Source: Sinorhizobium saheli (GTDB lineage Bacteria > Pseudomonadota > Alphaproteobacteria > Rhizobiales > Rhizobiaceae). From it: a stretch of 64,000 nt of DNA. This document shows positions 1-64,000 of this stretch, one piece after another. Below the pieces are notes generated by a model. That model saw only the letters and a program-made list of their open reading frames with translations, made no database searches and was not told where the DNA came from. Each line of letters starts with the position of its first letter. Within the stretch, counting starts at the first letter, position 1. The position numbers were made by a program, and so were the translations under genes. The DNA lies in contig NZ_LNQB01000102.1 of the NCBI RefSeq assembly GCF_001651875.1, positions 124,001-188,000 of the forward strand. The letters are read 5' to 3'.

Positions 1-996
1 CACCCGCCAGACATAGGAGCCTTCCGAACTCCACTGGATCGCCAGCGGGTCGACGGTCGGATAACGGTCGCCGTCGAAGCTCACGGTCACCGAGAAGGAC
101 ATGCCGGCGCGCAGCAGGTCGTCGGGGTTTTCGAAGCGCGCGCGCACCCTGAGCGTCCGGCTCGCCTGATCGAGACGGTTGTCGATCGCGTGGACGACCC
201 CGGCGAGCTCGCGGCCCGGCAGGGCCATGGCGTTCGCCGTCACCGGCTGGCCGACGGAGATCTTTCCCGCAAAACGTTCCGGCACCCAGAAGTCGACAAG
301 GATTTGCGAACGGTCGTCGACGACGGCGATCGGCGTGGAGGTCGTGACGTAGTCGCCGACATTGACGGTGATGATGCCGACCACGCCCTTGGAGGGCGCG
401 ACGATGTCGCGGCGCTTCAGGTCGAGCTCTGCCTGCTTCAGCGCCAGTTCCGCCGTCTGCAGCGCTATCTCGGCATCCCGCACTTCGACCGCCGTGACGG
501 CACGGGCGGTGCTGAGGTTACGGTAGCGATCGACTTTCTCCTGTGCGCTGTCCCGCGCCAGCCGCGCCTGCTCGGCCGCGATCACCTGATCGTCCCGGTC
601 GAGCCGGGCAATCACCTGGCCCTCGGCAATCCTGTCGCCGGATTTCACCAGGATCTCGGCGAGGTTTCCGGTTGCCGTCGGCGTCACGGTCACCGAATGG
701 ATCGCATCGCCATTGCCGATCGCGTTCAGCCTGTTGTTGACGACCGCGCTCGCCGCCGGCCTGACGACGACGAGCGGTGTATCCGCAAAGCCGCGACCAC
801 CCTGGCCGCGTCCGGAATTGCGCGTTCCCCCCTTCTCCCCGGCGCCATCGCCGGTCCGCGACAGCGCATCGATCAGGGGATGCGAAACGCCGATCGCCGC
901 CAGCGTCTCGCCCGCGCCCGGCGCAAAGCGCAGCCAGGCGGCGCCACCCACGGCAAGGACGACGACGCTGACCGCGAGCTGCTTCCATAAGCGCAT
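1..996 (-). CDS. RND efflux periplasmic adaptor (membrane fusion protein), C-terminus cut by window edge
   Basis: The reading frame is open from the ATG at 996 to base 1, giving 332 codons with no stop. It starts MRLWKQLAVSVVVLAVGG, a signal/anchor helix at about residues 5-20, then a linker, a lipoyl/coiled-coil hairpin (about 85-175: GDRIAEGQVIARLDRDDQV and an Ala/Gln-rich helix pair) and a beta-barrel part (VGDYVTTSTPIAVVDD, VPERFAGKISVGQ). This is the HlyD/AcrA/MexH-like adaptor that links an inner-membrane RND pump to an outer-membrane channel. The pump gene should lie beyond the left edge. An ATG four bases upstream (998-1000) is in another frame and gives an arginine-rich shadow. Substrate cannot be told. 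Confidence 0.85.
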   Translation of the reverse strand, partial: MRLWKQLAVSVVVLAVGGAAWLRFAPGAGETLAAIGVSHPLIDALSRTGDGAGEKGGTRNSGRGQGGRGFADTPLVVVRPAASAVVNNRLNAIGNGDAIHSVTVTPTATGNLAEILVKSGDRIAEGQVIARLDRDDQVIAAEQARLARDSAQEKVDRYRNLSTARAVTAVEVRDAEIALQTAELALKQAELDLKRRDIVAPSKGVVGIITVNVGDYVTTSTPIAVVDDRSQILVDFWVPERFAGKISVGQPVTANAMALPGRELAGVVHAIDNRLDQASRTLRVRARFENPDDLLRAGMSFSVTVSFDGDRYPTVDPLAIQWSSEGSYVWRV

Positions 997-1116
997 TCAT
1001 GTCTCCAGATAAAAAGCGCGCCCGTAGGCGGCGCGCACCGATGGAACGTTCCGATTGCTCCTGAGTATCGTTTCTTGCGGGCGTTCGGGCAATCGCGGAA
1101 TGCCATCATTACGCAA

Positions 1117-1132
1117 TTGTAATAAAAGCGAA
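1117..1132. promoter_or_regulatory. Candidate operator dyad in the divergent efflux/cyclase promoter region
   Basis: The 279-bp gap between the divergent adaptor and cyclase genes contains ATTAC-N6-GTAAT, a small perfect dyad in AT-rich sequence. Dyads of this kind are bound by TetR- or MarR-type efflux repressors, but no regulator gene lies next to it in this window, so the assignment is weak. Confidence 0.25.
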
Positions 1133-1275
1133 TTTGTTGGCGGCATGATGGCGTTTGCGCCAGGCCGTGAAAATCGCGGAAGCTCTCGGTCGACCGGATT
1201 TACAGCCGCCGCGGCTCGGCTATTCTAGCTGCAACCGGCGGCTGTTCCGGCGGGCTCGGTACGGGGAGAAAAGCC

Positions 1276-2097
1276 ATGTGCGATGCATGCGTCATAGAAA
1301 CGGTAAAGCAGCGAATGCTGTCACGGCGCGGCTTCTTCCGCGCGGCCGCGGTCGGCACGGCGGGAATCGCCGCCGCCGGCATGGGGATCGCCCCGCCGGC
1401 GCTTGCGGCGGGCCACGACAGCGTCACCGATCTCACCCATGAGCTGCACGAGGAATTTCCGACCTACTTCGGCCAGCAGCAGTTCTTCCGCGAGCAGAAG
1501 TTCAACTTTGCCCAGCATACGTTCAATCTGTTCGAACTCCGGGTGAACGAGCACACCGGCACGCACGTCGATGCGCCGCTGCACTTCTCGGCCGATGGCC
1601 TTTCGGTTGCCGAACTGCCGGTCGAGAAGCTCGTGGTGCCGCTCTGCGTCGTCGATATCCGCGAGAAGGCGGAAGCTGATGCCGACGCTGAGGTGACGCC
1701 GGACGATATCAAGGCCTGGATCGCCGCCAACGGCGACATTCCGGAAAACGCTTGCGTCGCCATGCTGTCCGGCTGGGCGGCCCATGTCGGCACCGACAAA
1801 TTCCGGAATGCCGACGGCGAGAAGAAGATGCATTTCCCGGGCTTCCATGTCGAGGCGGCCAGGTTCCTCTTGGAAGAGACGAAGGCGGCAGGCATCGCCG
1901 TCGACACCCTCTCGCTCGACCACGGCATTTCGGCGGATTTCGCCACCCATAACGCCTGGCTGCCGGAGGGCCGCTGGGGACTGGAGGCGACCGCTAATCT
2001 CGACAAGCTGCCGGCCAAGGGCGCGACGCTCGTTCTCGGCGCGCCGAAGCACCGCGGCGGCACCGGCGGCCCGGCGCGCGTCTTCGCTCTCGTCTGA
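1276..2097 (+). CDS. Tat-exported cyclase-family (kynurenine formamidase-like) metal hydrolase
   Basis: 273 aa. The N-terminus carries a twin-arginine signal (SRRGFFRAAAVG, then a hydrophobic stretch ending PPALAAG), so the enzyme is predicted to be exported folded. The mature part has the cyclase-family metal motif HTGTHVDAPLHF and a second histidine region (SLDHGISADFATHNAW). The family (PF04199) includes metal-dependent kynurenine formamidases and related amide or lactone hydrolases; the substrate here is unknown. A GGGGAG-type ribosome site lies just before the ATG. The next gene starts 21 bp downstream, so the two are probably co-transcribed. Confidence 0.85.
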   Translation: MCDACVIETVKQRMLSRRGFFRAAAVGTAGIAAAGMGIAPPALAAGHDSVTDLTHELHEEFPTYFGQQQFFREQKFNFAQHTFNLFELRVNEHTGTHVDAPLHFSADGLSVAELPVEKLVVPLCVVDIREKAEADADAEVTPDDIKAWIAANGDIPENACVAMLSGWAAHVGTDKFRNADGEKKMHFPGFHVEAARFLLEETKAAGIAVDTLSLDHGISADFATHNAWLPEGRWGLEATANLDKLPAKGATLVLGAPKHRGGTGGPARVFALV

Positions 2098-2118
2098 ACG
2101 CGCTCGAGAGGAAAAAGC

Positions 2119-2526
2119 ATGAGCACCGTGGCCCCGCCGTCCGACCCGGAATCCAATCCGCGCGTCAAAGCCGTGTTCGACGACATCCGCGCGACGCGGA
2201 AATCGGACTTCATCAACAATATGTGGCTCTGGCTCGCCTTCGATCCGGACCTCCTGGAGCGGACCTGGGCGGAGGTCAAGGCGGTGATGGCGACGCCCTC
2301 GGCGCTCGACCCGCTGGTCAAGGAGATGCTCTATATCGCCGTCTCCGTCACCAATGGCTGCGGCTATTGCATCCATTCCCATACGGCCGCCGCCAAGGCC
2401 AAGGGCATGGCGGAGGCCGAGCATGCCGATCTTCTGCGCGTCATTTCGCTCGCCGCCAGGACCAACCAGTTGGCGACGGCGCTGCAGGTGCCGGTCGATC
2501 CGGCATTCGACGCCAACATCGGATAA
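2119..2526 (+). CDS. Carboxymuconolactone decarboxylase / AhpD-like protein
   Basis: 135 aa, the usual size for the family. It has the AhpD-type pattern E-x11-C-x2-C-x3-H (KEMLYIAVS then TNGCGYCIHSH), which in characterised AhpD proteins gives alkylhydroperoxidase or disulfide reductase activity. No signal peptide, so cytoplasmic. It follows the exported cyclase by 21 bp with a GAGAGGAAAAA ribosome site. Whether both act on one compound is inference. No terminator is evident before the helicase gene. Confidence 0.85.
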   Translation: MSTVAPPSDPESNPRVKAVFDDIRATRKSDFINNMWLWLAFDPDLLERTWAEVKAVMATPSALDPLVKEMLYIAVSVTNGCGYCIHSHTAAAKAKGMAEAEHADLLRVISLAARTNQLATALQVPVDPAFDANIG

Positions 2527-2655
2527 TGGCCTCTCAAAATACGGGCGCTGAAAACACCAGTCTTTCCACAGGGTTGTCCGGACCGTTAGAGAATCCGGAA
2601 TAAAAGAAGAACATCCTTTCTGGCCTTTCGGTCCCGAATCACTACATTGGGCCGC

Positions 2656-5295
2656 ATGAGCAAAGGTTTCGACGACATTCCCTTCTTCGACGAGGAGCCG
2701 GCACCGCGCAAGCCTCAGCCCGCCGCCGGCATCGCCGCGCGCGCCATGGCCGCCCGCGACAAGGCCAAGCAGCCGGATTATCTCTCCGGTCTCAATCCGG
2801 AGCAGCGCGAAGCCGTCGAAACGCTGGAAGGGCCGGTGCTCGTGCTCGCGGGCGCCGGTACCGGCAAGACGCGGGTGCTGACGACCCGCATCGCCCATAT
2901 CCTCTCGACGGGCCGCGCCTACCCCTCGCAGATCCTCGCGGTGACCTTCACCAACAAGGCCGCGCGCGAAATGAAGGAGCGCATCGGCGTGCTCGTCGGC
3001 CACGCGGTCGAAGGCATGCCCTGGCTCGGCACGTTCCATTCGATCGGCGTCAAGCTCTTGCGTCGCCATGCCGAGCTCGTCCGCCTCAGGTCCGACTTCA
3101 CCATCCTCGACACCGACGACGTCGTCCGCCTCATCAAGCAGCTCATCCAGGCGGAGGGTCTCGACGACAAGCGCTGGCCGGCCAAGCAGTTCGCCGGCAT
3201 GATCGACACCTGGAAGAACAAGGGCCTCGACCCGTCGCAGATCCCGGAGGGCGACGCCCGCGCCTTCGCCAACGGCAAGGGCCGCGAACTCTACGCCGCC
3301 TACCAGAACCGGCTCATCACGCTGAACGCCTGCGACTTCGGCGACCTGCTCCTGCATCCGATCCGCATGTTCCGCGCCAATCCGGACGTGCTGAAGGATT
3401 ACCACGACAAGTTCCGCTACATTCTGGTCGACGAGTACCAGGACACCAACACGGCGCAATACATGTGGCTGCGGCTCCTGGCGCAGCGGCCGCAGGGGAA
3501 ACACCCCTCCGCAACCCAATTTGCCAAAGACCCCTCCCCAACCCCTCCCCACAAGGGGGAGGGGCAGGAGCGTGCGGCCGCGTCTTCCTCCCCATCGAAT
3601 GTGAGCGGGGAACGCCCGGCGGCACGGCAAGCTAGCCCCTCCCCCCTGTGGGGAGGGGTTGGGGAGGGGCAGCCACACGACGGAGGGCAGCGGAAACCCG
3701 TCGTTAACATCTGCTGCGTCGGCGACGACGACCAGTCGATCTACGGCTGGCGCGGTGCCGAGGTGGACAACATCCTCCGCTTCGAGAAGGATTTTCCCGG
3801 CGCCAAGGTCATCAAGCTCGAGCGCAACTACCGCTCGACCGAGCACATCCTCGGGGCCGCCTCGCATCTGATCGCCCATAACGAGGGCCGCTTGGGCAAG
3901 ACGCTGTTTACCGAGCGGGCCAGTCCCGACGACGAGAAGGTTCACGTCCATGCCGCCTGGGACTCCGAGGAGGAAGCCCGTGCCGTCGGCGAGGAGATCG
4001 AGCAGCTCCAGCGCCGGAAGCACAATCTGAACGACATCGCGATCCTGGTGCGGGCCTCGTTCCAGATGCGCGAATTCGAAGACCGCTTCGTCACCCTCGG
4101 CCTCAACTACCGCGTCATCGGCGGCCCGCGCTTCTACGAGCGACTCGAGATCCGCGACGCCATGGCCTATTTCCGCCTCGTCTGCCAGCCCGCCGACGAT
4201 CTTGCCTTCGAGCGCATCGTCAACACGCCGAAACGGGGCCTCGGGGACACCACGGTGCGGACGCTCCACGACTACGCCCGCGCCCGCGACATTCCGATGC
4301 TTGCCGCCGCAAGCGAGATCATCGAGACGGACGAGCTGAAGCCGAAGGCGCGGAAGGCGCTGTTCGACGTCGTCACCGATTTCCGCCGCTGGCAGACATT
4401 GCTCGAGACGACGCCCCACACCGAGCTTGCCGAAAAGATCCTCGACGAGAGCGGCTACACGGCGATGTGGCAGGCCGACAAGTCGGCCGAGGCTCCGGGG
4501 CGCCTCGAAAACCTCAAGGAACTCATCCGCTCTATGGAAGCCTTCGAGTCGATGCGCGGCTTCCTCGAGCATGTCGCCCTCGTCATGGACGCCGAGCAGA
4601 ACGAGGACATGGATGCCGTCTCGATCATGACGCTGCATTCGGCCAAGGGCCTGGAATTCGACACGGTCTTCCTGCCAGGCTGGGAGGAAGGCCTTTTCCC
4701 CCACCAGCGCGCCCTCGACGAAGGCGGCCGCGCCGGTCTCGAGGAGGAGCGCCGGCTTGCCTATGTCGGCATCACCCGCGCCAAGCGCCGCTGCCACATC
4801 TGGTTCGTCTCCAACCGCCGCATCCACGGTCTCTGGCAATCGACCATGCCCTCGCGCTTTCTCGACGAACTGCCGATCGACCACGTCGAAGTGGCCGAAC
4901 AGGAAGCCTCCTATGGCGGCTATAGCCGCGGCGGCTACGGCCAGTCCCGCTTCGACCGGGCCGACCCCTTCGAGAACACCTATCAGACCCCCGGCTGGAA
5001 ACGCGCCCAGCAGCACCGCTCGGACGCCACCCGCGACAACTGGGGCACCCGCTCCGGCCATGCCGTCGAGCGCATCGGCTATGGCGAGTCAGGCCCGCGC
5101 ACCCGCACCATCGAGGGCGAGCTCGTCGCCAAGTCGACCAGCGCGGAACCCTCCCGCTTCAACGTCGGCGACCGCGTCTTCCACATAAAGTTCGGCAACG
5201 GCAACATCGCCGCGATCGAGGGCAACAAGCTGACGATCGATTTCGACCGGGCCGGGCAGAAGCGGGTGCTGGACGGGTTTGTGGAGCGGGTGTAA
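2656..5295 (+). CDS. UvrD/PcrA-type superfamily 1 DNA helicase with an in-frame repeat insertion
   Basis: 879 aa from the ATG at 2656; an in-frame TTG at 2647 is less likely. ATP-dependent 3'-5' DNA helicase of the UvrD/PcrA/Rep family, used in repair and in clearing replication forks. Motifs in order: Walker A AGAGTGKT (about 65-72), VDEYQDTN (about 258-265), CCVGDDDQSIYGWRG (about 353-367), LERNYRST, VSIMTLHSAKGLEFD, ERRLAYVGITRAK, and a C-terminal Tudor-like segment (FNVGDRVFHIKFGNG). Between VDEYQDTN and GDDDQS lie about 68 extra residues rich in P, S, G and A. They are encoded by a palindromic intergenic-type repeat (3531-3670) inserted without breaking the frame. Confidence 0.92.
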   Translation: MSKGFDDIPFFDEEPAPRKPQPAAGIAARAMAARDKAKQPDYLSGLNPEQREAVETLEGPVLVLAGAGTGKTRVLTTRIAHILSTGRAYPSQILAVTFTNKAAREMKERIGVLVGHAVEGMPWLGTFHSIGVKLLRRHAELVRLRSDFTILDTDDVVRLIKQLIQAEGLDDKRWPAKQFAGMIDTWKNKGLDPSQIPEGDARAFANGKGRELYAAYQNRLITLNACDFGDLLLHPIRMFRANPDVLKDYHDKFRYILVDEYQDTNTAQYMWLRLLAQRPQGKHPSATQFAKDPSPTPPHKGEGQERAAASSSPSNVSGERPAARQASPSPLWGGVGEGQPHDGGQRKPVVNICCVGDDDQSIYGWRGAEVDNILRFEKDFPGAKVIKLERNYRSTEHILGAASHLIAHNEGRLGKTLFTERASPDDEKVHVHAAWDSEEEARAVGEEIEQLQRRKHNLNDIAILVRASFQMREFEDRFVTLGLNYRVIGGPRFYERLEIRDAMAYFRLVCQPADDLAFERIVNTPKRGLGDTTVRTLHDYARARDIPMLAAASEIIETDELKPKARKALFDVVTDFRRWQTLLETTPHTELAEKILDESGYTAMWQADKSAEAPGRLENLKELIRSMEAFESMRGFLEHVALVMDAEQNEDMDAVSIMTLHSAKGLEFDTVFLPGWEEGLFPHQRALDEGGRAGLEEERRLAYVGITRAKRRCHIWFVSNRRIHGLWQSTMPSRFLDELPIDHVEVAEQEASYGGYSRGGYGQSRFDRADPFENTYQTPGWKRAQQHRSDATRDNWGTRSGHAVERIGYGESGPRTRTIEGELVAKSTSAEPSRFNVGDRVFHIKFGNGNIAAIEGNKLTIDFDRAGQKRVLDGFVERV
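3531..3670. repeat. Palindromic repeat element inside the helicase gene
   Basis: Two nearly identical arms of about 35 bp face each other: 3531-3565 (starts CCCCTCCCCAACCCCTCCCC) and 3635-3670, whose reverse complement reads almost the same. A spacer of about 70 bp separates them. The layout resembles the intergenic inverted repeat at 55493-55653. Here it is translated as part of the helicase, and the extra codons run from about 3496 to 3699. Confidence 0.8.
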
Positions 5296-5319
5296 CCGGG
5301 CGAACCTCAGTCGCATCCC

Positions 5320-5781
5320 TCAGATCACCATCCGATACATCACGAACCCTGACTTCTCGGCCACCTTGTCGTAGAGCCGCATTGCCTTCACGTTCGACTC
5401 GTGGGTGAGCCAGTAGACGCGCGAGGTTCCGGCTCGTCTTGCTGCGTCGAAGACGCCGTTGATCAGTGCCTCGCCGACCCCTCCTCCGCGTGCCGCCTCG
5501 TTGATGAAGAGGTCCTGGAGATAGCAATTCGGCTGGATCGCCGTGGTGGTGCGATGAAAGATGAAGTGGGTGAGCCCGACGAGCCGGCCCTTGTTCTCGG
5601 CAACCAGGGCATGCATCGGCTCATAGGCATCGAAGAAGCGCGACCAGGTCATGTGAGTGATGTCGGGAGCGAGCGCGCTTTCGCCCGAGCGTCCGTAAAA
5701 GGCGTTGTAGCCTTCCCAGAGCGGCAGCCACTGGTCGTAGTCGCTCCGGACGACCGGCCGGATGGAAAGGTTGTGACTCAT
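5320..5781 (-). CDS. GNAT-family N-acetyltransferase
   Basis: 153 aa from MSHNLSIRPV; an adjacent ATG at 5784 is equally possible, behind a GGTGGGGA ribosome site. The frame runs on upstream to 5871 but without family sequence. It shows GNAT features: YLQDLFINEAARGGGVGEAL (acetyl-CoA loop) and a C-terminal VYWLTHESNVKAMRLYD segment. It transfers an acetyl group from acetyl-CoA to an unknown amine. It is clearly paralogous to the GNAT at 62923-63369, sharing APxIT..TW, CYLxDLF and YWxT. Confidence 0.85.
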   Translation of the reverse strand: MSHNLSIRPVVRSDYDQWLPLWEGYNAFYGRSGESALAPDITHMTWSRFFDAYEPMHALVAENKGRLVGLTHFIFHRTTTAIQPNCYLQDLFINEAARGGGVGEALINGVFDAARRAGTSRVYWLTHESNVKAMRLYDKVAEKSGFVMYRMVI

Positions 5782-5867
5782 CATCGTCCCCACCGGAAAG
5801 ACCGTTACGGGGGCGGCAGCATAAACCTTGATATCCGCGAGGTCTATCCGGCGGCGGCAGGGGTTCG

Positions 5868-6578
5868 TCACGCGTGGCCGTCTGGACTCATCGTGCCGCT
5901 TCCCGCCTCGCTTCCTGTATCTTCTCCATTCGCGCGCTTCATCAGCGCGATCACCTCGTCGTCCGTCGTCTGGGAGAAATCATCGTAGTAGATGCTGACG
6001 GCGTGAAACGACGCGGGACTGGCAAGGCAGACGATCCGATCCACTTCGCTGCGCAGGCTGGCGATCGCATTGGGCGGCGCGACCGGCACGGCGAGCATCA
6101 GCTTCGCGGCGCCCGCCTGCCGCATGGCCCTGACCGCCGCCGTCGCGGTACCGCCGGTGGCAATGCCGTCGTCGACGATGATCACGTTGCGGCCCTTCGG
6201 AGAAATGCGCGGACGATCGCCGAGATAGAGGGCGCGACGACGCGTAAGCTCAAGCCGCTGGCGCGCGGTCTCCTCCTCGAGATAGGCCTCCGAGGGCCGC
6301 ACCAGACGCATGGCCTCGGCGTTGAGCACGCGAAGGGGTTCCTCGCCGTCGACGAGCGCACCGAGGCCGAACTCCTCGTGACCCGGCGCGCCGATCTTGC
6401 GAACGAGCAGGAGTTCGAGCGGCGCGCCGAGGATCGCCGCCACCTCGAAGGCGACCGGCACGCCGCCACGCGGCAGCGCCATCACCAGCGGATCGGCAAA
6501 GTCTTCCTTCTCGATGGCGCGGGCGAGTCTGCGACCCGCATCGGCCCTGTCGGCAAAAGGCAATCTCTCTTCGGGCAT
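5868..6578 (-). CDS. Phosphoribosyltransferase-domain protein
   Basis: 236 aa from MPEERLPFADRADAGRRLA; the frame extends upstream to 6707 but that part looks non-coding. The PRPP-binding motif VIIVDDGIATGGTA (about 121-134) marks a type I phosphoribosyltransferase fold. PRGGVPVAFEVA and VRKIGAPGHEEFGLGA are typical of the stand-alone PRTase-like family often found in stress loci. The acceptor is unknown. The GNAT gene lies 86 bp downstream on the same strand. Confidence 0.85.
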   Translation of the reverse strand: MPEERLPFADRADAGRRLARAIEKEDFADPLVMALPRGGVPVAFEVAAILGAPLELLLVRKIGAPGHEEFGLGALVDGEEPLRVLNAEAMRLVRPSEAYLEEETARQRLELTRRRALYLGDRPRISPKGRNVIIVDDGIATGGTATAAVRAMRQAGAAKLMLAVPVAPPNAIASLRSEVDRIVCLASPASFHAVSIYYDDFSQTTDDEVIALMKRANGEDTGSEAGSGTMSPDGHA

Positions 6579-6792
6579 GGCATGCGCTCCGCAATCACCG
6601 CCGCCGGACGGAGCGCAGACGCCGTGAGGCGTATCGCCTCGAGCGGGATGGCCCAGACCGCGCGGCGCTGTGGACCGGGCCTGCTGGCGCTCTACCCCAG
6701 GACACAATCGAAGGGATCGACCAATCCCTAAAATTGCAGGGATTTTTGCCGGCTTTCATTAAGGGGCCCCGGGTACCAATTGATCTCGAATA

Positions 6793-8082
6793 ATGGCTGC
6801 GACACAAGCCGCTCTTTATTTTAGCACGACAGGCCGTTTCGAAATGAGCTTTCTCGCCTTCATCTCGGTCATTGCACTCCTGGCGATGCTGCCGGTCCTT
6901 TGGTCCCTGCAACGCACGGCGGTGGCCGGCGCCCGCGAATTCGCGACCGGCTGCTTACTATGCATAGCTGCAACCGGCGCCATGACGGCGGCCGCGGCCT
7001 TGCAGATGCCGCTTGCGATCGTTCTCGGCCATGCCGCGCTGACCGTCGCCTTCGTCTTCATCCTCCTGGGTTACGGCCGGCTTCTCGACCTTTCGCTGCC
7101 CGTCGGGGTCTTTGTGGCGCTGGCCTTCGCTGGCGGTGTCACGGGATTTGCGATCACGCTCGGCGGCCATGACAGCCTTCCCGCCCGCATGATCGTCATC
7201 GGGGGCCTCGCCGCCATGCTGATCCTTGCAGCCGGCCCGCCGGCGGCCGATCGCTGGCCGAAAGCGAAGCCGGTGATGCAGGTGGCCATCCTCGCCGCCG
7301 CCGCGGTTGCCTGCGCGGCATCAGTTCACGTTTTCGGCCGGCCGCCGCATCCCTCGGCGGGCGTCGCGGAAGCACCCGCGTCGATCGCCTTCGAGCTCTC
7401 CCTTGCCGCCCTGAGCGCGCTGCTGCTGCCGGTTCTCTTCTTCGCCGTTATCGTCACGGTCCAGAACCGCGTCATCGCCGGGCTCCGGGTCGCGATCGCC
7501 CGCGACGGGCTGACGGGGGCCCTGTCGCGCGGGGCGCTGATCGAGGAGGGAGAACGGATTTTCGCCGAGTGCCTAACCCACGGCCGGCCGCTCGCCTTCC
7601 TGCTGCTCGACCTCGACTATTTCAAGCAGATCAACGACCGCTACGGGCACGCCTGCGGCGACATGGCGCTCGCCCATTTCGCCGACGTCGTCTCCACCTT
7701 CCTGGGCGAGCGGGGGATTCTCGGCAGGATCGGCGGCGAGGAGTTCGGCGTCATCCTGCCGGGCCACACCGAAGAACAGGCAACGGCGCTTGCCGAAGAC
7801 ATCTGCCGGACCGTGCGCGAAACGCCGGCCGGGCGCGCGCAACGGCGCATCCGGCTGACCGTGAGTATCGGCATCGCGGCGGCAGTGCCGGACGATACCA
7901 TCACGGACGTGATGATCCGCGCCGATCTCGCACTCTACGATTCCAAGGCCGATGGTCGCGACCGCTGTTCGATCGCAAGGCGTCACCAGATCGACGCGAG
8001 TTCGCTGGCACTTGCCGCGGCCGCGGCCCAATTGCGCGCGGCCGACCCGCTGCGCGAGCAGCACCTCGCCCAAACCGCCTGA
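6793..8082 (+). CDS. Membrane-anchored GGDEF diguanylate cyclase
   Basis: 429 aa; a start at 6844 (MSFLAFISV) would give 412 aa and puts the first helix at the N-terminus, and neither start has a clear ribosome site. About seven hydrophobic segments fill residues 18-230, followed by a GGDEF domain (about 237-400) with RDGLTGALSR, LLDLDYFKQINDRYGH and GRIGGEEFGVIL. The intact GGEEF site predicts synthesis of cyclic-di-GMP from two GTP. The usual RxxD inhibitory site is absent: the aligned residues are GERG. No EAL domain. Sensing input is unknown. Confidence 0.88.
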   Translation: MAATQAALYFSTTGRFEMSFLAFISVIALLAMLPVLWSLQRTAVAGAREFATGCLLCIAATGAMTAAAALQMPLAIVLGHAALTVAFVFILLGYGRLLDLSLPVGVFVALAFAGGVTGFAITLGGHDSLPARMIVIGGLAAMLILAAGPPAADRWPKAKPVMQVAILAAAAVACAASVHVFGRPPHPSAGVAEAPASIAFELSLAALSALLLPVLFFAVIVTVQNRVIAGLRVAIARDGLTGALSRGALIEEGERIFAECLTHGRPLAFLLLDLDYFKQINDRYGHACGDMALAHFADVVSTFLGERGILGRIGGEEFGVILPGHTEEQATALAEDICRTVRETPAGRAQRRIRLTVSIGIAAAVPDDTITDVMIRADLALYDSKADGRDRCSIARRHQIDASSLALAAAAAQLRAADPLREQHLAQTA

Positions 8083-8173
8083 CCTGCGAGCGGAAAACCT
8101 CCCGCGCGACGGCAATGCCTTGCATTGCCGTATCCACCGCCTATCTGAACGGTGCATTTCATTGGAGGGATTC

Positions 8174-8671
8174 ATGTTGCGCCGCTTCCGCATCCTGCTT
8201 TTCGCCGGCCTCGCCGTCTCGGCTGTCGCTGCCTTGCCGGCTCGCGCCGAAACGGTCGGCCAGGTCGGAGTCGACTGGCTCGGCAACGACATCAAGATCG
8301 ATGCCGTGCGCGATCCGAAGGTCAGCGGCGTGACGTGCCACGTCACCTATTTCGACCGCAGCGTCATCGATCGCCTGAAGAACGGCAACTGGTTCGAGGA
8401 TCCGTCGAACAATTCGATCGCCTGCCGGCAGACGGGACCGATCTCCATCGGCGACATCGACGTGTCCAGGGAAGGTGAAGAAGTCTTTCGCTCGGGACTG
8501 TCGCTGATCTGGAAAGACCTGCTGGTGACCCGCATCTACGACAAGGCGAACGACACGCTGATCTACCTCGCGCACTCGCGCCAGGTCACCGACGGATCGG
8601 CGAAGATGTCGATCTCGACGGTTCCGCTCTTCGGACAGACGGTCAAGTGGGAAAACGGCCGGCCGCAATAG
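8174..8671 (+). CDS. creA: CreA-family periplasmic protein
   Basis: 165 aa, starting MLRRFRILLFAGLAVSAV with a strong ribosome site (TTGGAGGGA) 3-4 bases before the ATG. A cleavable signal peptide ends at LPARAE. The mature part (VGQVGVDWLGNDIKIDAV, VSGVTCHVTYFDR, SLIWKDLLVTRIYD) matches the conserved but poorly understood CreA family (DUF1131-like periplasmic proteins). The role is not established. A strong hairpin follows the stop. Confidence 0.85.
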   Translation: MLRRFRILLFAGLAVSAVAALPARAETVGQVGVDWLGNDIKIDAVRDPKVSGVTCHVTYFDRSVIDRLKNGNWFEDPSNNSIACRQTGPISIGDIDVSREGEEVFRSGLSLIWKDLLVTRIYDKANDTLIYLAHSRQVTDGSAKMSISTVPLFGQTVKWENGRPQ

Positions 8672-8701
8672 ACGTCGCGGCCGCGACAGAGGCGAAGCCG
8701 G

Positions 8702-8740
8702 GCTCCTGCGGGATAGGCGCCGGCCCTATCCCGCAGGAGC
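8702..8740. terminator. Strong hairpin between convergent genes
   Basis: GCTCCTGCGGGATAG (8702-8716) pairs perfectly with 8726-8740, and G8717-C8725 adds a sixteenth pair around a 7-nt loop. It sits between creA (+) and the secreted-protein gene (-), where a shared terminator is expected. No T-run follows on either strand, so it may instead be an mRNA-stabilising hairpin. Confidence 0.6.
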
Positions 8741-8756
8741 GAGGAAACTACCGCTT

Positions 8757-9059
8757 TCAGGGTGTCGGCGGAACGATGCCGGGATAATAGTCGCCCTCGC
8801 CGGGATCGTATCTCTGCCCGGAATTGCCGGTCGGATAGAGCATCTGCTGGCGCGGTTGACCGTCGATGCTGCCTGTCGCGGTCGGGTCCAGCATGGCGGG
8901 AGCCCGTGGCATTGTGGCCCTTGCCTGGTTCAGGGTTCCTGGAGGATTGTTCGGGTCGATGCCCGGATAGTAGCTGTCTGCAAAGGCCGGAGCAGCAACG
9001 CCGGCCAAGGCGGATGAAAGGGCAAATGCGGCAAGCGATGTTCTCAACGAAACTCTCAT
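8757..9059 (-). CDS. Small secreted protein, tandem paralog 1 (YYPGID / DYYPGIVPP)
   Basis: 100 aa from MRVSLRTSLAAFALSSALAG, with AGGAG eight bases upstream of the ATG. A signal peptide ends at APAFA. The mature protein is short, Pro/Gly/Tyr-rich and starts DSYYPGIDPNNPPGT; it contains MLDPTATGSID and ends GDYYPGIVPPTP. There are no cysteines or catalytic motifs. It is a paralog of the product of 9274-9636, and the upstream leader sequences are similar as well. The family is not recognised; a periplasmic or surface role is inferred only from the signal peptide. Confidence 0.75.
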   Translation of the reverse strand: MRVSLRTSLAAFALSSALAGVAAPAFADSYYPGIDPNNPPGTLNQARATMPRAPAMLDPTATGSIDGQPRQQMLYPTGNSGQRYDPGEGDYYPGIVPPTP

Positions 9060-9273
9060 GGCATTAACTCCTATGTCCGTTTGGCACCCGACCTCCCCGC
9101 GGATGCATTTTGCGGCTTGACGATAACACCAATCCCCGCCGGTTGCAGCTTGCAAGCAGTTGACGTTTTGTCACGATTGGCTCCCGCAACCGTGATGGAC
9201 GTTACGCGACTTTAACTTGACGCCGCCCGTCCGTGACGGCGTCCGACCGGTCATCGCAAAGTGCGAATTGCAT

Positions 9274-9636
9274 TCACGGTACTGGAGCCGGGGGAACAAT
9301 GCCCTGATAGTAATCGCCCTGGCCACCGCCCTGGTATTCACCGGTGTAGTGCTCGCGGGCCCCCGACGGGCTCAACAGGATCGTCCTCGGAGCGGGCTGC
9401 ACATAGACGCTCCCTGTCGGCGCCGGATCGACGTAGATGCTGCCGGTCGGCATGGTATCGACGTAATAGGGATCCTCAACCATGGGCACCAGCATCGCGC
9501 CTCTGTTCTGGGTCCCTGGAGGATGATGCGGGTCGATGCCCGGGTAGTAGCCGTTAGCAAAGGCGGAACCGGCAACGCCTGCAAGGGCCGATGAAAGGAC
9601 GAATGCGACGAAAGTTGTTCTCATTGAAACGTTCAT
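9274..9636 (-). CDS. Small secreted protein, tandem paralog 2
   Basis: 120 aa from MNVSMRTTFVAFVLSSALAG, with ACAGGAGC six bases before the ATG. A signal peptide ends at GSAFA. The mature part begins NGYYPGIDPHHPPGT and ends GDYYQGIVPPAPVP, as in paralog 1. Its middle holds a short internal repeat (TGSIYVDPAP / TGSVYVQPAP). The function is unknown. Separate leader regions suggest each gene has its own promoter. Confidence 0.75.
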   Translation of the reverse strand: MNVSMRTTFVAFVLSSALAGVAGSAFANGYYPGIDPHHPPGTQNRGAMLVPMVEDPYYVDTMPTGSIYVDPAPTGSVYVQPAPRTILLSPSGAREHYTGEYQGGGQGDYYQGIVPPAPVP

Positions 9637-9786
9637 GGCACAGCTCCTGTGTCCGTTTCAGCGTCCAACCTCCTGGGCGGATGCTGCGATTGTCAGTGTC
9701 GCGCCCCCCTCAGCAATGCTGTATCTGGTATAACTCGTTTGCCGCGCACGTGTTCCTGTTTGACAAGCGGGCTTGGCCCCCTCATG

Positions 9787-9808
9787 CAAAGACCCGCCGA
9801 AGCGGGTC
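9787..9808 (-). terminator. Rho-independent terminator of the mcp-cheW unit
   Basis: On the minus strand GACCCGC-TTCG-GCGGGTC is followed by TTTGC. A seven-pair GC stem closed by a stable UUCG tetraloop sits about 125 bp beyond the cheW stop. Confidence 0.7.
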
Positions 9809-9817
9809 TCGCAATTC

Positions 9818-9925
9818 TACTGCATGCGTCCTTCGGCGTCGATCGAACGACAGAGCCATGCGGCAATCCAAAGGGCCACAGCGCCCTTGGCGCATCTGAT
9901 AGGACGCGCGAAGCTCCAGGGCCGG
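9818..9925 (-). repeat. RIME1-like intergenic repeat, copy 1
   Basis: The minus strand reads GCGCGTCCTATCAGATGCGC, then a run matching GCCCTTTGGATTGCCGCATG and a terminal GGACGCATGCAGTAG. The order matches the copies at 13752 and 17203. RIME elements are known non-coding mosaics of Rhizobiaceae. This copy lies between the cheW stop and its terminator, so it is probably transcribed in the 3' UTR. Confidence 0.7.
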
Positions 9926-9933
9926 CCTCGAGG

Positions 9934-10398
9934 CTATGCCGCCTGTGCCAGTTCGTCGGCGATGACGGTGTCGAGGTTGAGGAAGCAGACCATCGACTTT
10001 TCCAGTGCGACGATGCCGCGGCAGAAGGCACGCTGCGCCTCCGGAATGATCTCCGGCGCGGGCTGCAGGTCTTCGCCGCGGATCGTCATCATGTCGGAAA
10101 CCTGTTCGACCAGCAGGCCGACGAGCTTGCCGTTGATGTCGGTGACGATGATCGCGGAGCGCTCCGACGGCTCGGTCATCTTCATGCCGAGGCGGCAGGC
10201 CATGTCGATGACCGGGATCACCGCGCCGCGCAGGTTGATGAGGCCGAGCACATAGGGCGGCGTGTGCGGCATCGGCGTCACCGGCGCCCACCCGCGGATT
10301 TCGCGGATCGCCATGATGTCGATGCAGAACTCCTGGTCACCGAGGTGAAAGGAGACGATTTCGAGATAGGCACCCGACTGCTTGATTGCGTTGTTCAT
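9934..10398 (-). CDS. cheW: CheW-like chemotaxis coupling protein
   Basis: 154 aa from MNNAIKQSGAYLEIVSFHLG. CheW proteins bridge chemoreceptors and the kinase CheA in the cytoplasmic array. The single CheW fold is seen in FHLGDQEFCIDIMAIREIRG, VLGLINLRGAVIPVIDM, VGLLVEQVSDM and the C-terminal IVALEKSMVCFLNLD. Its start lies 2-3 bases beyond the stop of the chemoreceptor gene upstream, so the two are one unit. No cheA is present here, so this pair may feed an array encoded elsewhere. Confidence 0.9.
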   Translation of the reverse strand: MNNAIKQSGAYLEIVSFHLGDQEFCIDIMAIREIRGWAPVTPMPHTPPYVLGLINLRGAVIPVIDMACRLGMKMTEPSERSAIIVTDINGKLVGLLVEQVSDMMTIRGEDLQPAPEIIPEAQRAFCRGIVALEKSMVCFLNLDTVIADELAQAA

Positions 10399-10400
10399 GA

Positions 10401-12539
10401 TCAGAATTCTTCCCACTTTTCGCCGGACGCCGCCACCGACGGCGAGGAACCCGGGTTGTTGCCGAATGCGCCCGCCAGCTTGCCCATCAGAGCCTTGGCG
10501 GGAGATGGAGTTGGACGAGCGGTAGCCGCCGCTGCGGCGGGCTTGCGGAGCGTCACAGGCTTTCCGCCAGCAGCGCTTGCCGTGCCTGCCGAAGCGCCTG
10601 CCCTCGCCGCGCCTGCCATTGTCGCGCCTGCCATTGTCGCGCCTGACCTCGCTGCGCCTGCTTTGGCCACGGCCGCCTTGACCAGCGGCGGGACCGGAAC
10701 CGGGGCCGCTGCACGAATCGTCGCCTCGCGCGCCTGCCCGTGGCGGAACTGGCCGACGAGCTCGCCGAGCTTCTCGGCGTCCTGCGCGAGCGTGTGGCTC
10801 GCGGCGTTGGTCTCCTCGACCATGGCGGCGTTCTGCTGGGTCATCTGGTCGAGTTGGGCGACCGCGCTATTGATCTCGTGAAGGCCGGTCGACTGTTCGC
10901 GCGCCGCCATCACGATGGAGCTCATGTGTTCGTTGATGCGCGCGACGTTGACGCCGATGCGGCCGAGCGCGTCGCCGGTTTCCTGGACGAGCTTGACGCC
11001 GGTTCCGACCTCGGTGCCCGACCGCGTCACCAGCGCCTTGATGTCCTTGGCCGCGCCCGCCGCCCGCTGGGCAAGTTCCCTCACCTCCTGGGCGACGACC
11101 GCGAAGCCCTTGCCGGCCTCGCCGGCACGCGCCGCCTCGACCCCGGCATTGAGCGCCAGGAGATTGGTCTGGAAGGCAATCTCGTCGATCACGTTGATGA
11201 TCTTGCCGATCTCGTTGGAGGCACCCTCGATGCGGGCCATGGCGGCGATCGCCTCGCCGACGATGCGCCCGGATTCCTCGGCATTGATGCGTGTCTCGTC
11301 GACCATGCGGCTCGCCTCTTCGGCGCGCTCGGTCGCGGTCTTGACCGTCACCGTGATTTCCTCGAGCGCAGCCGAAGTCTGTTCCAGCGATGCCGCCTGC
11401 CTTTCCGTGCGCCGCGCCAGGTCATCGGCCGCGCTGCGCATCTGCCGGCCGTTCGATTCGATCGATGCCGTGTTCTCCTTGACGCTCGAAAGGACGTGGC
11501 TCAGCCGCTCCACCGTGTTGTTGAAGTCGCGCCTGAGCGCATCGAGGCCTCCCTCGAACGGCTCGCGGATGGCAACCGCCATGTTGCCCTCGGCAAGCTG
11601 GTTGAGGGCCTGGCCGAGGACATTGACTGCAGCCGTGATCCTGGCGACCGCCTGGTCGCGCTCCGCTTCCTGGCGCGTGCGTTCCTGCTCGATTTCCTCG
11701 CGGCCCGCCGTCGCCCGCTCCTCCAGGGAACGCTTCTCTATCGCCTCCACCCGGAACAGGTCCACCGACCGCGCCATTTCGCCGATTTCATCGCCACGTC
11801 CGCGCGCCGGCACCGGGGTGGAGAGGTCCCCCGAAAGGATGCGCTGCATGCTGTCGCGCAGGCCAAGAATGCCCCGGCGCAAGACGTTCCCATGGAACCA
11901 GATCAATGCGAGCATTGCGCCCATGGCAAGGAGCCCGGCTACCGCCTGCATCAAGAGGGCATGACTGGCTTCGGCGCGCGCTTCCTCCGTGCGCTCCGAT
12001 GCAAGATTCGCGGCTGCCTCCGTGAGCTCCGTCAGGACCGCATTCATGCGCTCGCCGCCAGCGTCGATCGCGTCGTCGATCCGCGCAAAATCACCGGCTG
12101 GCGCGCCCGCTTCCACCAGCACCTTCAGGTCTGTCGCGACGGCCTTGCGCACTTGCGCCAGATCGGCCTCGAAATTCGCCAGAAGACCCGTCTTCCCGAT
12201 CAGGCTTGCCAGTTCCCGAAGCGCGGACATGTTCGCATCGAGCAGTTCGAGCGACGCCTTTATCTGCGCTTCCCGCTCCGGCTGGATCTTGCGCTCGTCA
12301 CGATCGATGATCGTATCCATTGCGGTCAGGACGAGTTCCATGCCGGCGAAGCGCATGTCCTCGATCGTTCTCATGCCGCGCTCTGCGACGATCGCCTTCT
12401 CGAGGGCGGCTTCAGACCGGCTGTTCTGATACCAGCCGACGGCGAGCAAGGAGCCGAAACCCAGAAAGGCGGCACCCGCGAGCGTCGCCAGTCGCTGGCT
12501 GACCGAAAGATTGCTTTTGGCGGATGGAGAGGTGTTCAT
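10401..12539 (-). CDS. Methyl-accepting chemotaxis protein with CheR-tether C-terminus
   Basis: 712 aa transmembrane chemoreceptor. TM1 is at about 17-36, a helical periplasmic sensor at about 37-192, TM2 at about 194-215, a HAMP domain at 218-270, and a second HAMP-like segment (NQLAEGNMAVAIREPFEGG). The methylation/signalling helices have the conserved tip IDEIAFQTNLLALNAGVEAA (about 445-465). A Pro/Ala-rich tail of about 90 residues, partly made of a 15-bp tandem repeat (10607-10640; GATMAGATMAGAARAGA), ends in KWEEF. That is an xWxxF pentapeptide of the type that tethers CheR/CheB. The ligand is unknown. The cheW gene follows directly. Confidence 0.93.
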   Translation of the reverse strand: MNTSPSAKSNLSVSQRLATLAGAAFLGFGSLLAVGWYQNSRSEAALEKAIVAERGMRTIEDMRFAGMELVLTAMDTIIDRDERKIQPEREAQIKASLELLDANMSALRELASLIGKTGLLANFEADLAQVRKAVATDLKVLVEAGAPAGDFARIDDAIDAGGERMNAVLTELTEAAANLASERTEEARAEASHALLMQAVAGLLAMGAMLALIWFHGNVLRRGILGLRDSMQRILSGDLSTPVPARGRGDEIGEMARSVDLFRVEAIEKRSLEERATAGREEIEQERTRQEAERDQAVARITAAVNVLGQALNQLAEGNMAVAIREPFEGGLDALRRDFNNTVERLSHVLSSVKENTASIESNGRQMRSAADDLARRTERQAASLEQTSAALEEITVTVKTATERAEEASRMVDETRINAEESGRIVGEAIAAMARIEGASNEIGKIINVIDEIAFQTNLLALNAGVEAARAGEAGKGFAVVAQEVRELAQRAAGAAKDIKALVTRSGTEVGTGVKLVQETGDALGRIGVNVARINEHMSSIVMAAREQSTGLHEINSAVAQLDQMTQQNAAMVEETNAASHTLAQDAEKLGELVGQFRHGQAREATIRAAAPVPVPPLVKAAVAKAGAARSGATMAGATMAGAARAGASAGTASAAGGKPVTLRKPAAAAATARPTPSPAKALMGKLAGAFGNNPGSSPSVAASGEKWEEF

Positions 12540-12785
12540 GTGATGGGCAGTCCAAGGTAATGGACCCGCCGGCGGCAGCCAGGGTCCTCCGTTGCGATCG
12601 ATGCGGAAGGCCGGACTCGATCAAACCGGATGACCTCATGTCATGTCGAAGTGGTGCACTTCTCCGCGTCGACCGACACTGGCAAACAGACCTTAAACAA
12701 TCGCTAAAACACCGATAAACTTTGCACATGGCCCATGTGGCTTCTCCGATCTTTCCCTGCCGCCCGGCGGTGCTATGATGGCCCC
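12540..12785. other. Divergent promoter region of the chemoreceptor and small membrane protein
   Basis: This 246-bp gap separates the chemoreceptor gene (-) from the small membrane protein gene (+). An AT-rich stretch (12690-12725) containing TTAAACAATCGCTAAAAC is a plausible promoter, but no consensus box can be fixed. Confidence 0.3.
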
Positions 12786-12944
12786 ATGCGCACGGACATG
12801 AAGAAATCGCTGTCGCCGCTCATTCTCGCCCTGGTCACGGGCGCGCTCGCGCTCGTCCTGCTCCTCACCTTCCAGGGCTGGATGGCGCATGGCGCCGACA
12901 TTTTCCTTTCGCTCGCACAGAGCGGCCTCTCCTGGTGTTTCTAG
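12786..12944 (+). CDS. Small single-pass membrane protein, unknown function
   Basis: 52 aa from MRTDMKKSLSPLILALVTGA, or 48 aa from the second ATG at 12798. A basic N-terminus is followed by one hydrophobic helix (about 10-28), then a short tail ending SGLSWCF. No known family is recognised. Upstream is the divergent chemoreceptor; the SCO gene follows on the same strand after about 130 bp. Coding status rests on the ORF and its membrane-protein character only. Confidence 0.5.
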   Translation: MRTDMKKSLSPLILALVTGALALVLLLTFQGWMAHGADIFLSLAQSGLSWCF

Positions 12945-13074
12945 CGCAAAGGTGCGCCCGGTTTTCTCCTTCGGACCCTGCGGCAATTCTCCCCTTTGCA
13001 GCGGCGACCGCGAAGCGGTATCACAACCCTGCATTCCTTGACGGCCGACCAGGCCCCGCAACAGACCGGTGGCA

Positions 13075-13677
13075 ATGATGAAATCCATACGCATCGTCCT
13101 TTGGGCAGCCATCCTCGTCATGGTGGCCGTTCTCGGCTGGCTCACCTTCGACATGACCCAGTCGAAGCAGCAGGCATCGTCCGGCCCCTTCGGCGTCCCC
13201 TTCACGCTGGTCGCCCAGACCGGCCAGCCGATTACCGAAAAGGCGTTCACCGGCAAGCCGACCGCGCTCTTCTTCGGTTTCACCCACTGCCCGGAAGTCT
13301 GCCCGACGACGCTGTTTGAATTGAACGGCTGGCTCGAAAAGGTCGATCCCGACGGCAGCAAGCTGCAGGCCTACTTCATCACCGTCGATCCCGAGCGCGA
13401 TACGCCGGAACTGCTCGGCCAATATGTCTCCAACGTCTCGAAGCGAATCACCGGCATTTCCGGCCCGCCCGAGAAGGTGCTGGAAATGGTCAAGGGCTAC
13501 CGCGTCTATTACAAGAAGGTGCCGGTCGACGAGGCGAAGCCCGACGGCGACTACACGATGGACCATACGGCCTCGGTCTTCCTGCTCGACGCGAACGGCC
13601 AGTTCAGCGGCACGATCGCCTATGGCGAAAATCCGGAAAACGCCGTCAAGAAGCTTGAAAACCTGATCAAGGGCTGA
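13075..13677 (+). CDS. SCO1/SenC-family copper chaperone
   Basis: 200 aa from MMKSIRIVLWAAILVM; the second ATG at 13078 is equally possible. An N-terminal membrane anchor (about 6-24) is followed by a periplasmic thioredoxin-like domain. The copper motif is FTHCPEVCPTT, with the third ligand in DHTASVFLL and the family motif VDPERDTPE. SCO proteins deliver copper to the CuA centre of cytochrome oxidase and may act in thiol redox. No oxidase genes are near. A terminator follows the stop. Confidence 0.9.
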   Translation: MMKSIRIVLWAAILVMVAVLGWLTFDMTQSKQQASSGPFGVPFTLVAQTGQPITEKAFTGKPTALFFGFTHCPEVCPTTLFELNGWLEKVDPDGSKLQAYFITVDPERDTPELLGQYVSNVSKRITGISGPPEKVLEMVKGYRVYYKKVPVDEAKPDGDYTMDHTASVFLLDANGQFSGTIAYGENPENAVKKLENLIKG

Positions 13678-13698
13678 GCGCCTGGGCAATCCCCAACG

Positions 13699-13730
13699 AA
13701 GCGCCGGCAGGACCGGCGCTTTGCGTTTGT
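13699..13730 (+). terminator. Rho-independent terminator after the SCO gene
   Basis: AAGCGCCGG (13699-13707) pairs perfectly with CCGGCGCTT (13713-13721) around a 5-nt loop and is followed by TGCGTTTGT. Confidence 0.75.
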
Positions 13731-13751
13731 GCCCCATTCATGGTAGCGGCG

Positions 13752-13868
13752 AGCCCTGCAGCGCGGCGCGTCCTGTCAGGGGCGCAAAGGTCGCTGCTGC
13801 ACTTTGAATTGCTGCATGTCCTTGTCCTTCATCGAGGCCGGTCGAAGGAGACATGCCGCAGTGCAGCC
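13752..13868 (+). repeat. RIME1-like repeat, copy 2, abutting prmA
   Basis: It contains GGCGCGTCCTGTCAGGGGCG, then CACTTTGAATTGCTGCATG, a short hairpin (TCCTTCATCGA..TCGAAGGA) and ACATGCCGCAGTG. It ends next to the prmA ribosome site and holds open the frame upstream of prmA, creating a false N-terminal extension from 13804. Confidence 0.75.
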
Positions 13869-13881
13869 GAAGGAAAGAATC

Positions 13882-14757
13882 TTGAGCGAGATACGCCTTT
13901 TCGTCACGACCACCGAGCGACGGGCCGCCGCCGTTCTCGATCTCCTGAGCACGGTCTTCGAAGACGAGGACTACGCGATCGCGACCATGGAGATCGACGA
14001 GAAGCGCGATGTCTGGGAAGCATCGGTCTACATGATGGCGAACGAAGAGGAGCAGGTGAAAGCGCGCCTTGCCGATGCGCTTGCGGCCGAGTTCTCCGAT
14101 CTTCCGATCGGCCGGGAGGTTCTGCCCGACATCGACTGGATCGCCAAATCCCTGGAGGGCCTCGCCCCGGTGCGCGCCGGCCGCTTCGTCGTGCATGGCT
14201 CGCACGATCGCGACAAGGTGAAGACCGGCGAGATCGCCATTGAGATCGATGCCGGCCAGGCCTTCGGCACCGGGCATCACGGCACCACCGCCGGCTGCCT
14301 CGAAATGCTCGCCTCGGCCACCAACGCGCGACGCTACCGCAACGTCCTCGACCTCGGCACGGGAAGCGGCGTGCTGGCGATCGCGGCCCGCAAGCTCCTG
14401 CACGTGCCGGTTCTGGCGACGGATATCGACCCGGTTGCGACCCGCGTCGCCGCCGACAACGCCCGCCGCAACGGCGTCGTGGCCGGCCTCACCTTCGCAA
14501 CCGCGCCCGGCTTCCACTCGACGGCGTTCAGGACACACGGCCCCTTCGACCTGATCATCGCCAATATCCTGGCGCGGCCGCTCATGAAGATGGCGCCGCA
14601 GCTCGTCGCCCATCTCGCGCCCGGAGGCTCCGTCATCCTCTCCGGCATTCTAGCCGAACAGCGCTGGAAGGTGCTCGCCGCCTATAACGGCCAGAACCTC
14701 AAGCATGTGCGCACCATCTGGCGCAATGGCTGGGTGACGATCTGCCTGACGAAATAG
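13882..14757 (+). CDS. prmA: Ribosomal protein L11 methyltransferase
   Basis: 291 aa. The TTG start at 13882 is chosen because AAGGAAAG lies five bases upstream and the product then begins MSEIRLFVTTTERRAAAVLD, as in rhizobial PrmA. A longer frame from 13804 reads through a RIME repeat and is rejected. PrmA trimethylates L11 with S-adenosylmethionine. Seen are the L11-recognition N-domain, a linker with GQAFGTGHHGTTAGCLE, the SAM motif VLDLGTGSGVLAIAARKL and the catalytic-loop IIANILARPL. Confidence 0.93.
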   Translation: MSEIRLFVTTTERRAAAVLDLLSTVFEDEDYAIATMEIDEKRDVWEASVYMMANEEEQVKARLADALAAEFSDLPIGREVLPDIDWIAKSLEGLAPVRAGRFVVHGSHDRDKVKTGEIAIEIDAGQAFGTGHHGTTAGCLEMLASATNARRYRNVLDLGTGSGVLAIAARKLLHVPVLATDIDPVATRVAADNARRNGVVAGLTFATAPGFHSTAFRTHGPFDLIIANILARPLMKMAPQLVAHLAPGGSVILSGILAEQRWKVLAAYNGQNLKHVRTIWRNGWVTICLTK

Positions 14758-14765
14758 GCGTGCAT

Positions 14766-14822
14766 CTGCCTTCGCCCGCCTGCCGGCACCTTCTCCCCGT
14801 TTTGACGGGGTGAGGGGTCGAG
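14766..14822 (+). repeat. Partial palindromic intergenic repeat (ABC/RIME-type fragment)
   Basis: GCCGGCACCTTCTCCCCG is followed by a small CCCCG..CGGGG hairpin (14795-14810) and GAGGGG. The CGGCACCTTCTCCCCG core recurs at 19135-19152. It may also help end the prmA transcript. Confidence 0.55.
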
Positions 14823-14876
14823 GTGAACGCAATCGGCGCAATTCAAGCACTCGGCCGAGCAGGATCGCAGACAACG

Positions 14877-14912
14877 AAAAGGCCGCCAGTCGATCATGAC
14901 GGGCGGCCTTTT
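14877..14912. terminator. Bidirectional terminator between prmA and the candidate sRNA
   Basis: AAAAGGCCGCC (14877-14887) pairs perfectly with GGCGGCCTTTT (14902-14912) around a 14-nt loop. A run of four T follows on either strand, so it can end prmA transcription (+) and back up the sRNA terminator (-). Confidence 0.75.
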
Positions 14913-14913
14913 C

Positions 14914-15115
14914 AAAACAAAGGCGATGCCGAAGCACCGCCCGCTGACCGGCTTGAGACCGGCCATGCCCGCGAGCCTGAGGAGGAGGAGCGCTCGAGCG
15001 GGCTTCTACCGTTCCGAAGCTGGCCACCCTTGAGGGAGGAGGAGAACAGATGACCAACCGTTCTCGGAACTGCAGTCCTTTGAACCACCGGGCGTTTGCC
15101 CGTGTTCGTTGGCCG
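14914..15115 (-). ncRNA. Candidate trans-acting sRNA with two anti-Shine-Dalgarno loops
   Basis: There is no gene here, but the minus strand folds as a classic small RNA. Hairpin 1 (15070 to 15011) pairs GUUCCGA/UCGGAAC and GUUGGUC/GGCCAGC and exposes UCUCCUCCUCCCU. Hairpin 2 (15003 to 14967) pairs GCCCGC/GCGGGC plus GAGC/GCUC and exposes GCUCCUCCUCCUCAG. A rho-independent terminator follows: GGCGGTGC-TTCG-GCATCGCC then TTTGTTTT (14941 to 14914). Loops with CCUCCUCCC are the hallmark of the rhizobial alpha-r14 (NfeR1-type) riboregulators, which pair with ribosome sites. The 5' end is uncertain: TTATAAG at about 15119-15125 is a possible -10, and the RNA may start nearer 15075. Confidence 0.7.
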
Positions 15116-15334
15116 CGCTTATAAACCATCATTTCAATAGATAAAGATGCATTGCAGCATGGGAGCCATGCGCATGATGCATAAGTATTACAATTACGCG
15201 GTTTTCGCGATGAAGACGCGATCGGAGCATAGCCGGCCGAGCCGAGGCAGGATGTCGCCTCTTTCCCGCGAAGCGACCTTTCCGCTAACATGCCTTCACT
15301 CACCTGCGGTTCTCGCCAGCTATCGGAAAAATAC
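15116..15334. promoter_or_regulatory. AT-rich divergent promoter region (sRNA, aminopeptidase)
   Basis: This is the AT-richest part of a 577-bp gene-free stretch (14758-15334). It includes ATAAACCATCATTTCAATAG and ATAAGTATTACAATTACGCG. It should hold the promoters for the minus-strand sRNA and the plus-strand aminopeptidase. No exact boxes can be assigned. Confidence 0.4.
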
Positions 15335-17170
15335 ATGTTTCAGTCATTCGAAGTCACTTCCACGCCCCAGTTCGGCAAGGAGCGCACCGCGGCGTTGCGC
15401 GCCGCCATCAAGCCTCTCGGCATCGACGGCTTCCTGGTGCCGCGCGCCGACGAGTTTCAGGGCGAGTATGTGCCCGCCTGCTCCGAGCGGCTCTCGTGGC
15501 TGACCGGCTTCACCGGTTCGGCCGGGGTCGCCCTCGTTACGCAGCGCGAAGCGATCGTCTTCGTCGACGGCCGTTACGTGACCCAGCTCAAGGAGCAGGT
15601 GGATGCAAGCGTCTTTACCGGCGGCGACCTCATCGGCGAGCCGCCGCATGTCTGGCTCGAAGCACATGCCCCCAAGGGGTTCCGCCTCGGCATAGACCCC
15701 TGGCTGCACACGGCTGCGGAAGTGCGCCGGCTTGAAAGAGCGCTCGCCGCGGTCGGCGGCGCCCTCGTCTTCCTCGAAAACAATCCGCTCGATCCGCTCT
15801 GGACCGACCGGCCCGCCGCTCCCCTCGGCCGGGTGACGATTCAGCCGATCGAGCACGCGGGACAATTGGCGAAGGACAAGATCGCCATGATCGCGGCGAG
15901 CACCGGCAAGGCGAAGGCCGCGGCCGTCGTCCTCACCGACCCCTCCTCCGTCGCCTGGGCCTTCAACATCCGCGGCAGCGACGTGCCGCATACGCCGCAC
16001 CCGCTGGCGCGCGCCGTCATCCACGCGAACGGCCGCGCCGAGATCTTCCTCGACAAGCGCAAGGCCGGCATCGAGGAAGAGGCCTATCTGACCCAGCTTG
16101 CCGACATCGCGCCCCCGGGGACCTTCGACGACCGGCTGGCCGTGCTCGCCTCCGCCGGTGCGGCGATCATGCTCGATCCGGATCTCGCCCCCTTCGCGAT
16201 CGGCGAACTGATCCGCGCCAGGGGCGGCTCACTGATCGAGGCCGCCGATCCGGCGCGCCTGGCCCGCGCCTGCAAGAATTCGGCCGAGATTGCCGGATCC
16301 GTCCGCGCACATCTGCAGGATGGTGCCGCGATGGTGGAGTTCCTGGCCTGGCTCGATCGGACGGAACCCGGCAGCGTCTCCGAAATCGGCGCGACAGAGC
16401 GGCTGGAGGCGGTGCGCGCGGCGGTCGGCGAGCGCATGCAGAATCCGTTGAGGGACATATCCTTCGACACCATCGCCGGCGCCGGGCCCCATGCGGCGAT
16501 CATGCATTATCGCGTGACCACGGCCACCGACCGGCCGATCGAAGCAGGCACCATGTTCCTGATCGATTCCGGCGCGCAATACATCAACGGCACGACCGAC
16601 ATCACCCGCACCGTCGCGGTCGGCGCCGTGCCCGAAGAGCAGAAGCGTTTCTTCACGTTGGTGCTGAAGGGAATGATCGCGATCAGCACGGCCCGTTTCC
16701 CCAAGGGCTCGCGCGGCGTCGACCTCGACCCGCTCGCCCGCATCGCGCTGTGGAAGGCGGGGGCCGACTATGCCCACGGCACCGGTCACGGCGTCGGCTC
16801 CTATCTCTCCGTGCACGAAGGACCGCAACGCATTGCCCGGCTAGCCGTCCAGAAACTGCTGCCCGGCATGATCCTTTCCAACGAGCCCGGCTACTATCGC
16901 CCCGGCGCCTTCGGCATCCGCATCGAGAATCTCGTCGTCGTAACGCCGGCGGCCGAGATCGCGGGCGGCGACCAGCCGATGCTCGGCTTCGACACGCTGA
17001 CCTTCTGCCCGATCGACCGCCGGCTCGTCCTCGCCGGCCTGCTGACGGATGACGAGCTTGCCTGGCTGAATGCCTATCATGCGCAAACGCGCGAAAAGCT
17101 CATGCCGCTGCTGGCCGACGACGCGACCCGCAGCTGGCTGACGGCCGCTACGGAAGCGATTGCACGCTGA
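15335..17170 (+). CDS. Xaa-Pro aminopeptidase (M24B family)
   Basis: 611 aa from MFQSFEVTSTPQFGKERT; 15 upstream in-frame codons look non-coding. Three-domain aminopeptidase P of the long (eukaryote-like XPNPEP) form: two creatinase-type N-terminal domains (FLVPRADEFQGEYVPACSER; PLGRVTIQPIEHAG) and a pita-bread catalytic domain. Metal ligands are visible in FLIDSGAQYINGTTDITRTV (two Asp), HGTGHGVGSYLSVHEGP (His), LSNEPGYY (Glu) and GIRIENLVVV (Glu). It removes N-terminal residues before proline. Cytoplasmic, with no signal peptide. Confidence 0.92.
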   Translation: MFQSFEVTSTPQFGKERTAALRAAIKPLGIDGFLVPRADEFQGEYVPACSERLSWLTGFTGSAGVALVTQREAIVFVDGRYVTQLKEQVDASVFTGGDLIGEPPHVWLEAHAPKGFRLGIDPWLHTAAEVRRLERALAAVGGALVFLENNPLDPLWTDRPAAPLGRVTIQPIEHAGQLAKDKIAMIAASTGKAKAAAVVLTDPSSVAWAFNIRGSDVPHTPHPLARAVIHANGRAEIFLDKRKAGIEEEAYLTQLADIAPPGTFDDRLAVLASAGAAIMLDPDLAPFAIGELIRARGGSLIEAADPARLARACKNSAEIAGSVRAHLQDGAAMVEFLAWLDRTEPGSVSEIGATERLEAVRAAVGERMQNPLRDISFDTIAGAGPHAAIMHYRVTTATDRPIEAGTMFLIDSGAQYINGTTDITRTVAVGAVPEEQKRFFTLVLKGMIAISTARFPKGSRGVDLDPLARIALWKAGADYAHGTGHGVGSYLSVHEGPQRIARLAVQKLLPGMILSNEPGYYRPGAFGIRIENLVVVTPAAEIAGGDQPMLGFDTLTFCPIDRRLVLAGLLTDDELAWLNAYHAQTREKLMPLLADDATRSWLTAATEAIAR

Positions 17171-17202
17171 ACTGGTCTGGTTGGCCGCGGCGTTTGAAGG
17201 CT

Positions 17203-17311
17203 CGACAGCGCCGCACTTCCTATCAGACGCGCAAAGGTCGCAGTGGCGCCTTGAAGTGCTGCATGTCTTTGTCCTTGAAGCGAGGTCCATTGAAGGAGAC
17301 ATGCAGTAGGT
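17203..17311 (+). repeat. RIME1-like repeat, copy 3 (most complete)
   Basis: It reads CTTCCTATCAGACGCGCAAA, then GGCGCCTTGAAGTGCTGCATG, a hairpin between TCCTTGAAGCGA and TCCATTGAAGGA, and ACATGCAGTAG. It lies just after the aminopeptidase stop, so it is probably part of that gene's 3' UTR. Confidence 0.8.
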
Positions 17312-17317
17312 CGAGGC

Positions 17318-17451
17318 GGGAGGCCCGGCGGCGTGGGCTGGGGGCTAAGGGGGCAGCCGGGCCTCCGTTGGGAGGTTCGATGTCTCTACCAACGGCACCC
17401 TTATATTGACCGCGAGGCTGCGGCGTAACCCGGGAATTCTACGGGTTACGT
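17318..17451. other. Gene-free tail with two hairpins
   Basis: GAGGCCCGGC (from 17319) can pair with GCCGGGCCTC near 17360. CGTAACCCG and CGGGTTACG (17424-17451) form a perfect 9-bp stem around GGAATTCTA. No T-run follows the second; both may act as processing or termination structures between convergent transcripts. Confidence 0.4.
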
Positions 17452-17533
17452 CCGCTATCGCCAAAAAATACGCTGCCGGGATGTGCCCGCGACGTCGAAG
17501 AGCCAAAAAGCCCGGGGCGAGCCGGCACTCGGT

Positions 17534-17770
17534 TTAAATTCCAAGCATCTTCTTCGCTTCGCCGAGCGCTGCCTCCGAGCCGGCGTGATCGCCGGCCTTG
17601 TGCAGCTCTTCGCCTTGCTGCCGCAACTGCTTGACCTTGGCCATGTCGCTCTCGGAAAGGGAGGCGTTCGGCATCGCCGCGTCGATCGCTGCCATCATGG
17701 TGGGGCACTGATTGGCAAAGGCCGTCACAGGTGCGAGCGCGAGCAAAAGGGCAATCAAAATCCTGATCAT
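17534..17770 (-). CDS. Small exported protein of unknown function
   Basis: 78 aa from MIRILIALLLALAPVTAFAN, with GGAGGAG about nine bases before the ATG. A signal peptide ends at TAFA. The mature part is a short helical protein with one cysteine (NQCPTMMAAIDAAMPN) and the charged segment VKQLRQQGEELHKAGDHAGSEAALGEAKKML. The latter resembles a small helical-hairpin or TPR-like unit. No characterised relative is recognised. A longer frame to 17875 is unlikely given the signal peptide. Confidence 0.7.
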   Translation of the reverse strand: MIRILIALLLALAPVTAFANQCPTMMAAIDAAMPNASLSESDMAKVKQLRQQGEELHKAGDHAGSEAALGEAKKMLGI

Positions 17771-17881
17771 GATTATCGCTCCTCCGCGGCCGGAAGGCGG
17801 ATGCCTCTCCGGCAACGAGAGCATCATAATCCAGGACCGGTCCTGCGCCAATGCGGGACCTCGGCGCCAGCGCATGCCGCT

Positions 17882-18190
17882 CTAAACAACCAAATAGCGA
17901 ATCACCATCACGACAAGCCAGCCGACGAGCAGCATCCTGAGCGTCGAGAACCGCAGCCCGATTACGAAGGCGACGAGCATTGCCGCGGCAACGTCGAAGC
18001 CGCCATAGACGAAGGCGGGCGCCACGAGCGTCGTCAGCACCGCCGCCGGAACCGCATTCAGGGCCGCTTCGAGGCGCGGCGGAATGTTCTTCAACTGGGT
18101 GATCAGCACATAGCCGCCGAACCTGGTGGCATAGGTGGCAATCGCTGCGGCAATGATCAGATAGATCAGTTCGAGGTGTTGCGGGTCCAT
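17882..18190 (-). CDS. azlD: AzlD-family small subunit of a branched-chain amino acid exporter
   Basis: 102 aa with about three hydrophobic helices (YLIIAAAIATYATRFGGYVL; LNAVPAAVLTTLVAPAFVYG; LLVGWLVVMVIRYLVV). Family PF05437 partners AzlC to export branched-chain amino acids or analogues. It follows azlC with 3 bases between stop and start, so the two are translationally linked. Confidence 0.9.
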   Translation of the reverse strand: MDPQHLELIYLIIAAAIATYATRFGGYVLITQLKNIPPRLEAALNAVPAAVLTTLVAPAFVYGGFDVAAAMLVAFVIGLRFSTLRMLLVGWLVVMVIRYLVV

Positions 18191-18193
18191 GCC

Positions 18194-18910
18194 TCAAGCC
18201 TCCTGTTCCGCAGGCCGCACTTCCTTGGCCGCCTGCTGCAGCGGGAGACAGGCGGCAAGCAGGATGCCGGCGAGCGCGCCGATGCTGACGTGCCAGGGCG
18301 AGCCGACGAAATGCATGGCCGCGACCGAAGCAACCGCGCTCGTGGCGACGATCGGCAGGAAACGATCGCGCTTGCGGAAGCTCATCACGAGACCGAGGAA
18401 ATAGACCGGCAGCAGCACATCGAGACCGATCGCCTTGGGATCGCCGATCATTTGGCCGAAGATCGCGCCGACCAGCGTATTGAGGAGCCACGGCACGTAG
18501 ATCACCAGGCCGAAGCCGAGATACCAGGCGAAGGTGACCGGCAGTCCGCGCTCGCTGCGTTGCTCCGTCTCGGCATATTGCGGATCGACGAGCAGGAAGA
18601 AGGCGAGGAGCTTCTGCGTGAGGCTGAAGTGACGGATGTGCTTGGCAATCGAGGCGGAATAGAGCACGTGGCGGAAGTTGACCGCGAAAACCGAAAGCAC
18701 CACCAGCCAGGGCTGGACGTGACTGCCGAACAGTTCGATGCCCACCATCTGGCTGGCGCCGGCATAGACCGTCGCGCTCATCAACACCGCGTCGGCGATG
18801 GTGAAGCCGTTGTCGATCGCCAAGGCCCCGAAGAGCGCACCGAATGGCGAAGCCGCGAGCGTGATGGGAAAGCCGCTGCGCAGGCCGTCCCGGAAATCGC
18901 TTCCGTCCAT
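18194..18910 (-). CDS. azlC: AzlC-family branched-chain amino acid exporter, large subunit
   Basis: 238 aa, about seven membrane segments. The family signature is FRDGLRSGFPITLAASPFG, followed by MSATVYAGASQMVGIEL and FRHVLYSASIAKHI. It works with AzlD, encoded just downstream. Both are inner-membrane proteins. No LysR or Lrp regulator gene lies alongside, so control is unknown. Confidence 0.92.
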   Translation of the reverse strand: MDGSDFRDGLRSGFPITLAASPFGALFGALAIDNGFTIADAVLMSATVYAGASQMVGIELFGSHVQPWLVVLSVFAVNFRHVLYSASIAKHIRHFSLTQKLLAFFLLVDPQYAETEQRSERGLPVTFAWYLGFGLVIYVPWLLNTLVGAIFGQMIGDPKAIGLDVLLPVYFLGLVMSFRKRDRFLPIVATSAVASVAAMHFVGSPWHVSIGALAGILLAACLPLQQAAKEVRPAEQEA

Positions 18911-19114
18911 GAAATTCTCCCGCCGGCGGCCGAAAGACGCGGCAGCGCGTGCGCAAACCGGCTCGCCGGAGAGATAGAGGCTGCCGCGTCCGGCGACAAT
19001 TCAATTGCGCTGATGCAATGATTGAAGTTTCTTATGGCTCGAGCTGTGGGAGCCTGGGCACGGTCGGACGGGTGAGGCTTGTGGGTGTGTCCGCGTCAGA
19101 AGGGGTCGCCGCGC

Positions 19115-19193
19115 TGCCGCCCCTCATCCGGCCGGCCGGCACCTTCTCCCCGCAGACGGCCGCATGCGGGGGAAAGGGGCGAAGATCGCGATC
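19115..19193 (+). repeat. Palindromic intergenic repeat (ABC-type), between panB and azlC
   Basis: GCCGCCCCTCATCCGGCCGG is followed by the shared core CGGCACCTTCTCCCCG and a CATGCGGGGGAAAGGGG arm. It shares its core with the element at 14766. It makes up much of the 293-bp gap between the panB stop and the azlC start. Confidence 0.55.
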
Positions 19194-19203
19194 ACCCGCA
19201 CGA

Positions 19204-20025
19204 TCAGTGCTTCACCTGGAACGTATGCTCGATGCCGGGGAAGGTGCGGGCCTTCACCTCCTTGGCATAGTCCTCCACCGCCTTCGAGATTGCCGGCGCG
19301 AGCTCGGCGAAGTGTTTGACGAAACGCGGCTTGAAGTCGTTGAAGATGCCGAGCATGTCGTCCGAGACGAGGATTTGGCCGTCGCAGGCCGGCGAGGCCC
19401 CGATGCCGATGGTCGGGGAGCGCAAGGTCGCGGTGATCTCGCGCGCCACCGGCTCGACGGTGCCCTCGACGACGATCGCAAACGCGCCGGCATCGTCGAT
19501 CGCCTTGGCGTCGCGACGGATCTTCGCCACTTCCTTCTCGTTACGGCCGACCGAGCGGTAGCCGCCGGTCGTGTTGACGAGCTGCGGCATCAACCCGACA
19601 TGGCCGAGCACCGGAATGCCGCGGCTGACGAGGAAATCGACCGTCTCGGCCATCTCCGCGCCACCCTCGAGCTTCACGGCGCTGCAGCCGGTCTCCTTGA
19701 GCACGCGCGCGGCGCTGCGGAAGGCCTGCTCCTTCGATTCCTGGTAGGAGCCGAAGGGCAGGTCGACGACGACGCAGGCGCGCTCGGAGCCGCGCATCAC
19801 GGCCTGGCCATGGGCGATCATCATGTCGAGCGTGACGCCGACGGTGGTGTCGAGGCCGTAGAGCACCATGCCGAGCGAATCGCCGACGAGCAGGAAATCC
19901 ACATGCGGGTCGAGGAGCCGCGTGATCGGCGTCGTATAGGCCGTGAGGCTGACGATCGGGCGTTCGCCCTTCAAGCTCAGGATATTGGCGGGGCTCAGCC
20001 GCCGCTTCGTGGTCTGGACGCTCAT
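19204..20025 (-). CDS. panB: 3-methyl-2-oxobutanoate hydroxymethyltransferase
   Basis: 273 aa. It adds a hydroxymethyl group from 5,10-methylene-THF to alpha-ketoisovalerate, the first step to pantothenate. The family motifs are [51 protein letters not shown] and GHVGLMPQ. PanB is a TIM-barrel enzyme binding Mg2+. It starts 2 bases after the panC stop, in the order panC-panB. Confidence 0.96.
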
Positions 20026-20027
20026 TC

Positions 20028-20903
20028 TCAGGCAACCTTTGCTAGACGGGCGGATTTCGGAGCAATGACGCGATTGTCGAGCAGCTTCGTCGAGCCGAAG
20101 CGGACGAAAAGCAGGAGCAGCACCGGCTTTTCGCCGATCGCATCGAGACGCTCCAGTGTTTCGGGATCGCGCAATGCCACGACTTCAGGCCGGGCGAGCG
20201 GCTCGGTCGCGAGAAACGCGGTAACGCCCTGCTCGACGGCCGCCGCATCGACGATCCCGCTCGCGATCAGCCGCGCGGCCTCGTCGAGCGCCTTCGGCAC
20301 GATCGCGGCGGCGCGGCGCTCGTCCGCCGTCAGATAGACGTTGCGCGACGAACAGGCGAGCCCGTCGGCCTCGCGCACGGTCGGCACGCCTACGACCGCG
20401 ACCGGCTGCGCCAGGTCCTCGACCATGCGGCGAATGATCTGGAGCTGCTGGAAATCCTTCTCGCCGAAATAGGCGCGGTCCGGCTGGACGATGTTGAAGA
20501 GCTTGGTGACGACCGTCGCGACACCGGCGAAATGGCCGGGCCGCACCGCCCCCTCGAGCTCGGAGCCGAGCTTCGGCAGGTCGACCACCGTCTCCATCGG
20601 TCGCGGATACATGTCCGAAACGCCAGGGGCGAAGAGGAAATCGACGCCGCCCTCGTCAAGCATCTTCTCGTCGCGGGCGAGATCGCGCGGATATTTTGCG
20701 AGGTCCTCGTTCGGGCCGAATTGCAGCGGGTTGACGAAGATGCTGGCGACGACCACGTCGTTCTCGGCGCGCGCGCGGCGCACGAGCTCCATATGGCCGA
20801 CATGAAGATAGCCCATGGTGGGGACCAGGCCGATGGACTTGCCCGCGCGCCGGTGCTCGGCGAGCACCGCGCGCAATTCGGCGATGGTGGTGACGGTTTT
20901 CAT
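20028..20903 (-). CDS. panC: Pantothenate synthetase
   Basis: 291 aa from [20 protein letters not shown] with GGAGGG upstream. It condenses pantoate and beta-alanine using ATP. Nucleotide-binding motifs are visible: [20 protein letters not shown] (the HxGH class I tRNA-synthetase-like motif), the [10 protein letters not shown] segment, and SSRNVYL near the KMSKS-equivalent. panB follows immediately. Confidence 0.96.
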
Positions 20904-21274
20904 CTTCGGACCCTCCAATCCGCCGGGACGGAAAGATGCGCCCCGCTTCGCTGATATGGCGAATAGCCAGCCCCGCGAAAAGGCAATTGCACAAAAATTG
21001 GCTGCAAAGCTCTATCTTGTGCGGCGCAAAAACACAAATGGAAATGGGATGGCAGGCGGCCGCCGCCTTGGCCGGATTTCCCGCGGGACCGGGCTGGATA
21101 CCCCCATCCGCTTGAAAGCTGTGACGGCGGCGCCAGATGATGAAGCACAATCCACGTTCGCCCAAAGCCGTGGATCAGGAATTTGCATTCACCTGTCGGT
21201 CGACGGCACGATCATTCGTCCTTGCAGCGGCAGCACGCCAACAGAACGCAAACCAGCTTCACGAGGAGCACCCC
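20904..21274. other. 371-bp divergent intergenic region, panC / VOC gene
   Basis: It separates panC (-) from the VOC gene (+) and should hold both promoters. The section near 20985-21040 is moderately AT-rich (AAAAATTGGCTGCAAAGCTC). An open frame through 21137-21274 continues into the VOC gene but looks non-coding. No repeat or conserved element was recognised. Confidence 0.4.
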
Positions 21275-21685
21275 ATGCGCATGATTTTCGTCAACCTGCC
21301 GGTCAAGGACCTGAAGGCTTCCCGAACCTTCTTTTCCACCCTCGGCTTCACCTTCAACGAACAGTTTTCCGACGACACCGCCGCCTGCATGGTGATCGAC
21401 GACAACATCTTCGCCATGCTCCTGACGGAGCCGAAATTCCGCGACTTCATCATCGGCGAGATCAGCGACACCGCCAGGGGCACCGAGGTGATCACCGCCC
21501 TTTCGGCCGGAAGCCGCGCCGAATGCGACGACATGTTCGCCAAGGCAATCGCCGCCGGCGGCAAGCCGTGGAAGCCGGCTCTCGACTACGGCTTCATGTA
21601 CGGCATCAGCTTCCAGGACCTCGACGGGCATGTGTGGGAGTTCATGTGGATGGACCCGGCGGCTGCGCAGCAGGGGCGCGAATAG
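21275..21685 (+). CDS. VOC-superfamily (glyoxalase/bleomycin-resistance-like) protein
   Basis: 136 aa from MRMIFVNLPVKDLKASRTFF, with CGAGGAGCACCCC ahead of the ATG. It has the paired beta-alpha-beta-beta-beta fold pattern of the vicinal-oxygen-chelate superfamily: FSTLGFTFNEQF, CMVIDDNIFAMLLTEP and the C-terminal FQDLDGHVWEFMWMD. Members include dioxygenases, glyoxalases and resistance proteins; this sequence alone does not say which. Related to the lactoylglutathione-lyase-like proteins common in rhizobia. Confidence 0.85.
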   Translation: MRMIFVNLPVKDLKASRTFFSTLGFTFNEQFSDDTAACMVIDDNIFAMLLTEPKFRDFIIGEISDTARGTEVITALSAGSRAECDDMFAKAIAAGGKPWKPALDYGFMYGISFQDLDGHVWEFMWMDPAAAQQGRE

Positions 21686-21735
21686 ACGAACGACTTCCGA
21701 GAGCCCGCCGGCGCGCGGGCTTCCTCCGTCAAAAT

Positions 21736-21810
21736 CTCCTGACCTCGCACAAATGCGGCAAAGCAAGCAGACAGAGCAATGGCGCGAACGTGTGCGCATT
21801 CCGCTCTGTC
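21736..21810 (+). repeat. Dispersed intergenic repeat (CTGAC.TCGCAC.AATGCG type), copy A
   Basis: It starts CTGACCTCGCACAAATGCGG and ends CGAACGTGTGCGCATTCCGC. The same order of blocks is found at 58245-58317. It sits in the convergent gap between the VOC gene and ligA. Confidence 0.55.
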
Positions 21811-21818
21811 GCGCCCGC

Positions 21819-24032
<2,214 letters not shown>

Positions 24033-24038
24033 TTACGA

Positions 24039-25712
24039 TCAGCCGTTGCCGGCGAGCAAGCGCGCGGCCGCCGCCCTCGCCTCCTCGGTGATCGAGGCGC
24101 CGGCGAGCATGCGGGCGATCTCCTCGGTGCGCGCCGCATCGTCCATGCGGGCGACGCGGGTCGCGATCATCTCCGCCTTTTGCGCCGACGGCCCCTTGGA
24201 AATCAGGAGATGCGTTGCCGCGCGGGCGGCGACCTGCGGCGCATGGGTGACGGAAAGCACCTGGACGGTCCTGGAAAGCCGCTTCAGCCGCTGGCCGATG
24301 GCGTCGGCCACCGCCCCGCCGACGCCGGTGTCGATCTCGTCGAAGACGAGCGTCGGCGCCGAGCCGCGGTCGGCGAGCGCCACCTTCAGGGCGAGCAGGA
24401 AGCGCGAGAGCTCGCCGCCGGAAGCCACCTTCATGATCGGCCCCGGCCGGGTGCCGGGGTTGGTCTGGACGTGGAACTCCACCGAATCGATGCCCTCGGC
24501 GCTCGGCGCCGCCGGATCGCTCGCGACCTCGACCATGAAGCGCGCCCGTTCGAGCTTCAGCGCCGGCAATTCCTCCATGACCGCGGCGGAAAGCGCCGTC
24601 GCCGTGTTATGACGCCTTTCGGAAAGCGCTCTTGCGGCGATATCGAAGGTTGCCTTCGCCTCGGCGACCTGGCCTTCGAGCTGCTTCAGCTTCTCCTCGC
24701 CGGCATCGAGATCGGCGAGATCGGCAATCATCCGCACCGCGAGCGCAGGAAGTTCGACGACCGGAACCGAATATTTGCGGCTCGCGGCGCGCAAGGCGAA
24801 GAGCCGCTCCTCGACGCGCTCCAGTTCCTTCGGGTCGAACTCCGTGTTGCGCAGCGCCCGCTCCACCGCCATCTGTGCGTCGGACAGCTGGTTCAACGCG
24901 CCATCCAGCAGCTCGACCGTCTCTTCGAGCAGGCCGGGCGCCTCGTGGCTCTTGCGCTCGAGCCTTCTTACCAGCGAGGCGATCAGCGGGACCGGCGAGG
25001 CATTGCCGTTCAGGAATTCCGACGCCTCGCTGATGTCGCCGGCAATCCGCTCGACCTTCATCATCCGCGCTCGGGCTTCCGCGAGCTCTTCCTCTTCGCC
25101 GTCCCGCGGCGACAGCGTCTCCAACTCCTCGACCGAGGAGCGCAGGTAGTCCGCCTCGCGCGCTGCCGCCTCCACCTTCTCGCGGTGTTTCCTGAGACCG
25201 CGCTCCGCCTCCTTCCACGCCCGGTAGAGGCCCGCGACCTCTTCCGCCGCTTCCGTGGTGCCGCCGAAGGCATCGAGCAGCGTACGATGGGCGTCGGTGT
25301 CGACCAGCGCCCGGTCGTCGTGCTGACCGTGGATCTCGACGAGCGTCTGGCCGACCTGGCGCATCAGCTGCACGCTCACCGGCTGATCGTTGATGAAGGC
25401 CTTGGTGCGGCCGTCGCTCGACTGCACCCGGCGGAAGATGAGATCGCCGTCGTCGTCAATGCCGTTGTCGTGCAGGAGGACCCGCGCGGCGTGACCGGCC
25501 GGGACGTCGAAGACGGCGGTCACCTGCCCCTTGTCCTCGCCGTGACGCACGAGCGAACCGTCGCCCCGGCCGCCGAGAGCGAGCGACAGGCTGTCGAGAA
25601 GGATGGATTTGCCCGCGCCGGTTTCGCCGGTCAGCACCGAAAGCCCGGCGTCGAAGCTGAGTTCAAGCCGTTCGATCAGGACGATATCGCGGATCGAGAG
25701 CTGGGCGAGCAT
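24039..25712 (-). CDS. recN: DNA repair protein RecN
   Basis: 557 aa SMC-like ATPase for double-strand-break repair. Walker A is LSVLTGETGAGKSILLDSL near residue 30. A long Glu/Ala-rich coiled coil fills about 150-370, and the C-terminal half has the SGGELSRFLLALKVAL signature, Walker B (PTLVFDEIDTGVGG) and VLSVTHAPQVAARA. It lies between bamD and ligA on the minus strand, 29 bp from the bamD stop, so it is probably co-transcribed. No LexA box was found in that short gap. Confidence 0.96.
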   Translation of the reverse strand: MLAQLSIRDIVLIERLELSFDAGLSVLTGETGAGKSILLDSLSLALGGRGDGSLVRHGEDKGQVTAVFDVPAGHAARVLLHDNGIDDDGDLIFRRVQSSDGRTKAFINDQPVSVQLMRQVGQTLVEIHGQHDDRALVDTDAHRTLLDAFGGTTEAAEEVAGLYRAWKEAERGLRKHREKVEAAAREADYLRSSVEELETLSPRDGEEEELAEARARMMKVERIAGDISEASEFLNGNASPVPLIASLVRRLERKSHEAPGLLEETVELLDGALNQLSDAQMAVERALRNTEFDPKELERVEERLFALRAASRKYSVPVVELPALAVRMIADLADLDAGEEKLKQLEGQVAEAKATFDIAARALSERRHNTATALSAAVMEELPALKLERARFMVEVASDPAAPSAEGIDSVEFHVQTNPGTRPGPIMKVASGGELSRFLLALKVALADRGSAPTLVFDEIDTGVGGAVADAIGQRLKRLSRTVQVLSVTHAPQVAARAATHLLISKGPSAQKAEMIATRVARMDDAARTEEIARMLAGASITEEARAAAARLLAGNG

Positions 25713-25741
25713 CCGGTTTCATATCTTCGTTGACGGGCGAA

Positions 25742-26584
25742 TCACGCGCCGATGAGCTTCTTGCCGGCGCGCGCGATCCAGGATGTACCGGTTTCACGCG
25801 GCTCGAGTCCACCGGACTGCAGCAGCTTGAAGGAATCGGCGTACCACTGGCTGTCCGGATAGTTGTGCCCGAGCACCGCCGCCGCCGTCTGCGCCTCCGC
25901 CGTCACGCCCATGGCGTAATAGGCTTCGACGAGGCGGGCGAGCGCTTCCTCGACCTGGTTGGTGTTCGGATATTGCTCGACCACCGTGCGGAAGCGGGAA
26001 ATGGCGGCGAGATATTCCTTGCGCTCCAGATAGTAGCGGCCGACCTGCATCTCCTTGCCGGCGAGCTGGTCGCGGGCAAACCGGATCTTCGCCTGGGCGT
26101 CGTCCACATATTCGGAGTCGGGATACTTGTCGATCACCGCCTGCATCGCCTCGATCGCCTTGGTCGCCGGCTTCTGGTCCTGCGTCACCGAGGGGATCTG
26201 CTTGGTATAGGCGAGGCCCTGGATATATTGCGCATAGGCCGCGTCTTCCGACTGCGGATAGAGATTGAGGTAACGGCTCGAGGCGTTGATCGCGTCCTGG
26301 TACTGGCCGTTGCGATAGGCGACGAAGGCGTTCATCACCAGCGCCTTGCGCGCATACTCGGAGAACGGATGCTGCCTGTCGATCGCCTCGAACTTGCGCG
26401 CCGCCTCCGTCGTCTTGCCGGCATTGAGGTTGGCAAGGCCCTGGTTATAGAGCACCTCCGGCGGATCGGTCTCGGCGGTAAGCTTGGTGATGTCGATGTC
26501 CGGGTCGTTCTGGCAGGCGGTGATCAGACTCGAGCCGGCGAAAGCCGCAAGAACGACTGCAACGACGCGCGCTGATTTTTTCAT
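25742..26584 (-). CDS. bamD: Outer-membrane assembly lipoprotein BamD
   Basis: 280 aa from [20 protein letters not shown]; the frame also allows starts at 26608 and 26626. The lipobox is LITAC, so the mature protein begins at a lipidated Cys and is held at the inner face of the outer membrane. It has TPR-like repeats typical of BamD/ComL ([60 protein letters not shown]). BamD with BamA folds outer-membrane beta-barrels. Confidence 0.93.
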
Positions 26585-26783
26585 GTCGACCGAAACTGCA
26601 AGAACCATCGGATATTCCCGTTTCACTTGGCGGGCGGCATCCCGCCAGACTTGCGCGTTTTAGAGCAAGTTGCCTCAAGACCGCAACGTCATGGTCGGCA
26701 ATTCATGCAAATTTGTGGCGCCGGGCACGACATCGGGAAGAGTGTGCACATCTTTCCGCCCGCCTGCTGCCTTATCGCCCACG

Positions 26784-26806
26784 AAAATGCCGGCCTTTCG
26801 GCCGGC
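26784..26806 (-). terminator. Rho-independent terminator of lpxC
   Basis: On the minus strand GCCGGCC-GAAA-GGCCGGC is followed by ATTTTCG. It lies 26 bp beyond the lpxC stop and separates lpxC from bamD. Confidence 0.8.
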
Positions 26807-26832
26807 GACTGGAGAGATAAGAACTTTTGTCG

Positions 26833-27786
26833 TTATGCGGACCAGGGAGCGAAGTCCGCCGCAGCGACCGCCACCATGTCCCGCGAGCGGGTGCGCTGGC
26901 GCTGCGATGCCGTTTCCACCACTTCATAGGCCGTCGGGTCGCTCAAAAGTGCCTTCAGGGCATTGGCGTTCATCCGGTGGCCGCCGCGGTAGGAGCGGTA
27001 GCAACCGAGGAAGGGTGCGCCGGCGAGCGAAAGATCGCCGACGGCGTCGAGGGTCTTGTGGCGCACGAACTCGTCCTCGTAGCGCAAGCCCTCGATGTTG
27101 ATCACCGTGTTGTCGTCCGAGATCACCACCGAGTTTTCCAGCGACGAACCGAGCGCGAAACCGCCGGCCCAGAGCCGTTCGACGTCGCGCATGAAGCCGA
27201 AGGTGCGCGCCCGCGACAGTTCCCGCTTGAACACCGCCGGCGTCATGTCACCCTTCCAGGCCTGACGGCCGATCAGCGGGCAGTCGAAATCGATCTCGAC
27301 CTCGAAGCGCATGCCGTCATAGGGCGTGAACTCCGACCAGGAAGCGCCCGATTCGATGCGAACCGGCTTGAGGATGCGGATATAGCGGCGCTTGACCGCA
27401 AGCGAGCGGACGCCCGCCTGCTCGATCGCCTCGATGAAGGGCTCGGAACTACCGTCCATGATCGGCATTTCGGCGCCGTGCACCTCGATCAGCAGGTTGT
27501 CGAGGCCGAGCGCGTAGACCGCGGCCATCACGTGCTCGACCGTGGCGATCGAGGTGGCCGGCGAGAAGCCGAGAACGGTGCAGAGATCGGTATTGCCCAC
27601 CTGCGACGAGACAGCGCGGTACTCGCTGACACGCCCCCCGGCGAGCACGCGCTGGAAAACGATGCCGGCATCGGCGTCGGCCGGATGGAAGGTGATCTCC
27701 ACCTCCGCGCCCGAGTGAACGCCTGTGCCCTTGACGGTTATCGGGCTTGCGATCGTCGTCTGAAACCCGAGCAGTTCGATTCCCAT
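26833..27786 (-). CDS. lpxC: UDP-3-O-acyl-N-acetylglucosamine deacetylase
   Basis: 317 aa from MGIELLGFQTTIASPITVKG; 75 upstream in-frame codons are not LpxC-like. It is the zinc deacetylase that commits UDP-GlcNAc to lipid A. Zinc and catalytic residues are in SIATVEHVMAAVYALG and RHKTLDAVGDLSL; the acyl-chain region is FTPYDGMRFEVEIDFDCPL. It has its own promoter region (27787-28050) and terminator, so it is expressed apart from ftsZ. Confidence 0.97.
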   Translation of the reverse strand: MGIELLGFQTTIASPITVKGTGVHSGAEVEITFHPADADAGIVFQRVLAGGRVSEYRAVSSQVGNTDLCTVLGFSPATSIATVEHVMAAVYALGLDNLLIEVHGAEMPIMDGSSEPFIEAIEQAGVRSLAVKRRYIRILKPVRIESGASWSEFTPYDGMRFEVEIDFDCPLIGRQAWKGDMTPAVFKRELSRARTFGFMRDVERLWAGGFALGSSLENSVVISDDNTVINIEGLRYEDEFVRHKTLDAVGDLSLAGAPFLGCYRSYRGGHRMNANALKALLSDPTAYEVVETASQRQRTRSRDMVAVAAADFAPWSA

Positions 27787-28055
27787 TCTCTTCGTCACTT
27801 TCAATAACGCGGCCGGCGGCCAAACTCCTGAAGGGCGCAGCGCGGCTCGAGGCACGAACGAAGGAACCGTGATTCCGCGCCTGTCGGCCGAAACCCCGCA
27901 TTCCGAACTAACAGCGCCCGATCGAATCGTATGCGTCCCCAATTCCGATACTGAAAATAAGAGCTTGGAAGCACCATTCCAAATCACTGTTCGTTTCGGT
28001 TTGTTACGCAATTCATATGTGCGCGATCGAGTTTACAAGTCATTGAAATTACAAA
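27787..28055. promoter_or_regulatory. lpxC promoter region
   Basis: This lies between the ftsZ terminator and the lpxC start. It is AT-rich near 27950-28060 (GTTTGTTACGCAATTCATATG) and contains two GANTC sites (27871, 27924). An open frame runs through it but lacks LpxC similarity. Exact -35/-10 boxes cannot be fixed. Confidence 0.4.
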
Positions 28056-28089
28056 GAAAAGGAAAATGCCCGGGCTGGCGCCCGGGCAT
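28056..28089 (-). terminator. Rho-independent terminator of ftsZ
   Basis: On the minus strand ATGCCCGGG-CGCCAG-CCCGGGCAT forms a perfect 9-bp stem, followed by TTTCCTTTTC. It starts 28 bp after the ftsZ stop. Confidence 0.88.
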
Positions 28090-28116
28090 CGGCAAGGTGA
28101 AGGAACAGATTTCGAA

Positions 28117-29913
28117 TCAGCTCGACTGGCGGCGCAGGAAGGCCGGGATCTCGAGCTGGTCGTCCTCATGCGAGCGCATCTGCGGTGCGGCGCGGCCGTG
28201 ATCGTCAAGCTGGCCGCGGCGCGGTGCATAGAGGCTCGCCTCCGGTGAGAGCGGGCGACGCTGCTGCGAAGCCGCACTCGGTGCCGCCGCCGTCATGTCG
28301 GCAGAGACATTCTGGCTATCCCGTTCACGCAGTCCGAGCGAACTGGTGATCCGGTTGAGCAGGCCCATCGGCCCGCGCTCTTCCGGTGCCGGGGCCGGCT
28401 GCGCGCGATGGTCCATCTCGGCCTTCACGACCGGCGGAAAGTCCTCGACCTTCGGCATGCGGATCGGTTCGGCATGCTGGCGGACGACCGGCGCGGGCTC
28501 CTGGCGAACCGGCTGCGGCTGCGCCTGGACCTGGGGCTGCACGTGTGCCTGGACCGGTGCCTGCATTTCGACCGGACGCTGGACCGGCTGGGCCGGACGC
28601 ATGACGGGAGCGGGCTCCGCCGGAGCGACGCCGGCGAAGAGCTTGCTCTGGGGACGGAAGGCCTCTTCCTGCGCCTGCGCTGCCGGTGCGGCGACGTGGG
28701 CGCGGGTCGCGATATCGAGCTCACGCTCCATTTCGGCCTCGCGGATCGCGAGCGCGATCTGGTCGACGGTGTTCTGCTGCTGCACCGGTTGCTGCTGGAC
28801 CGGTTGCGGCTGCGGCGCGGGCTGCGGCGCGACCGGCTGGTGGGACACGGTCTGCTGCGGCTGGGCCGGAACAGCGGCGGACGGGCGGACGATCGGCTTC
28901 GGCGCTACCGGACGAAAGTCGGCGGAGCGGCCGGCCACCTCCGCGGCCGTGCGGTCGATGCCCGTCGCCACGACGGAAACGCGGATCAGGCCCTCGAGCT
29001 CTTCGTCGAAGGTGGCGCCGAGAATGATATTGGCGTCCGGATCGACTTCCTCGCGGATGCGCGTCGCGGCTTCGTCGACCTCGAAGAGGGTCAGGTCGCG
29101 ACCACCGGTGATGGAGATCAGCAGGCCCTGGGCACCCTTCATCGACGTTTCGTCGAGCAGCGGGTTGGCGATCGCGGCTTCGGCGGCTGCCATTGCACGG
29201 CCTTCGCCGGACGCCTCACCGGTGCCCATCATGGCGCGGCCCATCTCGCGCATCACCGAGCGGACGTCGGCGAAGTCGAGGTTGATGAGGCCTTCCTTGA
29301 CCATGAGGTCGGTAATGCAGGCGACGCCCGAGTAGAGAACCTGGTCGGCCATGGCGAAGGCGTCTGCGAAGGTCGTCTTGTCGTTGGCGATGCGGAAGAG
29401 GTTCTGGTTCGGAATGACGATCAGGGTGTCGACCGACTTCTGCAGGTCGGCAATGCCCTGGTCGGCGATGCGCATGCGCCGCCCGCCTTCGAAGTGGAAG
29501 GGCTTGGTGACGACGCCGACGGTCAGGATGCCCTTGTTGCGGGCGGCCTGGGCGACGATCGGGGCCGCGCCGGTGCCGGTGCCGCCGCCCATGCCGGCGG
29601 TGACGAAGCACATATGCGTGCCGTTCAGATGGTCGATGATCTCATCGATGCACTCCTCGGCGGCCGCGCGGCCGACTTCCGGCTGCGAACCGGCGCCGAG
29701 CCCCTCGGTGACGGCGACACCCATCTGGATGATCCGTTCCGCCTTGGTCATGGTCAGCGCCTGCGCGTCCGTGTTGGCGACGACGAAATCGACGCCCTGG
29801 AGCCCGGCGGTAATCATGTTGTTGACGGCGTTGCCGCCGCCGCCGCCGACGCCGAAGACCGTGATGCGGGGCTTCAGCTCGGTAATGTCCGGCTTCTGCA
29901 AATTGATGGCCAT
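28117..29913 (-). CDS. ftsZ: Cell division GTPase FtsZ (long-tailed form)
   Basis: 598 aa from [20 protein letters not shown] with AAGGAACAGG upstream. It polymerises into the Z-ring at midcell. The tubulin signature [10 protein letters not shown] is at about 106-115, the catalytic T7-loop region contains GLINLDFAD, and the N-terminal nucleotide loop is [12 protein letters not shown]. After about residue 320 a very long Gln/Pro/Ala-rich linker follows ([14 protein letters not shown] and VQ/QP repeats). The end is the conserved [15 protein letters not shown] peptide that binds FtsA. An upstream open frame (to 30738) is an ftsA shadow. Confidence 0.98.
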
Positions 29914-29999
29914 AGTCCTGTTCCTTCTCTTTCTCTGGCCGCCTTGCCGAGCCGGCCAAATCCCTTGAAATACCTGCTTCGCCGCTGCGCCGGCGAAGC

Positions 30000-31331
30000 C
30001 TAGAAACTCTCTTTCAGCCACTGTCCCATGCGGGCGATGCGGCTGTTGCCGCCGCCGAGCGTGGAGAACACGCCGCCGTGGGCGGCATGGGTCTCGAGAT
30101 CGGCGACCTGCGGATAGATCATCAGTCCGACGGCCGTGGAGAATGCCGGCCCCTTGGCGGCGGCCGGCAGGCCGGAAACGCCGAGCGGCCGGCCGATGCG
30201 GACGTTGCGCGCGAGGATGCGCCGCGCCGCCTCGGGCAGGCCGGTCAGCTGGCTCGCGCCGCCCGTCAGGACGATCCGCTTGCCGACGATCGGGCTGAAG
30301 CCGGAGCGCTGGATGCGGTCGCGAATGAGCTCCAGCGTCTCCTCGATGCGGGCGCGCACGATGCGCGAGACGAGCGCGCGCGGCACGTGCGTCGGCTGAT
30401 CGCGATCGTCCTCGCCGATCGGCGGGACGGAGACGATGTCCCGCTCGTCGGCGCTGTTCGGCAGCGCCGAGCCATGCACGACCTTCAGCCGCTCCGCATC
30501 CTCGATCCGCGTCGAGAGACCGCGCGCCAGATCGGTCGTCACATGGTGGCCGCCAAGGCTGACGGCATCCGCATGGACGAGCTTGCCTTCGGCGAAGACG
30601 GAAATCGTCGTCGTGCCGCCGCCCATGTCGATCGCGGCGCAGCCGAGCTCGACCTCGTCGTCGACGAGTGCCGCAAGGCCGCTTGCATAGGGGGTCGCCA
30701 CAATGCCCTCGACCGAGAGATGGGCGCGATTGACGCAAAGCTCGAGATTCTTCAGCGCCGCCCGCTCCGCCGTCAGCACATGCATGTCGACGCCGAGCAC
30801 GTCGCCGAACATCGCCAGCGGATCGCGGATGCCGCGCTCGCCGTCGAGCGAGAAGCCGGTCGGCAGCGAATGGAGGATCGCCCGGTCGGTGCGTAGCGAT
30901 TGCTGTCCCGCTGCCGCGAGCACCTTCTTGAGGTCGTTCGCGTCGACTTCCTGGCCACCGAGATCGATGGTGGCGGTATAGACATCGCTCTGCAGGCGGC
31001 CGGCAGAGACATTGACGATGAGACTGTCGATCGTCAGTCCCGCCATGCGCTCGGCGGCATCGACCGCCAGCCGCACGACGCTCTCGGCCGCGTCGAGATC
31101 GGCGATGACGCCGTTCTTGACGCCGCGCGACTTCTGATGGCCGATGCCGACGATTTCGATGTTGTGCGTGCGTCCCGGCAGGATCTGGCTCTCGGCGCGC
31201 GGCGTCAGCCGGCCGATCATGCAGACAACCTTGGTCGAGCCGATGTCGAGCACCGAGACGACGTGCGACCGCTTGGTGGAGAGCGGCTTCAGACGCGGAA
31301 GACCGAAATTGGCGGAACCGAACAGACTCAT
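30000..31331 (-). CDS. ftsA: Cell division actin-like protein FtsA
   Basis: 443 aa from [20 protein letters not shown]. It tethers FtsZ to the membrane and recruits later divisome proteins. ATP-binding motifs are [19 protein letters not shown] (phosphate 1), [18 protein letters not shown] (phosphate 2) and [13 protein letters not shown] (adenosine). The C-terminus [12 protein letters not shown] is the usual amphipathic membrane-targeting helix. Its ATG overlaps the ftsQ stop (ATGA), giving translational coupling. Confidence 0.98.
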
Positions 31332-32257
31332 ATCCGCTTCTCCTGGGCTTTCAGCATCTTCTCCCTCGCCTTGAGCGCGACTTCCCGACGCGCGACTGCT
31401 TCCGGTGTCAGTTGTACGGTGGTGCGGTCCTCGAGCCGCAGATCGACGGCGGCAATGTCGCGCTCGAGAAGCTGGTGCGACTCTTCCATCTCGGCGAGGA
31501 CCTTCATCGCCCGCGCCACATCCTTCTCCGGCAGCTTGACGACGATGCCGTTGTCGAGGCGCAGATCCCAGCGGCGTCCGGCGACGCGCACGAAGGCCTT
31601 CACCCGCGAGCGGAATTCCGGCCAACGCGAAAATTCGTCATAGAAACCAGCGGCAGCCGTCTCGGCATCGCGCCCGACGAAAAGCGGCAGCGACGCAAAC
31701 TTGTTGTCGCGCAGCGGTGCGATGACACTGCCGCTGCGTTCGATCAGCGACAGGTCCGACCCATGCTGCCAGATACCGAAGGCCTTGCGCTCCGTGAGGT
31801 TGACCTCGATCGTGCCCGGGTAGACCTTGCGCACCGTGACGCTTTCGACCCAGGGCAGTTCGCCGATCAGCCGGCGCGCCTCGGCGATATCGAGCGCCAC
31901 CAGAGAGGTCGTACCGTCGAGGCCGAGTTGCTGGAGGATGTCGATCTCCGAGGTCTGTGCGTTGCCGGAAACCCGCACGTCCTCGATCGCGAACCCGGCC
32001 GCAGTCGTCGAGGCTTGCGCGAAATTCTGCGTGTGGCCGCCGAGCGACATGCCGTAGAGCCCCGTCGCCAGAAAGAAGGCGGCAGCCGAGACCGTTCCGG
32101 TGTGATTGGGGAAGCGGATGCGGCCGGTGCCGAGGCTGACGAGGAAGCGGACGCCCTTGCGCAGCGGACGCGGCAGGACGAACGCATCGTCCGCCTCGGC
32201 GGCGACGCCGAGCGGATGGCGAACCCTTTTGCCCCTTCTGCCCCTCAACGAGAACAC
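31328..32257 (-). CDS. ftsQ: Cell division protein FtsQ
   Basis: 309 aa from a GTG at 32257 ([17 protein letters not shown]), placed five bases after GGAGGA; a GTG at 32278 would overlap ddl more deeply. It is a bitopic inner-membrane protein: a cytoplasmic basic region with conserved [15 protein letters not shown], a hydrophobic segment ([17 protein letters not shown]), a POTRA domain ([20 protein letters not shown]) and the FtsQ beta domain. It bridges early and late division proteins. It overlaps ddl by about 13 bp. Confidence 0.94.
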
Positions 32258-33171
32258 GATGCGTCCTCCACCATCCACCTTAGAAACGCGCCAAACTGAA
32301 GGCCCGCATGCTGCGCCATTTCGGGGACCAGCGAGGTCGGAGTCATGCCGGGCTGGGTGTTGATCTCCAGCCAGATCAACTCGCCCTCGCCGTCACCACG
32401 GTCATCGAAACGGAAGTCGGATCGGCTGACGCCGCGGCAACCGATCGCCTGATGCGCCTTCAACGCGAGTGTTTGTATTTTTTGGTAAATATTTGATGAA
32501 ATCTGTGCCGGAATAACGTGCCTGGAGCCACCTTTCACGTATTTCGAGTCGTAATCATAGAAGGCATGCCCCTGCGGGATGATCTCCGTGACGCCGAGCG
32601 CGACGTCGCCCATGACGCCGCAGGTGAGTTCCCGGCCCGCAACGTAGCGCTCCACCATGACGCGATCGCCATAGCGCCATCCGCTGGAGGTGATGACCTG
32701 CGGCGGATGCGACTGATCTTCCTTGACGATGACGACGCCGAAGCTCGATCCCTCGCGCACCGGCTTCACCACATAGGGCGGCTTCATCGGATGCTCGTTG
32801 CCGAAGCTGCGGCGGTCCATCACCAGGGCTTCGGCGACCGGAATGCCGGCGGCCTTGGCGACGTGCTTCGCCTGCGCCTTGTCCATGGCCAGCGCCGACG
32901 CGAGAACGCCGGAATGGGTATAGGGAATCTCGAGATATTCGAGGATGCCCTGGATCGTACCGTCTTCGCCGAAGGGTCCGTGAAGGGCGTTGAAGGCGAC
33001 GTCGGGGCGCAATTCGCCAAGGACCGCCGCAACATCGCGGCCGACATCGACGCGGGTGACGCGATAGCCTTCGGCCTCCAGGGCATCCGCGCAAGCCGCC
33101 CCCGAAGACAGGCTCACCGGCCTCTCAGAGGAAAATCCGCCCATCAGGACAGCAACATGCCTGCCGCTCAT
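32245..33171 (-). CDS. ddl: D-alanine--D-alanine ligase
   Basis: 308 aa, ATP-grasp enzyme making the D-Ala-D-Ala end of the peptidoglycan stem peptide. Motifs: [19 protein letters not shown] (D-Ala1 site), [30 protein letters not shown] and the Mg-binding [15 protein letters not shown]. It is the first gene of the ddl-ftsQ-ftsA-ftsZ unit, with its own 357-bp upstream region. Confidence 0.97.
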
Positions 33172-33474
33172 TCAAACCCCCAAACAATACGCCACTATCG
33201 CGAAGCTTGCTTGCGTCGGGCTGATTCCACCCCCGAGTCGCGAGATCGCCGCGTAGGGCCACTACAACGACATTATGGTTAACGAACCGTTTACTTTGGT
33301 TAACTCTTGTTGCGGAAGCTCTGAATTCCGGCAGGCCAGAATCAACCGGATCCAAGGCTTCACGGCTGAATCAGAGCTTTGTAAGGCCATCAAGGGAAAT
33401 GTCGTCAGCGAGTTGGAAATCGGGTGCCGGATTCCGTCGCCAAGCTCCCGAATCCCGCCTGCCGCTTCGACGCG
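33172..33474 (-). promoter_or_regulatory. Regulated promoter region of ddl-ftsQAZ, rich in GANTC sites
   Basis: Six GANTC (CcrM methylation) sites lie in 232 bp, at 33223, 33235, 33339, 33368, 33430 and 33450, where about one is expected by chance. The CtrA-like element at 33271-33304 lies within. The preceding operon ends at the terminator 33475-33508, so this must contain the promoter of the ddl unit. Confidence 0.7.
33271..33304 (-). promoter_or_regulatory. CtrA-like binding site upstream of ddl-ftsQAZ
   Basis: The minus strand has TAAA-N7-TTAACCAT (one mismatch to the full TTAA-N7-TTAAC CtrA box). Seventeen bases upstream is a second half site, TTAACCAA. Both point toward ddl and lie 100-130 bp before its start. 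CtrA is the alphaproteobacterial cell-cycle master regulator; binding here is inferred from the motif. Confidence 0.6.
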
Positions 33475-33508
33475 AAAAGGCCGCGACGGTTGCCCGTCGC
33501 GGCCTTTT
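33475..33508. terminator. Bidirectional terminator after murB
   Basis: GGCCGCGACGG pairs perfectly with CCGTCGCGGCC around a 4-nt loop, with AAAA before and TTTT after. On the minus strand it ends the mraZ-murB transcript, 20 bp past the murB stop. Confidence 0.88.
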
Positions 33509-33528
33509 CTTTCGGCCGGTCTCTCGGC

Positions 33529-34503
33529 TCAAGCCATGGCGCGCCCGAGGAATTCCCTGATCTCATAGCCCGGCATGAACTTGCCGACGCGTTTGATCTC
33601 CCACTCGAGCTTCACGCCGGAATGTTCCATCACGCGCTGGCGCACGGTCTCGCCGAGATATTCGAGTTCGTAGCCGGTCGCCTGGCCGGTGTTGATCATG
33701 AAGTTGCAATGGAGCGGCGACATCTGCGCGTTGCCGATCATCAGGCCGCGGCAGCCCGCCTCGTCGATCAGCTTCCAGGCGGAATGGCCCTGCGGGTTCT
33801 TGAAGGTCGAGCCGCCGGTCTTCTCGCGGATCGGCTGCACCGTTTCGCGGTGCTGGCGCACGGCGTCCATGTCGGTACGGATCTTGTTCTTGTCCTCGGC
33901 ATAGCCTTCGAAGATCGCATGCGTGAAGATCAGATCCTTGGCCGCGTCGGAATGGCGATAGGCATAGCCCATGTCGGCGTTGCTGAGCACATGCTTGTTG
34001 CCCTTGCGGTCGACCGCATGGACTTCGACGACGCGCTCGCTGGTCTCGCCGCCATTCGCGCCGGCATTCATGCGGAGTGCCCCGCCGATCGAGCCTGGAA
34101 TGCCGTAGTAGAAATAGAAGCCGCCTATGCCGTGATCGAGCGCCATGGCGGAAATGTTCTTGTCCGGGCAGATCGCCCCCGCCTTGATTCGGTTCTCGCC
34201 GACGAGTTCGAGATCGCCGAAGCCCTTGGCGGAAAGGCGGATGACGATGCCCGGAATGCCACCGTCACGCACGAGCAGGTTCGAGCCGACGCCGACCACC
34301 ATGATCGGCACCTCCTTGGGGACGAGCTTCAGGAAGGCGACGAGATCATCGGTGTCGTGCGGCTGGAACATCAGTTCCGCGAGTCCGCCTGCGCGAAACC
34401 AGGTGACGCGGTCCATCGGGGCATCGGGCGTGATGCGTCCGCGGATTGCGTCGACGCCGCTTCCGAGCGCCTCGAGAAGTTTCTGACCGTTGACCTGTTT
34501 CAT
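33529..34503 (-). CDS. murB: UDP-N-acetylenolpyruvoylglucosamine reductase
   Basis: 324 aa from [23 protein letters not shown] enzyme reducing enolpyruvyl-UDP-GlcNAc to UDP-MurNAc with NADPH. FAD-binding segments include [15 protein letters not shown] and [20 protein letters not shown]; the catalytic region is [19 protein letters not shown]. The sequence follows the type II (shorter) MurB pattern. The start lies 2 bases after the murC stop. Confidence 0.97.
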
Positions 34504-34505
34504 GC

Positions 34506-35915
34506 TCAATTTCCTGAAATATCCGCGAGCTCCCTGGGCAGGGCCGCGGCCCAATAGGTGATGCTGCCAGCCCCCAAGAGAACCACAAAGTCACCCGGCT
34601 GCGCAATCTTGGCGACGATCGGCGCGATCGCCTCCTGTCCCGGGACAGACCGCGCATCGCGGTGTCCGGCCGCCTTGATGCGATTGACGAGCGCCTCGGC
34701 ATTGACGCCGTCGATCGCCTCCTCGCCGGCCGCGTAGACCGGCGCGATCAGGATCGTGTCGGCGTCGTTGAAGCAGGAGGTGAAATCCTCGAAGAGGCTC
34801 GACAGCCGCGAATAACGGTGCGGCTGGTGAATGGCGATGATGCGACCCTGGCAGGCCTCGCGCGCGGCCCTCAGGACCGCCTTGATCTCGACCGGATGGT
34901 GACCGTAATCGTCGAAGATGCGCGCCCCCTGCCATTCGCCGGTCAGCGTGAAGCGGCGCTTGACGCCGCCGAAGGAGGCAAGCCCCCGCGCGATATCCTC
35001 CGGCTTGATGCCGAGGCGCTGCGCGACCGCGATCGCCGCCGTGGCGTTCGAGATATTGTGGCGGCCCGGCATCGGCAGCCGCAGATCCTTCATCTCGATC
35101 ACCTGGCCCGTGCGGCGACGGCGGATCTCGATGTCGAAGACCGAGGTCGCACCGTCCATGCGGACATTGTGGAAGCGCACGTCGGCCTGCGGGTTCGCGC
35201 CATAGGTGACGATCTTGCGGTCCTCGATCCTGCCGACCATGGTCTGGACTTCCGGGTGGTCGAGGCAGAGTACGCCGAAGCCGTAGAAGGGCACATTCTC
35301 TACGAACTGCCGGAAGGCTGCGCGCACGGCGTCGAAATTGCCGTAGTGGTCGAGATGTTCCGGATCGATATTGGTGACGACGGCGATGTCGGCGGGGAGC
35401 TTCAGGAACGTGCCGTCGGATTCGTCCGCCTCGACCACCATCCACTCGCCGGCGCCCATACGCGCGTTGGTGCCGTAGGCGTTGATGATGCCGCCGTTGA
35501 TGACCGTCGGGTCGAGGCCGCCCGCATCGAGCAGCGCCGCGATCATCGAGGTCGTCGTCGTCTTGCCGTGGGTGCCGCCGATGGCGATCGCATTACGGAA
35601 GCGCATCAGTTCGGCAAGCATTTCGGCGCGCCGCACGACCGGCAGGAATTTCTCGCGCGCGGCGATCAGTTCCGGATTGTCCTTCTTGATCGCGGTCGAG
35701 ACGACCACCACTTCGGCGTCACCGAGATTTTCGGCCCTGTGCCCGATCGAGACCTCGATGCCCTTGTCCCTGAGCCGCTGGACATTGGCGCTGTCGGACT
35801 GGTCCGACCCCTGGACGCGATGCCCGAGATTGTGCAGCACCTCGGCAATGCCGCTCATGCCGATGCCGCCGATCCCAATGAAATGTACGAGCCCGATCGT
35901 CTTCGGCATTTTCAT
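34506..35915 (-). CDS. murC: UDP-N-acetylmuramate--L-alanine ligase
   Basis: 469 aa Mur ligase adding the first residue, L-Ala, to UDP-MurNAc. N-terminal Rossmann motif [23 protein letters not shown] loop [40 protein letters not shown] in the central domain, and [18 protein letters not shown] in the C-terminal domain. The ATG overlaps the murG stop (ATGA). Confidence 0.98.
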
Positions 35916-37033
35916 GAGCGTGCTTCCCTGAATTTCGCGACTGTCGAGCCGCTGGCAATAGCCTCTACCAGGGACGCAAGCAAGCGCGCGGCCTCCGGTT
36001 TACCCGTCTCGCGGGCGCCGGTCGCCATCTGCGTCAGCGCCTGCGGGTTGTTCATCGCGTCGGCGAGAATTCCGGCGAGCCGTTCGGCGGAAAGCTCCAC
36101 CTGCGCGATCACCCGCGCGCCGCCTTTGGCGGCAAGTGCCGCGGCATTGGCCGCCTGGTCGTGGTCGAGCGCATAGGGATAGGGCACCAGGATCGCCGGG
36201 CGGCCGATCACCGAAATCTCGGAAACCGTCGAGGCTCCGGAGCGGCAGATGATAAGCTGCGCGGAGGCGATCCGGCGGGCCATGTCGGTGAAGAAGGGCG
36301 AAACCTCGGCGGGAACGCCGAGCTTCTCGTAAACGGCGGCGACCCCTTCCCTATCCTCGGGCCGCGCCTGCTGCGTCACCTTGAGCCGCTGGCGCAAGGC
36401 GTCGTCGAGGCGGCAGACTGCCTGCGGCACAGCCTTCGAGAAAAATTGCGCTCCCTGGCTGCCGCCGAAGACGACGAGATGGAACGTTGCCCCCTCGACG
36501 GGCGCCGAATAGGCGATCCCGGCCGCTTCGAGGACCGCGGGACGAACAGGGTTCCCCGTTACCACGGTCTTTGCGGCGAAGGCTCCGCCTTCCGGAAGAA
36601 AGCCGCCGGCTATCGCCTGTACGCGCGACGCGAGCATCCGATTCGCCCTGCCCATGACGGCATTCTGCTCATGAATGAGCGACGGAACGCCCATGCCCGT
36701 CGCCGCAAGCAGCGGCGGCACCGTCGGATAGCCGCCGAAGCCGACCACGGCTCTCGGCTTCAGGCGGCCGATCAGCCGCCGCGCCGCTCTCAGACCCGTC
36801 CACAGCTTCCAGACCGATCGGACGAGCTTCAGCGGATTCTTCGAGCCGATCGTCGCCGATGGCACGACATGAATCTCCTCTGCCGGGAACTTTCCGGCAA
36901 AGCGTTCGGCGCGGCTGTCCGTCACGAGGTGCACGCAATAGCCCTGCGCCTTCAGCTCATGGGCCAGCGCCTCGGCGGGAAAGAGGTGGCCGCCGGTTCC
37001 GCCGGCGGCAAGAAGAATGATGCCTTTGTCCAT
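35912..37033 (-). CDS. murG: Lipid II synthase (GlcNAc transferase) MurG
   Basis: 373 aa peripheral membrane GT28 glycosyltransferase that adds GlcNAc to lipid I. The N-terminal glycine loop is [20 protein letters not shown], with [16 protein letters not shown] and [14 protein letters not shown]; the C-terminal UDP-GlcNAc site includes [16 protein letters not shown] and [16 protein letters not shown]. It lies 3 bp after ftsW and overlaps murC. Confidence 0.97.
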
Positions 37034-37036
37034 ATC

Positions 37037-38191
37037 TTACTCCGCCGGCACCCCGACGCCGGATCGAAACAGGCTGCGCTCGACCGCGCGCTTTTCCGGC
37101 CGGTGCCGGGTGAGTGCCAGGATGAAGCCCGCCGTCACGCAGATCGCCACCATCGACGAACCGCCATAGGAGATCAGCGGCAACGTCATGCCCTTGGCGG
37201 GCAGCAGCTCCAGATTGACGCCGATGTTGATCATCGACTGGATGCCGATCTGCAGCACCAGGCCGGCGACGGCAAAGCGGTTGAAATCATTGCGTTCGCG
37301 GAAAGCATGGTTGAGGCCGCGCATCACCAGAAAGGCGAAGATCATGACGATCACCATGCAGAACACGATGCCGAATTCCTCGGCCGCCACCGAGAAGACG
37401 AAGTCGGTATGGCTGTCGGGGATGATGCGCTTGACGATGCCCTCGCCCGGACCGCGACCGAACCAGTCGCCGCGGATGATGGCGTCGCGCGCCGTATCCA
37501 CCTGGAACGTATCACCCTCGCCCGTCATGAACCGGTCGATACGGCCGGCGACGTGCGGCAGCATGGTATAGGCCACGAAGAAGCCGCCTGCGGCCGCCCC
37601 GGCGAGCACGATGATCCAGAGCCAGGGCATGCCGGCCATGAAGAACATGCCGCCCCAGACCGCCGCGGTGAGGATCGTTTGGCCGAGGTCCGGCTGCGCG
37701 ACGAGCAGCGCGCCGACAATGCCGAACAATAGGATCGACAGCAGGTTTCCGGGGATTTCCGGCTGCTTCGCGTGCTCCGCGAAAAGCCAGGCGCAGACGA
37801 CGACGAAGGCCGGCTTCATGAATTCGGAAGGCTGGATCGAAATTCCGGCGATCGATATCCACCTGAGCGAGCCCTTGACCTCCTCGCCGATGAAGAGGAC
37901 GAGAACCATCATTCCGAGAGATGCACCGAGCAGGATGATCGCCGCGCGCCTGACCTGCCGCGGCGACAGAAAGGATATCCCCACCATCACCGCCAGCGAG
38001 GGCAAGAGGAAGACGGCGTGGCGCTTGACGAAATGGAAGCTGTCGAGACCCAATCGCTCGGCGACCGGAGGGCTTGCCGCGAAGGACAGCATGAAGCCGA
38101 CGCCCATCAGCAGGATGAAGGTCGCCAGGAAGAACCTGTCTATCGTCCAGAACCAGTCGGCCACGGGGCCACGTTCGGCTCGGCTTACCAT
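37037..38191 (-). CDS. ftsW: Septal peptidoglycan glycosyltransferase FtsW (SEDS)
   Basis: 384 aa SEDS-family integral membrane protein with about ten helices. It polymerises lipid II at the septum together with FtsI. Conserved segments: ISIAGISIQPSEFMKPAFVV, AQPDLGQTILTAAVWGGMFF and the C-terminal LPLISYGGSSMVAICVTAGF. It sits between murD and murG as in most dcw clusters. 47 bp separate it from murD. Confidence 0.97.
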   Translation of the reverse strand: MVSRAERGPVADWFWTIDRFFLATFILLMGVGFMLSFAASPPVAERLGLDSFHFVKRHAVFLLPSLAVMVGISFLSPRQVRRAAIILLGASLGMMVLVLFIGEEVKGSLRWISIAGISIQPSEFMKPAFVVVCAWLFAEHAKQPEIPGNLLSILLFGIVGALLVAQPDLGQTILTAAVWGGMFFMAGMPWLWIIVLAGAAAGGFFVAYTMLPHVAGRIDRFMTGEGDTFQVDTARDAIIRGDWFGRGPGEGIVKRIIPDSHTDFVFSVAAEEFGIVFCMVIVMIFAFLVMRGLNHAFRERNDFNRFAVAGLVLQIGIQSMINIGVNLELLPAKGMTLPLISYGGSSMVAICVTAGFILALTRHRPEKRAVERSLFRSGVGVPAE

Positions 38192-38238
38192 CTGTCTGTC
38201 CCCTTCTCAGGCGCATGCCGCGCCAACGTCCAAATCCG

Positions 38239-39630
38239 TCAGATGAGCATGGTCACGCCTTCGAGCGCCGCGACATGGCCGACGAAGGCATCTCCACGCA
38301 CCTCGAAGTTCTTGTACTGGTCGAAGCTTGCGCAAGCCGGGGAAAGCATCACGGCCGCCGGACCTTGCCTGTCGCGCGCCGCATCCTCTGCCGCATGCGT
38401 CACCGCCCTTTCGAGCGTCCCGGAGATCTCGTAGGGCACCGCCTCCCCGAGCGTCGCCGCGAAGGCGGGCGCCGCCTCGCCGATGAGATAGGCCTTGACG
38501 ATCTTCGGGAAGAACGGCGCCAGCGAGGCGATGCCGCCTTCCTTCGGCAGGCCGCCGGCGATCCAGTAGATACGGTCGTAACTCGAAAGCGCCGGGGCCG
38601 CGGCGTCGGCATTGGTCGCCTTGCTGTCGTTGACGAAGACGATCTCGCCCTTTCGCGCGACCGGCTGCATCCGGTGCCGGAGGCCCGGAAACGTCCTGAG
38701 GCCCTCGACGATGTCTTTTTCGCCGACGCCGACGGCGAGGCAGGCGGCGACGGCTGCCGCCGCATTCTGGGCATTGTGCCCGCCTCGCAGCGTCTGGATG
38801 CCGGCAAGATCGGTGAAGAGCGAAGAGCTGCCGCCTTGCGCCCGCATCAGGGCCGAGCCTTTGGCGTAGATGCCGTCGGCAAGGACCTGGCGGCGCGAGA
38901 TGCGCACGACCTTCGCTCCCGCCCGCTCGACCCGGTCGGCGATCAGGCTGGAAAAGCTGTCGTCGACGCCGATGACGGCCGTGCCGCTTCCGGCGACCAA
39001 GCGCTCCTTGATGTCGGCGTAATGCTGAATAGTGCCGTGCCGGTCCAGATGATCGGGCGTGAGGTTGAGCAGGATGCCGGCCGTCGCGTTGAGCGTCGGT
39101 GCAAGATCGATCTGGTAGGACGAGCACTCCACCACATAGAAGCGCCCGGTCTGCGGCGGCTCGAGGGTCAGCACGGCGGTACCGATATTGCCGCCGAGCT
39201 GCGTGTCCCGTCCGCTGGTCTTGAGGATATGCGCGATCAGCGCCGTCGTCGTGGATTTGCCGTTGGTACCGGTGATGGCGATGAAGGGGCAATCCGGCGC
39301 ATGCGCGCGGCGCTCGCGCACGAAAAGCTCGACGTCGCCGATGATCTCGACGCCCGCCTGGTGGGCGAGATCGACGCTCCAGTGCGGCTTCGGATGCGTC
39401 AAGGGCACGCCCGGCGAAAGCACGAAAGCGGCGAAGACGCGCCAATCGACGTGGCGCAGATCAGCGGTGGGGATCCCTGCCGCGGCGGCCTTGGCCACGC
39501 TGTCGGGATTGTCGTCCCACGCCGTCACTTCGGCACCGCCTGCGACCAGCGCCTCTGCCGTCGCGAGACCCGAGCCGCCCAGGCCGAAGAGTGCGACTTT
39601 CTTGCCCTTGAATGTGGTGACCGGAATCAT
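38239..39630 (-). CDS. murD: UDP-N-acetylmuramoyl-L-alanine--D-glutamate ligase
   Basis: 463 aa Mur ligase adding D-Glu. The N-terminal motif is [20 protein letters not shown], the ATP loop is [40 protein letters not shown] lies in the central domain, and [20 protein letters not shown] in the C-terminal domain. The start is 6 bases after the mraY stop. A 934-codon open frame on the other strand is a shadow. Confidence 0.98.
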
Positions 39631-39636
39631 CGTCGC

Positions 39637-40737
39637 TCACCGCAGCTTCAGCGTGGAAAGACCGATCATCGCAAGGATGACGGCGATGATCCAGAAGCGG
39701 ATCACCACCTGGCTCTCCGTCCAGCCCTTCTTTTCGAAGTGATGGTGGATCGGCGCCATCAGGAACACGCGACGGCCGGTCCGCTTGAACCAGAAGACCT
39801 GGATGATGACCGACAGCGTCTCGGCAACGAAGAGGCCGCCGATGATGATCATGACGATCTCGTGCTTGGTGGCGACCGCCACTGTGCCGATCAGGCCGCC
39901 AAGCGCCAGCGAGCCGGTGTCGCCCATGAAGATGGCGGCCGGCGGGGCGTTGAACCAGAGAAAACCGAGACCGGCGCCGATGACGGCGCCGAGGATCACG
40001 GCGAGCTCGCCGGTGCCGGGCACGAAATGGATCTGCAGGTAGTTGGCGAATACGGCGTTACCGGCGAGATAGGCGATCAGCCCGAAGGCGGCGGAAGCGA
40101 TCATCACCGGGACGATCGCGAGCCCGTCGAGACCGTCCGTCAGGTTCACGGCATTGCCGGCACCGACGATGACGAAGCCGCCGAAGAGCACGAAGAAATA
40201 GCCGAGATTGAGCATCAGGTCCTTGAAGAAGGGGAAGGTGACCGACGAGCCGAAGGTGGAGCCCGCGGTGCCCGCCGAAAGCGCCGCCTGCATCATGAAG
40301 AACACGGCGATGGCCGCGATCACGAATTCGATGCCGAGGCGCGCCTTGCCGGAAAAGCCCTTGTCCGATTGCTTGGTCACCTTGAGATAGTCGTCATAGA
40401 AGCCGATCGCGCCGAAGCCGAGCGTCACCAGCAGCGTCGAGACGACGTAGATGCTCGAAAGATCGGCCCACAGGAGCGACGACACCACGATGCCGGCGAG
40501 GATCATCAGCCCGCCCATGGTGGGCGTGCCGGCTTTCTTGAAGTGGGTCTGGGGTCCGTCGGCGCGGATCGGCTGGCCCTTGCCCTGGCGGATGCGCAGC
40601 GACGCGATCATCGCCGGGCCGAACAGGAACACGATCAGGGCGGAAGTAAAGAGTGCTGCACCCGTGCGGAAGGTGATGTAGCGAAAGAGATTGAAGAATT
40701 GAAAGTGGTCCGCCAGTTCCACAAGCCAGATCAGCAT
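39637..40737 (-). CDS. mraY: Phospho-MurNAc-pentapeptide transferase (lipid I synthase)
   Basis: 366 aa from [20 protein letters not shown]; 12 upstream in-frame codons are unlikely. It has ten membrane helices and joins phospho-MurNAc-pentapeptide to undecaprenyl phosphate. Catalytic motifs: [16 protein letters not shown] (DDxxK), [20 protein letters not shown], and the cytoplasmic [19 protein letters not shown]. Separated from murF by 190 bp containing a RIME fragment. Confidence 0.98.
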
Positions 40738-40862
40738 AAGGGACCTTTCCCCCAGAAGTTTAGAATCGGACATCGTCCAACAGAATCATCTGCCGGACGA
40801 TACCCGCTTGCGTTCGACTATGTTAGGCCATTTCCCCTGGCCGCGGGCTGTATCCACCAGCA

Positions 40863-40924
40863 CTGCGGCGCCCTGCCTCTCCAGACGGAGAAAGGTCGCT
40901 GCAGCACTTTGAACTGCTGCACGC
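40863..40924 (+). repeat. RIME1-like repeat, truncated copy 4
   Basis: It keeps GCGCCCTGCCTCTCCAGACG and GCACTTTGAACTGCTGCACG but lacks the distal hairpin. It lies between murF and mraY, ending about 4 bases from the murF stop, so it is transcribed in the middle of the dcw operon. Confidence 0.65.
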
Positions 40925-40927
40925 CCG

Positions 40928-42361
40928 CTATGCTTCCCCCGCCTCGGCCGTCCTCTCGGGATACGCCTCGACAAGCGCCTGGACGATCCTGCCGCAGCCT
41001 GTGCCCTTCGAGGACTTGACCATCACGACGTCGCCGGCCGCAACCGCCCCGAGTGCGTAAGCCGCCAGATCATCGACCTTCTCCCGGTAGACGACCGAGA
41101 CCTCCGGCGGCAGGGCGTCGCGCAGATGCGCCATCTCGGGCCCCGCGAGCCAGACGTCGGAAACCCCCGCTTCAACCAGAGGCTCGGCAAGCGCGGCGTG
41201 AACCGCGGCCGCATGCTCGCCCATCTCAAGCATGTCGCCGAGGATCGCAACGCGGCGCCCGCCGGGCGGCGGCTCGGCGTCGCGCAGAAGCGAGATCGCC
41301 GCTCGCATGGAAGCCGGATTGGCGTTGTAGCTCTCGTCGATCAGCGTCAGCTCGCCGGCGCCGATCGTGAGGCGATGCCGCTGCCCCCTGCCCTTTTCCG
41401 GATGCATCGTCGCAAGCGAAGCAATAACGCGGTCGAGCTCGGCCCCGGCCAGCGTCGCCGCGGCAATCACGGCCAGCGCGTTCTCCGCGATATGGCGTCC
41501 GGGCGCACCGATGGCGATTTCGCGGGTTCTTCCGGCAATGGCGGCCCAAAGCACGGAACCTTCCGCCTGGCCGGCGAACTCGGCCAGACGGTATTCCGAC
41601 TTGGGATTGGCGCCGAAGGAATGAACATGGCCGACGCCCGCGGCCGCTGCGGCCTTTTCCAGGAACTCGTATTGCGCGCTGTCGCGGTTGAGGACGGCGT
41701 GGCCGCCGTTGACGACGCCCTCGAATATCTCGGCCTTTGCGGCCGCGATCTCTTCGAGGCTCGTGAAATTGCCGAGGTGAGCCGCGGCGATGCTGGTTAC
41801 GACCGCGACATGCGGGCGAACCATCCGCGTCAACGGGCGGATCTCGCCGGGATGGTTCATGCCGATCTCGAATATGCCGAAATCGGTCGTCTCCGGCATG
41901 CGCGCAAGCGTCAGCGGCACGCCCCAGTGATTGTTGAAGGACGCGACGGAGGCATGGACCCGGCCGAGCGGCGAAAGCACATGCCGCAGCATCTCCTTGG
42001 TGGTCGTCTTGCCGACCGAACCGGTGACGGCGATGATCTTTGCGGCACTGCGATCGCGCGCCGCGCAGCCGAGCCGGATCATCGCCTCCAGCACGTCGTC
42101 GACGACGATCATCGGCGCGATCAGGCGGCCGAGCGCCGGAAGCTTGGCCTCGCTGACGACAAGCACCGCGGCTCCGTTCGCAAGCGCGATGCCGGCATAG
42201 TCGTGGCCGTCGACGCGATCGCCCCTGATCGCGAAAAAGGCCTCGCCCTTGCCGATCGTCCGGCTGTCGATCGAAATGCCGCCGATTCCTTCCGGCAAGT
42301 TGCCGACGGGACGGCCGTTCATGGCGGCCAGAAGATCGCTGCTTGTCCAGAGCCAGTTCAA
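40928..42361 (-). CDS. murF: UDP-MurNAc-tripeptide--D-alanyl-D-alanine ligase
   Basis: 477 aa from a TTG at 42361 (MNWLWTSSDLLAAMNGRPVG), six bases after a strong GGGAGGT that lies inside the murE end. The longer frame to 42397 would overlap murE without a ribosome site. It adds D-Ala-D-Ala to complete the stem pentapeptide. ATP loop IIAVTGSVGKTTTKEMLRHV; other motifs GGISIDSRTIGKGEAFFAIR and LIDESYNANPASMRAAISLL. Confidence 0.95.
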   Translation of the reverse strand: MNWLWTSSDLLAAMNGRPVGNLPEGIGGISIDSRTIGKGEAFFAIRGDRVDGHDYAGIALANGAAVLVVSEAKLPALGRLIAPMIVVDDVLEAMIRLGCAARDRSAAKIIAVTGSVGKTTTKEMLRHVLSPLGRVHASVASFNNHWGVPLTLARMPETTDFGIFEIGMNHPGEIRPLTRMVRPHVAVVTSIAAAHLGNFTSLEEIAAAKAEIFEGVVNGGHAVLNRDSAQYEFLEKAAAAAGVGHVHSFGANPKSEYRLAEFAGQAEGSVLWAAIAGRTREIAIGAPGRHIAENALAVIAAATLAGAELDRVIASLATMHPEKGRGQRHRLTIGAGELTLIDESYNANPASMRAAISLLRDAEPPPGGRRVAILGDMLEMGEHAAAVHAALAEPLVEAGVSDVWLAGPEMAHLRDALPPEVSVVYREKVDDLAAYALGAVAAGDVVMVKSSKGTGCGRIVQALVEAYPERTAEAGEA

Positions 42362-42362
42362 A

Positions 42363-43820
42363 TCAAAGACCTCCCAGTGCCTTGCGCACCTCCGCATGAT
42401 CGGAGAACGGCAGCGTCACGGAACCGATCGTTTGCCCCTCCTCGTGCCCCTTGCCGGCGACGATGAGCGTGTCTCCGGTCTTGAGCATGCGAACGGCGGT
42501 GCGGATCGCCACGGCGCGGTCGCCGATCTCGGTGGCGCCGCTGGCCCCGGCCATGATCTCGGCCCGGATCACTTCCGGTATTTCGGAACGCGGGTTGTCG
42601 TCGGTAACGATGACGACATCGGCGAGCCGGCTGGCGATCTCGCCCATGATCGGCCGCTTGCCCTTGTCGCGGTCGCCGCCGCAACCGAAAACGAGGATCA
42701 CCCGGCCCGTGGTGAAGGGGCGCACGGACTCCAGCACATTTGCGAGCGCATCGGGCTTGTGGGCATAGTCCACATAGGCGAGCGCCCCGTCGCTCGTCTG
42801 CCCGACGAGTTCGAGCCGGCCCGAAGCGCCCTGCAACTTCTCGAGCGCCGAGAATGCCGTCCTTGCGTCGATCCCGGCGGACATGGCTAGGCCGGCTGCC
42901 ACCAGGGCGTTGGCGACCTGGAAATCGCCGGCGAGGGGAATGTGGATCTCGAAGATGTCGTCGCCGACATGGACCTCAGCCGACTGTTTGTGGCGGAAAT
43001 GCTCGACGCGCTTCAGGCTGATGAAATCGCCGTTGCGGCCGACGGTCCGCACGTCGTGGCCCGCCTTGCGAGCGGCGGCGATCGCCTCGCCCGACCATTG
43101 ATCGTCGGCGAAGATCACCGCCGGCGAGCCCTTCGGCAGCAGCGCCTCGAAAAGACGCATCTTCGAGGCCATGTAGTGCTCGACCGTCGGATGGTAGTCC
43201 ATGTGGTCGCGGCCTAGATTGGTGAAGGCGGCGGCGGCGAGCCTGACGCCGTCGAGGCGGTTCTGGTCGAGGCCGTGGCTGGAAGCCTCCATCGCCGCAT
43301 GCGTGACGCCCTCGTCGGCGAGTTCCGCAAGCAGCGCGTGCAGCGAGACCGGATCCGGCGTCGTCAGCGATCCGTATTCATTGCGGCCCGGCGCCACGAC
43401 GCCGGTCGTGCCGATCATCGCCGCCGACAGGCCCGAATGCGCCCAGATCTGCCGCGTGAAAGAGGCGACGGACGTCTTGCCCGCCGTTCCCGTGACGGCG
43501 ACCATGGTCGCCGGCTGGCGTCCAAAGAAGGCGGCCGCGGCTTGCGCGAGGAAGCGGCGCGGCTCCGCAAGCCGGAAGATGGGCGCGCCGCCCTCCGCAT
43601 GGGCGTCTGCGGCGACGACCGCAGCGGCGCCGCGCGAGATCGCATCGGCAATATAGGCCGCACCGTTTGCCTTCGTTCCGGCAACGGCGACGAAGAGATC
43701 GCCCGGCTTGACCCGCCGGCTGTCGGCAGTGAGGCCGCCGATCTCGATCGTCGCGGCATCGCCGGTCAGTTGCGCCGAAAGCTCCGGGAAACTCGCTCCC
43801 GCCAGGTCCTTGATCTTCAT
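42363..43820 (-). CDS. murE: UDP-MurNAc-L-Ala-D-Glu--meso-diaminopimelate ligase
   Basis: 485 aa from [20 protein letters not shown]. Mur ligase adding the third residue. ATP loop [40 protein letters not shown] in the N-domain; and [16 protein letters not shown]. The DNPR motif marks meso-diaminopimelate rather than lysine specificity, as expected for a Gram-negative. A 158-bp gap with a RIME copy separates it from ftsI. Confidence 0.98.
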
Positions 43821-43845
43821 GAACTGCTCACACCGATATGATCCT

Positions 43846-43934
43846 GCGGCGCCGTGCGCCTTCAGGCGCACGATGCTCGCTGTGACACTTTGAGCCGCGG
43901 CATGGTTCCTTCGATCGACGTCAAGTCTACGGAA
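43846..43934 (+). repeat. RIME1-like repeat, copy 5, between ftsI and murE
   Basis: It reads GCGGCGCCGTGCGCCTTCAG, then GTGACACTTTGAGCCGCGGC, ATGG and a TTCCTTCGATCGA..CGGAACCATG distal hairpin. Block order matches copies 2 and 3. It occupies most of the 158-bp ftsI-murE gap inside the dcw cluster. Confidence 0.7.
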
Positions 43935-43978
43935 CCATGTCCACGGGAATCGCGAATGTCCGCACTTTCATTTCACGG

Positions 43979-45727
43979 TCAATAAGACACAAGCAAGGCA
44001 GAACCGTCTTCACCGAATTTCGGTTCGACGCCGAGCAGCGGCGCGGAGCGGCTGATGATGTCGCGCACCATCGGCGCGGCGTTCGACCCAGCGGTGCGCC
44101 CCCCGCCCTCGCCGGTCTTCGGCGCGTCGATAAAGGTCAGCACGATATATTTCGGATCATCGATCGGGAAAGCCGCGAGGAAGGCATTGAAGTTCAGGTC
44201 GTTGGAATAGCGGCCGTTGACGACCTTGTCGGCGGTACCGGTCTTGCCGCCGACATTGAAGCCCGGAACGAGCGCCCGCTTGCCCGAACCGGCGATACCG
44301 TTGCGGCGGAGCAGGTAGCGCATGTCGTCGCTGGTGCTCTTCTTGACCACTGCCGTCGCGAGTTCGCTCGCCTCTTCCTCGCTGCGCGGCAGGAAGGTCG
44401 GCGGGATGAGCTTGCCGCCGTTGACCAGCGCCGCCCCGGCGACGGCCGTCTGCAACGGCGTGGTCGAGACGCCGTGGCCGAATGAGATGGTGATCGAATT
44501 GATCTTCTTCCACTCGCGCGGCTGGCTCGGCGTCTTCACCTCGGGAAGTTCCGTCGGCAGTTTCGTGAGCAGGCCGAGCCGGGTGAGGAATTCCTTGTGT
44601 CCGGGAATGCCGACGAGGTCGGCGATCTTCGCCGTGCCGATATTCGAGGAATACTGGAAGATTTCCGGCACCGTCAGCACCCGGCGCTTGCCGTGGAAGT
44701 CCTTGATGGTGAAGCCGCCGATGCGGATCGGCGCCGATGCGTCGAAGCTGTCGTTGAGCGTCACCTTGCCGGAATCGAGCCCCATGGCGATGGTGAAGGT
44801 CTTGAAGGTGGAGCCCATCTCGAACGTGCCGTTCGACATGCGGTTCATCCAGCCCTCTTCCGCGCCTTCCGCCGGCCTGTTCGGATCGTAATCCGGGACC
44901 GAAGCCATCGCCAGTACCTCGCCGGTATGGACGTCAATGACGACGGCGCCGGCGGCGATCGCCTCGAAATTCTTCATGCCGGCGGTGATCACGTCGCGCA
45001 CGATGTTCTGGACGCGCACGTCGATCGAGAGCCTCACCGGTTCGAGCTTGGCGTCGCTGGTCATGCCGATGGCGGCGAGGTCGGCCAGGCCCTGGTCGTC
45101 GATATAGCGCTCCATGCCGGCGACGCCGCGGTTGTCGATGTTGACGTGCCCGAGGATATGGGCCGCCGTCGGCCCGCCGGGATAGAAGCGGCGCTTCTCC
45201 GGACGGAAGCCGATGCCGGGAATGCCGAGCGCGAGGATCTCGCTCTGCTGCTTGGGCGTCAGTTGCCGGCGCAGCCATTGGAAGCGCGATTTCGATTTCA
45301 GCTTGTTGTAGATGTCGCGCGCATTGAGATCGGGCAGCACGGTCGCGAGCCGCTCCACCGCCTCGTCGGCGTCGACGATCTTGTGCGGCTCGGCATAGAG
45401 AGAGACGGTGCGGATGTCGGTCGCGAGGATCTCGCCGTTGCGGTCGAGTATATCCGGGCGCGAGGCCATCAGGTTGTCGGCGCGACCGATCGAGGAGACC
45501 GTCTCCGGCTGCGCTAGGCCGTATTGCACCAGACGCCCGCCGATCACTGCATAGACGATGCCGAAGCTGGCGATGACGATCGCCACCCGGCTCTTCGCCT
45601 GACTGGCGCTCTTCTTGCGCGTTCCCTGAAAGGTGACGTTGACGCCCGCCTCGGCCGGCCGGTTGTTACCGCCGGCCGAGAAATGCGCCTTGCTTTTCAG
45701 CACCATGATACGGGAGAGAAAGGACAT
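43979..45727 (-). CDS. ftsI: Septal peptidoglycan transpeptidase FtsI (PBP3)
   Basis: 582 aa class B penicillin-binding protein. One N-terminal membrane helix (about 46-66), a pedestal domain with SRPDILDRNGEILATDIRTV, and a transpeptidase domain with S306-T-F-K309, S360-S-N362 and K494-T-G496. It crosslinks septal peptidoglycan with FtsW. Its start and the ftsL stop share a base (TGATG), so the two are translationally coupled. Confidence 0.97.
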   Translation of the reverse strand: MSFLSRIMVLKSKAHFSAGGNNRPAEAGVNVTFQGTRKKSASQAKSRVAIVIASFGIVYAVIGGRLVQYGLAQPETVSSIGRADNLMASRPDILDRNGEILATDIRTVSLYAEPHKIVDADEAVERLATVLPDLNARDIYNKLKSKSRFQWLRRQLTPKQQSEILALGIPGIGFRPEKRRFYPGGPTAAHILGHVNIDNRGVAGMERYIDDQGLADLAAIGMTSDAKLEPVRLSIDVRVQNIVRDVITAGMKNFEAIAAGAVVIDVHTGEVLAMASVPDYDPNRPAEGAEEGWMNRMSNGTFEMGSTFKTFTIAMGLDSGKVTLNDSFDASAPIRIGGFTIKDFHGKRRVLTVPEIFQYSSNIGTAKIADLVGIPGHKEFLTRLGLLTKLPTELPEVKTPSQPREWKKINSITISFGHGVSTTPLQTAVAGAALVNGGKLIPPTFLPRSEEEASELATAVVKKSTSDDMRYLLRRNGIAGSGKRALVPGFNVGGKTGTADKVVNGRYSNDLNFNAFLAAFPIDDPKYIVLTFIDAPKTGEGGGRTAGSNAAPMVRDIISRSAPLLGVEPKFGEDGSALLVSY

Positions 45728-46110
45728 CAGCGCGCCACCGAACCTGTCTTGATGTTATCCGCCTCGATGACGGCGGCGACACCGTCTTTCGCCTTCTTGT
45801 CTTCTTCGGGCGGCGGCAAGTCCGCTTTCAGCATCGGCAGCTCTTCGGGCCGCGCGAGCTGCGTCGGCGGCGTCGGCGCAAGCTGCAGGTCGGCGGCGAA
45901 GGCGGCGACGAGCCTCTCCAACCGGTTTGGCTGGGTCAGAAGCGCCCAGTCGGCCTTGAGCAGGTCGATCGTGTCCTCTTCGAGCTTGATCGCCGCATCG
46001 AGCCTGCGGACTTCCTCGCGCTTGTTCTCGGCCCGGTGCTTGATCGTATAGGTGACGGTCGCTGCCGCCGTCATGATGACGATCAGGACAATATCGAGCG
46101 TTCTGAGCAT
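45727..46110 (-). CDS. ftsL: FtsL-like division protein
   Basis: 127 aa. Identity rests on size, position between rsmH and ftsI, and topology: an N-terminal membrane helix (LRTLDIVLIVIMTAAATVTY), then a coiled-coil segment (RAENKREEVRRLDAAIKLEE; DLLKADWALLTQPNRLERL). A Pro/Lys-rich tail follows. FtsL sequences are poorly conserved, which is usual. It would form the FtsQLB subcomplex at the septum. Confidence 0.88.
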   Translation of the reverse strand: MLRTLDIVLIVIMTAAATVTYTIKHRAENKREEVRRLDAAIKLEEDTIDLLKADWALLTQPNRLERLVAAFAADLQLAPTPPTQLARPEELPMLKADLPPPEEDKKAKDGVAAVIEADNIKTGSVAR

Positions 46111-46116
46111 CGTCTC

Positions 46117-47142
46117 CTAGCCCCCCAGCCGTGCAAGGCTCGCCAGTTCCGGCAGATTGAAGATGGACAGGTCGCTTGCCCCTGGCGCCGCCTCCGTCCG
46201 GAGGCCGGCCCTGAGCTTCGCCGAACGGGCCCGCGGGTTGCGGGCCGCTTCTTCCTCGCTCGCGGCCAGCATGGGCTTTCCGACTGGCGCGAAGGTTGCG
46301 GCGCGCTCGGCCACCATCGGCAGATGCCGTGAGCCGCCCGCCCTGCCGGAGCGATCCTGGAAGAAGGTCTTGACGATCCTGTCTTCGAGCGAATGGAAAG
46401 TGACGACGACGAGCCGCCCGCCGGGTTTCAGCACCCGCTCGGCGGCAAAGAGCGCGCCGGCGAGTTCGCCGAGCTCGTCGTTGACGAAGATGCGCAGCGC
46501 CTGGAAGACGCGGGTGGCGGGATGGATCTTGTCCTTGGCCTTGCGCGGCGTCACCACCTCGATCAACCCGGCAAGATCGCGAGTCGTCTCGAACGGCTGC
46601 TCGGCACGGCGTTTCTCGATCGCGCGGGCGATGCGCCCCGCCTGCTTCTCCTCGCCGAGAAAGCCGAAAATCCGGATGAGATCAGAGACCTTGGCGCGGT
46701 TGACGACATCGGCGGCGGAAACGCCCGTAGCCGACATGCGCATGTCGAGCGGCCCTTGCTTCTGAAAGGAAAAGCCGCGCTCCGCCTCGTCAATCTGCAT
46801 CGAAGAAACGCCGATGTCGAGCACGACGCCGTCGAGCCCGCCATCCGGGGCATGATCGGCGAGCTCGGAAAAACGGGCATGAACGAGCCTGAGCCGCCCG
46901 CCGGCGGCCGCAACGAGGGACTGGCCGGCGGCAATTGCGGTCGGATCGCGGTCGAGCGCGATCACGTCGGCGCCCGCATCCAGGATCGCGGATGTGTAGC
47001 CGCCGGCGCCGAAGGTGCCGTCGAGAATGATCTTGCCGGGAGCGGGATCGAGGGCTGCGAGCACTTCGGAGAGCATGACGGGAATGTGACGGACCGGTCC
47101 GCCATCGGCCTCGGATGTCCTACCGCCTTGATCCGTCACCAT
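46117..47142 (-). CDS. rsmH: 16S rRNA (cytosine1402-N4)-methyltransferase RsmH/MraW
   Basis: 341 aa from [20 protein letters not shown]. It methylates C1402 in the ribosomal P site using SAM. Motifs: [31 protein letters not shown] (SAM loop), [39 protein letters not shown] and [18 protein letters not shown]. The open frame continues far upstream over mraZ but only as a shadow. mraZ ends 14 bp upstream. Confidence 0.97.
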
Positions 47143-47156
47143 TCCGCCTCTCCACA

Positions 47157-47597
47157 CTATTCCGGACGCAGCCCCCGTTGCTTGCGCCTCTCTCTGGCTT
47201 CCACCTGCGCCCTCGCAAACGCCCGCGGCTCCCAGAGCTGAAAATGATCGCCCCGCCCGACGAAGGTCACGTCGGTCGAGATGCCGGTGAAGTCGCGGAT
47301 GAAATCCGTCACCATCAGCCGGCCCTCCGGGTCGAGCTTCACGAAGACGCCGCCCCCGTGAACGAGGAGCGACATCTGGTTGGCCGCGTCCGAAAACGGA
47401 TCCTCGGCCGCCATCTGCCTCTCGAACCGGTCCAGAAGCTCCGGCCCACCGACGCTCACCGCCGGAAAGACGAAGTCCTGGAAGCAGTATAGCTCCCGCA
47501 CGCCCGCCTCCGAAACCGCGGCGCGGAACGCCGAAGGCACGGAGACTCGCCCCTTGGCATCGATCCGGTTCGTTGCATGTGACAAGAAGCGGTTCAT
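47157..47597 (-). CDS. mraZ: Transcriptional regulator MraZ
   Basis: 146 aa with two SpoVT/AbrB-type half domains, each with the DxxxR signature: [16 protein letters not shown] (about 10-25) and [17 protein letters not shown] (about 87-103). MraZ proteins form rings and repress their own dcw operon by binding TGGGN direct repeats. Four such repeats lie 177-211 bp upstream. It is the first gene of the cluster. Confidence 0.96.
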
Positions 47598-47773
47598 GAC
47601 GCGAAACGGCCGCCTCCGATTGACGGGCCACGATCATCGGCCCGCACCGATACTCGCCTGCGCACGCAAAAGACCCCCGCCGGACACGAGCATGCCCGCC
47701 TGAACCTTCCGAGGAAGGGACCCTGGAATTTCGCGATGATGGGCCACGACGCGGCCCTTGCGCAGTACCATTA

Positions 47774-47808
47774 TGGGATAACATGGGACCATATGGGCGT
47801 CAATGGGA
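47774..47808. promoter_or_regulatory. Four TGGGN direct repeats at 10-bp spacing (putative MraZ boxes)
   Basis: TGGGA, TGGGA, TGGGC and TGGGA start at 47774, 47784, 47794 and 47804, each followed by a 5-base spacer. This matches the known MraZ recognition pattern of TGGGN repeats with 5-nt spacers. They read on the plus strand, opposite to mraZ. An autoregulatory site is the likeliest reading. Confidence 0.7.
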
Positions 47809-47850
47809 GAAGCTCGTAAACAGCCTCGCGGATGATCAAATATTGATAGG

Positions 47851-47874
47851 TTGTTAAGTTTAACAAAGGGTTAC
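47851..47874. promoter_or_regulatory. Palindrome and CtrA-like box upstream of mraZ
   Basis: TTGTTAA-GT-TTAACAA is a perfect 16-bp palindrome, and TTAA-N7-TTAC (47860-47874) overlaps it. It lies about 255 bp upstream of mraZ. The same 375-bp gap (47598-47972) also holds the MraZ boxes and the rnpB terminator. Confidence 0.45.
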
Positions 47875-47915
47875 GATCGCAACCCTAATCCCTTGGAATC
47901 CCGCGCAAAAGCGGA

Positions 47916-47947
47916 GCGCGACGGCCACCCGCCGGTGGCCGTCGCGC
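47916..47947 (-). terminator. Terminator of RNase P RNA
   Basis: GCGCGACGGCCACC pairs perfectly over 14 bp with GGTGGCCGTCGCGC around a 4-nt loop. On the minus strand it is followed by TCCGCTTTT. It begins about 25 bp past the rnpB 3' end. Confidence 0.75.
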
Positions 47948-47972
47948 GTTGATTCGACTTGAAAAAGAGAAA

Positions 47973-48374
47973 AGCCAGTTGGCCTGTAAGCCGGGTTCTG
48001 TATGGCTCCGCCTCGAGGGCGGAACGTGGCAGCCATTCATCTGGGACTGCGCTTGCGCGCAGCCTCGTGCAACCCACCCGGATGACGGGCCTGGAAACCG
48101 GCTGGGCGCTTGCACGCCCGTGTCATCCCTATTCGGTCTTGCTCCCGGTGGGGTTTACCGTGCCGTCCATGTTGCCATGTCCGCGGTGGGCTCTTACCCC
48201 ACCCTTTCACCCTTACTCCGCGAGCGGAGCGGTTTGCTTTCTGTGGCACTTTCCCTGGGGTCACCCCCGCCGGACGTTATCCGGCACCGTGTTTCCTTGG
48301 AGCCCGGACTTTCCTCACCCCGCGGCCTTTCGGCGCTTGCGGGGCGCGGCTGCCCGGCCAACTGGCAGAGGCTC
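47973..48374 (-). ncRNA. rnpB: RNase P catalytic RNA (class A)
   Basis: About 402 nt; the ends are approximate. Read on the minus strand it shows all main RNase P landmarks: the P1 strands CCAGTTGGCC and GGCCAACTGG at the two ends, GAGGAAAGTCCGGGCTCC (conserved region I), AAGGGTGAAAGGGTGGGGTA with AGAGCCCACC, the CCACAGAAAGCAAACC block, and ACAGAACCCGGCTTACAGG near the 3' end. It cleaves 5' leaders from tRNA precursors with the protein RnpA. Several open frames across it are artefacts. Confidence 0.96.
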
Positions 48375-48433
48375 ATTAGCCGACCGGAACCCGAAGCGCC
48401 AGTGAAATCGGTCACGGGCGCGAGCCGGCTCGG

Positions 48434-49621
48434 CTATCGATAGGCGACCGCGAAATCGGTCTCGTATTCGCCGGCATCGGGCCGACCGTTCATGAGCAGC
48501 GTCGCCCCCAGCCTGCCGATTTCGTCCGAACTCTTGGCCGCCTGACCGTTGCCGCCGGTCAGCACCGCGATGCGATCGCCGACAAAGTCGACATAGGGAT
48601 AGCCGTGCCGCGTGAAGGAGGTGACGCAAGGCGAAAAATGCGCCGAAACGGGTGCGAGACCCGGCATCACCTCGGCAAGCAGACCGCGCATGTGATCGGC
48701 CGCCGCGGCGCTCGCGCCGCCGCGGAACCATGTCCTGATCGCCGGTTCGCTGGGAAGGATCCGGTCGTTCGGATCGCCACCGATCTTTATGTAGTGCCTG
48801 CCGTCGGCATAGGCAACCGGCGGCAGCAGGTAGTAGCTTTTCTCCTGCTCCGGCGCCGCCCCGATCAGCGACGGCATGCCGGCAAAGCCGGCGAGATCGT
48901 CGCGACCGACCTCGGCGAAAAACACGGTGCGCGCCTTCACGGTCAGATCGATCGGCCGCGGCAAAAGCGCCTCGGAAAGCGAGAAGCCGCCGGCCGCGAC
49001 GAGGATCCGTCCGGCGCGAAACGACTGCCCGTCGACCGTCCCGACGACCACGTGATCCGCGCCCTCGTCGATGGCCACGACCTCCGAGCGGACGACGCGC
49101 GCCCCTGCCCTTTCCGCTGCGATGGTCTGCGCGCGCACCAGCGCCCGGGGGTTGATGTAGCCCGCACCGCGCGCCTCATGAATGCCGGCGTAGGCGGCCG
49201 GAAAGCGGAACCAGGGAAACCGCTCGGCGAGCCGGTCGCCGGGGATCAGCGGCGCCTCGACGCCGAGCCTGTCGCGGGCCCGTTCGACCTTCTCGAGATA
49301 GTCGAAGGCGCCACCCGGCATGGGGGCGGCAATCAGGCAGCCGACCTCGAAATAGAAGTCGATACCGCTTTCCTCGGCGATTTCCCTGTAGCGGTCGATC
49401 GACCCGCGCGCGAGCCGCGCCCAAACGGGGTCGCTATCGATCGTGCGGGTAATGCGCGCATTGTCGTGGTGGCTGGCAAAGACGCCGCCATGGCCGGCCC
49501 AATCCTCCGGCTCATCGGGGCCGACGAGCGCGATCCTCGCGCCGGACCGGCTCAGATGGCGCGCCGCGGCCGCGCCCATCATTCCCTTGCCGACGATGAC
49601 GAAATCAAAGCTTTCCGACAT
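48434..49621 (-). CDS. FAD-dependent oxidoreductase (DAO/glycine oxidase-like)
   Basis: 395 aa. An N-terminal FAD-binding Rossmann motif (FVIVGKGMMGAAAARHLSRS) and the DAO-type substrate domain are seen (GAGYINPRALVRAQTIAAER; ILVAAGGFSLSEALLP; TRHGYPYVDFVGDRIAVLTG). Similar proteins oxidise amino acids, sarcosine or N-methyl compounds. The substrate is not evident. Cytoplasmic. No partner subunit genes are adjacent. Confidence 0.85.
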   Translation of the reverse strand: MSESFDFVIVGKGMMGAAAARHLSRSGARIALVGPDEPEDWAGHGGVFASHHDNARITRTIDSDPVWARLARGSIDRYREIAEESGIDFYFEVGCLIAAPMPGGAFDYLEKVERARDRLGVEAPLIPGDRLAERFPWFRFPAAYAGIHEARGAGYINPRALVRAQTIAAERAGARVVRSEVVAIDEGADHVVVGTVDGQSFRAGRILVAAGGFSLSEALLPRPIDLTVKARTVFFAEVGRDDLAGFAGMPSLIGAAPEQEKSYYLLPPVAYADGRHYIKIGGDPNDRILPSEPAIRTWFRGGASAAAADHMRGLLAEVMPGLAPVSAHFSPCVTSFTRHGYPYVDFVGDRIAVLTGGNGQAAKSSDEIGRLGATLLMNGRPDAGEYETDFAVAYR

Positions 49622-49757
49622 TGCCTTCCCCGATTCCTGAATTCGGATCGATTAAGGACAAGTCCTGCAGCGCGTCAAAGGGTTGTAACGATTTTTGCGC
49701 CTCTGGCGGGCCAATGACCAGGTTCCCGCGCAGAGTGCGTTGGCCGGAACGCGATAC

Positions 49758-50330
49758 CTATCCGGCAGCGTCCTGTGTCTTGGCCGCTTTCGACCTCAAC
49801 CCCAGGATATTTTGAACCTTGCCGCAATACCGCTTCGATACCGGGTTCATCCGCTTGGCGCCGTGGCCGGCATTGTATTTCAGGATCGTGCCGCAGGTCG
49901 TGCCGTCGGAAAGCTCCCGCGCCTTCGCCAGGTATTTCATGCCGAACTTGATGTTGGTCTCCGGATCGTAGAGGCCCTTTGTCGGCCCGGAGTAGCCCAT
50001 CATCCGGGCGGTGGCCGGCTTGATCTGCATGAGGCCGATTTCACCGGCGCTGCCGCGGGCATCTGCGTCGAAGTTGCTCTCGACCTTCACGATGGCATGA
50101 GCGAGACCGGCCGGCACCCCGTATTGCTTCGCGTAGGATTGGATGAGAATCGTGTAGGCCGAACCGAGCGTCAGCGTGAGGTCCGGTTTTGGAAAGCCTG
50201 TCGTCCTGGTGACGGTTTCAAGGGAGGAGGTCTTGATGGTTCGGTCGACGTTCCCCGCATACGACGTACCAATCCCGGCGATGGACATGCAAAGGCATGC
50301 CGCCACCGCAGCAGCAGACGATATTCTCAT
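49758..50330 (-). CDS. Lytic transglycosylase, SLT domain
   Basis: 190 aa. A signal peptide ([20 protein letters not shown], cleaved near SYAG) is followed by a Slt70-type catalytic domain with the active Glu84 in HAIVKVESNFD, the GEIGLMQIKPATARMMG motif and a C-terminal ILKYNAGHGAKR segment. It cleaves the MurNAc-GlcNAc bond to form 1,6-anhydroMurNAc in the periplasm. Encoded alone. The next gene upstream (amidase) is 229 bp away. Confidence 0.9.
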   Translation of the reverse strand: MRISSAAAVAACLCMSIAGIGTSYAGNVDRTIKTSSLETVTRTTGFPKPDLTLTLGSAYTILIQSYAKQYGVPAGLAHAIVKVESNFDADARGSAGEIGLMQIKPATARMMGYSGPTKGLYDPETNIKFGMKYLAKARELSDGTTCGTILKYNAGHGAKRMNPVSKRYCGKVQNILGLRSKAAKTQDAAG

Positions 50331-50559
50331 TTAGTTTGAAGTCTCCGGTCTGGGGAACCAACCGCGGCCGGCGCACCCCACCGACCACGACCGAATTTCC
50401 CGATCGTTTTCATTGGCAAGAAAGCTGCGCCAGACGCCGCATTCCTTGCGGTTGATGCTGCGGAAATGACCGGGCCATCATGGTAAACATGTGGCAACGC
50501 GAAAAAATCGCGCAAGAAAGCTCAACGGACGCTAATTTAGTGCAAGCGAAAATCGCCGC

Positions 50560-51324
50560 CTAAAGGGCGAGATTCGGCAGCGCCGAAAGCAGGCGGTGCA
50601 GGGTGTCGATGGTGGAAACGTCGGCAATTCCATCTACCCGCGATTGCCGAAAATGGCGCTGGAAAGCCGCCACCGCGCCTTCGGTCCTCTCGCAGAAATC
50701 TCCCGTGACTTCAACGTCATAGCCGTAGAGCGACAGGAGCGATTGGAGCGCTTCGACCGGCTGCCCGCGATCGCCGCGCTGAAAGAAACGCCCGCCGCGG
50801 ACCGGCGTCGGTTCCACCCAGTGCCCGACCCCGCGACGAAAAAGCACATTCCAGGGAAATTTTTCTCCCGGATCGACCTTGCGAATCGGCGCCACATCGC
50901 TGTGTGCGAGCACCCTTTCCGGGGCGATTTGCCAGCGTTTGCCACAGTCCAGACACAATTCGATGACGGCCTCGACCTGCGCCTCGGGGAATTCCGGCAG
51001 CCCGCTCGGATGGCCGGCATTGGAGATCTCGATGCCGATGGAACAGGAGTTGATATCCGTTTCGCCCTTCCAGAAGCTCTTGCCCGCATGCCAGGCGCGA
51101 CGCTCTTCCGCCACGAGCTGGTCGACACGCCCGTCTTCATGAACGAAATAATGGCTGGAGACCTGGCTTTCCTCGCGACAGAGCCAGTCGAGCGCCGAAG
51201 CCGCCGTCTCCATGCCCGTGTAATGAAGGATGATCATGTCCGGCCTGCGCCCGCCCGCGCGTTCGCCATGATTAGGGGAAGGCACGGGGCGGGCGCCCGG
51301 AAAATCGCAGGTCTCGAACGTCAT
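50560..51324 (-). CDS. N-acetylmuramoyl-L-alanine amidase with peptidoglycan-binding domain
   Basis: 254 aa, no clear signal peptide. AmpD-type Amidase_2 domain with zinc ligands in MIILHYTGM (His34), RVLAHSDVAP (His141) and KVDPGEKFPW (Asp151). Glu99 in GIEISNAG is the catalytic candidate. A C-terminal PG_binding_1 domain (about 185-250, GDRGQPVEALQSLLSLYGYD) follows. It cleaves the lactyl-amide bond of muropeptides, likely in recycling. Its ATG overlaps the stop of the DnaJ-like gene (ATGA). Confidence 0.92.
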   Translation of the reverse strand: MTFETCDFPGARPVPSPNHGERAGGRRPDMIILHYTGMETAASALDWLCREESQVSSHYFVHEDGRVDQLVAEERRAWHAGKSFWKGETDINSCSIGIEISNAGHPSGLPEFPEAQVEAVIELCLDCGKRWQIAPERVLAHSDVAPIRKVDPGEKFPWNVLFRRGVGHWVEPTPVRGGRFFQRGDRGQPVEALQSLLSLYGYDVEVTGDFCERTEGAVAAFQRHFRQSRVDGIADVSTIDTLHRLLSALPNLAL

Positions 51325-52028
51325 GCGGCGCGGCGTTCTTTCTCGATCGCCTCGTAGGCCGCGTTCAGCGCCGCCATGCGATCATTGGCGATCGCATGGA
51401 ACTCCTCCGGCACGCCGCGCGCCACCAGCATGTCCGGATGGTTCTCGGAAACGAGAACGCGGTAACGCTTGCGGATCTCGGTGAAATCGTCCTTCGGCGA
51501 AACGCCGAGAACCTGATAGGGATCGCGGTCGTCGCCGCTGACGTGGCGCGCCAGGATCCGCTGGAAATGCGCCTCGTCCATCTTGAAGATTTCCGCCACG
51601 CGCATCAGGAATGCGAGTTCCTTCTCATGGACGGCGCCATCGGATTTCGCGATGTGGAAAAGCCCGTCGACGATGTCCTCGAGGATCGGGCAGTTCCGCT
51701 CGCAGGACGAGCAGAGCGACGCCATCTTCTCCGCATAGGCCTCGTATCCCGCGACGTCCTGGCGTGCGAGATTGTAGAGCCGGGCGACGTTCTTCGCCTG
51801 GTCGGCCGGAAATTTGAAGATGTCGCGGAACGCACTCACCTCGGCTTCGTTGACGATGCCGTCGGCCTTCGCCATTTTCGCCGACAGAGCGATCATCGCG
51901 ACCGAGAACGCCACCTTGCGGCGGGTTTCCGGATCTCCTTCGAAGAGCGTGCGAACCGCCTCGACCACCCCTGCAAGCGCATTGCCGGTGGTCGTGACGA
52001 TCTTGAGGAGGCTGTCCCAGAATGACAT
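51321..52028 (-). CDS. TerB/DjlA-like DnaJ co-chaperone
   Basis: 235 aa from MSFWDSLLKIVTTTGNALAG. A TerB-like helical domain (about 35-160; AMIALSAKMAKADGIVNEAE and HIAKSDGAVHEKELAFLMRV are its two acidic repeats) is followed by a C-terminal J domain (about 169-235) with an intact HPD (197-199). J domains stimulate DnaK. Unlike E. coli DjlA it lacks a clear membrane anchor. Translationally coupled to the amidase gene. Confidence 0.88.
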   Translation of the reverse strand: MSFWDSLLKIVTTTGNALAGVVEAVRTLFEGDPETRRKVAFSVAMIALSAKMAKADGIVNEAEVSAFRDIFKFPADQAKNVARLYNLARQDVAGYEAYAEKMASLCSSCERNCPILEDIVDGLFHIAKSDGAVHEKELAFLMRVAEIFKMDEAHFQRILARHVSGDDRDPYQVLGVSPKDDFTEIRKRYRVLVSENHPDMLVARGVPEEFHAIANDRMAALNAAYEAIEKERRAA

Positions 52029-52379
52029 GAGTGCGATTGTTCCCTGTCCCACCAGGCGAGCATGGCCCAAGGTGGTGGCGAATTGCAAGCGGCCGGCCGC
52101 GCGAAAACGTCGCGGATGACGTAGTTGTGATGGCCCCTCAATAAATCATATTGCCGCAAACCTCAATCGAATTCCGGCGCCGCGCTCCGGCCACTCTCCG
52201 GATCGTCGCCGCTGGTCATGGCGCCTGCAGCCCGTTTCTACTTTCACGATCCACAGGCCTGTCATTTAATTTCCATCGGATTTGCGTTAGACCACGATGA
52301 TCTTTGACGTCAGGCAAGGATTTGCAACGCGGCCGTTCACCCCGAAGGCCGCCGAATGCCGAAATCCCGAGGAGGTAAA
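52029..52379. other. 351-bp divergent intergenic region, DnaJ-like gene / pfp
   Basis: It should contain both promoters. AT-rich patches occur at 52135-52160 (CAATAAATCATATTGCC) and 52255-52320. No recognisable operator, repeat or RNA structure. The pfp ribosome site GAGGAGGTAAA ends it. Confidence 0.4.
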
Positions 52380-53594
52380 ATGGCCAAGAAAAAAGTCGCA
52401 ATGCTGACTGCGGGCGGGCTCGCGCCCTGTCTCTCATCCGCGGTCGGCGGCCTGATCGAACGCTACACGGACGTCGCACCCGATTACGAGCTCGTCGCCT
52501 ACCGTTCGGGCTACCAGGGCCTGCTCCTCGCCGATCGGATCGAAATCACCCCGGCGATGCGCGAGAAGGCGCATGTGCTTCACCGCCATGGCGGTTCGCC
52601 GATCGGCAACAGCCGCGTCAAGCTCACCAACACCGCCGATTGCGTGAAGCGCGGGCTGGTCAAGGAAGGCGAGAATCCGCTGCGCGTCGCGGCCGAGAGG
52701 CTCGCCTCCGACGGCATCGGCATCCTGCACACGATCGGCGGCGACGACACCAATACGACGGCGGCCGATCTCGCGGCCTATCTCGGCGCGAACGGCTACG
52801 ACCTGACGGTCGTCGGCCTGCCGAAGACGGTCGACAACGACGTGGTGCCGATTCGCCAGACGCTCGGCGCCTGGACGGCGGCCGAATACGGCGCGCGCTT
52901 CTTCGACAATGTCAGCAACGAGCAGAGCGCCGCGCCGCGCACGCTCGTCGTCCATGAGGTCATGGGTCGCCACTGCGGCTGGCTGACGGCTGCGACGGCG
53001 CGCGCCTACATCCAGATGGCCCGCGGCAAGGAATATGTCGACGGCTTCATGATGAACGAGCAGTTGAAGACCATAGACGGCCTCTATCTGCCAGAGGTGA
53101 AGTTCGATCTCGAAGCGGAGGCCGCGCGCCTGCGCGGGGTCATGGACCGTGAGGGCTTCGTCACCCTGTTCGTCAGCGAGGGCGCCTGCCTCGACGCCAT
53201 CGTCGCCGAGCGCGAAGCCGCCGGCGAGACGATCAAGCGTGACGCCTTCGGCCATGTGAAGATCGATACCATCAATGTCGGCAACTGGTTCTCCAAGCAG
53301 TTCGCGGCACTGCTCGGCGCCGAACGCTCCATGGTCCAGAAATCCGGCTACTACGCCCGCTCCGCCCCGGCCAACGGCGACGACCTGCGCCTGATCCAGA
53401 GCATGGTCGATCTCGCCGTCGAAAGCGCGCTCAACAAGGTCTCCGGCGTGACCGGCCACGACGAGGACCAGGGCGGCAGGCTGCGCACGATCGAGTTCCC
53501 CCGCATCAAGGGCGGCAAGCATTTCGACACCTCCGCCAAGTGGTTCGGCGAGGTCATGGACGTGATCGGCCAGAAGTGGCAGGCGGCGGACTGA
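52380..53594 (+). CDS. pfp: Pyrophosphate-dependent 6-phosphofructokinase
   Basis: 404 aa from MAKKKVAMLTAGGLAPCLSS, with GAGGAGGTAAA at ideal spacing. The PFK family converts fructose 6-phosphate to the 1,6-bisphosphate. Donor choice is read from two sites: GGDDTN (120-125), with Asp where ATP enzymes have Gly, and PKTVDND (148-154), with Lys where ATP enzymes have Gly. Both indicate PPi and a reversible reaction. The hairpin 53601-53632 follows. Confidence 0.93.
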   Translation: MAKKKVAMLTAGGLAPCLSSAVGGLIERYTDVAPDYELVAYRSGYQGLLLADRIEITPAMREKAHVLHRHGGSPIGNSRVKLTNTADCVKRGLVKEGENPLRVAAERLASDGIGILHTIGGDDTNTTAADLAAYLGANGYDLTVVGLPKTVDNDVVPIRQTLGAWTAAEYGARFFDNVSNEQSAAPRTLVVHEVMGRHCGWLTAATARAYIQMARGKEYVDGFMMNEQLKTIDGLYLPEVKFDLEAEAARLRGVMDREGFVTLFVSEGACLDAIVAEREAAGETIKRDAFGHVKIDTINVGNWFSKQFAALLGAERSMVQKSGYYARSAPANGDDLRLIQSMVDLAVESALNKVSGVTGHDEDQGGRLRTIEFPRIKGGKHFDTSAKWFGEVMDVIGQKWQAAD

Positions 53595-53600
53595 TCGGGA

Positions 53601-53632
53601 TGAGGCGCGGAGAGGACAGGCTCCGCGCCTCA
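53601..53632 (+). terminator. Hairpin after pfp
   Basis: TGAGGCGCGGAG pairs perfectly with CTCCGCGCCTCA around an 8-nt loop. No T-run follows, so it may be a stabiliser or a Rho-dependent end. Confidence 0.5.
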
Positions 53633-53723
53633 CACGCCGCCGTCGACGGCGGCTCGAAAACCGGTTGACGGCTCCGCAGCGGTGTGGCTCCCTCGCCGCA
53701 ACCATTCAGTCACGGAGCCTCTC

Positions 53724-54359
53724 ATGTCCCTGGAACACTGGTTCGCTTTCGTCGCCGCATCCGCTGTGCTGCTCGCCATTCCCGGCCCGACGATCCTGCT
53801 CGTCATTTCATACGCGCTGGGCCACGGCCGCAACGTCGCGCGTGCCACGGTTGCGGGGGTTGCCCTCGGCGATTTCACCGCGATGACCGCATCCATGCTC
53901 GGGCTCGGCGCCCTGCTCGCAGCCTCGGCCACCATCTTCACCGTCTTGAAATGGATCGGCGCCGCTTATCTCGTCTGGCTCGGCATCAAGCTCTGGAAGG
54001 CCCCTGTCGGCGGCGAAGGCAGCGTTGCCGCGGAATCGGGTCGCGCCGAGAAGCCGCTGCGGATCTTCCTGCATACCTATGCGGTGACCGCGCTCAATCC
54101 GAAGAGCATCCTCTTCTTCGTCGCCTTCCTGCCGCAGTTCCTGGACTTGTCCCGGCCGCTCCTGCCGCAAATGGCTATTTTCGAGGTCACGTTCCTGGCG
54201 CTCGCGACCATGAATGCGACGCTTTACGCCTGTCTCGCCTCCGCCGCCGGAACAACGATAAGCAAGCCGAATGTCCGGCGCATCGTCAACCGCACCGGGG
54301 GCTCCCTGCTCATCGGCGCCGGCGTGCTGACGGCAGGGCTGAAGCGGGCGACCGCGTGA
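53724..54359 (+). CDS. LysE-family amino acid exporter
   Basis: 211 aa from MSLEHWFAFVAASAVLLAIP, with CGGAGCC upstream. About six membrane segments; the RhtB/LysE signature is the N-terminal IPGPTILLVISYALGHGR, with KWIGAAYLVWLGIKLWKA and TALNPKSILFFVAFLPQF. The family exports amino acids such as lysine, threonine and homoserine; the substrate is unknown. Starts 130 bp after pfp. Confidence 0.9.
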   Translation: MSLEHWFAFVAASAVLLAIPGPTILLVISYALGHGRNVARATVAGVALGDFTAMTASMLGLGALLAASATIFTVLKWIGAAYLVWLGIKLWKAPVGGEGSVAAESGRAEKPLRIFLHTYAVTALNPKSILFFVAFLPQFLDLSRPLLPQMAIFEVTFLALATMNATLYACLASAAGTTISKPNVRRIVNRTGGSLLIGAGVLTAGLKRATA

Positions 54360-54475
54360 AACCTGCCCGCGCGCTTGCCGCAACCGGCGGCATAGGTTAA
54401 TGGAGATTCAAGCAGCGGTTGGCAGCCGCTGATTTGTGAGGGGGCTACGGGGCCCGGAAGCACGAAAGTGACAGC

Positions 54476-55468
54476 ATGGCGAAAATCCGTATCTCCCTTT
54501 CGAAACAGGCATTTACGCTCGCCGCATTGGCATCGGTGGCAATTGCCGCGGGATGCTCCACCGTCGAGCATACGTCGCTCGAGGAGTTAACCGCCGTACA
54601 GACGGTCACGCCCCTGCCGAAGCCCGGAACGGAAATGACGGCATACGCCCTGCCGGCGCCGATCGGCGCGACGGCGGCAAAGTCGGAAGCGCTGGCGGCT
54701 CAGGCAACGCTCGCCGCCGCGCCGCCCGCGGCAAGCGCATCGGCGGTAACGCCGGCGACGGACACGACGCTCGCCTATGCCGCACCTCGGGCGGTGGCGA
54801 TCCCCACGACCAAGCCGGCTCAGCCCTTCGAGGTGGCTATGGCGACGCCGTCCGCCCAGCCGCTCGCCGTGACGCCCGCCCCGGCCGGCGACGATGCCAA
54901 GGGCGCCGATCCCGCGGTCGCACCGCTTCTCGGAGTTGCCGCCTGGATGGAATCGGACTTCGATACCGGCGAACCGGTCGGCCTCGAAACGCTCGTCGCC
55001 AAGCGCATGATCGTGCCGACGGAACGCCCGAAGACGGGCGTCATCGGCTCGGCGGTCGGCGCGGTCGCAAGCGTCATCCCCGATTCGCTGAAACTCACGA
55101 AAACGCCGACCAGCTCTCGGCCCGAGCTCGACCGGCTGATCAAGCAATATGCCGACCTCAACGGCCTCCCCCTCGAGCTCGTCCACAGGGTCGTCAAGCG
55201 CGAGAGCAACTACAATCCCCACGCCTACAGCCGGGGCAATTACGGCCTGATGCAGATCCGCTACAACACCGCCCGGGGCCTCGGCTATGACGGGCCGCCC
55301 GAAGGTCTCTTCGACGCGGAAACCAACCTCAAATATGCGACCAAGTATCTGCGCGGCGCCTGGATGGTTGCAGACAACCAGCATGACGGCGCGGTGAAGC
55401 TCTACGCCAGCGGCTACTACTATCACGCCAAGCGCAAGGGCCTGCTCGACGAACTGGACATGCGGTAG
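54476..55468 (+). CDS. Lytic transglycosylase lipoprotein, SLT domain
   Basis: 330 aa. A lipoprotein signal ends at AIAAGC (Cys27). A long Ala/Pro/Thr-rich linker (about 45-200) is followed by the SLT domain, with Glu243 in RVVKRESNYNPHAYSR, then NYGLMQIRYNTARGLGYDG and a C-terminal LYASGYYYHAKRKG. It cleaves peptidoglycan glycan strands and should be tethered to the outer membrane. The linker would reach into the sacculus. Encoded alone. Confidence 0.9.
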   Translation: MAKIRISLSKQAFTLAALASVAIAAGCSTVEHTSLEELTAVQTVTPLPKPGTEMTAYALPAPIGATAAKSEALAAQATLAAAPPAASASAVTPATDTTLAYAAPRAVAIPTTKPAQPFEVAMATPSAQPLAVTPAPAGDDAKGADPAVAPLLGVAAWMESDFDTGEPVGLETLVAKRMIVPTERPKTGVIGSAVGAVASVIPDSLKLTKTPTSSRPELDRLIKQYADLNGLPLELVHRVVKRESNYNPHAYSRGNYGLMQIRYNTARGLGYDGPPEGLFDAETNLKYATKYLRGAWMVADNQHDGAVKLYASGYYYHAKRKGLLDELDMR

Positions 55469-55492
55469 GTTCGGGCGGCACTGCCTCCATGG

Positions 55493-55653
55493 CCTGCCGA
55501 CCATCTCCCCCACAAGGGCCGACAAAGGGGGGAGAATATGTGCGGCTAGCGCCTAGCTTGAATGATAGCTTCTACAAGCGGAGTGCTCTGATGGAGGGCG
55601 CCGAGCGCGCCATGTCGATTCTCCCCCCTTGTGGGGGAGATGGCCGGCAGGCC
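55493..55653. repeat. MITE-like inverted repeat between convergent genes
   Basis: The left arm (55493-55537: CCATCTCCCCCACAAGGG then GGGGGGAGAAT) and right arm (55618-55653: ATTCTCCCCCCTTGTGGGGG then AGATGGCCGGCAG) are reverse complements, except for a few extra bases in the left arm. An 80-bp spacer contains GGCGCCGAGCGCGCC. There is no transposase. Same layout as the element inside the helicase gene. Confidence 0.7.
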
Positions 55654-55677
55654 AGAGGGGGTAGCGCCCCCACCGCC

Positions 55678-57042
55678 TCAATCGGCCGCGTCGATCACCT
55701 TGGCGTTCAATCTCTGCACATCGTAGCCGAGCCGCGACGGCGTCAGGCCGAGCCGCACGACGGCGAGCTTGAGCGACGGGACGAGCATGATCGCCTGCCC
55801 GTCATGCCCGAGCATCCAGAAGGTGTCCGGCGGAAAACTGCCCGTACCGGCGCGGATGCCATTTTCCGTGAGCCAGACCTGGGCCGAACCGTAGTCGCCG
55901 CCGGATGCCTCGGTCGGCGTACGCATGAAGGCGACAAAGCCCTCGGGCAGAATCCTCTTGCCCTTCCAATTGCCGCCCTCGAGCAGAAGCTCGGCAAAGC
56001 GCGCCCAATCCTGCGCCGTCGCATACATATAGGAAGAGCCGACGAACGTGCCGCTCGCGTCCACCTCCATGACCGCACTCGTCATCCCGAGCGGCGCGAA
56101 GAGCTCCCGACGCGGATAGGCGAGCGCCTCCGCCGGGTCGTCGAATGTCCGCATCCACAGCGAGGACAGGAGATTGGTCGTCCCCGTCGAATAGCTGAAT
56201 GTCGTGCCCGGTGCCGCCTCCAACGTTTTCGAGGCGGCGAAGCCGGCCATGTCGCTTTCGAGATAGAGCATCCGCGTGACGTCGGTGACGTCGCCATAGT
56301 CCTCGTTGAAGGCAAGCCCGCTCTGCATCGCCAGAAGATCGGCCAGTCTGATCTGCGCACGCTCGTCGCCTTTCCAGTGGGCTACCAGACCGGCGTCAGC
56401 GGGGTTCATCCGTCCTTGCGCGATCCGTCGACCGATGATCGCCGCCGTGACGGATTTGGTCATCGACCAGCCGAGCAGGGGCGTGTCCCGGTCGAAACCA
56501 GGTCCATAGGTCTCTGCGACAAGGCGGCCATCCTTGACGACGGCGATCGCCCGCATGCCGGGTCCCGCCAATGCGGGGTCTTCGACGAGAGTTTGGATTG
56601 CTGGATCGATATCGGCCTTGCTGCCCTCCGGCCAGCTCCGAGCCGGATCATGCGCCGCGATCTCGGTTGCCGCGTCGACCGCCCTGCCCGCCCCTGCGAG
56701 CGCCTCGGCACTGCCGCCGCTGACATTGGTGCAGCCGAGGCCGGGCTGATAGACGGCACGGGCGGGCGCGGCGAAGCCGAAGAAGCGCGCAGTCACGCTC
56801 TTGTCGTCACGATCGACGGAAACGCTGACGAGCTTCAACAGGGGATGGCCGGGCGCCTGCACGTCGACCGCAAGCACCTCCTGCGGGTCGCGCCCTGCGA
56901 GGAACACATTGGAGCAGACAATCTTTGCGGCGTATCCGTCGCCCACCTTGAGGAGCTCCGGCGGAAAAAGCGCCAGCCAGCCGATGAGCCCGGCCGCCGC
57001 CGCAACGACCACTCCGCCAAGTTTCTTCAGTGAGCCCTTCAT
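55678..57042 (-). CDS. Serine hydrolase of the beta-lactamase / NylB-like family
   Basis: 454 aa. An N-terminal hydrophobic segment (VVVAAAAGLIGWLALF) is a signal anchor. The catalytic domain has S193-M-T-K196 (GWSMTKSVTA), tyrosine Y284 in FSYSTGTTN and the GHDGQ third motif. These are the class C/EstB/6-aminohexanoate-dimer hydrolase pattern (PF00144), with Y-S-T in place of the lactamase Y-x-N. An esterase or amidase role is likelier than beta-lactam resistance. The substrate is unknown. Confidence 0.85.
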   Translation of the reverse strand: MKGSLKKLGGVVVAAAAGLIGWLALFPPELLKVGDGYAAKIVCSNVFLAGRDPQEVLAVDVQAPGHPLLKLVSVSVDRDDKSVTARFFGFAAPARAVYQPGLGCTNVSGGSAEALAGAGRAVDAATEIAAHDPARSWPEGSKADIDPAIQTLVEDPALAGPGMRAIAVVKDGRLVAETYGPGFDRDTPLLGWSMTKSVTAAIIGRRIAQGRMNPADAGLVAHWKGDERAQIRLADLLAMQSGLAFNEDYGDVTDVTRMLYLESDMAGFAASKTLEAAPGTTFSYSTGTTNLLSSLWMRTFDDPAEALAYPRRELFAPLGMTSAVMEVDASGTFVGSSYMYATAQDWARFAELLLEGGNWKGKRILPEGFVAFMRTPTEASGGDYGSAQVWLTENGIRAGTGSFPPDTFWMLGHDGQAIMLVPSLKLAVVRLGLTPSRLGYDVQRLNAKVIDAAD

Positions 57043-57113
57043 GCCTGTCCTCCGTTTTCCCAGGAAGGAAACAGGATTTCGCCGAAAGGAAAAGCCCCCT
57101 CCGCGGCATCCGG

Positions 57114-58115
57114 TTAATCGGACGCGCGGCGCTGCAGAAGGGTACTCAAGGCCGGCAGGTCGATATTGCCGCCGCTCAGGAGAACACCGACCCTCTTGCC
57201 GGCGCAGTCGACCGCTCCCTGCAAGAGCGCCGCGGCGGCCAGGCAGCCGGTCGGCTCGACGATGATCTTCATCCGCTCCGCAAAGAACCGCATCGTCTCG
57301 ATGAGCTGCGCGTCGCTGACCGTAACGATGTCGGTGACATCCCGTTTCAGAACAGGAAAATTATGGTGGCCGACATGGGTGGTGACCGCGCCGTCGGCGA
57401 TCGATTTCGGCACGGGAATGTGCACGATGTCACCGCTCCGCAACGACTGCTGGCCGTCATTGCCCGCCTCCGGCTCGACGCCGATGACGGCGCAACCGGG
57501 CGACAGCGCGCGGGTGACGAGCGCGCTCCCGGCCAGCAGGCCGCCGCCGCCGAGCGGAACGGCAAGCAGATCGATCTCTCCGACCTCCTCGATGAGTTCC
57601 AGGGCCGCCGTCCCCTGTCCCGCGATGATGTCCGGATGATCGTAGGGAGGGATGAGAGATGCCCCGCGCTCGGCGGCGAGCCGCCGGCTGATCTCCTCGC
57701 GATCGTCGCTGTAACGGTCATAGAAGACGATCTCGGCACCGTAGCCCCTGGTTGCCGCGACCTTGATCTCGGGGGCGTCGCGCGGCATGACGATCGTCGC
57801 CGAAATGCCATGGAGTTTGGCGGCATGGGCAAGTGCCTGGGCGTGATTGCCGGAGGAGAAGGCGACGACGCCATTCTTCCGGGCGCTGGCGTCGAGCGTG
57901 GCTATGGCGTTGTAGGCGCCGCGGAACTTGAAAGCTCCCGTCCGCTGCAGGTTCTCGGCCTTGAAGAAGAGCATCGCGCCGGCTATCTCGTTTGCCGTCC
58001 GCGATGTCAGGACGGGCGTCTTGTGTGCGACGCCGGCAAGGCGCGTCCGCGCCGTGCGAACATCGTCGACGGTCGGGATACGCAGCAAGGTTTGGTCCGA
58101 TGAAGGCTTGACCAC
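57114..58115 (-). CDS. Threonine dehydratase / serine racemase-like PLP enzyme
   Basis: 333 aa from a GTG at 58115 (MVKPSSDQTLLRIPTVDDVR), five bases after GAGGAG; upstream codons are poor. Fold-type II PLP enzyme: PLP lysine K63 in RTGAFKFRGAYNA, SSGNHAQALA, the phosphate loop PLGGGGLLAGS, and SGGNIDLP at the C-terminus. There is no ACT regulatory domain, so it is a catabolic threonine/serine dehydratase or related racemase. Followed by the serine hydrolase after 71 bp. Confidence 0.88.
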   Translation of the reverse strand: MVKPSSDQTLLRIPTVDDVRTARTRLAGVAHKTPVLTSRTANEIAGAMLFFKAENLQRTGAFKFRGAYNAIATLDASARKNGVVAFSSGNHAQALAHAAKLHGISATIVMPRDAPEIKVAATRGYGAEIVFYDRYSDDREEISRRLAAERGASLIPPYDHPDIIAGQGTAALELIEEVGEIDLLAVPLGGGGLLAGSALVTRALSPGCAVIGVEPEAGNDGQQSLRSGDIVHIPVPKSIADGAVTTHVGHHNFPVLKRDVTDIVTVSDAQLIETMRFFAERMKIIVEPTGCLAAAALLQGAVDCAGKRVGVLLSGGNIDLPALSTLLQRRASD

Positions 58116-58214
58116 ACGAAAACTCCTCGATCTTTTTCGACATCTGCAGGTTGAAGGCGAATTTCGAGTCCACTGTAGCACAAGGGCTCGCACCAGAGAG
58201 CAGCGAACGCCGCG

Positions 58215-58317
58215 CTAGAGCATTTTGCAGTCCGGTGGAAACACCTGACGTCGCACGAATGCGCAAAAACAAAAAGATAGTTCGCTTGCGCGAACGCATG
58301 TGAGCGCATCCCGCTCG
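58215..58317 (+). repeat. Dispersed intergenic repeat, copy B
   Basis: It starts TAGAGCATTTTGCAGTCCGG, then CTGACGTCGCACGAATGCGC, and ends CGAACGCATGTGAGCGCATC. Blocks match the copy at 21736-21810, and GCGGGATGCGCTCAC at 62770 is an inverted piece of its end. It fills the first half of the 313-bp gap upstream of btaA. Confidence 0.55.
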
Positions 58318-58364
58318 GGCCAAACGGCCAGCTTCCCGGAACGCTGCAGAGCCTGTGCGAAACC

Positions 58365-58390
58365 CCGTCATTAAAGTGTAGCGCAGTCAC
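58365..58390 (+). promoter_or_regulatory. Weak Pho-box-like sequence upstream of btaA
   Basis: CCGTCAT at 58365 and CAGTCAC at 58384 resemble CTGTCAT half sites but are 19 bp apart rather than 11 or 22. btaA homologues are phosphate-regulated, so a PhoB site is expected about here. The match is poor. Confidence 0.25.
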
Positions 58391-58428
58391 CTTAGAAGCG
58401 GCTGAGTTTCAACAGGACGGCAGCAAAG

Positions 58429-59679
58429 ATGACCGAACTCGCCCCCGATGCCGGCTTCGGCAGGAAGAACCCGAAGCTGAGAGGCGCGCTCCTGCAACAC
58501 AAGACCCTCTCCCTCGCAGGCTTGTCCGAGCGCCTGTTCGGGCTTCTTTTCTCCGGGCTCGTCTATCCGCAGATCTGGGAAGACCCGATCGTCGACATGG
58601 AAGCAATGCAGCTCCGATCCGGACACCGAATCGTGACGATCGGCTCCGGCGGCTGCAACATGCTGGCCTATCTTTCCGCCGAACCCGCCCGCATCGACGT
58701 CGTCGATCTCAATCCCCACCATGTCGCACTGAACCGGCTGAAACTCGCGGTCTTCCGAAATCTGCCGACCCACAAGGACGTTGTGCGGTTTCTCGCCGCC
58801 GAAGGCACGCGCTCGAACGGCCAGGCCTACGACCTCTTCATCGCGCCGAAGCTCGACCCGGCCACGCGCGCCTACTGGAGCGGTCGCGACCTGACCGGCC
58901 GGCGCCGGGTCAGCGTCTTCGAGCGCAACATCTATCGCACCGGCCTGCTCGGCCGCTTCATCGCCGCCAGCCACGTTCTCGCGCGGCTGCACGGCGTCGA
59001 CCCGGCGGGCTTCGTTCAGGCGCGCTCGATGCGCGAGCAGCGGCAGTTCTTCGACGATAAAATCGCTCCGCTCTTTGAGCGCCCGGTCATCCGCTGGATC
59101 ACCGGGCGGAAAAGTTCGCTCTTCGGCCTCGGCATTCCGCCGCAACAGTTCGACGAACTCGCGAGCCTCAGCCATGAGAAATCGCTCGCGGCGGTATTGC
59201 GCCACCGGCTCGAAAAACTAACCTGCCATTTCCCGCTATGCGAGAACTACTTCGCCTGGCAGGCCTTTGCCCGCCGCTATCCGCTGCCGCACGAGGGCGA
59301 ACTGCCTGCCTATCTGCAGGCATCGCGATACGAGGCGATCCGCAACCATGCCGAACGCGTCACCGTTCATCATGCGAGCTTCACCGAGCTTCTTGCCCGC
59401 AAGCCCGCCTCCTCGGTCGACCGCTACGTGCTCCTCGACGCGCAGGACTGGATGACCGACCGGCAATTGAACGATCTCTGGACGGAGATCACCCGCACCG
59501 CCGATGCCGGCGCGGTGGTGATCTTCCGCACAGCCGCGGAAGCAAGCATCCTGCCCGGCCGCCTGTCTGCGGCGCTGCACGATCAATGGCACTACGATGC
59601 CGAAATGTCGGCGAAGCTCTGCGCCGAGGACCGTTCGGCGATCTATGGCGGCTTCCATATCTACCGGAAGAAGGCATGA
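58429..59679 (+). CDS. btaA: S-adenosylmethionine:diacylglycerol 3-amino-3-carboxypropyltransferase
   Basis: 416 aa (DUF3419/BtaA family). It transfers the aminocarboxypropyl group of SAM to diacylglycerol, the first step to the betaine lipid DGTS, which replaces phospholipids in phosphate starvation. Conserved segments: LVYPQIWEDPIVDMEAM, IVTIGSGGCNMLAYLSAEP (SAM loop), IDVVDLNPHHVALNRLKL and DRYVLLDAQDWMTDRQL. Its stop overlaps the btaB start (ATGA). Confidence 0.95.
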   Translation: MTELAPDAGFGRKNPKLRGALLQHKTLSLAGLSERLFGLLFSGLVYPQIWEDPIVDMEAMQLRSGHRIVTIGSGGCNMLAYLSAEPARIDVVDLNPHHVALNRLKLAVFRNLPTHKDVVRFLAAEGTRSNGQAYDLFIAPKLDPATRAYWSGRDLTGRRRVSVFERNIYRTGLLGRFIAASHVLARLHGVDPAGFVQARSMREQRQFFDDKIAPLFERPVIRWITGRKSSLFGLGIPPQQFDELASLSHEKSLAAVLRHRLEKLTCHFPLCENYFAWQAFARRYPLPHEGELPAYLQASRYEAIRNHAERVTVHHASFTELLARKPASSVDRYVLLDAQDWMTDRQLNDLWTEITRTADAGAVVIFRTAAEASILPGRLSAALHDQWHYDAEMSAKLCAEDRSAIYGGFHIYRKKA

Positions 59680-60341
59680 GCGCCGTGCAGGCCACGGAAA
59701 ACAGCCACGCCCGCCTCATGGACCGGATGTATCGCTATCAGCGCTACATCTACGACTTCACCCGCAAATATTATCTTTTCGGGCGCGACACGTTGATCCG
59801 CGATCTTGCCCCCCCGCCGGGTGCGTCCGTGCTCGAGGTCGGCTGCGGCACGGGCCGCAACCTTGCCATGATCGGCGAGCTCTATCCGCACGCGCGCCTG
59901 TTCGGCCTCGACATTTCGGCCGAGATGCTGGCGACCGCCAGGACGAAGCTCCGACGCCATGGTCGCCCGGACGTTGCCTTGCGCGTCGCCGACGCGACGA
60001 ATTTCACCGCGGCATCTTTCGAGCAGCGCGGCTTCGACCGCATCGTCATCTCCTATGCCCTGTCGATGATTCCCGAATGGGAAAAGGCCATCGACGCGGC
60101 GATCGCGGCTCTCAATCCGGGCGGATCGCTGCACATAGCCGACTTCGGCCAGCAGGAAGGCTGGCCGGGCGGCTTCCGCCGCATCCTCCAGGCCTGGCTC
60201 AGACGCTTCCAGGTCACACCGCGCGAGAGGCTCTTCGATGTCATGCGCACGAATGCCGGGCGCAATGGCGCGGCGCTCGAACTCCGGTCAATCGGAAGGG
60301 GCTATGCATGGCTTGTGGTCTACCGCCGACCTGAAGCGTAG
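59676..60341 (+). CDS. btaB: Diacylglyceryl-homoserine N-methyltransferase
   Basis: 221 aa. A class I SAM methyltransferase with VLEVGCGTGRNLAMIGELYP (motif I), LFGLDISAEMLATARTKL (motif II) and ISYALSMIPEWEKAIDAAI. BtaB adds three methyl groups to give DGTS. It overlaps btaA by four bases, so the two are coupled. No terminator with a T-run is obvious after it. Confidence 0.94.
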   Translation: MSAVQATENSHARLMDRMYRYQRYIYDFTRKYYLFGRDTLIRDLAPPPGASVLEVGCGTGRNLAMIGELYPHARLFGLDISAEMLATARTKLRRHGRPDVALRVADATNFTAASFEQRGFDRIVISYALSMIPEWEKAIDAAIAALNPGGSLHIADFGQQEGWPGGFRRILQAWLRRFQVTPRERLFDVMRTNAGRNGAALELRSIGRGYAWLVVYRRPEA

Positions 60342-60541
60342 CAAACATATAATCCCGAAGCGAAAATGACGTGCCGGCAGGCGGCGGGTTCTTCCTGCCG
60401 CCATTGCAATTCACCCTTGAGCTAACGCTATTTTTACGATGATATGGTGAAAAGGAGGTCACGCCTCCCTGGGGGACATCATCAGTCAATGGAAACCATC
60501 GCGTGAGGCAGGATCGTCGTTCGTCTCGAAACGGAACCCCC

Positions 60542-61321
60542 ATGCGCCGGCTTCTCCTGGCTTTGCTGCCGATCGCCACCCTTCTTTCCGCCTGCTCATC
60601 CACCGATTACGACCTCATGAAGACGGCTTCCATACAGCCGCGCTTTCACGATACCGATCCGCAGGATTTCGGCGGACGAACGCCGCACCGTCATAGCGTC
60701 CATGGCATCGACGTCTCCAAATGGAACGGCGATATCGACTGGGCGAGGGTGAAAAGTTCCGGTGTTTCCTTCGCCTTCATCAAGGCGACCGAGGGCAAGG
60801 ACAGGGTCGATTCGCGCTTCAACGAATACTGGCAGCAGGCGCGCGCGGTCGGTATTCCCTATGCCCCCTATCATTTCTACTATTTCTGCTCGAGCGCGGA
60901 CGCCCAGGCCGATTGGTTCATCGCCAACGTGCCGAAAAGCGCCGTCTATCTGCCGCCGGTGCTCGATGTCGAGTGGAACGGCGAATCGAAGACCTGCCGC
61001 TACCGGCCGCCGCCCGAAACGGTGCGATACGAAATGAAGCGCTTCATGGACCGGCTGGAGGCGCATTACGGCAAGCGGCCGATCATCTACACCTCCGTCG
61101 ACTTCCATCGCGACAATCTCATCGACCAGTTCAAGGACTACCATTTCTGGGTGCGCTCCACCGCAAAGCATCCGGGAGACGTCTATGTCGAGCGCCGCTG
61201 GGCGTTCTGGCAGTACACCAGCACGGGCGTGATCCCCGGCATCCAGGGCAGCACCGACATCAACGCCTTCGCCGGGTCGGCGAAGAACTGGCAGAAGTGG
61301 GTCGCAGCGGTTTCCAGGTAG
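60542..61321 (+). CDS. GH25-family lysozyme-like lipoprotein
   Basis: 259 aa from MRRLLLALLPIATLLSACSS, with lipobox LLSAC. The GH25 (Cpl-1/muramidase) fold is clear: HGIDVSKWNGDIDWARVK, VSFAFIKATEGKD, YAPYHFYYFC, the catalytic pair in PVLDVEWNGE, IIYTSVDF and FWQYTSTG. It hydrolyses the beta-1,4 MurNAc-GlcNAc bond. Predicted to be anchored in the envelope. Preceded by a 200-bp region with a short GGAGG..CCTCC hairpin at 60455-60469. Confidence 0.92.
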   Translation: MRRLLLALLPIATLLSACSSTDYDLMKTASIQPRFHDTDPQDFGGRTPHRHSVHGIDVSKWNGDIDWARVKSSGVSFAFIKATEGKDRVDSRFNEYWQQARAVGIPYAPYHFYYFCSSADAQADWFIANVPKSAVYLPPVLDVEWNGESKTCRYRPPPETVRYEMKRFMDRLEAHYGKRPIIYTSVDFHRDNLIDQFKDYHFWVRSTAKHPGDVYVERRWAFWQYTSTGVIPGIQGSTDINAFAGSAKNWQKWVAAVSR

Positions 61322-61424
61322 CGGACGGAAATGCCGGGCGGGAATCGCTTCTGCCGGCGGTATTTCTTCATTCGGTCATAATGCTCTGGAAGAGCATCCG
61401 CAGATTGCTGCTCCGGCGCCGATG

Positions 61425-61498
61425 CATGAGGGCGCTGCTGCGCGTTGAACGGCTGCACCTCTCCTTGGATCGGCGGCGCTCCAGGGAAACATGCGGCG
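61425..61498 (+). repeat. RIME1-like repeat, degenerate copy 6
   Basis: GGGCGCTGCTGCGCGTTGAA and CGGCTGCACCTC resemble the RIME core, followed by a degenerate distal hairpin and GGGAAACATGCGGCG. It lies between the GH25 and MltB genes. More diverged than copies 2, 3 and 5. Confidence 0.5.
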
Positions 61499-61550
61499 AA
61501 GAAGCCCGGTCGGCGCTGAGAGGCCAGCCGGGCCACGGAAAGGAATTACG

Positions 61551-62768
61551 ATGACTGCCACAGCCCACAAGGCTCTCCTCTCGTTCGCACTGCTGACGCT
61601 CACGGGCACGTCGGCGCTGGCGCAAAGCCCGGCCGCGACCGGGACCCCCGCCGTCGCCTGCGGCGGCGACCTCGCGACCTTCCTCGAGGGGGTCAAGGCC
61701 GAAGCGGTCGCCAAGGGGATTCCTGCCGACGTTGCCGACCGGGCGCTTGCCGGCGCCGCGATCGACGAGAAAGTGCTGAGCCGCGACCGCGCCCAGGGCG
61801 TGTTCAAGCAGACCTTCACGGAGTTTTCGAAGCGGACCGTGAGCAAGGCGCGGCTCGACATCGGCGCGCGGAAGATGAAGGAATACGCCGATGTCTTTGC
61901 CCGGGCAGAACGGGAGTTCGGCGTGCCGGCGCCCGTCATCACCGCCTTCTGGGCGATGGAAACGGATTTCGGTGCCGTCCAGGGCGATTTCAACACGCTG
62001 AACGCGCTGGTGACGCTGGCCCATGATTGCCGCCGCCCGGAAATGTTTCGCCCGCAGCTTCTCGCCGCAATCGAAATGGTCAAGCACGGCGATCTCGACC
62101 CGGCGACGACGACCGGCGCCTGGGCGGGCGAGATCGGCCAGGTGCAGATGCTGCCGGAGGACATCGTCGCCTATGGCGTCGATGGCGACGGCGACGGTCA
62201 CGTCAACCTGAAGAAGAGCTCGCCCGACGCCATTCTGACGGCGGCGAAATTCATCCAGAGCCTCGGCTTCAAGGCGGGCGAGCCCTGGATCCAGGAAGTC
62301 AGCGTTCCAGACTTGCTGCCCTGGGAAAAGACCGGTTTGCAGCCCGGCATGACGGCGGGGGACTGGTTTGCGCTCGGCGTCACGCCGCGCGACGGCAATA
62401 CCTCCCACAGCGGGCTCGAAGCCTCGCTCGTCCTGCCGCAGGGGCACAAGGGGGCGGCGTTCCTCACCTACCCCAACTTCAAGATCTATCTCGAGTGGAA
62501 CCAGTCGTTCATCTACACGACATCGGCCGCCTATTTCGCGACCCGCCTCGCCGGCGCTCCGCCCTATCAGCAGGGGAACCCGGAGCCGGGTCTCGGCGAC
62601 GCCGAGATGAAGGCCTTGCAGCAGAGGCTCCAGGCCCTCGGCCACGACGTCGGCAAGGTCGACGGCATTCTCGGCTCCGGCACCCGCGCGGCCCTGCAGA
62701 AGGAGCAGTTGAAGCTCGGCCTGCCGGCCGATGGCTGGGCGACGCCGGCCGTGCTGAACGCGCTCTAA
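61551..62768 (+). CDS. MltB-family lytic transglycosylase with peptidoglycan-binding domain
   Basis: 405 aa from MTATAHKALLSFALLTLTGT, with GGAAAGGAATTACG before the ATG. A signal peptide ends at SALA. The catalytic domain (about 40-340) has the active Glu in ITAFWAMETDFGAVQGD, then WAGEIGQVQMLPEDIVAYGV and DGDGDGHVNL. A C-terminal PG_binding_1 domain (about 350-405; MKALQQRLQALGHDVGKVDG) follows. Periplasmic; it cuts glycan strands to anhydro-MurNAc ends. Confidence 0.93.
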   Translation: MTATAHKALLSFALLTLTGTSALAQSPAATGTPAVACGGDLATFLEGVKAEAVAKGIPADVADRALAGAAIDEKVLSRDRAQGVFKQTFTEFSKRTVSKARLDIGARKMKEYADVFARAEREFGVPAPVITAFWAMETDFGAVQGDFNTLNALVTLAHDCRRPEMFRPQLLAAIEMVKHGDLDPATTTGAWAGEIGQVQMLPEDIVAYGVDGDGDGHVNLKKSSPDAILTAAKFIQSLGFKAGEPWIQEVSVPDLLPWEKTGLQPGMTAGDWFALGVTPRDGNTSHSGLEASLVLPQGHKGAAFLTYPNFKIYLEWNQSFIYTTSAAYFATRLAGAPPYQQGNPEPGLGDAEMKALQQRLQALGHDVGKVDGILGSGTRAALQKEQLKLGLPADGWATPAVLNAL

Positions 62769-62852
62769 GCGGGATGCGCTCACGATGATATTGGGTCGAA
62801 CCGGCCCAATATCACAAACGTGATCGTGGTCGCTGATATGTCCCGCTGTCCT
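62767..62852. repeat. Inverted-repeat segment after the MltB gene
   Basis: AGCGGGAT at 62768 and ATGTCCCGCT at about 62837-62846 face each other. Inside, GATATTGGG (62787) and CCCAATATC pair perfectly around a 9-nt loop. It may act as terminator; the outer end matches the dispersed repeat at 58305. Confidence 0.5.
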
Positions 62853-62922
62853 TCCTCATGGCTTGAGCCCAGGCGGCAGCTCATCTTGCTCGCGCTTGCG
62901 CCGGGCACGGAGATCCTACGGA

Positions 62923-63369
62923 ATGAATGCCTTGATCAATGTACGCGACGCTCGCGCAGAAGACGAAGCGCCCTGGCGCAGACTCTGGGATGCCTATGCC
63001 GCCTTCTACGAGACGGTCGTCGCGCCGGAAATCACGACGCACACATGGCGGCGCATCCTTGATCCCCGCTCTCCGCTGATCGGCCGCATCGCCGCCGACG
63101 GTGATCAAGTCATCGGCTTCAGCGTCAGCGTCCTCCATGAAGGAACCTGGGCGTCCGATCAGGTGTGCTATCTGGAAGACCTCTTCGTGGACCCTGACTT
63201 CCGCGGCAAGGGCGCGGGCCGAAGATTGATCCAGGACCTCCTCGACCTGGGCAAGGAACGGAAATGGTCCGGGCTATATTGGCATACCCGGGCCGGCAAC
63301 CCTGCCCGCCGGCTTTACGACGAGTTCGTCGCAGCGGACGATTTCGTTCGTTATCGCATCCATCTTTAA
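62923..63369 (+). CDS. GNAT-family N-acetyltransferase, paralog of 5320-5781
   Basis: 148 aa from MNALINVRDARAEDEAPWRR, with CACGGAG upstream; the frame opens earlier at 62863 without family sequence. GNAT features: VIGFSVSVLHEG, CYLEDLFVDPDFRGKGAGRR (acetyl-CoA loop) and LYWHTRAGNPARRLYD. Shares length, APEITTHTW, CYLEDLF and the C-terminus pattern with the GNAT near the left end. Substrate unknown. Confidence 0.87.
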   Translation: MNALINVRDARAEDEAPWRRLWDAYAAFYETVVAPEITTHTWRRILDPRSPLIGRIAADGDQVIGFSVSVLHEGTWASDQVCYLEDLFVDPDFRGKGAGRRLIQDLLDLGKERKWSGLYWHTRAGNPARRLYDEFVAADDFVRYRIHL

Positions 63370-63554
63370 TCCGAGAGCTCCGGCTTTCCCGGTCCGACGG
63401 CCAGCCGATGCCATAGATCGCAATTCTTGTCGCGCGGCAAGAAGCGGGTGGCTGTGCCCGTCTTGTTGTATTAATGCTCGTACACTTCCAGATTGTTCGG
63501 GCCGGAACGCGCATTTGCATCTGGCCCCTCTCCCGATCGCAGCGCAGGCAGCAC

Positions 63555-64000
63555 ATGGCTTCAATGACAAACGCCATCAAAACCCAGATGACGCTACGCC
63601 TGTGGGCGCTGCTGGCGCTGCTCGGCCTGATCTGGGGCGGTTCCTTCTTCTTCGCCCGCATCGCCGTCGCCCACGTGCCGCCTTTCACGCTCGTGCTCCT
63701 GCGCCTCGGCCTCGCCGCCCTTGCGCTTCATCTCTATCTTCGCGGCCGTCACGGCCTCTATCCGGCGCTCAGGAAGCGCTGGCGCGAATTCTTGCTGATG
63801 GGGCTTATCAACAACGCCATACCGCATGCCCTCATCTTTTTCGGCCAGACGCATATCGGCGCCGGGCTTGCCGCAATCTTGAACGCGACGACGCCGGTCT
63901 GGACGGTGCTCATCGCCAACACCCTCACGGAGGATGAGAAACTGAGCGCGGCGAAGATCAGCGGCTGCCTGCTCGGACTTGCGGGCACGGTCGTGCTCAT
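63555..64000 (+). CDS. DMT/EamA-family transporter, C-terminus cut by window edge
   Basis: 148 codons are visible from MASMTNAIKTQMTLRLWALL to the last base. Hydrophobic helices alternate with short loops (LLALLGLIWGGSFFFARIAV; FTLVLLRLGLAALALHLYLR; FLLMGLINNAIPHALIFFG; GLAAILNATTPVWTVLIANT). This is the first EamA repeat of a ten-helix drug/metabolite transporter. The remaining half lies beyond the window. The substrate is unknown. Confidence 0.85.
   Translation, partial: MASMTNAIKTQMTLRLWALLALLGLIWGGSFFFARIAVAHVPPFTLVLLRLGLAALALHLYLRGRHGLYPALRKRWREFLLMGLINNAIPHALIFFGQTHIGAGLAAILNATTPVWTVLIANTLTEDEKLSAAKISGCLLGLAGTVVL

Follow-up and report, generated by a model that had tools for sequence, protein, structure and literature searches.

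A conserved small RNA gene with two anti-Shine-Dalgarno loops between prmA and a pepP-like gene of Sinorhizobium

The locus and its RNA

The window, a stretch of 64,000 nucleotides of Sinorhizobium saheli DNA, contains a small RNA (sRNA) gene on the minus strand between prmA and a pepP-like gene, which are both encoded on the plus strand (Table 1). The initial annotation had described two minus-strand hairpins with anti-Shine-Dalgarno (aSD) loops at 14914-15115, followed by a terminator with UUCG loop and U-run. These elements are present, and fold and positions agree: the minus strand of this segment folds with -91.2 kcal/mol (z = -3.21), and two of 200 dinucleotide shuffles were equally stable or better. 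In the ensemble fold, the mean unpaired probabilities are 0.98 for loop 1, 0.93 for loop 2, and 0.37 for the entire RNA. The two aSD hairpins and the terminator thus stand, but the list was incomplete as it lacked a small 5' hairpin, a plain third hairpin, and a second terminator. Similarly, the 3' end at 14914 holds while the 5' end is most likely at 15110 and not at 15115. We placed it 7-8 nt past the TATAAG element, considering also the transcript lengths known from S. meliloti; a sigma-70 consensus scan of the segment gave no promoter. Terminator 2 is symmetrical and therefore may also end the prmA transcripts of the opposite strand. In a scan of the 64-kb window with Rfam 15 at gathering scores the sRNA locus remained unmatched. 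The sole match in the window is the RNase P RNA at 47971-48365 on the minus strand, which served as position marker.

Table 1. Features at the sRNA locus, in window coordinates.
Feature	Position	Strand	Remarks
sRNA gene, 197-nt form	14914..15110	-	ends at terminator 1; based on sequence, fold, and genus conservation
sRNA, longer form of 234 nt	to 14877	-	on read-through to terminator 2
aSD hairpin 1	15006..15075	-	loop motif CUCCUCCUCCC at 15044-15034
aSD hairpin 2	14967..15003	-	loop motif CUCCUCCUCCUC at 14990-14979; stem near-invariant among relatives
Plain third hairpin	14945..14965	-	missing in relatives L027, L029, and L030
Small 5' hairpin	about 15107-15082	-	additional to both aSD hairpins
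Terminator 1	14914..14942	-	9-pair stem, 4-base UUCG loop, U-rich tail
Terminator 2	14877..14908	.	symmetrical; U run at 14880-14877; 37 nt past terminator 1
-10 element TATAAG	15118..15123	-	conserved in genus
Operator GCATGGCTCCCATGC	15157..15171	-	begins at -61
prmA, ribosomal protein L11 methyltransferase	13804..14757	+	conserved neighbour
pepP-like M24 aminopeptidase gene	15335..17170	+	conserved neighbour

The probable S. meliloti counterpart and the family

If our mapping is right, the transcript is already known from the sister species S. meliloti, where the sRNA is the ortholog of SmelC531/sm26, and transcript, strand, and sizes are then taken from work by others. The assignment is based on the strand, the order of the genes, how far the RNA lies from RNase P, and the lengths of the transcripts. 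In S. meliloti 4H41 (locus L078) the element is located 35.8 kb before the RNase P RNA on the same strand. The RNase P intergenic region of S. meliloti 1021 spans 2356367-2357249 and the last U of sm26 is at 2321055 (PMC2573895), while SmelC531 is listed at 2321050-2321287 on the minus strand (PMC2873474). Combining this distance with the RNase P coordinates of 1021, the element falls at the listed place of sm26/SmelC531. The RNA was detected by Northern, microarray, and 454 sequencing in 2008-2010 (PMC2573895, PMC2873474). For sm26, two Northern bands of about 135 and 200 nt, microarray signals in the conditions coded A, C, O, and S, BLAST hits coded Sm, Re, and Rl, and a seemingly lower level in saturated cultures were reported (PMC2573895). 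The predicted L078 form of 195 nt to terminator 1 corresponds to the larger band, and the 234 nt to terminator 2 compare with 233 nt between the mapped 5' end and the last U. Strand, gene order, and RNase P distance are the same as well, all of these being comparisons to the published positions and lengths.

Two of the published data differ. The intergenic region of sm26 (IgR#7) is given as 1270 nt, whereas in L078 pepP and the HNH-like ORF are about 600 nt apart, and none of the predicted forms accounts for the band of about 135 nt. Compared to strict collinearity with S. meliloti 1021, the FMN riboswitch is displaced by about 1 kb, and the 5-kb stretch in which the tmRNA would then be expected gave no Rfam match. 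SmelC507, SmelC500, and SmelC549 were excluded as counterparts by their published positions, and the M. huakuii RNAs MH_s25 and MH_s15 (PMC5596092) were dropped on genus alone, the locus being one of Sinorhizobium/Ensifer. A literature search, with most subscription papers outside its scope, retrieved SmelC531/sm26 only in PMC2573895 and PMC2873474 and found no function for it.

A DNA search in 60 genomes found the segment in its own genome and in 31 of the 32 other genomes of the genus, the lone miss being a genome of 70% completeness (G009), and gave weak matches in two of the remaining 27. A 20-letter loop pattern retrieved 35 stretches from named genomes, of which 28 belong to Ensifer/Sinorhizobium, one to a 'Rhizobiales bacterium', and six to unrelated names. 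To look further, we used covariance models. R1, built on 24 genus sequences, matches 73 of 394 family genomes (19 of 109 genera), each with a single match. A second model, R2, built on 83 hits, reaches 94 of the 394, but 19 of those top out at 43.1 bits or less and are not counted as members, because some may be alpha-r14 RNAs. Second R2 matches in three genomes (G035, G067, and G413) sit away from the sRNA locus. In an order-wide draw of 397 genomes nine match, all within the same family; the family and order draws were filtered more strictly so that weak matches were lost. The 83 loci studied below comprise 18 of 30 genus loci (12 near copies omitted) and the 65 other loci of the 73 genomes matched by R1. 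Within flanks of about 1-1.5 kb, prmA adjoins 79 and pepP also 79 of these loci, with both neighbours present at 75, one only at 8, and neither at none. This synteny indicates one orthologous locus. Within the genus, conservation extends from the operator to the terminator, and a GGCG..CGCC..TTT-like terminator is found at most 110 nt from the core in 78/83 loci.

The structure is shared by the relatives. RNAalifold on a structure-blind alignment of 28 genus sequences predicted these hairpins again; of the 57 pairs, 4 show changes in both partners. In the alignment of the 83 loci (76 distinct rows), 96.2% of the cells pair, two-sided changes occur in 26 of 33 pairs, and the covariation score is 0.653 compared to 0.197 for shuffled and at most 0.106 for slid alignments; because this alignment was fitted to the R1 structure, it leans toward that structure. 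Two structure-blind alignments of 77 padded relatives let RNAalifold recover hairpin 2 but not hairpin 1. Therefore, we turned to single-sequence folds, which do not depend on any alignment. Here, the aSD lies inside a hairpin loop in both halves of the RNA in 76 of 76 distinct sequences each, and the fold z-score is -2 or lower for hairpin 1 in 71/76 and for hairpin 2 in 52/76 sequences (60 shuffles each). The initial annotation had regarded missing conservation in close relatives as an argument against such an RNA. Because stems and loops are kept, this objection does not arise. Of the two stems in which it suggested to look for compensatory changes, that of hairpin 1 covaries and that of hairpin 2 hardly varies in sequence.

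Family-wide, the shape of hairpin 1 is kept while its letters vary, and the stem of hairpin 2 (14967-15003) stays near-invariant in sequence. Such a stem would ask for a role beyond holding a loop, a point against the masking reading favoured below. A conserved stem sequence is what is expected of a protein-binding site, and aSD loops are generic. Thus, the RNA might be a sponge or mimic, its loops or hairpin 2 being occupied by a protein or competing with 16S rRNA instead of acting on single mRNAs. We regard this as very improbable since the related aSD RNAs that have been tested act on mRNA start regions (PMC10746234, PMC8844928).

Cis action, in which the transcript is antisense to the pepP leader or to the 3' end of prmA or interferes there, would fit the sRNA strand, which is opposite to both neighbours, as well as the symmetrical terminator common to the sRNA and prmA. 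In addition, SmelC531 is assigned to type 2 in the published table, and class (ii) of that paper denotes cis-encoded antisense RNAs (PMC2873474). However, cis action requires neither conserved aSD loops nor covarying stems, and the sRNA is kept in S. meliloti-like genomes despite an extra ORF separating it from prmA, so that we consider cis action to be a long shot. The extra ORF, labelled HNH-like by eye, is found in L078 (3273-3599, minus strand), L006, L009, and L013.

The operator and the relation to known aSD RNAs

Together with an upstream TGCA the operator forms TGCA-N6-GCAT at 15181-15168, a LysR-type T-N11-A box. The operator pattern GCATGGCWCCCATG is found with at most two mismatches within 420 nt upstream in 73 of the 83 loci but in only 1 of 166 control stretches. 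In 70 of the 73 operator-bearing loci TGC-N7-GCA, again a LysR-type T-N11-A box, is formed, and in all 73 a TATAA-like 5-mer (0-2 mismatches) follows 47-49 nt past the operator start. These analyses show the gene itself, that it is conserved and syntenic, how its relatives fold, and that the operator is conserved. In the own genome of 6 Mb, GCATGGCNNNCATGC is present in seven copies compared to none for the reversed control. One of these is the sRNA operator, one is located at an AbcR copy (L055), and five are elsewhere; at both the sRNA and L055 the distance to the RNA is 61 nt, counted for AbcR to the start of the Rfam match.

A LysR-type protein gene adjoins this AbcR copy, which belongs to an AbcR pair of the own genome. 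We take its product to be LsrB, because lsrB adjoins abcR1/2 in S. meliloti and partly because of the protein sequence. NCBIfam gave no name above cut-off for this protein among the best 25 of 55 families. The gene order in S. meliloti is documented (PMC8844928), and in that species LsrB drives AbcR1 through a site that spans -61 to -49 (PMC8844928) and NfeR1 via TGCA-N6-GCAT at about -72 (PMC10746234). By analogy, the sRNA operator is probably read by LsrB. The published LsrB consensus GCAT-N3-TG-N3-T is found exactly in none of the 73 operators, the window having GCATGGCTCCCAT, which is one letter off. LsrB control is thus a good guess and not a result.

Membership in the alpha-r14 family, which the initial annotation had brought up, is not borne out. 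The sRNA scores 14.1 bits with RF02344 (alpha-r14), for which the gathering score is 58.8, it is not one of the 11 matches that this model has in the own genome at E<=1, and it lacks a third aSD hairpin. Seven true alpha-r14 copies are located elsewhere in the genome. According to the published description, alpha-r14 RNAs consist of three hairpins, each bearing CCUCCUCCC (PMC10746234), whereas the sRNA has two aSD hairpins, with CCUCCUCCC in loop 1 and CCUCCUCCU in loop 2, and a plain UUCG terminator. Shared with NfeR1 are the aSD loops and the LysR-type TGCA-N6-GCAT box, which is at about -71 in the window. With RF02345 (alpha-r15/AbcR) there are four own-genome matches at E<=1, none of which is at the sRNA locus; AbcR RNAs also have two aSD motifs (PMC7143759) and the operator at the same -61 place but their hairpins are unlike those of the sRNA. 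RF02791 (CcsR, gathering score 65.3 bits) does not match the locus at E<=10. By the Rfam models, the sRNA is neither alpha-r14 nor AbcR nor CcsR.

The same loop motif and the similar operator type could also mean that the sRNA is a divergent alpha-r14 (cuckoo-type) paralog, derived from a three-loop ancestor by loss of the terminator aSD and still sharing the alpha-r14 targets. In relative L163 (genome G116) the terminator loop carries CCUCCUCCC as does hairpin 3 of alpha-r14, among 50 loci listed, and this locus reaches 39.3 bits with RF02344; it is also the only one of 20 relatives matched by RF02791 (22.3 bits). Further, R2 assigns up to 31.5 bits to alpha-r14 loci of the own genus, although the alignment is weak and mostly via the loops, and possibly nothing but the loop motif is shared. 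Given the low RF02344 score of the sRNA itself, the fact that only two of the 20 relatives scanned match RF02344 at E<=1, both under the cut-off, and the single copy at a fixed locus in contrast to the multicopy alpha-r14, such a descent seems unlikely. On contig C72 of the own genome (123143-124494; L043, L044, L176, and L177), tandem alpha-r14 copies adjoin two DUF1127 genes in a CIN1-like arrangement, and GCATGGGTGCGAT, an exact LsrB consensus, is found upstream of the first DUF1127 gene.

A small ORF in relatives and the probable mode of action

In 17 of the 83 loci, as judged by eye, an ORF of 46-57 codons lies between the promoter and the hairpins, and in many of these the final codons and the stop are within the 5' strand of hairpin 1. 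The operator (at most two mismatches) is present in 12 of these 17 loci compared to 61 of the 66 others. For eight small ORFs, dN is below dS in all 28 pairwise comparisons, and an AAGGA- or AAGGGA-like site precedes them. Pfam and NCBIfam left 15 small ORFs unnamed, none of which hit DUF1127 in Pfam. Compared by profile with five own DUF1127 proteins, the small ORFs reach a probability of 83% over 30 columns and may be called weakly DUF1127-like. When 75 loci, including 16 with ORF, are placed on a tree, the ORF state needs five changes, three of which are forced by well-supported branches, and such counts do not separate gain from loss. The small ORFs are, however, 37-98% identical to the first one. 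Because they look related to one another, we prefer repeated loss.

In these 17 relatives a single promoter is followed by a gene for a small basic protein and by the aSD hairpins, an arrangement that resembles the CcaF1-CcsR locus of Rhodobacter and the CIN1 loci. The differences are that there is no ORF in the window, that the ORF of the relatives is not called DUF1127 by Pfam, and that the sRNA has a LysR-type operator while CcaF1-CcsR is under a RpoHI/RpoHII promoter in Rhodobacter (PMC10253847). It could be that one orthologous, LysR-controlled locus has switched between an mRNA for a DUF1127-like protein that has two aSD hairpins at its 3' end and an aSD sRNA that stands alone, the Sinorhizobium RNA being a 3' UTR freed by several gene losses and the locus a second protein-plus-aSD-RNA unit beside CcaF1-CcsR. 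We propose this tentatively, at slightly less than even odds. The small ORF ahead of the hairpins in the relatives would also suit an RNA that in Sinorhizobium is just a small mRNA or the remnant of a 3' UTR and functionless itself. Given that the window contains no ORF between the promoter and hairpin 1, and that promoter, loops, and terminator nevertheless stay conserved, a functionless remnant is barely credible.

With a probability of roughly 70%, we favour a single-copy trans-acting sRNA, orthologous to SmelC531/sm26 and equipped with a LysR-type operator, whose aSD loops mask the Shine-Dalgarno sites of several mRNAs. We infer regulator, targets, and repression. The promoter with its LysR-type operator, probably under LsrB, would give rise to the 197-nt RNA, or to the longer form if terminator 1 is read through. 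The two stable hairpins would then expose their CU-rich loops, which may pair with GGAGG Shine-Dalgarno sites and so block the translation of several mRNAs. NfeR1 and AbcR1/2 repress through aSD loops in this way, acting on mRNA start regions (PMC10746234, PMC8844928), and by its anatomy this sRNA gene, which we regard as real, should act like them. A search for perfect 11-mer targets with AGGGAGGAGGA retrieved five hits including the sRNA locus itself, and four with the reversed control. Because the reversed control is also Shine-Dalgarno-like, we do not claim enrichment of targets. Three of the four other hits are located, by eye, 1-13 nt before reading frames of about at least 300 codons. 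At one of the hits, L193 on C98 of the own genome (27509-27519), AGGGAGGAGGA, which is fully complementary to loop 1, lies 4 nt before a frame of 428 codons whose product, by eye, resembles an ABC solute-binding protein.

An unexplained S. meliloti sRNA entry of 2008-2010 thus becomes a defined family that can be tested and in which operator, loops, and synteny are conserved. The relatives with the ORF allow testing, at a single locus, whether an sRNA arose from a 3' UTR. With AbcR and alpha-r14 also present, the sRNA would bring the kinds of aSD RNA in the cell to three, possibly all controlled by one LysR-type regulator, and one may ask how targets are shared out among RNAs whose loops are nearly identical.
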